Below are positions 1 through 38,173 of a stretch of 38,173 nt of DNA, one piece after another. The stretch is from Actinomycetota bacterium (lineage in GTDB: Bacteria; Actinomycetota; CALGFH01): assembly GCA_036280995.1 (NCBI GenBank), contig DASUPQ010000161.1:1-38173 (forward strand), read 5' to 3'. Under the pieces are notes generated by a model. It searched no databases and was not told the DNA's origin. It saw only the letters and a program-made list of their open reading frames with translations. Made by a program: the position numbers and the translations under genes. Numbering within the stretch: the first letter of the stretch is position 1; each line of letters begins with the position of its first letter.

Positions 1-14
1 GGGGATAGGCAGCA

Positions 15-20
15 TAGAGT
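15..20 (+). promoter_or_regulatory. Possible -10 element of a leaderless promoter for the cyclase gene
   Basis: TAGAGT lies exactly six bases before the ATG at 27, and no Shine-Dalgarno sequence precedes that ATG. The same TANNNT-N6-start layout recurs before the HxlR, MerR and LtrA genes. A -35 element would fall outside the window, so this rests on spacing alone. Confidence 0.3.
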
Positions 21-26
21 CAGCGG

Positions 27-2618
27 ATGACCGACCTCCCGACCGGGACCGTGACGTTCCTCTTCACCGACATCGAGGGCTCGACCGGCCTCCTCCAGAC
101 CCTGGGCGACCGGTACCCGGCGGTCCTGGACGAGCACGCGGCGGTCGTCCGGCGGGCCGTCGCCGGCGGCGGCGGGGTCGAGGTCAGCACCCACGGCGAC
201 GCCTTCTTCGCCGTGTTCGCCAGCCCGGCGGGCGCCGTCCGGGCGGCCGTCGCCGCCCTGCGGGGCCTGGCCGCCCACGACTGGTCGCCCGGTCCCCCGG
301 TCCGCGTCCGGATGGGCGTCCACACCGGCGAGGGCGTCCTCGGCGGGGACGACTACGCCGGCATCGACGTGCACCGGGCGGCCCGGATCGCCGACGCCGC
401 CCACGGCGGCCAGGTGCTCCTGTCCGACGCCACCCGGGGGCTGGTCCAGCACTCCCTCGATGCCGGCGCCTCCCTGCGCGACCTGGGCACGCACCGCCTG
501 CGGGGCATCGACGAGCCCGAGCGCCTCCACCAGCTGGTCGTCGAGGGCCTCCCGTCCGACTTCCCGGCGCCCCGGACGCTGGACGCCAGGCCGAGCAACC
601 TCCCGCTGCAGCTCACCTCGTTCGTGGGCCGGGAGGCGGAGATCGCCGAGGTGGAACGGCTCCTCGGCCAGACCCGCCTGCTCACCCTGACCGGACCGGG
701 GGGATCCGGGAAGTCCCGGCTGGCCCTGCGGGTCGCCGGGGAGCTGCTCACCCGGTTCCGGGACGGCTCCTGCTTCGTCGACCTCTCCCCCGTGGTCGAC
801 CCGGCGCTGGTCCCGGCGGCGGTGGCCAACGCGCTGGGGGTCCCCGAGGCGGCCGGGCGCCCGATCCTCGACGAGGTCAAGGAGCACCTCCGCAACCGCG
901 AGCTCCTCCAGGTGATCGACAACTTCGAGCAGGTGGCCGAGGCCGGCCCCGTGATCGAGGAGCTGCTCGGCGCCGCGCCCAGGCTGCGGACGATGGTCAC
1001 CTCCAGGGTCGTGCTGTCGCTGCGCGGCGAGCAGGAATACCCGGTCCCGGCGCTCGGCGCGGTCGAGGCGGTGAACCTGTTCACCGAGCGGGCCACGGCC
1101 GCCAACCCCCGGTTCGCGCTGACGGAGGGGAACGCCCCGGTGGTGGCCGAGATCACCGCCCGGCTGGACGGCCTCCCCCTGGCCATCGAGCTGGCCGCCA
1201 CCCGGACGAAGGTGCTCACGCCCACCGAGATCCTGTCGCGCCTCCGGCGGCGCCTTGCGCTCCTCACCTCCGGGCCGCGGAGCCTGCCGGAGCGCCAGCG
1301 GACCCTCCGGGCGGCGATCGCCTGGAGCCACGACCTGCTCGACCCGGTCGAGCGGCGCCTGTTCGCCCGGCTCTCGGTGTTCACCGGTGGCTGGGCGCTC
1401 GCGTCGGCCGAGGCGGTGTGCGACCCGGAGGAGCTCGGCCTTGACGCCCTCGACGGGCTGGCCTCGCTGGTCGACAAGTCGCTGATCCGCCGGAGCGAGC
1501 CGCCCGGGCAGCCGTCGCGGTTCTCGATGCTGGAGACCATCCGGGAGTTCGCGCTGGAGCAGCTCGAGGCCTCCGGCGACCTCGAGCCGGTCCAGCGGCG
1601 CCACGCCGAGCACTTCCTCCACCTGGCCACCGAGGCCGAGCCCCACCTCATCGCCGCCGACCAGGGCGTCTGGCTCGACCGCTGCGAGCAGGAGCACGCC
1701 AACCTCCGCGCCGCCCTCCGCTGGGCCATCGACCGGGGCCGGGCCGGCCCCGCCCAGGCGGCCGCCGGCGCCCTGTGGCGGTTCTGGCAGCAGCGGGGGC
1801 ACCTGACCGAGGGCCGCCGCTGGCTGGAGGAGACCCTGGCCATGCCGTCGGGCCAGGCGCCGACCGCCGAGCGGGCCAAGGCCCTGGCCGGGGCGGGCGG
1901 GATCGCCTGGTGGAGCGACCGGGGGGCGTCACGGGCCTTCTACGACGAGGCCCTGGCCATCGAGCGGGAGCTGGGCGACCCGGCCCGGCTCGCCGAGGCC
2001 CTCTACAACGAGGCGTTCGCCCTCGCCGACGAGCACGACCTGGAGGCGGCCGCCGGCCTGCTCGACGAGAGCCTGGAGCTCTTCCGCCAGGTCGGGAACG
2101 AGCCCGGGGTGGCCAGGGTCCTGGTGATGCGCGTCGTCCCGGACGCGATGGCCGGCGCCTGGGACCGCGTGATCGCCCGCATCGAGGAGGTCACGGTGAT
2201 CTGGCGCCGGCAGGGCGAGCGCCTCAACCTCGCCTTCGGCCTGATCTGGCTGGCGTTCGCCCACGGCCGCGCCGGCCGCCGCGACGACGCCCGCGCCACC
2301 GCCCTCGAGGCCCTGGAGCTGTTCCGCGAGGCCGACAACGCCACCGGGGTCGCCCTCGCCTTCCTCGACCTGGCGTTCCTGCTGACCTGGGAGGGCCGCC
2401 ACGCCGACGCCATCCGGATGGCCGCCGTGGCCGAGCACCACCGCGACCTGGCCGGCGGCGGCCCCACCCCCGGCTTCGGCGGCATGCTCGAGGGCGACCC
2501 GGCGGCCGACGCCCGCGCCCACCTGACCGACGAAGCGGCCCAGCGGGCCTGGCAGGAGGGGCTCACGATGACCGTTCCCGAGGCGATCAGGGTGGTCCGG
2601 GACGACCCGGGGGCCTGA
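27..2618 (+). CDS. Class III nucleotide cyclase-like domain fused to NB-ARC ATPase and TPR-like repeats
   Basis: This 863-residue protein is probably a cytoplasmic signalling or regulatory protein. Residues 1-170 form a class III adenylate/guanylate cyclase fold: FTDIEGST carries metal-binding Asp15 and HGDAF carries Asp58. A linker leads to an NB-ARC/STAND-type ATPase with a Walker A motif (GPGGSGKS, residues 223-230) and a VIDNFEQ Walker B-like motif. The remaining C-terminal part is helical and TPR-like. No C-terminal LuxR helix-turn-helix is visible, so output is probably by protein contact. The base-selecting Lys of active cyclases (four residues before Asp58) is Ser54, and the catalytic Asn of the N-x3-R motif is His116, with Arg120 kept. 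Cyclase activity may therefore be altered or lost. The family architecture is common in actinobacteria; the ligand is unknown. Confidence 0.88.
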   Translation: MTDLPTGTVTFLFTDIEGSTGLLQTLGDRYPAVLDEHAAVVRRAVAGGGGVEVSTHGDAFFAVFASPAGAVRAAVAALRGLAAHDWSPGPPVRVRMGVHTGEGVLGGDDYAGIDVHRAARIADAAHGGQVLLSDATRGLVQHSLDAGASLRDLGTHRLRGIDEPERLHQLVVEGLPSDFPAPRTLDARPSNLPLQLTSFVGREAEIAEVERLLGQTRLLTLTGPGGSGKSRLALRVAGELLTRFRDGSCFVDLSPVVDPALVPAAVANALGVPEAAGRPILDEVKEHLRNRELLQVIDNFEQVAEAGPVIEELLGAAPRLRTMVTSRVVLSLRGEQEYPVPALGAVEAVNLFTERATAANPRFALTEGNAPVVAEITARLDGLPLAIELAATRTKVLTPTEILSRLRRRLALLTSGPRSLPERQRTLRAAIAWSHDLLDPVERRLFARLSVFTGGWALASAEAVCDPEELGLDALDGLASLVDKSLIRRSEPPGQPSRFSMLETIREFALEQLEASGDLEPVQRRHAEHFLHLATEAEPHLIAADQGVWLDRCEQEHANLRAALRWAIDRGRAGPAQAAAGALWRFWQQRGHLTEGRRWLEETLAMPSGQAPTAERAKALAGAGGIAWWSDRGASRAFYDEALAIERELGDPARLAEALYNEAFALADEHDLEAAAGLLDESLELFRQVGNEPGVARVLVMRVVPDAMAGAWDRVIARIEEVTVIWRRQGERLNLAFGLIWLAFAHGRAGRRDDARATALEALELFREADNATGVALAFLDLAFLLTWEGRHADAIRMAAVAEHHRDLAGGGPTPGFGGMLEGDPAADARAHLTDEAAQRAWQEGLTMTVPEAIRVVRDDPGA

Positions 2619-2715
2619 GGCGGCGCTGCTGGCGATCGGCGTGGGCGACGTCCCCCGCGGGGATTGCGGTCGCAGAGGACCTGCAGCCGGTGGACCCGAT
2701 GGGTGGCGGGCTCCC

Positions 2716-3647
2716 CTAGCGCCAGGGCAGCGGGGGAAGGCGGAGTCGGGCCAGGGAGGAGGCGACCCGGCCGAAGCGGGGTCTGCGGCGCGCCACTGGC
2801 GGGCGGCGGTGGTGATCTCCTCGCGGGTTCGGGCGACGAAGTTCCACCACATCAGGATGGGCTCGGCGAACGGCTCGCCGCCCAGGAGCAGGACCCTGGC
2901 GGGGTCGTCGGCGGACAGCTCGAGCTGGTCGCGGCCGCGGCCCAGGTAGGCCAGGCGGCCTGGGCGGACCGGCTGGTCGTGGACCAGGACGCGGCCGTCG
3001 AGCACGACCAGGGCGTGCTCGAACGACGGCTCCAGGGCCAGGGCGCCCGTTCCCGGGCGCAGGGCCAGGTCGACCCCGACCAGGGCGCTGTCGCGCCGGG
3101 CCGGGGAGGTGACGCCGGCGAAGCTGCCGACCAGGACGGTGGCGACGGCGTGGCCGAACTCGGCCCGGGGCAGCTCGGGGTGGTGCTCGAAGGCGGCCGG
3201 GCCGTGGCGGGTCCGCTCGGGCTGGGCGACCCACAGCTGCACGCCGTGCAGCTCCCCGCGGTAGTGGCCGGTGGGCTCCTCGGAGTGGGCGACGCCGTGC
3301 CCGGCCGTCATGAGGTTGAGCTGGCCGGCCCGGATGACCTGGGAGGTGCCGAGGCTGTCGCGGTGCAGCACCTCGCCCGACAGCAGCCAGGTGACGGTCT
3401 GCAGGCCGGTGTGCGGGTGGGGGCCGATGTTGATACCGGCCGTGTCGGTCACCGGCGCCGGGCCCATGTGGTCCGCGAAGCACCAGGCGCCGACCGTGCG
3501 CCGCTCCCGTCGCGGGAGGGCCCGGCGCACCGGCATCCCGCCGACGTCGGCCGTGCGGCTGGGGCTGACCTCGACGCAGGCTGGCGCGACCGAGCTCGCC
3601 CTGGACTCGGCGGGGGGTGCGTCGGCGGTGCCGACCGGGCCGCTCAT
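2716..3647 (-). CDS. Pirin family protein, apparent frameshift near the C-terminus
   Basis: Pirins are cupin-fold metal-binding proteins; some have quercetinase activity. The ATG at 3647 opens a frame with the pirin cupin motif GPHPHTGLQTVTWL and a later GHGVAHSE, which supply the His/Glu metal ligands. The frame stays pirin-like through WWNFVARTREEI and AARQW at about 2800. It then reads on with no stop to 1929, antisense to the cyclase gene. The expected pirin ending (RFG, a short linker, then proline-rich LPPLPW and a stop at 2716) lies in the neighbouring frame. One missing base between about 2785 and 2800 would join the two parts. This may be a sequencing error or a true mutation. GTG at 3653 is an alternative start. 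The gene is convergent with the cyclase gene and divergent from doxX. Confidence 0.8.
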
Positions 3648-3734
3648 GTCCACACTGTGGCCGCGCGGCCCCGCACGCGCAACCGCAGGCGGTAGGGTGG
3701 GCAGCCAACTGGCGACGAACCGGGAGAGAAACCT

Positions 3735-4127
3735 ATGGACGTGTTCCGGCGCCCCCTCGGCGCGGCCGGCCGGGTCGCCCTGGCGGCCATGTTCATCACC
3801 GGCGGCGCCGACGCGATGCTGGCCCCCGGCCCCCGGACCGACAAGGCGGCCGAGCTCGGGGTCCCCCTCGACCCGGAGCTGGCGGTGCGGCTCAACGGCG
3901 CGGCCATGCTGGGCGCGGGGGTCTTGCTCGCCCTGGGGATCTGGCCCCGGCTGGCCGCCGCCGTGCTGGCCGGCACCCTCGTCCCGACCACCCTGGCCGG
4001 CCATCCCTACTGGGAGCACGAGGACCCGGCCACCCAGCGCCAGCAGCGCATCCACTTCTTCAAGAACGTCGGCCTGTTCGGCGGCGCGCTCCTGGTGCTC
4101 AGCGGGGAGCCCCGCCGTCGCCGCTGA
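3735..4127 (+). CDS. DoxX family membrane protein
   Basis: A 130-residue integral membrane protein of the DoxX type, with about four hydrophobic segments. It opens with the usual R-x-A-L-A-A-M-F-I-x-G-G pattern (residues 13-25) and has a short basic C-terminus. The Shine-Dalgarno sequence GGGAGAG sits at suitable distance before the ATG. The family is linked to oxidative stress or redox roles, but no reaction is certain here. The stop codon overlaps the ATG of the next gene (TGATG at 4125-4129), so the two are probably translationally coupled. Confidence 0.85.
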   Translation: MDVFRRPLGAAGRVALAAMFITGGADAMLAPGPRTDKAAELGVPLDPELAVRLNGAAMLGAGVLLALGIWPRLAAAVLAGTLVPTTLAGHPYWEHEDPATQRQQRIHFFKNVGLFGGALLVLSGEPRRRR

Positions 4128-5161
4128 TGGCGGGCAGGTACCGGCGGCGGCTGGCCCAGGAGCAGCACGCCGCCGCCGTCTACCGGGCCCTGGCGGCCAA
4201 GCGGACGGGTGAGGACCGGGAGATCCTGCTGGCGCTGGCCCGGGCCGAGGAGCGGCACGCCGCCCACTGGTCGGCCAAGCTGCACCCCCAGGAGCGGGCG
4301 GCCAGCCCCGGGTGGCGGACGCGGCTGTTCGGCTGGCTGGCCCGGCGGCTGGGGTCGCTGGTCGTGCTGGGGCTGGTGCAGCGGGCCGAGGCGGCCGGCG
4401 ACTACGACGCCGACGCCGAGGCGACCCCGGCCATGGCCGCCGACGAGCGGGTGCACGCCCTGGTCGTGGCCGAGCTGGCCCAGCGGCAGCGGGCCCGTGC
4501 CTCGGGCTGGTTCCGGGCGGCCGTGTTCGGCGCCAACGACGGGCTGGTGTCCAACTTCTCGCTGGTCGCCGGCATGGCCGGGGCCGGCACCTCCTCCGAG
4601 ATCATCCTGCTCACCGGCCTGGCCGGGCTGCTCGCCGGGGCGCTGTCCATGGCCGCCGGGGAATACGTGTCGGTGCGCTCCCAGCGGGAGCTGCTCGAGG
4701 CCACCGCCGACGTGCTCGACCCGGCCACGCTGGCCACCCTGCGCGACCACGAGGCGCACGAGCTGGCGCTGGTGTTCCGGGCCCGGGGGCTGTCCCCGGA
4801 GGAGGCCGAGCAGCGGGCCGAGGCCCTGCTCGGCCAGCCCGACGACCCGGCGGCGGGCCCGGAACTGGAGGCGGGCGAGGACGTGGTCGGGTCGGCCTGG
4901 GCGGCCGCCGGGTCCAGCTTCGTCGCCTTCGCCACCGGCGCCGTCGTCCCGGTCCTGCCGTTCTTCGTCACCTCGGGGCGCCCGGCCATCGTGGCCGCGG
5001 CCGTCCTGGTCGGGCTGGCCCTGTTCGCCACCGGCGCCACCGTCGGCGTGCTGACCGGCGGGCCGCTGGTCCGCCGGGGGCTGCGCCAGCTGGCCATCGG
5101 CGCCGGGGCCGCGGTCGTGACCTACGCCCTCGGCCGGGTGTTCGGGGCCACCCTCGGCTGA
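4127..5161 (+). CDS. Ferritin-like domain fused to VIT1/CCC1 transporter (MbfA-like)
   Basis: This 344-residue protein joins two modules. Residues 1-130 look like a rubrerythrin/ferritin-like di-iron domain, with Glu12, the Glu41-Glu42-x-His44 cluster and a second DERVH motif. Residues 140-344 form a VIT1/CCC1 vacuolar-iron-transporter membrane domain with the family signatures GANDGLVSNFSLV and SMAAGEYVSV, followed by three further hydrophobic segments. The layout matches membrane-bound ferritins (MbfA type), known as iron and manganese exporters in other bacteria. Iron sequestration or efflux is therefore inferred; the substrate is not shown. The ATG overlaps the doxX stop, so both are probably made together. 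Confidence 0.9.
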   Translation: MAGRYRRRLAQEQHAAAVYRALAAKRTGEDREILLALARAEERHAAHWSAKLHPQERAASPGWRTRLFGWLARRLGSLVVLGLVQRAEAAGDYDADAEATPAMAADERVHALVVAELAQRQRARASGWFRAAVFGANDGLVSNFSLVAGMAGAGTSSEIILLTGLAGLLAGALSMAAGEYVSVRSQRELLEATADVLDPATLATLRDHEAHELALVFRARGLSPEEAEQRAEALLGQPDDPAAGPELEAGEDVVGSAWAAAGSSFVAFATGAVVPVLPFFVTSGRPAIVAAAVLVGLALFATGATVGVLTGGPLVRRGLRQLAIGAGAAVVTYALGRVFGATLG

Positions 5162-5313
5162 TCGAGCTCGGCCTGGTCAACGCCTGCCGCAGGACAGATG
5201 ACGTGCCCAGAGCAGGGTCGGCCCCGGCGGCGAGTTCGCCCGGACCGAGCTGTTCCAGGCCAAGGCCTACAGCAACGACCTGGCCAGCACCCTGCCGGCC
5301 GCGGCCGGGACCG
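5162..5313. other. Intergenic segment with a coding-like fragment
   Basis: A 152-base gap between convergent genes. On the plus strand, positions 5202-5310 are open in one frame and give a composition typical of real protein (for example EFARTELFQAKAYSNDLAST), but there is no start codon, no ribosome site and no recognised family. It may be the eroded end of a lost gene, or chance in GC-rich DNA. Confidence 0.2.
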
Positions 5314-6108
5314 CTACGACCTGGCGTGGCGGACGGCCCAGTCCAGGGCGTAGTCGGCGACCTCCTGCCAGCCGTCGCGGGAGGGCAGCAGGTGCGGGCC
5401 CTCGAACTCGGCGACCTCGGTGACCGTGTTCGACTTGTAGTGCTTGGCGTTGGAGCGCTGCACCGAGGGCGGCATGAGGTTGTCAACGCTGCCGGAGATG
5501 AACAGCAGCGGCGCCCGGTCGTCGTTGCCGTAGTTGACGAAGGTGTCCTGGTGGCCGGGCTCGAGGGTGGCGAGCGCGCTGCCCCACAGGACCCGCACCG
5601 ACGCCGGGATGTGGTAGCGCTCGTACAGCTCCCGCGAGCGCTCCTCGGGGAAGGTGTTGGTGAAGGCGTAGTGCCACTGCTCGTGGGTGAAGCCGGCGGC
5701 CTTCTTGCGGCCCACCGTCCGCAGCACCGGGAAGGTCGACTTGAGCTGCGACAGCGGGACCACGGGCACCCCCTCGGTGGGGGCCGAGTTGATGGCGACG
5801 CCCACCGCGCCGTAGCCGCGGTCGAGCATGAGCTGGGTGAAGACCCCGCCGGCGGAGTGGCCGATCAGGATCGGCGGCCGCTCCAGCCCCCCGATCACGT
5901 CCTTGAGGTGGTCGACGACGCCGGGCACGGTCAGGTTCTCGATCGGCGTGGGGTCGGCGTTGAGCGCCTCGACCTCGACCTCGAAGCCGGGATAGGCGGG
6001 GGTGAGGACGCGGTAGCCCTTGTCCTGGTAGTAGGCGGCCCAGTCCTCCCAGCTCCGCGGGGTCACCCAGAAGCCGTGGATCAGGACGATGGTGTCGGGG
6101 GCGGTCAT
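5314..6108 (-). CDS. Alpha/beta hydrolase
   Basis: A 264-residue cytoplasmic alpha/beta-hydrolase. The HGFWVTP oxyanion loop is near residue 11, the nucleophile elbow is GHSAGG with Ser85, and the remaining triad is probably Asp209 (SGSVDN) and His239 (EGPHLLPS). The substrate cannot be read from sequence; a small ester or lactone is typical. The ATG at 6108 is chosen because AAGGAG precedes it at 6 bases. A longer in-frame ATG at 6222 would run into the HxlR gene and lacks a ribosome site. The gene is divergent from the HxlR regulator, which is therefore its likely controller. Confidence 0.88.
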   Translation of the reverse strand: MTAPDTIVLIHGFWVTPRSWEDWAAYYQDKGYRVLTPAYPGFEVEVEALNADPTPIENLTVPGVVDHLKDVIGGLERPPILIGHSAGGVFTQLMLDRGYGAVGVAINSAPTEGVPVVPLSQLKSTFPVLRTVGRKKAAGFTHEQWHYAFTNTFPEERSRELYERYHIPASVRVLWGSALATLEPGHQDTFVNYGNDDRAPLLFISGSVDNLMPPSVQRSNAKHYKSNTVTEVAEFEGPHLLPSRDGWQEVADYALDWAVRHARS

Positions 6109-6166
6109 GGGCGGCTCCTTCCCCGCTGAGGCGGTGAGTTGGTGATTCAAACTCAGCATGCAGGGG

Positions 6167-6172
6167 TACCCT
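6167..6172 (+). promoter_or_regulatory. Possible leaderless -10 element of the HxlR gene
   Basis: TACCCT lies six bases before the GTG at 6179, inside the 8-base palindrome GGGTACCC (6164-6171). The palindrome is short but sits where an autoregulatory operator between the two divergent genes could lie. No good -35 is seen. Confidence 0.3.
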
Positions 6173-6178
6173 AGCACG

Positions 6179-6640
6179 GTGAGTCCAGAAACCAAACCAA
6201 CGGCCAGGGTCTGCTCGATCACCGACGCCCTCTCGATCGTCGGGGACCGCTACGCCCTGCTGGTGGCCCGCGAGCTGCGCTACGGGCTGACCCGCTTCCA
6301 GGACATCGCGGCCAGCACCGGGGCCCCCCGCGACGTGCTCACCTCGCGGCTGCGCAAGCTGGAGCAGGCCGGCGTCATCGAGCGCCGGCCCTACTGCGAG
6401 CACCCGCCGCGCTACGAGTACCTGCTCACCGACGCCGGCCGGGACCTCCAGCCGATCCTGCTGGCCCTCAAGGAGTGGGGCGACCGCCACTGCAACCCGG
6501 GCGCCGAGCCGATCGTGTTCCAGCACACCTGCGGGGCCGACTTCCACCCCCTGACGGTCTGCGCCGCCTGCCGGGAGCCGCTGCGCGACGGCCAGCTGGC
6601 CGTGACCGGCGGCACCCATCCCGTCCAGGCGACCATGTGA
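6179..6640 (+). CDS. HxlR-type winged-helix transcriptional regulator
   Basis: A 153-residue DNA-binding protein of the HxlR/MarR-like group. It has the family's N-terminal Cys (RVCSITDALSIVGDRY), the winged-helix segment FQDIAASTGAPRDVLTSRLRK and the wing around YCEHPPRYEYLLT. After the winged helix a short tail contains HTCGADFHPLTVCAAC, a possible zinc ribbon with three Cys and flanking His. HxlR proteins often respond to reactive electrophiles or redox state through Cys residues. GTG at 6179 is preferred because a -10-like TACCCT lies six bases upstream; ATG at 6158 would add seven residues. It probably controls the divergent alpha/beta hydrolase. Confidence 0.87.
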   Translation: MSPETKPTARVCSITDALSIVGDRYALLVARELRYGLTRFQDIAASTGAPRDVLTSRLRKLEQAGVIERRPYCEHPPRYEYLLTDAGRDLQPILLALKEWGDRHCNPGAEPIVFQHTCGADFHPLTVCAACREPLRDGQLAVTGGTHPVQATM

Positions 6641-6708
6641 CGCCGGCTACCGTGGTGCTGGCCGCGTCGGTGGCCTTCATCTGGGTCGAGGAGCTGTGCG
6701 CTGGGTCG

Positions 6709-6731
6709 ATCGAACGGTCGGTCGGTAAGAT
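6709..6731 (+). promoter_or_regulatory. PaaR-type operator and -10 of the TetR gene
   Basis: ATCGAACGGTCGGT (6709-6722) matches the palindrome ACCGAAC-GTTCGGT at 12 of 14 positions. Related copies stand before paaA and paaZ. It is followed by TAAGAT (6726-6731), a good -10, about 27 bases before the ATG of the TetR gene. The arrangement predicts autorepression. Confidence 0.65.
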
Positions 6732-6757
6732 GGCCCGGACCGGCGACTGAGAGGCGG

Positions 6758-7423
6758 ATGCGCGAGATGGCCACGGCAGGAGGGAGGCGTCCCCCGGCGA
6801 GCCGGCGGGCGGGCGGGCGCCGCTCCCAGCCGTACGACGCGGACTCGCTGCTGGAGGTCGCGGTCAAGGTCTTCACCGAGCGCGGCTACGACGGCACCAG
6901 CATGGAGGACCTGGCCCGCGCGGCCCGGATCACCAAGTCGTCGTTCTACTACCACGTCAGCGGCAAGGAGGAGCTGCTGCGCCGGTCGCTCGACCGGGCC
7001 CTCGACGGGCTGTTCGCCGTGCTCGCCGAGGAGCAGGCGGTGCAGGGACGGGCCATCGACCGGCTCGAGCACGTGGTCCGCCGCTCGATCGAGGTCCTGG
7101 TCGACCAGCTGCCCCACGTCACGCTGCTGCTGCGGGTCCGCGGCAACACCAGGGTCGAGCGCCGGGCCCTGGAGCGGCGGCGCGAGTTCGGGCGGGCCAT
7201 CACCAAGCTGGTCACCGAGGCCGTCTCCGAGGGCGACCTCCCGGCCGGCATCGACGAGGGCCTGACCGGCCGGCTGCTGTTCGGGATGGTCAACTCGGTG
7301 GTCGACTGGTACCGCCCCAACGGCGGCAGCCTCACCGCCGGGTCGCTGGCCGACGCCGTCATCAGCCTGACCGTCGAGGGGTGGCGCCAGCCGGGCGCTC
7401 AGCCGCGGAGGAAGACCAGGTAG
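6758..7423 (+). CDS. paaR: TetR family repressor, probable phenylacetate regulator (PaaR-like)
   Basis: A 221-residue TetR/AcrR regulator. After a basic N-terminal tail the helix-turn-helix spans about residues 28-72 (VFTERGYDGTSMEDLARAARITKSSFYYHVSGKEEL). The C-terminal ligand domain has the pattern seen in regulators beside paa genes (TLLLRVRGNT, FGMVNSVVDWYRP). GAGAGG precedes the ATG. The gene lies convergent to the end of the paa operon, overlapping the GNAT gene by 25 bases. One palindromic sequence occurs before this gene, paaA and paaZ. It probably represses all three and is released by phenylacetyl-CoA, as known for PaaR-type proteins. The symbol rests on context. Confidence 0.85.
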   Translation: MREMATAGGRRPPASRRAGGRRSQPYDADSLLEVAVKVFTERGYDGTSMEDLARAARITKSSFYYHVSGKEELLRRSLDRALDGLFAVLAEEQAVQGRAIDRLEHVVRRSIEVLVDQLPHVTLLLRVRGNTRVERRALERRREFGRAITKLVTEAVSEGDLPAGIDEGLTGRLLFGMVNSVVDWYRPNGGSLTAGSLADAVISLTVEGWRQPGAQPRRKTR

Positions 7424-7860
7424 GAGGCGACGGCGGCGCCGCCCGGGACCTCGTGGGCGCCGGCCACGGCGAACCCGGCCGTCTCGGCGGCCCGGCGCCC
7501 GGCCTCGTTCGAGATGGCGACCACGCAGCGGAGCCGCCGTCCCTGGGCCACCCGCTCGGCATGCGCCACCACCGTCCGGACGAGCTCCGGTCCGAGGCCC
7601 CGCCCGACCAGGTCGGGACGCAGCCCCAGGGCCACGTCGAGCCGGCCCGGGTCGGCCGCCAGCCCGGGGACGCGGGCCGCCTCGCCGAAGCAGCAGAACC
7701 CCGTGAGCCGGCCGCCGGCGTCCCGGACCGCCCACCAGCCCTCGTCGGGCCGGGGCGCCTCCAGCGAGTCGAACACGGCCCAGGGTCCCGGGTAGCGCCA
7801 GGAGGCCATCTCCATCCCGTCCTCGATGGAGAGCGCGTCCACGCGGTACGGCGGCGTCAT
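7399..7860 (-). CDS. GNAT family N-acetyltransferase, last gene of the paa operon
   Basis: A 153-residue GNAT-fold protein. The acetyl-CoA binding motif lies in LRPDLVGRGLGPELV (about residues 80-94), followed by the usual helix and an end strand AAETAGFAVAG. The acceptor is not known. The ATG lies nine bases after the paaE stop, so it is probably cotranscribed with the phenylacetate genes. I know of no standard role for a GNAT enzyme in this pathway. It could acylate an intermediate or relieve CoA trapping, or it may be unrelated. It overlaps the 3' end of the convergent TetR gene. Confidence 0.8.
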   Translation of the reverse strand: MTPPYRVDALSIEDGMEMASWRYPGPWAVFDSLEAPRPDEGWWAVRDAGGRLTGFCCFGEAARVPGLAADPGRLDVALGLRPDLVGRGLGPELVRTVVAHAERVAQGRRLRCVVAISNEAGRRAAETAGFAVAGAHEVPGGAAVASYLVFLRG

Positions 7861-7869
7861 CTCCCTGCC

Positions 7870-8970
7870 TCACTGGTCGAAGTCGAGGGTGACCTCCCCG
7901 GCCGCCGGATAGGACTGGCAGGCCAGGACGTAGCCGCGCTCGAGCTCGTCGCGCTCCAGGGCGAAGTTCTGGGCCATCTCCACCTTGCCCTTGACGAGCT
8001 TGGCCCGGCAGGTCCCGCAGACGCCGTTCTTGCAGGCGTAGGGGGCGTCGCCGCGCAGCCGCAGGGCCGCGTCCAGGATCGGCTCGGTGCCGGGCGGCAG
8101 GGTGAAGCTGGTCCCCCGCCCGTCCAGCACCACCGTCACCTTGGCGCCGGTTTCGGCGTCGGTGGGGGCGGCCGCCGGCGGCTGCCGCCTGGCCGGCCCG
8201 GTGGCGACGTGGAACAGCTCGCGGTGGATGTGGTCGGGATCGAACCCGCGCTCGACCAGGGTGCCCTGCACCGTCTCGGTGAGCTCCAGCGGGCCGCACA
8301 GGAACCACTCGTCCACGTCGGGGGCGACGAGCTTGTCGAGCAGGGCGGCGAAGCGGTCGCGGTCGAGGCGGCCCGACAGCAGCTCGGCCTCGCGCCACTC
8401 CTCGCCGAGCACGTGGATGAGCTGGAAGCGGCCGAGGTGGCGGTTCTTGAGGTCCTCCAGCTCCTCCAGGAACATGATGTTGCCGGTGGTGCGGTTGGCG
8501 TAGATCAGGGTGGCCCGGCTGGCCGGCTCCACCTCCAGGGCGGTGGCGAGGATCGACAGGATGGGGGTGATCCCCGACCCGGCGGCCACGGCCCCGTAGT
8601 GCCTGGCCTGGGCCGGGTCGAGGGGGGTGTGGAACTGCCCGGTGGGGGTGAGCACCTCGATGGTGTCGCCGACCCGCAGCCGCTCCATGGCGTAGGACGA
8701 GAAGACCCCGCCGGGCAGGCGCTTGACCCCGACCCGCAGCCGGCCGGAGCCGGCCGGGGTGCAGATGGAGTAGTTGCGGCGCACGTCGTCGCCGGCGATC
8801 GTGCAGCGCAGGGCCACGTGCTGGCCGGCGACGAAGCGGTACTCCTCGCGCAGCTCCTGGGGCACCTCGAAGGTGATGGCCACGGCGTCGTCGGTGATGC
8901 GCTCCAGCTCGGCCACGCGCAGGAGGTGGAAGACCGGCTTGCGCTTGGCCTGGGCCAGGGTGGCGGTCAC
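7870..8970 (-). CDS. paaE: Phenylacetyl-CoA epoxidase reductase subunit PaaE
   Basis: A 366-residue flavin and iron-sulfur reductase that passes electrons from NAD(P)H to the PaaA di-iron centre. An FAD-binding barrel comes first (R-x-Y-S motif, Arg65 to Ser68). An NAD(P)-binding domain follows (GSGITPILS, and FLCGPLEL near residue 230). Last is a plant-type [2Fe-2S] domain with Cys313, Cys318, Cys321 and Cys351. Domain order and length match the PaaE/PaaK-reductase family. The GTG start lies two bases beyond the paaD stop, so translation is probably coupled. Confidence 0.95.
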   Translation of the reverse strand: MTATLAQAKRKPVFHLLRVAELERITDDAVAITFEVPQELREEYRFVAGQHVALRCTIAGDDVRRNYSICTPAGSGRLRVGVKRLPGGVFSSYAMERLRVGDTIEVLTPTGQFHTPLDPAQARHYGAVAAGSGITPILSILATALEVEPASRATLIYANRTTGNIMFLEELEDLKNRHLGRFQLIHVLGEEWREAELLSGRLDRDRFAALLDKLVAPDVDEWFLCGPLELTETVQGTLVERGFDPDHIHRELFHVATGPARRQPPAAAPTDAETGAKVTVVLDGRGTSFTLPPGTEPILDAALRLRGDAPYACKNGVCGTCRAKLVKGKVEMAQNFALERDELERGYVLACQSYPAAGEVTLDFDQ

Positions 8971-8972
8971 GG

Positions 8973-9476
8973 CTACAGGGCCTTGAAGTGGTCGAACGGC
9001 TCCAGGCAGGCCCGGCAGGTCCAGTGGGACTTGCAGGCGGTGGAGCCGAAGCGGCTGACCTCGCGGGTGTCCGCCGACCCGCAGCGGGGGCAGGCCACCG
9101 GGCCGGGGGCGCTGGTCAGCTGCACCAGCACCGGACCCGAGCGGCGGAGGCCCGGCGGCGCGATCCCGTAGGCGGCGAGCTTGTCGCGGCCGGCCTGGCT
9201 CATCCAGTCGGTGGTCCAGGCCGGGGCCAGCACCGTCCGGACGCTGGCGTCGGCGTAGCCGTGCTCGGCCAGCGTGCGGACGACGTCGTCGCGGATGGTG
9301 TCCAGGGCCGGGCAGCCCGAGTAGGTGGGGGTGATGGTGACCTCGACGTGGCCCCGGTCGTCGACGGCCACGTCGCGGAGGATGCCGAGGTCCTCGATGG
9401 TCAGCACCGGGATCTCGGGGTCGGCCACCTGGCCGACCAGCTCGCGCACGGTCTGCGCCGCCATCCGGGTGGTCAC
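8973..9476 (-). CDS. paaD: Phenylacetate pathway Fe-S/maturation protein PaaD
   Basis: A 167-residue protein with an N-terminal MIP18/DUF59 domain (DPEIPVLTIEDLGILRDV, TPTYSGCPALDTI). It ends in a zinc-ribbon-like tail with two Cys pairs (CPRCGS and CRACLEPFDHFK). PaaD is needed for assembly of the epoxidase and is thought to act in Fe-S or di-iron maturation; it is not part of the catalytic complex. GTG at 9476 overlaps the paaC stop as GTGA, which fits the other junctions of this operon. ATG at 9464 is an alternative start. Confidence 0.93.
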   Translation of the reverse strand: MTTRMAAQTVRELVGQVADPEIPVLTIEDLGILRDVAVDDRGHVEVTITPTYSGCPALDTIRDDVVRTLAEHGYADASVRTVLAPAWTTDWMSQAGRDKLAAYGIAPPGLRRSGPVLVQLTSAPGPVACPRCGSADTREVSRFGSTACKSHWTCRACLEPFDHFKAL

Positions 9477-10315
9477 CAGCGGGCTCCCGGGTGCAGGCGG
9501 TGGACGTACTGGAGCTCGGCCAGCAGGTAGCCCATGTGCTCGCTGTGCAGGCCGCGGCGGCCGCTGCCGGGGTGCCAGCGCCCCTCGGGGCGGGCCAGGG
9601 TGGCCTCGGCCAGGGTCGCGTCCACGTGCCGGTCCCAGCCCTCGCGCAGGGTGGCCGGGTCGACGGCGACCCCGGCCGCGACCAGCCGTTGGACGACGTC
9701 GTCGGCCTCGAACAGCTCGCCCACGTACGACCACAGCCGCTCCAGGCCCTCCTGCATGCGCCGGTGCGACTCCTCGGTGCCGTCGCCGAGCCGCAGGACC
9801 CACATGGTGGCGTGGTCGCGGTGGTAGGCGACCTCCTTGACGGCCTTGGCGGCCACCGCGGCGATGGTCGGGTCGGCCGACCCGCACAGCCCCCGGTAGA
9901 GCTCCAGCTGCCAGGTGGAGAAGTACAGCTGGCGGGCCATGGTGGCCCCGAAGTCGTCGTTGGGCTGCTCCACCAGCAGGCAGTTGGTGAACTCGCGCTC
10001 CTGGCGCAGGTAGGCCAGGTCGTCCTCGTCCCGCCCGGCGCCCTCGACCTCGCCGGCGTACGACAGCAGCGCCCGGGCCTGCCCGAGCAGGTCGAGGCCG
10101 AGGTTGGTCAGGGCCACGTCCTCCTCCAGCTCCGGGGCCTTGCTCGACCACTCCCCCAGCCGCTGGGCCAGGACCAGGGCGTCGTCGCCGAGCCGCAGGG
10201 CGTAGGCGACCAGGTCCCTGGTCCTCGGGGCACCCCCCTGGGGACCCTCCCTGTCCGACCGGGGCACCCCTTCGGGGTTCCCCGGACCCCTCCGGCCGGA
10301 CCCCTCCGTGCTCAC
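9473..10315 (-). CDS. paaC: Phenylacetyl-CoA epoxidase structural subunit PaaC
   Basis: A 280-residue ferritin-like subunit that pairs with PaaA in the epoxidase. Family features include LVAYALRLGDDALVLAQRL, DLLGQARALL and QPNDDFGATMARQ, and the C-terminal GLHSEHMGYLLAELQ. The GTG start overlaps the paaB stop (GTGA). Conserved PaaC sequence begins only at about residue 32. The first 31 residues are rich in Gly, Pro and Arg and are encoded by GC-rich inverted repeats (10226-10305), so they look like an added, probably dispensable extension. No in-frame ATG or GTG closer to the conserved part was seen. Confidence 0.93.
   Translation of the reverse strand: MSTEGSGRRGPGNPEGVPRSDREGPQGGAPRTRDLVAYALRLGDDALVLAQRLGEWSSKAPELEEDVALTNLGLDLLGQARALLSYAGEVEGAGRDEDDLAYLRQEREFTNCLLVEQPNDDFGATMARQLYFSTWQLELYRGLCGSADPTIAAVAAKAVKEVAYHRDHATMWVLRLGDGTEESHRRMQEGLERLWSYVGELFEADDVVQRLVAAGVAVDPATLREGWDRHVDATLAEATLARPEGRWHPGSGRRGLHSEHMGYLLAELQYVHRLHPGARW
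10226..10305. repeat. GC-rich palindromic repeat within the 5' end of paaC
   Basis: The core is a hairpin: CCGGGGCACCCC (10259-10270), loop TTC, then GGGGTTCCCCGG (10274-10285), a 12-base stem with one mismatch. A second, shorter copy starts near 10227 with the same CGGGGCACCCC. The segment encodes the unusual N-terminal extension of PaaC and lies just downstream of the paaB stop on the transcribed strand. Confidence 0.6.
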
Positions 10316-10614
10316 ATCTGCACCCCGCCGGGGACGTCGTAGAAGGTCGGGTGGCGGTAGGCCTTGTCGCCGGCCGGGTCGAAGAACGGGTCCTTCTCGT
10401 CGGGTGAGGAGGCGGTGATGGCGCCGGCCGGGACGACCCAGATCGACACGCCCTCCTGGCGGCGGGTGTAGACGTCGCGGGCGTTGCGCAGGGCCATCTC
10501 GGCGTCGGGGGCGTGCAGGCTGCCGACGTGGTTGTGGGACAGGCCGCGCCGGGCGCGGACGAACACCTCCCACAGCGGCCAGCCGGCCGACGGTTCCGGC
10601 GCGCGCTCGCTCAC
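10312..10614 (-). CDS. paaB: Phenylacetyl-CoA epoxidase subunit PaaB
   Basis: A 100-residue small subunit of the PaaABCE epoxidase. It shows the family pattern [24 protein letters not shown], followed by [18 protein letters not shown] and an end with [12 protein letters not shown]. In the known complex PaaB bridges PaaAC units. The GTG start overlaps the paaA stop as GTGA, and its own stop overlaps the paaC start in the same way, so the gene is fully embedded in the operon. Confidence 0.95.
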
Positions 10615-11579
10615 GCCGCCGCCTCCCGGCCGTCCCGGCGGTGCTTGGCCGCGTAGGCGGCCGCCGCCTCCCGCACCCAGGCGCCCTCGGCGTGGGCGCG
10701 CAGCTTGTGCTCCATCCGCTTGCGGTTGACCGGGCCGTCGCCCTTGATGACCCGGAACAGCTCGTCCCAGTCGATCGGGCCGAAGTCGTGGTGCTGGGTC
10801 GCCTCGTTCCAGCGCAGCTCCGGGTCGGGCAGGGTCAGGCCGAGGACCTCGGCCTGGGGGACGCACATGTCGACGAACTTCTGGCGCAGCTCGTCGTTGC
10901 TGTGGCGCTTGATGTTCCAGGCCATCGACTGGGCGGTGTGGGACGACTGGTCGTCGGGGGGGCCGAACATCATCAGCGACGGCCACCACCAGCGGTCGAC
11001 GGCGTCCTGGGCCATGGCGTGCTGGGCCTCGGTGCCGTGGCTGAGGGTGTGCAGGATCTCGAAGCCCTGCCGCTGGTGGAAGGACTCCTCCTTGCAGATG
11101 CGGATCATCGCCCGGGCGTAGGGGCCGTAGGAGCAGCGGCACAGCGGGACCTGGTTCATGATCGCCGCCCCGTCGACCAGCCAGCCGATGGCGCCCATGT
11201 CGGCCCAGGTCAGGGTGGGGTAGTTGAAGATGCTGGAGTACTTCTGGCGGCCGCTGTGGAGGGCCTCCATCAGCTCGTCGCGGGACACGCCGAGGGTCTC
11301 GGCGGCCGAGTACAGGTACAGGCCGTGGCCGGCCTCGTCCTGGACCTTGGCCATGAGGATGGCCTTGCGGCGCAGGCTGGGGGCGCGGGTGATCCAGTTG
11401 CCCTCGGGCTGCATCCCGATGATCTCGGAGTGGGCGTGCTGGGCGATCTGGCGGACCAGCGTCCTGCGGTACCCCTCGGGCATCCAGTCGCGCGGCTCGA
11501 TGCGCTGGTCGGCGGCGATCGCGGCGTCGAAGCTGGCCTGGCCGTCGCTGGCCGGGCCTTCCTTGGTCTGGCCGTCCAT
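10611..11579 (-). CDS. paaA: Phenylacetyl-CoA 1,2-epoxidase catalytic subunit PaaA
   Basis: A 322-residue di-iron oxygenase subunit that forms ring-1,2-epoxyphenylacetyl-CoA from phenylacetyl-CoA. Glu/His ligands of the iron pair lie in the motifs [25 protein letters not shown] and [14 protein letters not shown]. Length and sequence match PaaA closely. The ATG at 11579 follows GGGGAG at suitable spacing. Transcription probably starts from the TATAAT at 11620-11625, within an operator, and runs through paaB, paaC, paaD, paaE and the GNAT gene. Confidence 0.96.
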
Positions 11580-11604
11580 CCGGGGCTCCCCGATCCTCTT
11601 ACCT

Positions 11605-11625
11605 ACCGAACGTTCGATTATTATA
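11605..11625 (-). promoter_or_regulatory. paaA promoter (-10 TATAAT) with overlapping PaaR operator
   Basis: A perfect TATAAT reads on the minus strand at 11625-11620 and contains the stop codon of paaZ. The operator ACCGAACGTTCGAT (11605-11618 on the plus strand) covers the expected transcription start, so a bound repressor would block initiation. No good -35 is seen. The paaA ATG lies 25 bases beyond the operator. Confidence 0.7.
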
Positions 11626-13654
11626 CGCGGGTCGCGACCAGGGTGAGGACCTCGTAGGTGGCCACCGGCTCGTCGTCCTGGTTGGTCACGGTGACGTCCC
11701 AGCGGACCTCGCCGTAGGCCTCGCCCTCCCGGGCCGTCTTCTGCTGGCAGGTCAGGGCCACCGCCAGGGTGTCGCCGGGATAGACGGGCTTGCGGAAGCG
11801 CAGCCGCTCCAGGCCGTAGTTGGCCAGGCAGGGGCCCGGGTCGGGGTCCACGAACAGCCCGGCGGCGGCCGACACCACGAAGTAGCCGTGGGCCACCCGG
11901 CCCTCGAAGAACGGGTTGGCCTTGGCCGCGGCCTCGTCCATGTGGGCGTAGAACCGGTCGCCGGACAGCTCCGCGAAGCGTTCGATGTCCTCCATGGTCA
12001 CCGTCCGGGTGGGGGTGCGGTAGGTCTCCCCCACGGCCAGGTCCTCGAAGTGCTTGCGGAACGGGTGGGTGGCGTCGCCGGTGGTCGGGGCGCCGGTGGT
12101 CCAGCGGCCGGTGACGGCCGTGACCATGGCCGGCGAGGCCGAGACGCTGGTGACCTGCATGTGGTGGAGGACGGCCCGGATGCCGCCCAGCTCCTCGCCG
12201 CCGCCGGCCCGGCCGGGCCCGCCGTGGACCAGGTGCGGCAGCGGGGCCCCGTGGCCGGTCGACTCGCCGGCGTCGTCGCGGTCGAGGACGAGCAGGCGGC
12301 CGTGCCAGGGGGCGACGCCGGCGACGACGCGGCGGGCGAAGTCGGGGTCGTGGGTGACGACGGAGCCGACCAGGCTCCCCCGCCCGAGCGCGGCCAGCTC
12401 GACCGCCTGGGCGGCGTCCTGGTAGCCGATCACGCTGGTGACCGGCCCGAACGCCTCCACCTGGTGGAGCTCGGGCGCCCCGGGGGAGCCGGCCACCAGC
12501 ACCGTCGGGGCGAAGAAGGCCCCCCGGTCGGGGTCGCCCGAGGCCAGGTCCACCTTGCCGGGGCCGCCTACGGCGACCTCGGCGCCGCGGCCCAGCCGGG
12601 CCACCGCCCGGCCGACCTCGGCCTGCTGGTCGCGGCTGACCAGCGGGCCCATGGTCGTGGCCTCGTCCCGCGGGTCGCCCACCCGCACCCCGGCCAGCCG
12701 GTCGCCGAGGGCGTCGACCACGGCCCGGACCTGCCCGGCCGGGACCAGGCAGCGCCGGATGGCCGTGCACTTCTGCCCCGTCTTCTCGGTCAGCTCGCGG
12801 ACCACCTCCCCGACGAACAGGTCGAACTCCTCGTCTCCCGGGGTGGCGTCGGGGCCGAGGATCGAGCAGTTGAGCGAGTCGGCCTCGGCGTTGAACCGGA
12901 CCGCCTCGCCGACCACCGCCGGGTGGGCCCGCAGCCGCCGGGCGGTGGCCGCCGAGCCGGTGAAGGCGACGGTGTCCTGCCCGCCGAGGTGGTCGAGCAG
13001 GTCGCCGACGCCGCCGCAGAGCAGCTGCACCGACCCGGGCGGGAGGGCGCCCGACTCGATCAGGTGCCGGAAGGCCAGCTCGGTCACGTAGGCGGTCTGG
13101 CTGGCCGGCTTGACGATCGCCGGCATGCCGGCGAGCACGGCCGGGGCCAGCTTCTCCAGCATCCCCCAGACGGGGAAGTTGAAGGCGTTGATGAACACGG
13201 CCACGCCGGGCCGGGAGCTGTAGACGTGCTGGCCGACGAAGGTCCCGCCCCGGCCCAGCCGCTGCGGCGGCCCGTCGGCGTAGAGGACGCCGTCGGGCAG
13301 CTCGCGGCGGCCCTTGCTGGCGTACACGAACAGGGTCCCGATGCCCCCGTCGACGTCGACCTTGGCGTCGCCCAGGGTGGCCCCGGTCCGGGCCGACTCC
13401 TGGTAGAGGCCGTCGCGGTGCTCGCGCAGGTAGCCGGCGAGCTGCTTGAGGGCGGCCGCCCGCTGGTGGAAGGTCAGCTCCCGCAGGGCCGGCCCGCCGG
13501 CCCCGCGGGCATGCTCGACCATCCCGGCCACGTCCACCCCGGTGCTCGACACCCGCCCCACCGGCTCCCCGGTGGACGCGTCCCGCACCGTCACTCCCTC
13601 GTCGGTCGCGGTGTGCCAGCCGCCGCGGACATAGGAGCCGATCATCCTGGCCAC
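11621..13654 (-). CDS. paaZ: PaaZ: bifunctional oxepin-CoA hydrolase / semialdehyde dehydrogenase
   Basis: A 677-residue two-domain enzyme that opens the oxepin-CoA ring and oxidises the resulting aldehyde. Residues 1-520 form an aldehyde dehydrogenase with general base Glu257 (FNAEAD) and nucleophile Cys296 ([10 protein letters not shown]). Residues 540-677 form a MaoC-like hydratase with Asp566 and His571 (GDRFYAH) and a GRVAHGY motif. These positions fall close to the E. coli PaaZ residues. Length is full. GTG at 13654 is preceded by AAGGAGG at 5 bases. It is transcribed ahead of paaA but separated by a second promoter. Its own operator lies at 13669-13682. Confidence 0.96.
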
Positions 13655-13668
13655 GTGGTCCTCCTTCT

Positions 13669-13682
13669 ACCGAACATTCGGT
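13669..13682 (-). promoter_or_regulatory. PaaR-type operator upstream of paaZ
   Basis: ACCGAACATTCGGT is a near-perfect palindrome (only the central AT breaks symmetry) three bases upstream of the paaZ ribosome site. It matches the paaA and TetR gene operators. I could not place a -10 or -35 with confidence. Confidence 0.65.
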
Positions 13683-13827
13683 CACATGGTTTGGGAGCCC
13701 GGCCGGCGGTGTCAACCCGGGTGGGCCGGCCGCCGCCGGCCTCCCGGTCCCGCGGACGGTTGACTTGCTCGGCGGGAACCTGCGAGCCTCGCCCGATACG
13801 CGCGGGTCTGTGAGGTGCAGGGAGATC

Positions 13828-16800
13828 GTGACGGTTCATCCAGCTCGTGATGACGGCGAGGCCGAGGAGGCCAGGCGGCGCCGGCACCGGGTCCGGGCGG
13901 CGCTGACGGTCCTGGCCGTCCTGGCCGTGGTGGCGGGCGCGCCCCTGCTCGCCCAGGGGTACCGGGAGCTGCGCGACCAGGAGGGCGTGCGGCAGGTCGC
14001 GCTCCAGCTCGCCGGGGGGCGGGACGCCGCCTGCGCGGTCGTCCAGCCCGGCGCGGCCGGCTGCCCGGTGCCCGACGCCGCGGTGGCGCCGTACCGGTCG
14101 GCGGTGGAGGCCGACTGGTACCTGGTGGCCGGCTACGTCCTGGCCGGGGCAGGGGTGTTCGGGCTCGGCGCCCTGTTCCTGTACGGGTCGGGCGCCAGGC
14201 GGGTCAGCCGCTGGTGCCTGGGCGGCGTCGCCCTCGCCGGGGCGGCCGACGCGTGCGAGAACCTGGCCCTGCTGCGGGGACTGGGCACGCTCGGCCAGGG
14301 CCAGGGCGGCGACGACCCCTTCGCCCTGGCCTCCTCCCTGGCGGTGCTGAAGTTCGCCGTCGGCGGCCCGCTGCTGCCCGCCTTCGTGGTCGTGGGCAGC
14401 GTCCTGCTCGCCCGCCGGGTCCTCGGGCCGACGACGGTGCGCCGCATGGACGACCGCCCGCCCGGCCGGGGCGAGCCCAAGATCGTCCGGGCGGGCCAGC
14501 GCGACCCCGAGCCGGAGCGGCGTCCCGACATCATCCTGCCGCCGGCGGTGGCCGACGCCTCGACGGCCACCCTGTCGGCGACGGTCGGGCACTCGGGTCC
14601 CGACGTCCAGCGGGACCTCTACCTCAAGCAGGCGGCCGAGGAGGCCGGCAAGGCCGCGGGCGGCGGCCCTCCCCGGCCCGTCCTGGCCGACCCGCTGCCG
14701 TCGCGCTGGCGCAACGCCGGCCGGGTCCCGCCTGGTCGGCCCCCGGCCGAGGTCGGCATCTGCGCCTCGGGCGGCGGGATCCGCTCGGCCTCGGTCACCC
14801 TGGGGGCGCTCCAGGCGCTCCAGGCCAAGGTCCTCCCCCGGGCCCGCTACCTGGTGTCGGTGTCGGGCGGCGGCTACATGACCGGCGCCTTCCAGCTGGC
14901 CCTGACCGGGGCCAACCCCGGGGCGGAGTCGCTGGCCCGGCCGGAGGACGTGTTCACGCCGGGGTCGGCCGAGGAGGACCACCTGCGGCGCCACGGCAAG
15001 TACCTGGCCGACGGCTTCCGCGAGTGGGCGACGGCCCTCGGCGTGGTCCTGCGCGGGGTGGCCGCCTCGCTCAGCCTGCTGACCCTCTGCGTGGTCGTGC
15101 TCGGGGTCGGGCTCAACGCCTTCTACCGGGCGGCCCCGGTCGTCGACGTCACCCGGTTCCTCCCCCGGTTCGACCCGGCGAGCGGGCCGGAGCACGCCGG
15201 CTTCCCGGCGCCGACCCCGGCCGTCTGGTGGGCGCTGGCCGCCGGGGCGGCCGTGGCCGCCGCCGCCTGGGTGGTGTTCATGGTCAGGCTGCTGGCCGGC
15301 AACCGGTGGTTGATCGTGGTCCGGGCCGCCCGCAACGTCTTCCGGGTCGCCGTCGGCATCACCGCGGTGGTCGCCGTCTACGCCGTCGTCGTGCCGGTGG
15401 TCGTCTGGGCGATGACGGGGCTCACCTGGGCGATCGGGATCGAGAACCCGGTGCCGGCCGCCTCCTTCACCGCGATCGTCACCACCCTGCTGACCTGGCT
15501 CGGCGCCCTGGCCAGCACGACCTGGCGCCGCACCGAGAGGGTGCGGGCCAGCGGGGCCAAGCTGGGGCTGCGCGGGCTGCTGGGCGGCCGCGGCCAGGGC
15601 GAGGTGGTCGAGCGGCAGGTCGCGACCGGGTTCGGGCAGACCCTGATCGTCTGGGCGGCGCACGCCGTGCTGGCGTTCGTGTTCGTGTTCGTGGCCGCCT
15701 GGACGACCGCGGCCGCCCACCGCTGGCCGCCCTGGCTGGGCCCGGTCCTGCTCGGCGTGCTCGTCGGGGCGGGCTTCCTGATCGACCAGACCTGGCTCGG
15801 GCTGCACCCCTTCTACCGGCGCCGGCTGGCCTCGGCGTTCGCCGTCCGCCGGGCCACCATGCCCGACGGCGGCGTCGGCGCCCTCGCCTACAGCTTCGAG
15901 GAGCCGACCACCCTCAGCCGGTACGGCCAGCGTGCCCCCGGCTTCCCCCAGGTCATCTTCGTGGCCGCGGCCGCCCTGTCGGGCCAGTCGCGGACCCCGC
16001 CGGGCCGCCGGGCGGTCTCGTTCACGCTGTCGGGGGACTACGTCGGCGGGCCGGACGTCGGCTGGGTGCGGACCAGCTTCCTGGAGGACAACTGCAAGCC
16101 CGCCCTCCAGCGGGACGTGACCGTCCAGGCGTCCATGGCCGTGTCCGGGGCGGCGATCGCGTCCGCCATGGGCCGCCACGCGGCCGCCGTGCAGCGGCTG
16201 CTGGCCCTGTCCAACGTCCGGCTCGGCACCTGGCTGCCCAACCCGGCGTTCCTGGCCGCCCTGGGACGCACGAGCACCGACTGGCGGACCCCGCGCCTGC
16301 CCAACGCCCGCCGGCTGCCCTACCAGCTGCGCGAGATCATCGGCGCCTACCCGGCCGAGGGCCGGATGCTGCTCTGCACCGACGGCGGCCACTGGGAGAA
16401 CCTCGGCCTGGTCGAGCTGCTGCGCCACCGCTGCCGGACCGTCTACTGCATCGACGCCAGCGGCGACGCGCCGCCGTTCGCCACCACCCTGGCCGAGGCG
16501 ATCACCCTCGCCTACGAGGAGCTGGGCGTGCGCATCACCCTGCCCGACCCCGGCGGCCTGGTCCCGGGCAGCGCCGACCCGCTGCAGCCGTCGGGGGTGC
16601 TGGAGCGGCTGAACGCCCGCCTGTCCCGGGAGGCGGTGGTTTGTGGCGTGATCGAGTACCCGGAGCCGTTCTCGGTCGACGGCGGCGAGCCGTCCTGCAA
16701 GGGCACGCTGATCGTGGCCAAGGCCGTGCTCACCCCCAAGATGCCCTACGAGCTGCTCACCTACGCCCTCAAGGAGGCCGCCTTCCCGCGCCAGAGCACC

Positions 16801-16959
16801 GGCGACCAGTTCTTCGACCACGAGCAGTTCGACGCCTACCGGGCCCTTGGCCACTTCATCGGCACGGCCGCCCTCGACAAGACGGAGGCCGGCGAGGCCG
16901 AGCCGCCCGAGCCGCCGGCGCAGCTCAGCCGCTGGCGACGGCGCCGACGGCGGCGGTGA
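13828..16959 (+). CDS. Polytopic membrane protein with patatin-like phospholipase core
   Basis: A large protein (1043 residues from this start) probably sited in the cytoplasmic membrane. Four hydrophobic segments precede a patatin/cPLA2-type active site: oxyanion motif SGGGIRS (314-320) and probable nucleophile Ser346 in VSVSGGGY. A further group of membrane segments (about 410-660) interrupts the catalytic domain. The likely catalytic Asp852 lies in [11 protein letters not shown]. The C-terminus is very basic (WRRRRRRR). Serine lipase or acyl hydrolase activity on membrane lipids is inferred; the biological role is unknown. GTG at 13828 follows AGGGAG at short spacing. An upstream TTG at 13765 and GTG at 13810 are possible. 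Divergent from paaZ and convergent with the next gene, 7 bases apart. Confidence 0.82.
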
Positions 16960-16966
16960 GGGCGCC

Positions 16967-17833
16967 TCAGCCGGTGGCGGCGCGGCCGGCCCAGCGGCGG
17001 GCGCCGTCGACCCGGGTGACGGTGCCGAACGGCTCGGGGAAGTGGGCCGGGGCGAGCCACATGCGCTCGGACTCGAGCTGGTCCAGGAGGCGGCGGCGGG
17101 TCGACCGGGCCAGGTCGGGGTCGACGTCGGCGGCCGGGCACCAGTCGGGCTCGCCGACCTGCGCCGGGTGGTTGGCGACGTCGCCCCAGAGCAGGACCGC
17201 GTCGTCGCCGGAGCGGACGAGCAGGCTCTGCGAGCCGGGCGTGTGCCCGGGGGTGTGGACGAGGCGGAGCTGGGCGTCAAGGGCCCGGTCGCCGTCCAGC
17301 AGCTCGGCCACCCCGAGCGCCTGGAGCGGGGCCACGCAGCGGTCGAAGGCGACCCTGGTCTCGGCGGGCCGGGCCGCGAACAGGTCCCAGTCGGCCCGCT
17401 GGACCAGGTAGCGGGCCCGCGGGAACCACGGCCGGGGCCGGTCGCCGTCCCAGGCCAGGTTCCAGCCGACGTGGTCCAGGTGCAGGTGGGTGAGGACGAC
17501 CAGGTCGATCTCGTCCGGCTCGACCCCGGCGTCGGCCAGCTCGGCGGGCAGCCGTCCCGGCGTGCCGATCCAGCCGGCCCCGGGCACGCCCGGGCCGCCG
17601 ACGCCGGTGTCGACCAGGACGACCAGGTCGCGGGAGCGGACCACGAAGCACCAGTCGCGCAGCCGCCATCGGTCGGGGCCGCCGAACGCCCCGGGATGGC
17701 GCGACCGCCAGGGCGCCCAGGCGGCCGCCGGGACCTGGGGGAAGGCCTCGGCCAGGGGGGCCGGGAAGTCGCCGGTGACGTCGCAGTGGGCGGTGACCTG
17801 GACGGTGCCGACGGTCAGCGTCCGGGCGGCCAT
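16967..17833 (-). CDS. Metallo-beta-lactamase-fold hydrolase
   Basis: A 288-residue MBL-fold enzyme with the zinc motif THLHLDH (His116, His118, Asp120, His121). Later ligands are His in HTPGHTPGSQ, Asp in LLWGDV and a final His in APAHFPEPFG. It resembles lactonase or hydrolase members of the family; the substrate is unknown. AAGGAGG before the ATG overlaps the stop codon of the EamA gene (TGAAGGAGG), so it is the last gene of a coupled four-gene unit. Confidence 0.9.
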   Translation of the reverse strand: MAARTLTVGTVQVTAHCDVTGDFPAPLAEAFPQVPAAAWAPWRSRHPGAFGGPDRWRLRDWCFVVRSRDLVVLVDTGVGGPGVPGAGWIGTPGRLPAELADAGVEPDEIDLVVLTHLHLDHVGWNLAWDGDRPRPWFPRARYLVQRADWDLFAARPAETRVAFDRCVAPLQALGVAELLDGDRALDAQLRLVHTPGHTPGSQSLLVRSGDDAVLLWGDVANHPAQVGEPDWCPAADVDPDLARSTRRRLLDQLESERMWLAPAHFPEPFGTVTRVDGARRWAGRAATG

Positions 17834-17843
17834 GGGGCCTCCT

Positions 17844-18743
17844 TCAGCGCTCGGGGCGGGAGGTCAGCCAGGCGCCGGTGACCACCAGGGCGGTGCCGGC
17901 GACGGCCGAGGGGGCCACCTGCTCGTCGAGCACGAGCACGCCGAGGACGATGGCCACGACCGGGATGAAGTAGGTGGCGACGGCCCCTCGGGGGCCGCCG
18001 ACGCGGCCGACCAGGGTCGTCATCAGGACGAAGGCGAGCCCGGTGCCGAGGATCCCCAGGGGCAGCATGGCCAGCACCGACGGCCAGGCGAACGAGGAGC
18101 CGCGAAGCCCCCACAGCCCGAACGGCAGCAGCAGGACCAGGGCGGCGAGCTGGGCCCGGAGCAGCACCGGCAGGGCGCCGTGGCGCTGCTGCAGGGGCAC
18201 GGCCAGGTTGACGGCCAGGCCGTAGCAGAGGACGGCCAGCACGACCAGGCTGGCCCCGAGCATGGTGGCCCGCGAGCCGGCCAGCTGGGGCCAGGAGATG
18301 GCCAGCACGCCGGCGAACCCGACGAGGAGCCCGAGGGCGTGGACGCGGGGCAGGGGCCGGCGCAGCAGCACCACCGCCCAGGCGGCCCCGGCCAGCGGCA
18401 CGGCCCCGTTGAGCATCCCGGCCACCGACGAGTCGATCCACTGCTGGGCCACCGGGAACAGGATCAGCGGCAGGCCGGACCAGATGATCCCGAGGAAGGC
18501 CACCCGCAGGCGGTCGTCGCGGCCGATCGGGCGGCGGGCCGCCGGGACCAGGGCGAGTGCCGCCACGCCGAGGGCGACCCGGGCGACGGCGATCACCCCC
18601 GGCTCCAACGTCTCCAGCCCGATGTCGATGAACAGGAACGACGACCCCCAGATGAGGGCCACGCTGACCAGCAGGGCCCACTCGGCGGCGCCGAAGGACC
18701 CGGGGCGGCTGCCCCGCCCGGTCTCCAGCAGCCGCCGGCTCAC
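17844..18743 (-). CDS. EamA/DMT family transporter
   Basis: A 299-residue membrane protein with ten hydrophobic segments and two EamA repeats, as in drug/metabolite transporters (opening ALIWGSSFLFIDIGLETLEP; second half from about residue 155). Such proteins usually export amino acids, amines or other small metabolites. The GTG start overlaps the stop of the PLP-enzyme gene as GTGA. Within the operon it is a natural candidate exporter for the product or a toxic intermediate of the neighbouring enzymes. Confidence 0.88.
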   Translation of the reverse strand: MSRRLLETGRGSRPGSFGAAEWALLVSVALIWGSSFLFIDIGLETLEPGVIAVARVALGVAALALVPAARRPIGRDDRLRVAFLGIIWSGLPLILFPVAQQWIDSSVAGMLNGAVPLAGAAWAVVLLRRPLPRVHALGLLVGFAGVLAISWPQLAGSRATMLGASLVVLAVLCYGLAVNLAVPLQQRHGALPVLLRAQLAALVLLLPFGLWGLRGSSFAWPSVLAMLPLGILGTGLAFVLMTTLVGRVGGPRGAVATYFIPVVAIVLGVLVLDEQVAPSAVAGTALVVTGAWLTSRPER

Positions 18744-19909
18744 GGCCGCCCCCCGGGGGCGCCGTCGAGGACCTCGAGGGCGCGGTCGATGTCGGCCTCG
18801 GTGTTGTAGAGGTGCGGGGAGACCCGCAGCCGCCCCCGCCGGAAGGCCGCGTCGACCCCGGCGGCGGTCAGCGCCTGGTGCAGTGGCGGGTTGCGCTCGG
18901 GGCGGTGGTCGCCGAAGACGACCAGGGCCGAGCGGGCCGGCCCCCGCCTGGGGCTGACCAGCTCGTAGCGGTCCGGGTCGAGACCCCCGACGAACCGGTC
19001 GACCAGGTGCTGGTCCCAGGCGGCGACCCGGTCGATGCCGAGGCCGAGGAGGTACTCGACCGAGGCCGTCCAGGGCTGGAAGGTGAGGAAGTTGGCCGTG
19101 CCGAACACGTCCCAGCCGGCGGCGCCGACGTCCTCGCGGAGCCGGTAGCCGCTGTCCTGGCCGAGGTCGTCCTGGCCCTGGTGGGCCAGCCAGTAGGCCG
19201 GCCGGTAGGTGAGCGAGGCCAGCAGGTCGGGAGCCAGCCAGCAGAAGCCGGTCCCGTACGGGCCGCAGAGCCACTTGAACCCGCAGCTGACCAGCGCGTC
19301 CACGGGCAGGGCGGCCAGGTCCAGGGGGACGGCCCCGACGGCCTGGGAGCCGTTGACGACGAAGGTCACCCCGGCCCGGCGGCACACCCCACCCACCGTG
19401 GCCAGGTCGACCGTGTGCCCGGTGAAGGAGAACACCCAGCTGGTGCAGAACAGCCGGGTCGCCGGGGTCAGCTCCGCCTCGAGCTGCCCGGCCTCCAGCC
19501 TCCCGCCCTCGGGCTTGAGCAGCCGGACCCGCACCCCGCGGTCGGCCAGGGGCAGCCAGGGCACGATGGTGGCCGGGAAGTCCCCGTCGACCAGCAGGAC
19601 CTCGTCGCCCTCGCGCCAGGGGACGCCCTGGACGAGCAGGTGCAGTCCGTAGCTGGTGCTGTTGCCCAGGGTCACCTGGTCGGCCGGCACCCCGGCGAGC
19701 CGCCCAAGGGCGTCCTTGAGCCGCCGTGGGACCGCGTCGAAGGCCTCGTCGCGGATCCGGTGCGGCGCCGCCTTGTCGGCCAGCGCCCGCTCGGCCGCCG
19801 CCACCGCGACCCGGGGCAACGGCCCCTGGTGGGCGCAGTTCAGCCAGGCCCGCCCTTCGAACCCGCCGAAGTCCCCGGCGGCGTCCAGCCGGGGCCCTTC
19901 GCCGGTCAA
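18740..19909 (-). CDS. Class V aminotransferase-fold PLP enzyme
   Basis: A 389-residue PLP enzyme of the cysteine desulfurase / isopenicillin-N-epimerase-like group. The PLP lysine is Lys212 in SCGFKWLCGPYGTGF. A phosphate-binding GNSTSYGLHLL lies near residue 82. The Asp that normally contacts the pyridine nitrogen in the D-x-x-Q/H motif is Asn186 here (VVNGSQAVG), read clearly as AAC. This could shift chemistry away from transamination or desulfuration. The start is TTG at 19909, overlapping the stop of the sulfite-oxidase-like gene (TTGA). The substrate is unknown. Confidence 0.87.
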   Translation of the reverse strand: MTGEGPRLDAAGDFGGFEGRAWLNCAHQGPLPRVAVAAAERALADKAAPHRIRDEAFDAVPRRLKDALGRLAGVPADQVTLGNSTSYGLHLLVQGVPWREGDEVLLVDGDFPATIVPWLPLADRGVRVRLLKPEGGRLEAGQLEAELTPATRLFCTSWVFSFTGHTVDLATVGGVCRRAGVTFVVNGSQAVGAVPLDLAALPVDALVSCGFKWLCGPYGTGFCWLAPDLLASLTYRPAYWLAHQGQDDLGQDSGYRLREDVGAAGWDVFGTANFLTFQPWTASVEYLLGLGIDRVAAWDQHLVDRFVGGLDPDRYELVSPRRGPARSALVVFGDHRPERNPPLHQALTAAGVDAAFRRGRLRVSPHLYNTEADIDRALEVLDGAPGGRP

Positions 19910-21015
19910 GCCGGTCCGGCCGCGGCGTCGGCGGGGTCGCGGACGGTGACCTGGACCCGCTGGACGGCGTTGTTGACGTAGCCGCCGGTGTTCCAGGGGG
20001 CCTCGAGGGGCTGGGTGTTGCCGGCGGCGTCGGTGGCCCGCGAGCACAGCTCGTACGACCCGGGGGCCGCCTCCCAGGCGAAGCGCCACCCGGCCCAGGC
20101 CCAGGGGGACGGCTGGCCGTCCAGCTCGGCCGGCCGCCAGGTGCGGCCGCCGTCGCTGCTGACCTCGACGGCGGCCACCGGGGCCAGGCCCGACCAGGCC
20201 CGGCCGGTCAGCAGGTGGCGGCCGGGGGCGAGGAAGCGCCGGCGGGACTCGAACTCGGGGATGCCGGGCGGCAGCAGCAGCGAGCGCGGCTGGATGCGGG
20301 TCACGGGCGTGCCCGGGTCGTCCTCGGAGGCGTGGATCAGGTAGGTGCCGGTCTGCTGGTAGCCCTCGAACGGCTCGCCGAGCACGCTGATCCGGCGGAG
20401 CCATTTGACCGAGGTCATGCCGTACCAGCCGGGCACGACCAGCCGCAGCGGGTGGCCGTGCTGGGGTGGCAGGGGCCGGCCGTTGACCGCCCAGGCGAGC
20501 AGGATCTCGGGGCGCATGGCCTCGGCCAGGGGCAGGCTGCGCTCGTAGTCGTGCTCGAGCCCGCCCTGGACGCCCCGGTCGGCGCCGGCGAACGCGACCT
20601 CGACGGCGTCGGAGCCGACCCCGGCCTCCTCCAGCAGGGGGGCCAGCGGCGTGCCGGTCCACTCGGCCGTCCCCACCGCCTCCTCCAGCCAGGGCTGGCT
20701 GACCGGCCGCGGGTCGAGGCGGGCCCGGCCGTTGCCGGCGCACTCCAGGGTCACCGGCGCCGTCACCGCCGGACGCCGCCGGAGCTCCTCCATGGAGAGG
20801 CTGATCGGCGTGGCCACCCGCCCGCCGATCTCCAGCCGCCAGGTCCGCTCGTCGGCCGCCGGGATGTCGAAGTGGATCAGCAGGTAGTGGAGGCCGACCG
20901 GGGTGATGTCGTAGCGCAGCGCCTCCAGCGGCATGCCGTGGTTGCGTGCCGCCAGGGCCAGCTCCTCGAGGGTGATGCCGCTCGTGCGACCTTCGCTGGC
21001 CGCCAGGTCGGTCAT
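19906..21015 (-). CDS. Sulfite oxidase family molybdopterin-dependent oxidoreductase
   Basis: A 369-residue protein with the molybdopterin-binding domain of the sulfite oxidase family; the Mo-ligating Cys is Cys92 (TLECAGNGR). A dimerisation/immunoglobulin-like domain follows from about residue 245 (VEVSSDGGRTWRPAEL). No signal peptide, twin-arginine motif or heme domain is visible, so it appears to be cytoplasmic, unlike many bacterial sulfite dehydrogenases. Sulfite or another oxyanion is a guess for the substrate. AAGGAGAGG precedes the ATG. It heads a run of four overlapping or abutting genes, with the P-type ATPase remnant just upstream. Confidence 0.9.
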   Translation of the reverse strand: MTDLAASEGRTSGITLEELALAARNHGMPLEALRYDITPVGLHYLLIHFDIPAADERTWRLEIGGRVATPISLSMEELRRRPAVTAPVTLECAGNGRARLDPRPVSQPWLEEAVGTAEWTGTPLAPLLEEAGVGSDAVEVAFAGADRGVQGGLEHDYERSLPLAEAMRPEILLAWAVNGRPLPPQHGHPLRLVVPGWYGMTSVKWLRRISVLGEPFEGYQQTGTYLIHASEDDPGTPVTRIQPRSLLLPPGIPEFESRRRFLAPGRHLLTGRAWSGLAPVAAVEVSSDGGRTWRPAELDGQPSPWAWAGWRFAWEAAPGSYELCSRATDAAGNTQPLEAPWNTGGYVNNAVQRVQVTVRDPADAAAGPA

Positions 21016-21030
21016 GGTGATCCTCTCCTT

Positions 21031-21289
21031 CTACTGGAGGTCGAGACCGCGGAGGAGCTGGGCGTTGAGGGCGACGACGATGGTGGACAGGCTCATCAGG
21101 ATGGCGCCGACGGCCGGGGCCAGGGTGATGCCGGCCCAGGCCAGGGCGCCGGCGGCGACCGGCACGGCCACCAGGTTGTAGTAGCCGGTCGCCCACCCCA
21201 GATTCTGCAGCATCTTGCCGCAGCCGTCCCCTCCCCCCCGCCTCCACCCGGGCCCGGACCGCCGTGTCGGGCGGGGTGAAGTGGTCCAT
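21031..21289 (-). pseudogene. Remnant of a heavy-metal P1B-type ATPase C-terminus
   Basis: Positions 21222-21031 encode a C-terminal hairpin of metal-transporting P-type ATPases: [18 protein letters not shown], then [20 protein letters not shown], then NAQLLRG and a stop. All catalytic domains are missing. The ATG at 21289 overlaps the epimerase stop (TGATG) and starts another frame ([17 protein letters not shown]). A run of seven C at 21233-21239 separates the two frames. One base change there would join them into a peptide of about 85 residues. Deletion of a metal pump gene is the simplest reading, and it fits the metal-type MerR gene upstream. Confidence 0.7.
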
Positions 21290-22152
21290 CAGAGCAGCGA
21301 TCTCCAGGTGAACTCGGGGTCGTAGCCCAGCAGCCGCCTCGCCTTGTCGATGCCGAGGAGGGTGCCGTGCTCGGCCAGGTCGTCCTTGACGGGTACCCCG
21401 GGAAACACCTCGGCCATCAGCTCGCGGCTGGGACGGCGCATGACGGTGTCGGCGGCGGCGATGATGAACGCCTCGGCCCCGGCCACCTCGGCCTCCAGGG
21501 CGCGGCGCACGGCCTGGGCCACGTGCGACTCGTCGACGTAGCCCCACAGGTTCCAGCTGCGCAGCCGCGGGTCGTCCCAGAACGACGGGAACCGCTGGTA
21601 GTCGGCGCGGGTCATGATGTTGGAGAAGCGCAGGCCGAGGATCGGGATGCCGGTCCAGCGGGAGAACTGGCGGGCCATCTCCTCGCCCACGACCTTGGAC
21701 AGGGCGTAGGAGGTCTCGGGGCGCAGCTCGTGGGCCTCGTCGATCGGCGCGTAGTCGGGCGGGCGGTCGAAGGGGCGGCCGAGGGTCGTCTCGCTGGACG
21801 CCCAGACCACCCGCTCCAGGCCAAGGCGGGCCGCGGCCGCGAACACGGTGTGGGTGCTGGTGACGTTGTTCCGGAACACGACGTCGGGGGTGGCGTGCAC
21901 CGGCGAGGGGATGGCGGCCAGGTGGACGACCGCCTGGATGCCTGGCAGCACCTCCCCGCCGCTGAGCGCTTCGAGGGTCTGGCCGAAGTCGGTCAGGTCG
22001 GCGGGCAGGAACGGCGCCGGCGAGTCGGCGTCGCTCGACTCGGCCGAGGGGACCCGGTCGAGGTTGAGCACCTGGTGCCCGTGCTCGAGCAGGTCGCGGA
22101 CGACGGCGCGCCCGGCCTTCCCGCTTCCCCCGGTGACGGCGATCCTGGCCAT
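21289..22152 (-). CDS. NAD-dependent epimerase/dehydratase (extended SDR)
   Basis: A 287-residue extended short-chain dehydrogenase. The NAD(P) motif TGGSGKAG is at residues 7-14, an HLAAIPSP segment follows the middle strand, and the catalytic Tyr-x3-Lys is in SYALSKVVGEEM. Probable substrates are nucleotide sugars or other sugar derivatives. GAGGGGAG precedes the ATG. It lies 31 bases after the MerR stop on the same strand, so it is probably read from the MerR promoter. Its stop overlaps the ATG of the ATPase remnant, so it may have been placed ahead of the former pump gene. Confidence 0.88.
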   Translation of the reverse strand: MARIAVTGGSGKAGRAVVRDLLEHGHQVLNLDRVPSAESSDADSPAPFLPADLTDFGQTLEALSGGEVLPGIQAVVHLAAIPSPVHATPDVVFRNNVTSTHTVFAAAARLGLERVVWASSETTLGRPFDRPPDYAPIDEAHELRPETSYALSKVVGEEMARQFSRWTGIPILGLRFSNIMTRADYQRFPSFWDDPRLRSWNLWGYVDESHVAQAVRRALEAEVAGAEAFIIAAADTVMRRPSRELMAEVFPGVPVKDDLAEHGTLLGIDKARRLLGYDPEFTWRSLL

Positions 22153-22183
22153 GGCGGCTCCCCTCTGCTCGGAGGCACCAAGG

Positions 22184-22609
22184 CTATCGGCTGCCGAAGG
22201 GGATGACGTCGCCGGCGCACCACCAGCGGGCGGCGGCGCTGCTGATCTCGGGGCAGGGCGAGTCGGGCTGGCGCTCCAGCAGGCTGGTGAGCTCGGCCTC
22301 CAGGGACCGGAGGCGCTCCAGCTCGGCCCGGACCTCGGCCAGCCGCCCCCGGAGCATGGTCTCGGTGTGCCCGCACGGGCACTGGCCCCGGTCGGCGACC
22401 TGGAGCAGCTCGCCGATCTCGCGCAGCCGCAGCCCGGCCCGCTGGGCGCCCTTGATGAGGCGCAGCCGGCCGAGGGCGTCCTGGTCGTAGAGCCGGTAGC
22501 CGGCCGCCGAGCGGGCCGGGGGCGGCAGCAGCCCGACCCGCTCGTAGTAGCGGACGGTGTCGGCGCTGAGGCCGGCCTGGGTGGCGAGGGCGGAGACGGT
22601 GAGGGCCAT
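22184..22609 (-). CDS. MerR family regulator, probably metal-responsive
   Basis: A 141-residue MerR protein with an N-terminal winged helix (VSALATQAGLSADTVRYYER), a RSAAGYRLYD wing and a dimerisation helix. Four Cys lie in or after that helix: Cys77 and Cys79 (QCPCGHT), Cys119 (SPCPE) and Cys131. Their spacing recalls the metal-binding Cys of MerR and ZntR, so sensing of a soft metal is likely, though the metal is not shown. The ATG at 22609 is preferred: a -10 hexamer ends six bases before it, implying a leaderless transcript. A longer frame to 22729 would read through the promoter. Confidence 0.88.
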   Translation of the reverse strand: MALTVSALATQAGLSADTVRYYERVGLLPPPARSAAGYRLYDQDALGRLRLIKGAQRAGLRLREIGELLQVADRGQCPCGHTETMLRGRLAEVRAELERLRSLEAELTSLLERQPDSPCPEISSAAARWWCAGDVIPFGSR

Positions 22610-22615
22610 GGCCCA

Positions 22616-22647
22616 AGGATAAACCTTGGAGCGCGCTCCAAGGTCAA
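22616..22647 (-). promoter_or_regulatory. MerR-type promoter with a perfect 22-base palindrome
   Basis: On the minus strand, -35 TTGACC (22647-22642) and -10 TTATCC (22622-22617, or TATCCT one base later) are separated by 19 or 20 bases, longer than the usual 17 and typical of MerR-activated promoters. The spacer holds a perfect palindrome (22623-22644), half-site ACCTTGGAGCG followed by its complement. The start of transcription would fall at or next to the MerR ATG. Confidence 0.85.
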
Positions 22648-22774
22648 CCCTACCGAGGCGCCCTCGTAGGCGAAACGTACGTAATTGCTCGTCAATACAT
22701 ACGATGACGAAGCTCGCCGAGGTTCCCATACTGGCCTCTGCAGCTTGACAAGCCGGGTTTCAGGGAGGGGCAAC

Positions 22775-24061
22775 GTGCGAGTTCGAGCTGGTTTGACCGC
22801 GCTGGCCGCCGTGGCGCTGGTGGCCGCGGCCGGCTGCACCTCGAACGGGGGGGACGGCGCCCGCCCGTCGGCGGCGGCGACGGCCACGACCACCCATCAC
22901 GCCACCGCACCGGCCGCGCTGGCCGCCGACGCGTCCCCGCGGGAGGTGCGGGCCCGCTTCGAGCAGCTGCTCGGGCAGCACGCCCTGCTGGCCGTGCGCC
23001 TGGGCCGCAGCGAGGTGGCCATGGCCCCCGGGCTGCAGAAGGTGGTCGAGGCCTCGCTGGCCGCCAACGCCGGCGCCCTGGCCCAGTCGGTCGGGGTGAC
23101 CTACGACGCCGCCGACGCCACCAGGTTCGAGCAGCTCTGGAAGGGCTACACCGACGAGCTGGCCGCCTACGCCGAGGGCGCGGCCACCGGGAACGACGCC
23201 GCCGTCCAGGAGGCGCGGTCGGCCCTGCTCGACCACTGCGACGAGTGGGGCGCGTGGCTGGCCGAGGCCAGCGGCGGCCGGGTCGAGGCCGGCCAGGCCA
23301 CCAAGAACGCCCAGGCGCGGGTCGAGCAGCTGATGGAGCAGGTCGACGCCTACGCCGACCGGGACTACGAGCAGGCCTACAAGCTGGAGCGCCAGGCCTA
23401 CCAGAGCACCTACGGCGCCGGGACGACGCTGGCCAGCGCCGGCCTGACCGCCAAGGAGGCGGCCGATCTGGCCAAGGCCCCGGAGAACCTGCGGTCGGCC
23501 TTCGCCATGCTGCTGGGCGAGCACATGGAGCTGATCGTGGACGCCCAGCGGGCCACCTTCGCCGGGTCGCCCGAGTTCGAGGCCGCGGCCGGCCAGGTCA
23601 ACGCCAACACCGCCACCCTGGCCAAGGCGATGAGCGGGATCGTCGGCCCGGAGAAGGCGGCCGAGTTCCAGACCGCCTGGGCCAACCACGTCGAGGGGCT
23701 GATGGCCTACACGGCCGCGGTCGCCGGCAAGGACGAGGCCGCCAAGACGGTGGCCAGGGAGAACCTTGACGGGTTCGCCGAGCGGCTGGCCCTCTACTTC
23801 AGCGACGTGGTCCGCAACCCGCTGGCCACCGACCCGCTCACCGACGCCATCACCGCCCACGACGAGCACCTGATCAACCAGGTCGACGCCTACGCGGCCA
23901 AGGACTACGCTCGGGCCCAGCAGGTCCAGGACAACGGCTACCAGCAGATGGTCGGGGTGGCCAACGTCCTGGTCGACGCCATCGAGAAGGTGATGGCGGC
24001 CGGCATGCCGGCCGGCGGCTCCACGACCGGCGGCGGCGGGACCGCCCATGTCCACCCGTGA
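22775..24061 (+). CDS. Lipoprotein with two related helical domains, function unknown
   Basis: A 428-residue lipoprotein: signal sequence with lipobox VAAAGC (Cys21), then a Thr/Ala/His-rich linker. Two related helical domains follow (about 55-230 and 245-410). Both carry an LLG-Q/E-H opening, an A-x-x-x-N-x-x-x-LA segment, an F-x-x-x-W segment, and a QVDAYA-x-(R/K)DY-x-x-A segment. The second keeps an extra His in WANHVEG. A Gly-rich His-containing tail (AHVHP) ends the protein. It is probably anchored outside the membrane. I recall similar repeats in Firmicutes proteins labelled with copper amine oxidase domains, but assign no function. The GTG at 22775 follows GGGAGGGG. A sortase gene lies 15 bases downstream; no LPXTG signal is present. 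Confidence 0.8.
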   Translation: MRVRAGLTALAAVALVAAAGCTSNGGDGARPSAAATATTTHHATAPAALAADASPREVRARFEQLLGQHALLAVRLGRSEVAMAPGLQKVVEASLAANAGALAQSVGVTYDAADATRFEQLWKGYTDELAAYAEGAATGNDAAVQEARSALLDHCDEWGAWLAEASGGRVEAGQATKNAQARVEQLMEQVDAYADRDYEQAYKLERQAYQSTYGAGTTLASAGLTAKEAADLAKAPENLRSAFAMLLGEHMELIVDAQRATFAGSPEFEAAAGQVNANTATLAKAMSGIVGPEKAAEFQTAWANHVEGLMAYTAAVAGKDEAAKTVARENLDGFAERLALYFSDVVRNPLATDPLTDAITAHDEHLINQVDAYAAKDYARAQQVQDNGYQQMVGVANVLVDAIEKVMAAGMPAGGSTTGGGGTAHVHP

Positions 24062-24076
24062 GGTGAGCGCCAGGAG

Positions 24077-24736
24077 ATGACCAGGGGCAGGGCCTGGCCG
24101 GGAGCCGCGGTGGGTGCCGTGGTCCTGCTCGCCCTGGGTGTGGCGCTGGCCGGCTGCACCGGGCCGCGGGCCCGCTACGCCGGGGTCAGCAGCACGGTGT
24201 CGACCGAAGCCCAGTCCCCGCCCCAGGAAGGGGCGGCGGCCGTCCGCGACTTCCGCTCGGTCCGCGGCTACCGGCCCACGCCGGTCCCGGTGCGGCTGGA
24301 GATCGCCAGGATCGGCGTCGACACGGCGCTGCAGCAGCTCGGCCAGGACGGCGGCGGGGCCGTCGAGGTGCCGACCGGGCCCCGCCAGTGGGAGGACGCC
24401 GGCTGGTACGCGGGCGAGGGCGGCACCCGGCCGGGCGACCCCGGCTCGGCGGTCATCCTCGGCCACGTCGACTCCAAGCGGGGGCCGGCGGTGTTCTACC
24501 GGTTGCGCGAGCTGCGGGCCGGCGACCCGGTGGTGGTCGTCCGGGCCGACGGCTCGCGGGTCCGGTTCGTGGTCGAGCGGGTCGAGCAGTACCCGAAGCG
24601 GCGCTTCCCCACCGAGGACGTCTACTACCCGACGCTGAGCCCGAAGCTGCGGCTGGTCACCTGCGGCGGCGCCTTCGACCCGGCCGCCGGCCACTACCGC
24701 GACAACGTGATCGCGTTCGCCAGCCTCAGCGGCTGA
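24077..24736 (+). CDS. Class F sortase
   Basis: A 219-residue sortase. The catalytic residues are His130 (LGHVD), Cys196 (LVTCGG) and Arg208 (GHYRDN), in the class F pattern with AVFYRL and the FP-x-x-x-VYYP segment. The N-terminus has a hydrophobic helix ending in LAGC, a lipobox at Cys27, so the enzyme may be lipid-anchored on the outer face of the membrane. Class F sortases are common in actinobacteria and their substrates are mostly unknown. It lies 15 bases after the two-domain lipoprotein gene and is probably cotranscribed. Confidence 0.92.
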   Translation: MTRGRAWPGAAVGAVVLLALGVALAGCTGPRARYAGVSSTVSTEAQSPPQEGAAAVRDFRSVRGYRPTPVPVRLEIARIGVDTALQQLGQDGGGAVEVPTGPRQWEDAGWYAGEGGTRPGDPGSAVILGHVDSKRGPAVFYRLRELRAGDPVVVVRADGSRVRFVVERVEQYPKRRFPTEDVYYPTLSPKLRLVTCGGAFDPAAGHYRDNVIAFASLSG

Positions 24737-24748
24737 GCGACCAGGCCG

Positions 24749-24754
24749 TATCAT
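24749..24754 (+). promoter_or_regulatory. Possible leaderless -10 element of the LtrA gene
   Basis: TATCAT ends six bases before the ATG at 24761, and no Shine-Dalgarno sequence is present in the 25-base gap after the sortase gene. No clear -35 was found. Confidence 0.4.
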
Positions 24755-24760
24755 CGGCCG

Positions 24761-25966
24761 ATGCGAGCCGACGAGGTGGAGGGGAGCGGACCCCCGGCGG
24801 CGGCCGGTGCGTGGTACCGGCCGATGGTGGCGCGGGCGACCGACGAGGAGCACCGCTCGGCGACGGTGCTGGAGCTGTTCTTCGACCTGTGCTTCGTGGT
24901 CGCCGTGGCCTCGGCCGCGTCCGCGCTCCACCACGAGGTGGCCGAGGACCACGTCCGCGACGGCGTGGTCGGCTACATCTCGGTGTTCTTCGCCATCTGG
25001 TGGGCGTGGATGAACTTCACCTGGTTCGCCTCGGCCTACGACACCGACGACGTCGCCTACCGGCTCACCACCCTGGTCCAGATCGCCGGGGCCCTGATCC
25101 TGGCCGCCGGGGTGCCCGACGCCATGGACGGCGCCGACTTCACCGCCATCACGATCGGCTACGTGGTCATGCGCCTGGCCATGGTCACCCAGTGGCTGCG
25201 GGCGGCCGCCGCCGACCCGCCGCACCGGCGCAGCGCGCTGCGCTTCGCCGCCGGCATCGTGGCCGTGCAGGTCGGCTGGGTGCTGCGCCTGTTCCTGCCC
25301 GAGGGACCGGGCTACGCCAGCTTCCTGGTGCTGGCCGCGGCCGAGCTGGCCATCCCCATCTGGGCCGAGCGGGCCGCTCCCACCACCTGGCACCCCCGCC
25401 ACATCGCCGAGCGCTACGGCCTGTTCACCCTGATCGTGCTGGGCGAGTGCGTGCTCGCCTCCACCCTGGCCATCCAGGCGGCGCTGGAGGAGGACGCCGT
25501 CCTGGCCGACCTGGCGACGACGGCGGTCGGCGGGCTGCTGACCGTGTTCGGCATGTGGTGGCTGTACTTCGCCAAGGAGTCCCACTGGTTCCTGACCTCG
25601 CTGCGGGCCGGGATCGTCTGGGGGTACGGCCACTACCTGATCTTCGCCTCGGCCGCGGCCGTCGGGGCCGGCCTGGCCGTCAACGTCGACTACCTGACCC
25701 ACCACGCGGCCATCGGCCCCCGGGCGGCGGCCGCCGCCTTCACCGTCCCGGTGGCCCTGTTCCTGGTGGCCGTCTGGGCGCTCCAGATCCGCCCCCTCCA
25801 GCTGCACCACTGGCACACCTCGCTCGTGCCCACCACCGCCGTGCTGGCCCTGGTCTCGACCCTCGGCCCGGAGCCCATCCTGGTCACCGGCCTGCTGGTG
25901 GCGGCCATGATCGGGATCTCCCTGGTCGCCCTGCAGCGCCGGGCGGCCACGACCGGGGCGTCCTAG
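24761..25966 (+). CDS. Low temperature requirement protein A (LtrA) family membrane protein
   Basis: A 401-residue polytopic membrane protein of the LtrA family. It shows the family opening ATVLELFFDLCFVVAVASAA, the segment WWAWMNFTWFASAYDTDD, and later GLFTLIVLGECVLA and LTVFGMWWLYF. About ten to twelve hydrophobic segments are present. The molecular function of LtrA proteins is not established; the name comes from a Listeria cold-growth phenotype. The gene follows the sortase gene on the same strand but probably has its own promoter. Its stop lies one base from the convergent zwf stop. Confidence 0.9.
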   Translation: MRADEVEGSGPPAAAGAWYRPMVARATDEEHRSATVLELFFDLCFVVAVASAASALHHEVAEDHVRDGVVGYISVFFAIWWAWMNFTWFASAYDTDDVAYRLTTLVQIAGALILAAGVPDAMDGADFTAITIGYVVMRLAMVTQWLRAAAADPPHRRSALRFAAGIVAVQVGWVLRLFLPEGPGYASFLVLAAAELAIPIWAERAAPTTWHPRHIAERYGLFTLIVLGECVLASTLAIQAALEEDAVLADLATTAVGGLLTVFGMWWLYFAKESHWFLTSLRAGIVWGYGHYLIFASAAAVGAGLAVNVDYLTHHAAIGPRAAAAAFTVPVALFLVAVWALQIRPLQLHHWHTSLVPTTAVLALVSTLGPEPILVTGLLVAAMIGISLVALQRRAATTGAS

Positions 25967-25967
25967 C

Positions 25968-27389
25968 TCAGCTGGGGACCGCCCAGGTGCCGTCGCCGGC
26001 GATCAGCTGGTCGGCCTCCACGGGGCCCCAGGTGCCCGGCTCGTACTCGTACAGCGGGGTGGCGTCGTGGCCCAGCACCGGGTCGACCACCTGCCACTCG
26101 GCCTCCACGGCGTCCTCGCGGGCGAACAGCTCGGTGTCGCCCTCCATGGCGTCGCCCAGCAGGCGCTCGTAGGGTGGCCGGCCGAGGGCGGGGTGGTGGG
26201 CGGCGACCAGCTCCACGTCCTCGCCGATCAGGTGGTCGCCCGGGACCTTGACCCGCAGGCCGAGCTCGATGCGGACGTCGGGGCCGAGGTGGAGGCGCAG
26301 GTGGTTGGAGCGGGCCGGGATCAGCTCTCCGAACAGCTCCAGGGGCGGGCGCCGGAACTCGACCAGGACCTCGGTGTCGGTCACCGGCAGGTGCTTGCCG
26401 GCGCGGATGTAGAAGGGCACCCCGGCCCAGCGCCAGGTGTCGATGGCCAGGCGGGCGGCCACGTAGGTCTCGACGGCCGAGTCGGGGGCCACTCCCGGCT
26501 CGTCGCGGTAGCCGCGGAACTGGCCGCGGACGACGCTGGAGCGGTCGAGCGGGCGGATGGCCCGGATCAGCCGGGAGCGCTCCTGGCGGGTGGCGTCGGG
26601 GGTGTGGACGGCGGGGGCGTCCATGGCCAGCAGGGCGAGCACCTGGAGGAGGTGGTTCTGGAGGACGTCGCGGATCGCGCCCGCCTCCTCGTAGAAGGCG
26701 CCCCGGCCCTTCACGCCGAAGTCCTCGGCCATGGTGATCTGCATCTGGCGGATGTAGCGGGCGTTCCAGATCGGCTCCAGCAGCGCGTTGGCGAAGCGCA
26801 GGTAGAGGATGTTCTGGATCGGCTCCTTGCCCAGGAAGTGGTCCATGCGGAAGATGCGGTCCTCGGGCAGGTGGCGGTGCAGGATCTGGTTGAGCTCGAG
26901 GGCCGAGGCCAGGTCGCGGCCGAACGGCTTCTCCACGATCACCCGGGCCTCGTCGAGCGCGCCGGCGGCGGCCAGCCCCTCGGTCACGGTGGCGAACATG
27001 CTCGGCGGGATGGCGAGGTAGTGCAGCGGCCGCCGGGCGTCGCCCAGGGCCTTGCCGAGCCGCTGGAAGGTCCGGGTGTCGGCGTAGTCGCCGTCGATGT
27101 AGTCCAGCAGCCCGATCAGCCGGGCGAACGCCTCCTCGTCGACCTTGCCCTTGCCGAGGTCGTGCTCCACGCTGTCGCGGGCCCGCCGGCGCAGGTCGTC
27201 CAGGTCCCAGCCTGACCTGGCCACGCCGATGATCGGCACGTCGAGGCGGTTGCGCTGGACCAGCCCGTAGAGGGCGGGGAAGACCTCCTTGTAGGCGAGG
27301 TCGCCGGTGGCGCCGAAGAACACGAGCGCGTCGGAACGCTGGCTGTCGATCGGACCGCTCCTTGGGTCGTGATGTCCGGGGACGATCAT
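25968..27389 (-). CDS. zwf: Glucose-6-phosphate 1-dehydrogenase
   Basis: A 473-residue cytoplasmic enzyme oxidising glucose 6-phosphate to 6-phosphogluconolactone, the first step of the oxidative pentose phosphate pathway. The coenzyme motif is GATGDLA (26-32), followed by the EKPFG motif (residues 153-157) and the active-site segment RMDHFLGKE (181-189), a variant of the usual RIDHYLGKE. The family's common GASGDLAKRK is here [10 protein letters not shown]. No 6-phosphogluconate dehydrogenase, transaldolase or OpcA gene lies nearby. The ATG at 27389 has no clear ribosome site. It follows the TetR gene by 85 bases on the same strand. Confidence 0.93.
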
Positions 27390-27474
27390 GATCGTATGAC
27401 GACCGGGGCCACGGGTCGCGCGACCCCGGCCGAGCGGGATGCGGCCGGGGGCGGGTCCGTGAGCGCCGCGGCGG

Positions 27475-28062
27475 TCAGGCCGGGGTGAGGACCTCGGCCA
27501 GGATCGAGCGCACGGCCCGCTCGGTGTAGTCGTCGGCCGGCCAGGCGCGGTCGACGACCAGGTGCTGGAAGGTCGCGGGCTGGGCCCGGGCCCAGACCCA
27601 GTCGGTGGCCGACGGGACCGTCCAGCCCTCGGCCAGGCGGCCGTCCTGGTCGACCCGCTCCACGGCGGCCGCGAACATCTCCCGCAGGTCGCCCATGCGG
27701 TCGCGCCAGGCCACCCCGCCCTCGTCGCCGTTGGTGGCGGCCGCCTCCAGCGCCCGGGCCACGGGCAGGATCTCGGGGACGTAGGCGAACCAGAGCCGCA
27801 GCAGCCGCTCCAGCGCCGCCACCGGCGGCAGCGACCTGGCCCCGGCGGCCCGCCCCGCGAACCCGCTGCGGACGTCGTGGCGGCGGGCCATGGCCACCAG
27901 CAGCCCGGCCCGGTTCTCGAAGTGGACGTAGAGGAGCTGGCGGGAGACGCCGGTGGCGGCGGCGATGTCGGCCACCGTGACCGCGCCGATCCCCCGCTCC
28001 TGGACCAGGCCCCAGGCGGTGTCGAGGATGCGGGCGCGGGTGTCGCCTCGGGTCCCGGCCAT
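27475..28062 (-). CDS. TetR family repressor of the divergent acyl-CoA ligase
   Basis: A 195-residue TetR regulator with helix-turn-helix at about residues 10-55 ([27 protein letters not shown]). The C-terminal domain is of general TetR type. It is divergent from the acyl-CoA ligase gene; two palindromic operators lie between them. It therefore probably represses both genes, with an acyl-CoA or the free acid as likely inducer. Confidence 0.88.
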
Positions 28063-28083
28063 GCCACCAGCCTGCCCCAGGTA

Positions 28084-28123
28084 TTGACACGTGTCAAATA
28101 GGGGCCTACTTTACACGTGTCAA
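28084..28123. promoter_or_regulatory. Overlapping divergent promoters with two TetR operators
   Basis: The first operator is the perfect palindrome TTGACACGTGTCAA (28084-28097). The second is TTTACACGTGTCAA (28110-28123), centres 26 bases apart. Rightward promoter: -35 TTGACA (28084-28089), 17-base spacer, -10 TACTTT (28107-28112). Leftward promoter: -35 TTGACA (28123-28118), 17-base spacer, -10 TATTTG (28100-28095). Each operator covers the -35 of one promoter and the zone just past the -10 of the other. Confidence 0.85.
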
Positions 28124-28149
28124 ACTCATGACTCGGGGAGGTCAGGACG

Positions 28150-29724
28150 ATGTGGACGAGCCCGTACGCGCCGGTCGAGGTCGGAGGGACGACCCTGAAC
28201 CGGATGGTCCTGGAGGCCGCGGCCCGGTCCGGTGACCGGCCGGCCCTGATCGACGGCCCGACCGGCATGACCGTCAGCTACCGGCTGCTGGCCGAGCGGG
28301 TCCAGGGGGTGGCGGCCGGGCTGGCCGCCCGGGGGTTCCGGCCCGGGGACGTGCTGGCCCTGTGGGCGCCCAACCTGCCCCAGTGGGCCGGGGTGGCGCT
28401 GGGCGCCATGGCCGCCGGCGGGACCGTGACCGGCGTCAGCCCGGCCGCCACCGAGCGCGAGCTGACCGCCCAGCTGGCCGACGCCGGGGCCTCGGTCCTG
28501 GTGACGGTCCCGTCGCAGGTCCCGGCGGCCCGGGCGGCCGCGGCCGCCGCCGGCGTGCGCGAGCTGGTCGTGCTCGGCGAGGCCGACGGCGCCACCCCGA
28601 TCCTCGACCTCCTGGCCGCCGGCGCCGCCGCGCCGGTCCCGGGTCCCCCGGACCTCGACCCTTCGCTGGCCGTCGGCCTGCTCCCCTACTCGAGCGGCAC
28701 CACCGGGCTGCCCAAGGGGGTGCTGCTGACCCACGCCAACCTGGTCACCTCGATCCGCCAGGTCGAGGCCGGGCTGCGGGTCACCGAGCGCGACGTCCTG
28801 CTCGCCGTGCCGCCGTTCTCGCACATCATGGGGTTCCTGGTCACCCTGGCCGTGCCCCTGTGCGCCGGCGCGACCGTGGTCACCATGCCCCGCTTCGACC
28901 CCGGGCAGTTCCTGGAGCTGCTGGAGCGCCGCCGGGTGACCGTCCTGATCGGGGCGCCACCCATGTTCCAGGTCCTGCTGCAGCACCCGCGGGCCGCCGC
29001 CGCCGACCTGGGCGCGCTGGAGCTGCTGGTCTGCGGCGGGGCGCCGCTGGCCGCCGCCGCCCAGCGGGCGCTGGCGACCCGGCTGCCGGGGGCGATCGTC
29101 GGCCAGGCCTGGGGCCTGACCGAGACGACCGTCGGCCTGAGCATGCCCGACCGGGACGGCGGCAGCGTCCCGGGCACGGTCGGCCGGATCGTGCCCGGCA
29201 CCGAGCTGCGGGTGGTCGACCCGGACAGCGGCCGCGACCTCGGCCCCGGGGAGCCGGGTGAGCTGCTGGCCCGCGGGCCCCAGGTGATGGCCGGCTACCT
29301 GGGCCGGCCCGAGGCGACCGCGGCCATGGTCGACCCGGACGGCTGGCTGCGCACCGGCGACCTCGGCCTGGTCGACGGCGACGGCAACGTGGTGATCGTC
29401 GACCGGCTCAAGGAGCTGATCAAGGTGAGCGGCCACCAGGTCGCCCCGGCCGAGCTGGAGGCGCTGCTCGCCACCCACCCGGCCGTGGCCGACGCCGCCG
29501 TCCTGCGCCGCGACGACCCCGCCCGGGGCGAGGTCCCGGTCGCGGTGGTCGTGCCCCGGCCCGGGACCGACCCCGACCCCGACGAGCTGCTGGCCTGGGT
29601 GGCCGAGCGGGTGGCGCCCTACAAGCGGCTCCACGCCGTCCGCTTCGCCGACGCCATCCCCCGGACCCCCTCGGGCAAGCTGCTCCGCCGGGCCCTGCAC
29701 GACCAGGACCGCCAGACCGTCTGA
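28150..29724 (+). CDS. AMP-forming acyl-CoA ligase (4-coumarate-CoA ligase-like)
   Basis: A 524-residue ANL-superfamily enzyme that activates a carboxylic acid to its acyl-adenylate and then the CoA thioester. The ATP motif is [11 protein letters not shown] (180-190). Later motifs are [14 protein letters not shown] and the catalytic lysine Lys510 in TPSGKLLRR. Sequence and length resemble 4-coumarate- and medium/long-chain acid ligases; it is not the shorter PaaK type. The acid is unknown. GGGGAGG precedes the ATG. It is controlled by the divergent TetR gene through the two-operator region. Confidence 0.9.
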
Positions 29725-29777
29725 CCGGGGCAGGACCCAGGGAGCACCGAGGCCCGCCGGGGGGCGGCGCGCAAGCT

Positions 29778-29818
29778 CCGGCGCCGCACGAACGGCTGGG
29801 CGTTGCATGCGGCGCCGG
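29778..29818. terminator. Long-loop hairpin between convergent genes
   Basis: CCGGCGCCGCA (29778-29788) pairs perfectly with TGCGGCGCCGG (29808-29818) across a 19-base loop. It lies between the ligase stop and the protease stop and could end transcription from both sides. It lacks a U-run, so a classical intrinsic terminator is not certain. Confidence 0.45.
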
Positions 29819-29834
29819 ATGCTCGACCGCTGTT

Positions 29835-32687
29835 CTAGGGGGCGTTCTCCGCGTCGGCGGCGTTGACCCGGATCACCACCCAGCGGTTGCTGCCGGCCAC
29901 CCGGCGGACCGTGAACTCGACGCCGAGCGAGAGGTCCTCGACCGGGGTGTCGAGCGGGTTGCCGTCGGCCGGGTTGCCCGTGCCCAGGATGATCCCGTCA
30001 CCCAGGTCCTCCCCGTACAGCTCGGTGAGCGGGTTCCCGTCGGCGTCGACGATCCGGGTGGTGTAGCGCCGGTGGTCCTTGGAGGGGACCACCACCGAGG
30101 CGTCGGCGTCGCGGAAGAACAGGTCCTCGCCGCGCAGCTCCAGCCCCGGGTACCAGCCCTTGGCGTCGGTGAAGTGGGGCACGCCGGCCTGCGGGGCGTG
30201 GACGTTGCAGTAGGTCGTGTACGAGCCCACCGGGTCCTCGATGCACTCGCGGAACTGGCGCGTCGGCCGCTTGGCGAAGGCCGCGTTCGACGACTGGGCC
30301 CGCGACGGCAGGTTCTTCAGCGTGGTCGTGTCGTGCTCGGCCGCCTCGCCGAAGCGCCGCAGCGGGTCGAAGTGGCTGTCCACGATCAGCAGCTGCCCCT
30401 TGGAGCCGGTGCTGGGCGGCGCGAAGATCGGGGTGGTCACGTGGTTCACGGTGTACTGGCCGTCGCGGTACCAGACCAGCATGCCGGGGGCGTTGTAGGG
30501 GGTGCGGGTGACCCGCCACTCGTCCCCGAACTCGCCGTTGGAGTAGGTGGTGTCGTAGGCGTAGCGCAGGCCCTTGTCGAAGCCGTCGTAGTTGCGCCAC
30601 TCGGCCAGGTAGTAGTGCTGGTAGATGAAGGTGCCGCTGGTGATGATCCAGCCGGCGCCCTCGGTGTCGGTGAAGGTGCCCTGCTCCGAGGTCCAGCCGT
30701 CGGCGCCGCTCTCGACGTCGTCGGTCCAGACCGAGGTGCCGTCGGCGGTGACCTCGAAGTCGTCGGCGAACCAGCCCGGCTCCTCGAAGGCGGCGTCGGT
30801 GGCGTAGCGCAGCCGCAGGCCGATGGTGGTGCCGGCGTACGGGGTCAGGTTGACCCAGTCGTGGCGCCACTCGCCGCCGGTGGTCCCGGTGAGGCCGTTC
30901 TGGAGGCCGCCGTAGTCACGCAGCCGCCCGTTGGGGTCCTCGTTGGTCGAGACCACGTTGCCGGCCTCGTCGCGGACCTCGAGCTGGGTCCAGGTGGCCC
31001 CGCCGTCGGTCGACACCTCGATGAAGCCGTAGTCCCACAGCTCCTCGATGGTGTAGTTGTTCCAGGTCCAGAAGCGCACGTCGGCGCCGGCGGGCACGTC
31101 GAGGGTGCGCGACAGCTTCACGTCGGCCCACGACTGGTCGTTGTTCGAGTACCACATGTTGTCGCCGCTGTGCGGCGTGCCAAGGGTGACCGACTTCTCG
31201 GGCAGGTTCACCCGGACGCCGTCCTCGGTCCCCCTGGGGGTCCGCGAGGTCTGGCCGACCTTGACGTCGCGGCTCGAGGAGCCGACGCCGAAGGTCTCGG
31301 GGTCGACCCAGCCGAGCACGTACTTGTCCCACAGGCCCATGTGGGTCGGGATGGTCTGGAACAGCGGGCCCGTGTGCGACCCGGACGCCATCAGGTCCCA
31401 GAAGTCGACGTCGGAGTCGGCCGCGCCGCTGGTGTCGTACAGGTCGGGCAGCCCCAGGTCGTGGCCGTACTCGTGGGAGATGACCCCGACGCCGGCGTCC
31501 TCGGCCTGCATGATGTAGTTGTTGACGCGCACCTCGGTGCCTGGGACGGCGTAACCGCCGGTCGACGGGTCGACGTTGCCGGCGTGCGACCAGATCGAGT
31601 AGGGGCCCTCGGCGCCGCCGCCGTCGGCCTTGTCGGCGCCGGCGTGGATGATCACGAAGTGGTCGACGACCCCGTCGGCCTCGAACAGGTTGCCGTCGCC
31701 GTCGGCGTCGCCCTGGTCCTCGATGTCGTAGCGGGCCCAGGGGAAGTCGGGGTCGCTGGCCGCCAGGGCGTCGACCGCGTCCACGATCAGCTGGCTGACC
31801 TGCCGGGGGTTGTCCGGGTGGCCGCTGTTGTCCTGCATCGGCTGGCCGCAGACGGTGGCGCCGTACCAGGCCTCGGAGTGCGGCACCTGGACCCAGCCGG
31901 CGACCTCGCCGGTGATGTCGTAGGCGCCCTTGGACATCTCCTGGTAGTGGTTCTTGACGGTGTAGCCGCGCAGGTCGACGCCGGGCTTGCCGTCGGGGCC
32001 GGTCAGGTCGGGCCGGACCCGCCGGGTGAGGCCGGTCTTGGTGTAGATCAGCTTGTTGTAGTGGCTGGGGCTGAAGTCCGGCACCCAGAAGGTGTTGTTG
32101 TCGGTGCCACGGCCGACCGTCGCCGGGTCGGGCATGTTGTTGTGGAGCGGTCCGCCCAGCAGGGTGCCGGCCGGCTCGGTGACGCACTCCTCGGCGCCCA
32201 CGAAGGCCGGGCGCTCGAAGCCGGAGAAGTCGTCGTCGGCGTCGGGGTTGAACTCGACCAGGACCGTGAGCAGCCGGGCCGTCTGGGTGGTGGGGGCCTT
32301 CTTGAAGGCCCGCGGGCTCTTGCCGCTCTTGGCCGACCTGGCCTCGAGCCGGCCGAGCACCTCGGCCGCCGCCGGGTTGCCGGTCGAGTGCTTGCGGTCG
32401 AAGGCCTCGGACTGGGCGACGACCTTGGCGCTGGGGGTGAGCCTGGAGCGGCTGGCCGACGTGCTCAGCCTGCCGAGCCGTTCCTGCTGGTTCCCGATGC
32501 GGTCCATCCGCGGCGCCACCGGGTTGGACCAGCTGCCCGGCGACGGCGCCAGGCGGGCCCGCCCCGACGCCGGGTCGCCGGCGCTGGCCGGCGACGGCTG
32601 GCTGATGGCGGCCATGGCCACCAGCAGGGCGAGCACCAGCAGCGCGACCAGCGGCCGCCTGAGCGAGTACGGAGTGCTACGAGGCAC
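29835..32687 (-). CDS. Secreted M6 family metalloprotease (immune inhibitor A-like)
   Basis: A 950-residue secreted protease. The basic N-terminus and hydrophobic core (ALLVLALLVAMAAI) end in a likely signal peptidase site near SPASAGDP. A propeptide of about 130 residues follows. The catalytic domain has the zinc motif HEYGH (His405, Glu406, His409) followed by DLGLPDLYD. Acidic Asp-rich stretches near residue 340 may bind calcium. C-terminal beta-rich modules (IEVSTDGGATWTQLEV and YAGTTIGLRLRYATD) match those of immune inhibitor A enzymes. GTG at 32687 is chosen because AGAGGGGAG precedes it. A longer frame to 32792 puts extra residues before the signal peptide. Predicted role: extracellular protein breakdown. 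Confidence 0.92.
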   Translation of the reverse strand: MPRSTPYSLRRPLVALLVLALLVAMAAISQPSPASAGDPASGRARLAPSPGSWSNPVAPRMDRIGNQQERLGRLSTSASRSRLTPSAKVVAQSEAFDRKHSTGNPAAAEVLGRLEARSAKSGKSPRAFKKAPTTQTARLLTVLVEFNPDADDDFSGFERPAFVGAEECVTEPAGTLLGGPLHNNMPDPATVGRGTDNNTFWVPDFSPSHYNKLIYTKTGLTRRVRPDLTGPDGKPGVDLRGYTVKNHYQEMSKGAYDITGEVAGWVQVPHSEAWYGATVCGQPMQDNSGHPDNPRQVSQLIVDAVDALAASDPDFPWARYDIEDQGDADGDGNLFEADGVVDHFVIIHAGADKADGGGAEGPYSIWSHAGNVDPSTGGYAVPGTEVRVNNYIMQAEDAGVGVISHEYGHDLGLPDLYDTSGAADSDVDFWDLMASGSHTGPLFQTIPTHMGLWDKYVLGWVDPETFGVGSSSRDVKVGQTSRTPRGTEDGVRVNLPEKSVTLGTPHSGDNMWYSNNDQSWADVKLSRTLDVPAGADVRFWTWNNYTIEELWDYGFIEVSTDGGATWTQLEVRDEAGNVVSTNEDPNGRLRDYGGLQNGLTGTTGGEWRHDWVNLTPYAGTTIGLRLRYATDAAFEEPGWFADDFEVTADGTSVWTDDVESGADGWTSEQGTFTDTEGAGWIITSGTFIYQHYYLAEWRNYDGFDKGLRYAYDTTYSNGEFGDEWRVTRTPYNAPGMLVWYRDGQYTVNHVTTPIFAPPSTGSKGQLLIVDSHFDPLRRFGEAAEHDTTTLKNLPSRAQSSNAAFAKRPTRQFRECIEDPVGSYTTYCNVHAPQAGVPHFTDAKGWYPGLELRGEDLFFRDADASVVVPSKDHRRYTTRIVDADGNPLTELYGEDLGDGIILGTGNPADGNPLDTPVEDLSLGVEFTVRRVAGSNRWVVIRVNAADAENAP

Positions 32688-32863
32688 GGTCGTTTCTCCC
32701 CTCTGAGGAACGGCCCTTGACCGACATGAAGGAGTTGCGGTTCCCACCCGCCAATGACCCCGCGAATTGCGGCAAATGTTGGCATGTGCCACAGATCGGG
32801 CCCTACTGCAGTCTGCGCAACTGAACCTACGACACTCGGCCTAGTACCGCGGTGGGCCGGGGC

Positions 32864-33259
32864 TCAGCCGGCGGGGGTGGCGTCCCGCACCCGCAGGGGC
32901 TCGCCCTGCTGGCAGCCGGCGGTGCGGGCGGGCGCGGGCTCCCCCACGACCCGGACGCGGGCCCCGGCGGCCAGCACCGCCCGGTCGCCCCCGACCAGCA
33001 GCCAGGTACGGCCCTGGTCGGTGGCCAGGAGCAGGCAGCCCGGCCCGCCCCCGGCCTCGACCCGGCCGCTGGCGATCACCCGCACCGCGGGGCGCTGGTC
33101 GGCGTCGGGCTGGGTGGCCGGGGCGACGGGGGCGGCCGTGGACGCGGTCGCGGGAACGGGGGGCTCCGGGGTGGCGGGGTCGCCGGCCGGCCCGGCGCAC
33201 CCGGCGAGCAGGAGCGCGGCCAGGAGCGGCAGCGGTCGGCGGGGCGACGGGGTTCGCAT
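32864..33259 (-). CDS. Small putative lipoprotein with OB-fold-like domain
   Basis: A 131-residue protein with a lipobox LLAGC (Cys21) and a Pro/Ala/Thr-rich linker. A domain of about 70 residues follows with an alternating beta pattern (VRVIASGRVEAGG, CLLLATDQGRTWLLVGG, ARVRVVGEPAP) and two Cys. It resembles small secreted OB-fold proteins; no function is known to me. It lies 38 bases after the YihY gene on the same strand. The 176 bases to the M6 protease start hold only weak inverted repeats (for example TGGCA-TG-TGCCA at 32780-32791). Confidence 0.75.
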   Translation of the reverse strand: MRTPSPRRPLPLLAALLLAGCAGPAGDPATPEPPVPATASTAAPVAPATQPDADQRPAVRVIASGRVEAGGGPGCLLLATDQGRTWLLVGGDRAVLAAGARVRVVGEPAPARTAGCQQGEPLRVRDATPAG

Positions 33260-33297
33260 GCCGGTTGGACGCCCGCCGGGCGGCAACGGTTCCCCGC

Positions 33298-34266
33298 CTA
33301 GGCGTCGAGGCCGCGCAGCCGGGCCAGCTCGGCGTTCAGCTCGTTGCCGGCCAGGATGGCCACGCTGGAGAAGTAGGTCCACAGGACGGTCGCGACCACG
33401 GCCCCGACGGCCTGGCCGATGATGACCACCTTGGCGTCGTTGACGACCACCCCGGTCGGGGCGCCGCTGCCGAAGGCGAGATACAGCCGGAAGACCCCGG
33501 CGGCCAGGATCCACAGGACCACGCCGAGGACGGCGCCCGGGAGCAGGTGACGCCAGGCGTGCCGGACGGTGGGGGCGAACCGGTACAGGCACAGCAGGAA
33601 CGCGACCAGGACGGCCAGGGCCACCGGCCAGCGGCCGATGTACCAGGCGGTGATCAGGGCCTGGCTGATCCCGAACTGCTCGGCCACGTCGCGGTGCTCG
33701 TCCAGGAACGGCGCGTCGACCATGAGGCCCAGGGTCAGGACCACGACCACGACCGACCCGAAGGCGAACCCGAGGGCGATGACCCGCTGCTGGAGCGACA
33801 GCCGCTGGTGCCGGTCGTGGTAGGCGGCGTCGAGGGCGCGGCTGGTGGCGGCGAACAGGCGGCCGGCCAGCCACCAGGTGAGCAGGAGGCCGCCGATGGC
33901 CGCGCCCCCCTTGCGCTGGTCGAGCTGGGCCCGGACGAAGGGGTCGACGATGCCGTCGGTCAGCTCGGGGCTGATGACGACGCGGACCACGGAGATGGCG
34001 GCGTCCTGGCCCCTGGCGATCTTCTCCGGGCCGACGAACCGCTGGATCTGGCCGAGGGCGGCGCCGACGGCCACGGTCAGCGGGACCAGGGTCAGCATGG
34101 CGAAGAAGGACATCTCGGCCGCCGGGCCGGTGACCCGGTGGCGCAGGGCGGTGTGGCCCACGTGGGCCGCGAGCTGCCAGGGGTTGTAGCCCAGGACCCG
34201 CTCGGGGCGGCGCGCCGCCCACGCCTTGATGCGATCCGTCGGGGCAACCACCGCCTCCACCCCCAC
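33298..34266 (-). CDS. YihY/BrkB family inner membrane protein
   Basis: A membrane protein of about 322 residues in the YihY/virulence factor BrkB family, with six hydrophobic segments. Family motifs are AAEMSFFAMLTLVPL near the N-terminus, LSLQQRVIALGFAFGSVVVV in the middle, and LLPGAVLGVVLW followed by VVATVLWTYFSSVAILAGNELNAE at the end. Function is not established; the old RNase BN label is wrong for this family. The start is uncertain: GTG at 34266, 34260 or 34251 are all in frame and none has a convincing ribosome site. Confidence 0.85.
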   Translation of the reverse strand: MGVEAVVAPTDRIKAWAARRPERVLGYNPWQLAAHVGHTALRHRVTGPAAEMSFFAMLTLVPLTVAVGAALGQIQRFVGPEKIARGQDAAISVVRVVISPELTDGIVDPFVRAQLDQRKGGAAIGGLLLTWWLAGRLFAATSRALDAAYHDRHQRLSLQQRVIALGFAFGSVVVVVLTLGLMVDAPFLDEHRDVAEQFGISQALITAWYIGRWPVALAVLVAFLLCLYRFAPTVRHAWRHLLPGAVLGVVLWILAAGVFRLYLAFGSGAPTGVVVNDAKVVIIGQAVGAVVATVLWTYFSSVAILAGNELNAELARLRGLDA

Positions 34267-34314
34267 ATGATCGATCAACCATCTGCCCCGATATTGTGGC
34301 AGACCCGCCCAGGA

Positions 34315-34364
34315 GTCGGCCTTGGCCGACGATCCATGGACCCCGCCCGGCAGAGCCGGTCGGG
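34315..34364. repeat. Paired-hairpin intergenic repeat, copy A
   Basis: Two hairpins: GTCGGCC-TT-GGCCGAC (34315-34330) and CCGGC-AGA-GCCGG with an outer CCCG/CGGG-type arm (34342-34364). The second runs up to the stop codon of the zinc alcohol dehydrogenase (GGCTAATAG). The same two hairpin types recur at 37390-37439. The element may act as a transcription terminator for the minus-strand gene. Confidence 0.55.
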
Positions 34365-35426
34365 CTAATAGGTGAGGGCGACCTTGACCGCGTCCAGGGG
34401 ATGCTCGTCGATCCAGCGGTAGGCGTCCGGGGCCTGCGCGAACGGGAACCGGCGGGCGAGCAGGCCGTCCACCGAGACCCGGTCGGTGTAGAGCAGCCGG
34501 GTGGCGGTGTCCATCACCCGGCGCCGGTTCCACAGAGGGGCGTGCCGGTCCGGCGCCCCCCAGGCGCCGATGGAGGCGAGCAGCGTCAGCCGGTTGTGGT
34601 GGAACTCCTCACCAAGGCGCACGTTGCCGGCGCCGCCCTGGTAGAACCCGGCCGCCACCACCGTCGCCCCCAGCCCGGCCGCCTGCAGGGCGCCCTGCAG
34701 GCCCCGGTCGCTGCCGGAGACCTCGATGGCCACGTCGACGCCCTGCCCCATGTTCAGCTCGCGGATCTGGAGCCCGGCGGCCTTGCCGTCGCCCGGGTCG
34801 AGCACGTGGCTGGCCCCAAGCCCGAGAGCCAGCTTGCGGCGGACCGGGTCGGGGTCGAGCGCGAACACGTTCTGGATCCCCTCGAGCCGGCACATCTGCA
34901 CGGTCAGCAGGCCGATGGCGCCGAGCCCGTGGACGCTGACCGCGTCCCCGAGCTTCATCTCGGCGTCGTGGACGGCCTGCAGGGCGACCGCGGCCAGGCT
35001 GATGAACAGGGCCCGCTCGGGGCGCTCGGCGCTCGGCAGCCGCACCAGCGGGTAGGTGGCCCGCAGGGACGCGGCCACGTCCAGCACCGTCTCCTCCTGG
35101 TGGGGGGTGCCGGTGTGGACCAGATCCCCGACCGCGACCTCGGTGACGTCGGGGGCGAGCTCGGTGACCTCCCCCACCATCTCGTAGCCGAGCGTCACCG
35201 GGTAGGCGGCGGCGCTGCCGGCCGGCGGCTCCACGAAGGCCCGCAGGCCCCGGTCGAAGACCTTGTCGGTGAAGGCGGAGGTGCCGCGGTACAGGCTGAG
35301 CTCGGTCCCGTGGCTGATGCCGCTGAGCAGGGCCCGCAGCCGGATCTCGCCCGGGCGCAGGTCGCGGGTCGGCTGGTCGGAGAGGCGCAGCGTGCGGGGG
35401 CCGTCGAGCACGAGAGTGCGGGGCAT
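34365..35426 (-). CDS. Zinc-type medium-chain alcohol dehydrogenase
   Basis: A 353-residue medium-chain dehydrogenase/reductase. The N-terminal catalytic domain has HGTELSLYRG and LGYEMVGEVTELAP. The Rossmann motif is VHGLGAIGLLTVQMC near residue 165, followed by LDPDPVRR. The usual Cys-x-Asn first zinc ligand is absent (SGISHGTEL) and no structural zinc Cys cluster is seen, so it belongs to a bacterial subgroup of sugar/polyol or bacteriochlorophyllide-like dehydrogenases. It is divergent from the sugar isomerase gene, which suggests a shared carbohydrate pathway. AAGGAG lies 12 bases before the ATG. Confidence 0.87.
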   Translation of the reverse strand: MPRTLVLDGPRTLRLSDQPTRDLRPGEIRLRALLSGISHGTELSLYRGTSAFTDKVFDRGLRAFVEPPAGSAAAYPVTLGYEMVGEVTELAPDVTEVAVGDLVHTGTPHQEETVLDVAASLRATYPLVRLPSAERPERALFISLAAVALQAVHDAEMKLGDAVSVHGLGAIGLLTVQMCRLEGIQNVFALDPDPVRRKLALGLGASHVLDPGDGKAAGLQIRELNMGQGVDVAIEVSGSDRGLQGALQAAGLGATVVAAGFYQGGAGNVRLGEEFHHNRLTLLASIGAWGAPDRHAPLWNRRRVMDTATRLLYTDRVSVDGLLARRFPFAQAPDAYRWIDEHPLDAVKVALTY

Positions 35427-35493
35427 CGAAGTGGTGGCTCCTTGTCGAGGAACTATGCTTGCTCAGCCTACGTCTTGAGGGGAGTCATTGAGC

Positions 35494-36306
35494 ATGAAGC
35501 TGTCCTGCCAGGAGCAACTGCTGCCGGGCGCCGGCCTGGAGGAGAAGTGGGCGTTCGCCGCCGAGGCGGGCTTCGAGGGCATCGAGCTGCGGGCCAGGGG
35601 CGACGGCCATTTCGCCTCCCGGCTGCCCGAGCTGCGGGCCGCCGCCCGGGCCGGGGTGGTGATGGCCACCGTCTGCCCGGAGACCGACCACTTCATCGGC
35701 GACTTCGACGCCGACCGGCGCCGCGACGCCGTCGAGCAGCTGCGCTCCCAGCTCAGCGTCATCGCCGAGCTGGGCGGGGCCGGGGTGCTGACCCCGGCCA
35801 GCTGGGGCATGTTCAGCCTGCGCCTGCCGCCCTTCACCCCGCCCCGGCAGCCCGACGAGGACCACAAGGTGCTGCTGGAGGCGCTGGTCGAGCTGGCCGA
35901 GCACGCCGCCGCCGAGGGGGTGTGGCTGGCCGTGGAGCCGATCAACCGCTACGAGGACTACATGATCAACCGCCTCGACCAGGCGGTCGAGCTCGGCGAG
36001 GAGGTCGAGCGCGCGACCGGGCAGGACTCGGTGCGGGTCTGCGCCGACCTGTTCCACATGAACATCGAGGAGGACGACCTGGCCGCGGCCATCCGGGCCG
36101 CCGGCCCGCGCATCGCCCACGTCCACGTCGACGACACCAACCGGCTCCAGCCCGGCACCGGCCACATGGACTTCGGCAGCGTGTTCGCCGCCCTCCGCGA
36201 CGTCGGCTACGACGACTGGCTCACCTTCGAGTGCCGCCTCCGCGGCGCCCCCGAGGAGGCCCTGCCCGCCTCCACCCGGTTCCTGGCCGGGTTCCTGTCC
36301 GGCTAG
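35494..36306 (+). CDS. Sugar phosphate isomerase/epimerase (xylose isomerase-like TIM barrel)
   Basis: A 270-residue AP-endonuclease-2/xylose-isomerase-type TIM barrel. It has probable metal ligands in LAVEPINRYEDYM, VCADLFHMN, HVHVDDTNR and a final Glu in LTFECRL. Such enzymes isomerise or epimerise ketoses and inosose-like compounds. The ATG at 35494 follows GAGGGGAG at 9 bases; TTG at 35488 is an alternative. Its stop codon overlaps the stop of the convergent Gfo/Idh/MocA gene in the tetranucleotide CTAG. Its dehydrogenase neighbours suggest a polyol or inositol-like route. Confidence 0.9.
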   Translation: MKLSCQEQLLPGAGLEEKWAFAAEAGFEGIELRARGDGHFASRLPELRAAARAGVVMATVCPETDHFIGDFDADRRRDAVEQLRSQLSVIAELGGAGVLTPASWGMFSLRLPPFTPPRQPDEDHKVLLEALVELAEHAAAEGVWLAVEPINRYEDYMINRLDQAVELGEEVERATGQDSVRVCADLFHMNIEEDDLAAAIRAAGPRIAHVHVDDTNRLQPGTGHMDFGSVFAALRDVGYDDWLTFECRLRGAPEEALPASTRFLAGFLSG

Positions 36307-37370
36307 CTCGCGGGGGCCGCCGCGGCGACCTCGACCACCCGGCCCTCGCGGCTGCTGCGGAGGGCGTGCTCGGTGACGGCGACGGTGGCCCGGGCCTCCG
36401 AGGGCGCGACCGGGACCGGGCCCTCGCCGGCGACGGCGGCGGCCATGGCGGCGTAGAAGGCCCCGTAGTCGCCGGGCACGGCCGTCACCCGGGCGTGGAG
36501 CCCGAGGCCGGCGACCTCGGTGGTGAGGGTGCCGTGGCGGTCGGGGGGCTCGGTCCCCCAGCCCGGGTCGCCGGGGCGGGCGCCGGCCCGCAGGGCCGCC
36601 TCCTGGGTGTCCATGCCCCAGGTGACGAACGACCCCCGGTCGCCGTGGACCTCGAAGCGCGGCCCGGGGTGGCGCACCTCCATGGCGGCGTGGAGCAGGA
36701 CCCGCAGCCGCCCGTAGCCGAGCACCAGGTGGACGTAGTCGACCGCCTCGACCCCGGGACGCTGGACGGCCAGGTCGGCCCAGACCGTCGCCGGCATGCC
36801 GAAGAGCTGCAGCGCCTGGTCGATCAGGTGCGGTCCCAGGTCCCAGAGGACGCCCGACCCGGGGACGGCCTCCTCCTTCCAGCCGCCCTTGGGAACGGGG
36901 CGGAAGCGGTCGTAGCGGGAGACGAAGCTGGACACCTCCCCGAGGAGGCCGGCCCCGAGGCAGCGCCGCACGGTGAGGAAGTCGCCGTCCCAGCGCCGGT
37001 TGTGGAACACGCTGAGCCGCCGGTCGGCCGCCTCGGCGAGGGCGATCAGCTCGTCGGCCTCGGCCGTGGACAGGGTGAACGGCTTGTCCACGACCACGTG
37101 CCGCCCGGCCCGCAGGGCGGCCGCGGCCAGCCGGTGGTGGACGGCGTTGGGCGCCGCCACCACCACCAGCTCGACCGCCGGGTCCTCCAGCAGCTCCTCG
37201 GCCGAGGCCACCACCCGCACCCCGGGAAGGTCCCGGCCGGCCTGACCGGCGCGGCTGGTGGCGACCGCGTGCAGGCGCAGGCCGGGCGCGGCCTGGACCA
37301 GCGGCGCATGGAACACCGACCCGCCCAGCCCGTACCCGGCCAGCCCGACCCCGATGGCTTCCGCTCCCAT
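36303..37370 (-). CDS. Gfo/Idh/MocA family NAD(P)-dependent oxidoreductase
   Basis: A 355-residue sugar or cyclitol dehydrogenase-type protein. The N-terminal Rossmann domain has GLAGYGLGGSVFHAPL (residues 9-24). The catalytic lysine is Lys96 in VVVDKPFTL, and the C-terminal domain carries LWDLGPHLIDQAL with the usual Asp-x-x-x-H pair. The ATG has no clear ribosome site. Context: convergent with the TIM-barrel isomerase and downstream of the glycerol-dehydrogenase-type gene on the same strand, 43 bases away with a hairpin between. Confidence 0.9.
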   Translation of the reverse strand: MGAEAIGVGLAGYGLGGSVFHAPLVQAAPGLRLHAVATSRAGQAGRDLPGVRVVASAEELLEDPAVELVVVAAPNAVHHRLAAAALRAGRHVVVDKPFTLSTAEADELIALAEAADRRLSVFHNRRWDGDFLTVRRCLGAGLLGEVSSFVSRYDRFRPVPKGGWKEEAVPGSGVLWDLGPHLIDQALQLFGMPATVWADLAVQRPGVEAVDYVHLVLGYGRLRVLLHAAMEVRHPGPRFEVHGDRGSFVTWGMDTQEAALRAGARPGDPGWGTEPPDRHGTLTTEVAGLGLHARVTAVPGDYGAFYAAMAAAVAGEGPVPVAPSEARATVAVTEHALRSSREGRVVEVAAAAPAS

Positions 37371-37389
37371 CGGGGCATGATCGCACCAG

Positions 37390-37439
37390 TCGACCGGCGG
37401 AGCCGGTCGAAGGCTAATGGCCGTCGGCCGAAGGCCGAC
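37390..37439. repeat. Paired-hairpin intergenic repeat, copy B
   Basis: A perfect hairpin TCGACCGGC-GGA-GCCGGTCGA (37390-37410) is followed by GGCTAATGG, which holds the stop of the glycerol dehydrogenase gene. A second hairpin, GTCGGCC-GAA-GGCCGAC (37423-37439), lies inside that gene's last codons. Hairpin types match copy A in swapped order. Possible terminator. Confidence 0.55.
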
Positions 37440-38173
37440 TCCAAGCCGCCGGCTGCTGGCCCGACTCCTGCTGGTAGGCGCGCGAATAGGCGTCGGCGGC
37501 GACCATGGCGTCGACCACCATCCCGGGCGTGACCGCGAACGGCATGTTGTGGATGGTCTCGCCGGGGGCGGTGGCCGCCTTGGCCACCGTCTCCAGCTCC
37601 TCCCTGCTGACCGTGCCCAGGTCGAGGTCGGCGAAGGTGGTGGGCAGGCCGACGCTCATGCAGAACGACACGAACTCGTTGAACTCTCGGGTCGGCCGGT
37701 CCTCAAGGGCGAACTGGGTCAGGGTGCCGAAGTTGACCTTCTCGCCGTGCATGAAGTGGTGGAGCTGGGGCAGCGCGGTCAGGCCGTTGTGGATGGCGTG
37801 GGCGGCGGCCAGGCCGCCGCTCTCGAACCCCAGCCCCGACAGCAGGGTGTTGGCCTCCACCACCTTCTCCAGGGCAGGGGTGACGACGTGCTGCTGGGCG
37901 GCCTGGCGGGCCGAGAAGCCGTAGTCGATCAGGGTGTCCCAGCACAGCCGGGCCAGGGCCAGCCCGGCCATGGTCGGCAGCCCGCCGGCCATGGTCGACT
38001 TGCGGGCCTCGGCGGTGGCCCGGGCCTCGACCCAGGTGGCCAGGGCGTCGCCCATGCCCGAGACCAGGAACCGGTAGGGGGCGTTGGCGCACATCTCGGT
38101 GTCGACCAGCACCAGGTCGGGGTTGTGGGGGAAGAACACGTACTCCTCGAACACGCCCTCGTCGGTGTAGACG
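37414..38173 (-). CDS. Glycerol dehydrogenase-like iron/zinc alcohol dehydrogenase (partial)
   Basis: The C-terminal two thirds of a family III (GldA-type) alcohol dehydrogenase; the start lies beyond the window edge, and the frame is open to the last base. Visible are FFPHNPDLVLVDTEM, then GMGDALATWVEA with the first metal ligand Asp. The second ligand is His in AAAHAIHNGL and the third is His in MHGEKVNFGTL. The known reaction of the family is NAD-dependent oxidation of glycerol to dihydroxyacetone. With the neighbouring sugar enzymes it suggests polyol use. The last few codons are encoded in a hairpin. Confidence 0.9.
   Translation of the reverse strand, partial: VYTDEGVFEEYVFFPHNPDLVLVDTEMCANAPYRFLVSGMGDALATWVEARATAEARKSTMAGGLPTMAGLALARLCWDTLIDYGFSARQAAQQHVVTPALEKVVEANTLLSGLGFESGGLAAAHAIHNGLTALPQLHHFMHGEKVNFGTLTQFALEDRPTREFNEFVSFCMSVGLPTTFADLDLGTVSREELETVAKAATAPGETIHNMPFAVTPGMVVDAMVAADAYSRAYQQESGQQPAAWSRPSADGH

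Follow-up and report, generated by a model that had tools for sequence, protein, structure and literature searches.

Four abutting genes were found on the minus strand between positions 16967 and 21015 of the window (the whole stretch of DNA analysed, 38,173 nucleotides of an Actinomycetota contig), in the order SOX-like, PLP, EamA and MBL, and their coordinates were confirmed (Table 1). The preliminary description had them joined at TTGA, GTGA and Shine-Dalgarno-on-stop junctions, and direct reading of the sequence bore this tight coupling out. The SOX-like and PLP genes share a 4-base overlap at TTGA (GGCTTGACC), the PLP and EamA genes share another at GTGA (CCGTGAGCC), and the EamA stop codon TGA overlaps the Shine-Dalgarno sequence AAGGAGG at the EamA/MBL junction (GCTGAAGGAGGCCCCATG). 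The N-termini of orthologues line up at the TTG start of the PLP gene and the GTG start of the EamA gene, so that both start calls agree. Such coupling in itself suggests selection for joint expression.

Table 1. Features of the four-gene cluster and its upstream flank (positions in the window).
Feature	Position	Strand	Basis
MerR-family regulator gene (start inferred from domain position)	22184..22609	-	Pfam PF13411 on 22184-22729
NAD-dependent epimerase/dehydratase gene	21289..22152	-	Pfam PF01370
Copper P-type ATPase C-terminal remnant, 60 codons	21031..21213	-	TIGR01511
SOX-like, SUOX-fold molybdoenzyme, 369 aa	19906..21015	-	Pfam PF00174, PF03404; SorA alignment
Fold type I PLP enzyme, class V, 389 aa, TTG start	18740..19909	-	Pfam PF00266; nearest solved C-DES, SufS
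EamA-family (DMT) exporter, 299 aa, GTG start	17844..18743	-	Pfam PF00892; hydropathy; orthologues
MBL-fold hydrolase, lactonase/organophosphatase type, 288 aa	16967..17833	-	Pfam PF00753; 4le6/4o98; motifs

From this packing, co-expression of the four genes is very likely, and one message would carry them all. Four genes need not be the whole of the unit, as the epimerase gene and the copper-ATPase tail precede the SOX-like gene on the same strand. A promoter scan of positions 16800–22800 found no sigma-70-like site, and hence no sign of the separate promoters that the preliminary description had named as refuting evidence; for an actinobacterium such a scan carries little information. Two terminator-like sites on the minus strand (0.6 expected) are a weak point against a single message; they lie within the PLP and EamA genes and were given no weight because both are in coding sequence.

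The copper-ATPase remnant matches TIGR01511 (4.9e-15) over profile positions 489–542 of 542. It lies between the epimerase gene and the SOX-like gene, ending 15 bases before the latter, with the SOX-like Shine-Dalgarno sequence directly after its stop codon. This 60-residue tail was found in none of the 20 SOX neighbourhoods and in none of the 40 neighbourhoods in all. Further upstream, the epimerase has a copy in the same-genus genome G001 (93% identical), whilst the MerR gene, which met none of the NCBIfam cut-offs, lies in about 506 bases absent from the same-genus contig (comparison with L218). The patatin-like flank of the unit gave no match in G001 or the same-family genome G002 at E 1e-30. 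The draft genome is fragmented into 959 contigs, and an assembly chimera was considered. The two 4-base start/stop overlaps, with starts matching orthologue N-termini, make random joins hardly likely, and upstream synteny with G001 reaches the end of the epimerase gene, 49 bases before the G001 contig ends; we regard a chimera as extremely improbable.

The four general family names were upheld, with all Pfam matches over cut-off. The EamA protein (4.9e-30, 105 bits against a cut-off of 28.2) has about 10 hydrophobic segments by hydropathy count. The MBL protein matches Lactamase_B (6e-20) and carries HLHLDH at 116, HTPGH at 193, GD at 217 and PAH at 262. HxHxDH together with further His and Asp ligands is the motif of MBL-fold dinuclear metallohydrolases. 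Its nearest solved relatives are the organophosphorus hydrolases 4le6 (95.3 bits) and 4o98. The exporter and the lactonase-like hydrolase would act on small molecules, the substrate not necessarily being that of the SOX-like and PLP proteins.

For the SOX-like protein, both Oxidored_molyb (8.2e-59) and Mo-co_dimer (1.2e-12) exceeded the Pfam cut-off, and no signal peptide was visible by eye. The top structural rows for its model are SorA and chicken and plant sulfite oxidase (Z 33.9–35.6), with 329 residues aligned to SorA at 2.9 Å (Z 35.5). The Mo-ligand Cys92 is kept in 30/30 copies, as are Arg97, His48 and Tyr225 (SorA Arg109, His57 and Tyr236; 30/30 each). At the position of SorA Arg55, the substrate-binding Arg, of which chicken Arg138 and human Arg160 were taken as equivalents, the protein has Leu46, and Leu was present in all 30 copies examined. 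The name "sulfite-oxidase-like" given previously thus holds for the fold but not for the sulfite-binding Arg.

A sulfite detoxification operon, in which a genuine sulfite oxidase is served by accessory genes, would account for the SUOX fold, the Mo-ligating Cys with Arg97, His48 and Tyr225, and the closeness of the model to SorA. However, the invariant Leu speaks against it: human sulfite oxidase R160Q is reported to have less than 5% of its activity left (PMC10574614), and SorT Arg78, which is equivalent to the Leu46 position by our inference, is described as carrying electrons to heme (PMC4760952). NCBIfam scores also fell far under the cut-offs for SorA (217.7/600 bits), SoxC (207.1/420) and SorT (177.3/570), and a second homologue in the same genome (L002) keeps the Arg. 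We therefore consider sulfite detoxification very unlikely, and the name "sulfite oxidase", judged from sequence, doubtful for this protein. It would instead be a cytoplasmic SUOX-fold oxidoreductase for a substrate other than sulfite, because all copies examined have Leu at the site of the sulfite-binding Arg (in SorT, part of the electron path to the cytochrome). A pterin-binding identity of the PruR type was rejected: part of the SUOX fold is common to both (Z 11.3–14.0), but the Mo-ligating Cys is kept, so the window protein was not filed there. Orthologues of this protein are present in 50 of the 396 genomes sampled from the phylum (own included) and, with Leu in 30/30 copies examined, to call them sulfite oxidases on the strength of the domain would probably be wrong.

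A second active-site change was found in the PLP protein (Aminotran_5, 3.5e-26, 92.5 bits against a Pfam cut-off of 21.5). The Schiff-base Lys212, Gln189 and Arg362 are kept, whilst Asn186 replaces the Asp that contacts the cofactor ring nitrogen N1. Asn stands at this site in 12/12 close rows and Asp in 71/72 more distant ones (L022, whose match does not cover the position, was left out of the count). The Asn clade comprises 13 rows with 100/100 support, and the same Asn recurs over several phyla; the tree left out L011 (the same gene as L017) and rows whose match covered fewer than 280 query residues or was poorer than 1e-12. C-DES, a cystine C-S lyase, ranked first among solved relatives by sequence and also headed the structural comparison (Z 42.7, 369 aligned, 2.1 Å, about 23–24% identical), with SufS rows reaching Z 42.1, within about 1 Z. 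NCBIfam cut-offs were missed for SufS (66.3/475.1 bits), IscS (33.7/643.2) and EgtE (66.2/400). Of the earlier term "cysteine-desulfurase-type", the fold stands and the N1-contacting Asp does not, and on sequence grounds the name "cysteine desulfurase" is doubtful. Given these active-site changes, the SOX-like and PLP proteins should not be filed as sulfite oxidase and cysteine desulfurase.

Published accounts treat the Asp at the PLP ring nitrogen as a conserved feature of fold type I enzymes (PMC10805701, PMC3870968). Its loss might mean that the protein is a pseudo-enzyme with the fold kept, perhaps a regulator or a dead paralogue, as EgtE D180A is reported to abolish activity (PMC10805701) and threonine aldolase D168N to reduce it greatly (PMC5986058). 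Yet the Lys, Gln and C-terminal Arg are kept in 12/12 close rows, one fixed Asn over several phyla is not a scatter of losses, and D168 mutants of threonine aldolase are reported to have still made product (PMC5986058); we find a pseudo-enzyme rather unlikely. In our favoured reading the PLP enzyme would bind an alpha-amino acid through Arg362 and work with an unprotonated ring nitrogen, a state that would disfavour transamination and suit beta-elimination (by a C-S or similar lyase) or a low-quinonoid reaction. We tentatively suggest, as a possibility short of even chances, that the gene is one of a clade without a name so far, made up of active fold type I enzymes in which the N1 Asp has permanently become Asn and the cofactor is unprotonated, as in fold type II with Ser, acting as amino-acid lyases or similar, and here coupled to a molybdoenzyme subfamily that likewise lacks its sulfite-binding Arg. 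Among the papers listed by literature searches, none dealt with Leu-type SUOX proteins or with Asn occurring naturally at the N1 site of PLP enzymes, although such papers may exist. Such a natural Asn family would cleanly test what the N1 Asp is for.

Conservation of the gene order, whose absence beyond close relatives the preliminary description had counted as refuting, was found neither in the one same-genus genome compared nor in the sample from the phylum, nor at the loci of PLP orthologues elsewhere, and conserved pairs were rejected for the same samples. The phylum sample held 396 genomes, own included, in each of which only a few top-ranked candidates from a first pass were scored; the order- and class-level samples were 3 genomes, own included. 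Orthologues were found in 50 genomes for SOX, 19 for MBL, 61 for EamA and 2 for PLP (own included). Pairs co-occur in at most 15 other genomes of the phylum and never within 20 kb outside the own genome; the shortest distance, 71 kb, separates SOX from EamA in G225. In the same-family genome SOX (69%), MBL (61%) and EamA (77%) are spread over three contigs, where their neighbours are different. The same-genus genome (86% complete) holds only EamA (86%) at the thresholds used, again with other neighbours, and its DNA similarity to the window consists of the EamA gene and one further 48-base match elsewhere; SOX, PLP and MBL may have been lost from this genome instead of having always been absent. 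None of the other three genes was found at 12 PLP orthologue loci (in the DNA available around each), nor EamA or MBL in 20 SOX neighbourhoods, SOX, PLP or MBL in 14 EamA neighbourhoods, or SOX, PLP or EamA in 6 MBL neighbourhoods. Neighbourhood genes were called with a simple custom caller, and many compared genomes are fragmented, with several neighbourhood contigs of 3–5 kb that could hide co-locations. A plasmid collection searched at E 1e-30 gave one PLP relative, on a haloarchaeal plasmid and with one in-frame stop, and none of its 6 annotated neighbours was named as SOX, EamA or MBL.

These results leave a shared pathway, as first proposed, unsupported. In a dedicated pathway the molybdoenzyme would oxidise or reduce a sulfur or nitrogen compound for cleavage by the PLP enzyme, the hydrolase would open a lactone or ester and EamA would export the product. 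The tight coupling and the likeness of the PLP enzyme to C-DES, with SufS close behind, fit such a scheme, as does moaA, which is present in the genome, so that molybdopterin can be made. A class V PLP gene also adjoins SOX in 2/20 SOX neighbourhoods (L175 and L178, one family of genomes). However, those PLP genes are convergent, 27–29% identical to that of the window and of another subfamily, with kynureninase as best match below cut-off. Neither order nor pairs are conserved in the samples, each partner is found without the others, and of the 9 window proteins scanned none is known to belong to sulfite, taurine or sulfonate metabolism. A dedicated pathway is accordingly improbable, and an organosulfur pathway in particular is not supported, with no positive evidence here.

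Our favoured reading, which we hold to be probable, is a lineage-private, translationally coupled operon, present as far as searched only in this genome, built from four genes that stand apart from one another in relatives and lying downstream of a copper-ATPase gene without its middle. Four independently inherited genes would have been joined in this lineage, and the copper-ATPase gene would have lost its middle, its C-terminal remnant being left beside the operon. As such the operon is ordinary, and no pathway should be deduced from coupling by itself; the case suggests that such a unit is readily assembled. More important than the operon are the two active-site changes, each of them clade-wide.

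Compared with known systems, the MBL protein shares HxHxDH and the further ligand motifs with AidB-type lactonases and with OPHC2-like organophosphatases, but differs from AidB in falling below the AidB cut-off (107.2 bits against 360, NCBIfam). The PLP protein has the fold of the SufS/IscS cysteine desulfurases, whereas it scores far under their cut-offs and is without the N1 Asp. With C-DES and EgtE it shares the class V fold type I architecture and an aligned Lys and Gln, and differs from them in Asn186 at the N1 Asp and in its low identity (18% to EgtE). The SOX-like protein differs from the SorA, SorT and SOX enzymes in Leu46 at SorA Arg55, in missing the SorA, SoxC and SorT NCBIfam cut-offs and in that Pfam recognised no cytochrome gene among its scanned neighbours, but resembles them in fold over nearly the full length, in the Mo-ligating Cys and in the equivalents of SorA His57, Arg109 and Tyr236.

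Re-reading of the gene coordinates placed the four genes where the preliminary description had put them, all on the minus strand, and confirmed their coupled junctions, which read TTGA, GTGA and, at the third, TGAAGGAGGCCCCATG. The four-gene operon is genuine and is probably transcribed as one message. The TTG and GTG starts were consistent with the start points of the orthologues, and the molybdoenzyme gene has its own Shine-Dalgarno sequence (AAGGAG) immediately past the stop of a copper P-type ATPase ORF tail. All four proteins exceeded Pfam cut-offs, and none reached an NCBIfam cut-off for any named function. The EamA protein has 10 hydrophobic segments and the MBL protein carries the metal motif, its closest structures being of the organophosphatase and lactonase kinds; neither indicates a substrate.

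Coordinates of the operon genes and flanking features in the window
Feature	Position	Strand	Remark
SUOX-fold molybdoenzyme (SOX)	21015-19906	minus	
Class V PLP enzyme	19909-18740	minus	TTG start
EamA transporter	18743-17844	minus	GTG start
MBL-fold hydrolase	17833-16967	minus	
Copper P-type ATPase remnant	21031-21288		start and last 55-60 residues; between epimerase and SOX-like gene
1064-residue protein	13765-16959		convergent with operon; patatin match under Pfam cut-off
Small secreted-looking protein	24077-24736		beside LtrA-family gene; putative sortase, predicted from a motif

Within the order, the operon was compared with two further genomes. In the same-family genome, G002, SOX (69% identity), MBL (61%) and EamA (77%) were spread over three contigs, with SOX surrounded by genes read from their ORFs as cytochrome-oxidase genes. 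In the same-genus genome, G001 (86% complete), EamA was found at 86% identity beside a gene read as resembling an MFS transporter, and SOX, MBL and PLP matches were absent at the phylum-search thresholds (1e-90, 1e-45 and 1e-50, respectively); weaker homologues of SOX (40–42%) and PLP (33%) were present. DNA similarity between G001 and the window at the operon was confined to 872 bases of the EamA gene, with one further 48-base match elsewhere. At E 1e-30, neither G001 nor G002 matched the 1064-residue protein.

Upstream of the operon, a G001 contig (L218) aligned to window positions 28345-21281 with two indels: about 1.35 kb carrying one predicted gene in G001 only (L218:904-2252, near window 27440), and, in the window only, some 506 bases that carry a MerR-family gene (22166-22671), in place of which G001 has a 5-base gap. 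In G001 a His-rich ORF (MEHHDQHGGHGDHA) opens directly past the epimerase stop, and the contig then ends. The window has the same epimerase stop/start overlap, but the ATPase tail, identified by TIGR01511 (E 4.9e-15), is reached about 75 bases on. We infer that the ancestral state was an epimerase-ATPase gene pair, whose ATPase gene would have lost its central part in the lineage leading to the window; the four operon genes would then sit downstream of its remains. The G001 contig ends before that point.

Each operon protein was also used as a query against 396 evenly drawn genomes of the phylum, the window's own included; in each genome scoring was limited to the few leading candidates of a first-look pass. 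Orthologues were found in 50 genomes for SOX (E up to 1e-90), 19 for MBL (1e-45), 61 for EamA (1e-45) and 2 for PLP (1e-50). Outside the window's genome, SOX occurred together with EamA in 15 genomes and with MBL in nine, EamA with MBL in two, and PLP with MBL in one; no pair lay less than 20 kb apart, the closest being SOX and EamA at 71 kb. We then read 40 neighbourhoods from other genomes, some of them contigs of 3–5 kb. With the window proteins as queries, neither EamA nor MBL adjoined SOX (0/20), none of SOX, PLP or MBL adjoined EamA (0/14), and no other operon gene adjoined MBL (0/6), although fragmented genomes may hide some neighbours. A class V PLP gene, convergent and 27–29% identical to the window PLP, adjoined SOX in two of the 20 (L175 and L178); its top model was kynureninase, scoring under the cut-off. 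These genes (L175:5870-7072 and L178:6412-7476), from two genera within one family, lie tail to tail with SOX, and their surroundings also carry genes read as uvrB and uvrA.

When the genome_contigs collection was scanned by pattern for the PLP protein, 87 relatives emerged, of which 80 were retained. Around 12 of these (L012-L023, 50–58% identity to the window PLP), tblastn at 1e-8 found no SOX, EamA or MBL in the DNA examined. The same four-gene order was found in neither the phylum sample, the neighbourhoods nor the PLP loci, and the proposal that the four proteins share in processing and exporting an organosulfur or amino-acid-like compound is without comparative support in the samples searched. 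The part worth taking to the bench is two clade-wide active-site changes, in the molybdoenzyme and the PLP enzyme, which are independent of the operon.

By sequence and by predicted model, the molybdoenzyme has a SUOX fold nearest SorA (2blf: Z 35.5, rmsd 2.9, 329 aligned, 34%), followed by chicken (Z 34.5) and plant (Z 33.9) sulfite oxidase; mean pLDDT was 78, low at residues 1-28 and 94-109. No signal peptide was visible by eye in residues 1-40. In 30 sequences (the window and 29 orthologues, from 51 places found in the phylum sample), equivalents of SorA Cys104, Arg109, His57 and Tyr236 were retained in 30/30, whereas the Arg55 position was Leu in 30/30. The top PDB sequence match was a laboratory R55M mutant, slightly above wild type, and a second homologue in the window's own genome (46% identity) retains the Arg. 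SorA 55, SorT 78 and human 160 would be one position, 78 being placed through the Cys104/Cys127 offset. Human R160Q leaves <5% activity (PMC10574614), and in SorT electrons pass through Arg78 last on their way to the cytochrome heme (PMC4760952). Given the Leu, the other residues kept and moaA above cut-off in the window's genome, the protein probably retains its fold and cofactor and probably acts on a substrate other than sulfite.

The PLP model (mean pLDDT 86) was nearest the cystine lyase C-DES (Z 42.7, 2.1 Å, 369 aligned, 23%); the SufS rows differed from it by no more than 1 in Z. Position 186 was Asn in 12/12 close rows (11 distinct genes, L011 and L017 being the same gene) and Asp in 71/72 more distant rows; the sole exception, L089, is a weak match also without the Lys and looks misaligned. 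In a 51-row tree, 13 Asn rows (the window, 11 genes and a copy on a haloarchaeal plasmid, the last of these flagged for its unusual composition) all fell on one side of a single branch with support of 100/100. Their sources are Actinomycetota, Acidobacteriota, Gemmatimonadota, Planctomycetota and Haladaptatus, so the trait is either ancient or has spread by transfer. The plasmid copy (L219:1388-2497) is unannotated and has one in-frame stop. Immediately upstream of the Asn-type gene, two Solirubrobacterales genomes carry a related gene (L018:4887-5579 and L020:65-694), and L017 has a gene read as AsnC/Lrp-like.

In assembly-line enzymes, the fold type I domains reportedly conserve the Asp and the Lys, few exceptions aside (PMC3870968), and Ser occupies the equivalent place in fold type II enzymes (PMC6411801). 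An Ala mutant of the equivalent Asp in EgtE is inactive (PMC10805701), and the Asn mutant in threonine aldolase is much weaker with product still formed (PMC5986058). Arg362 of the window PLP, from its conservation and place, would be the substrate-carboxylate Arg. The Schiff-base Lys (Lys212) and the Gln (Gln189) are common to C-DES and the window enzyme, whereas the Asp of C-DES is replaced by Asn186; one invariant Asn, with the remainder of the site retained, favours a putative change of chemistry over decay.
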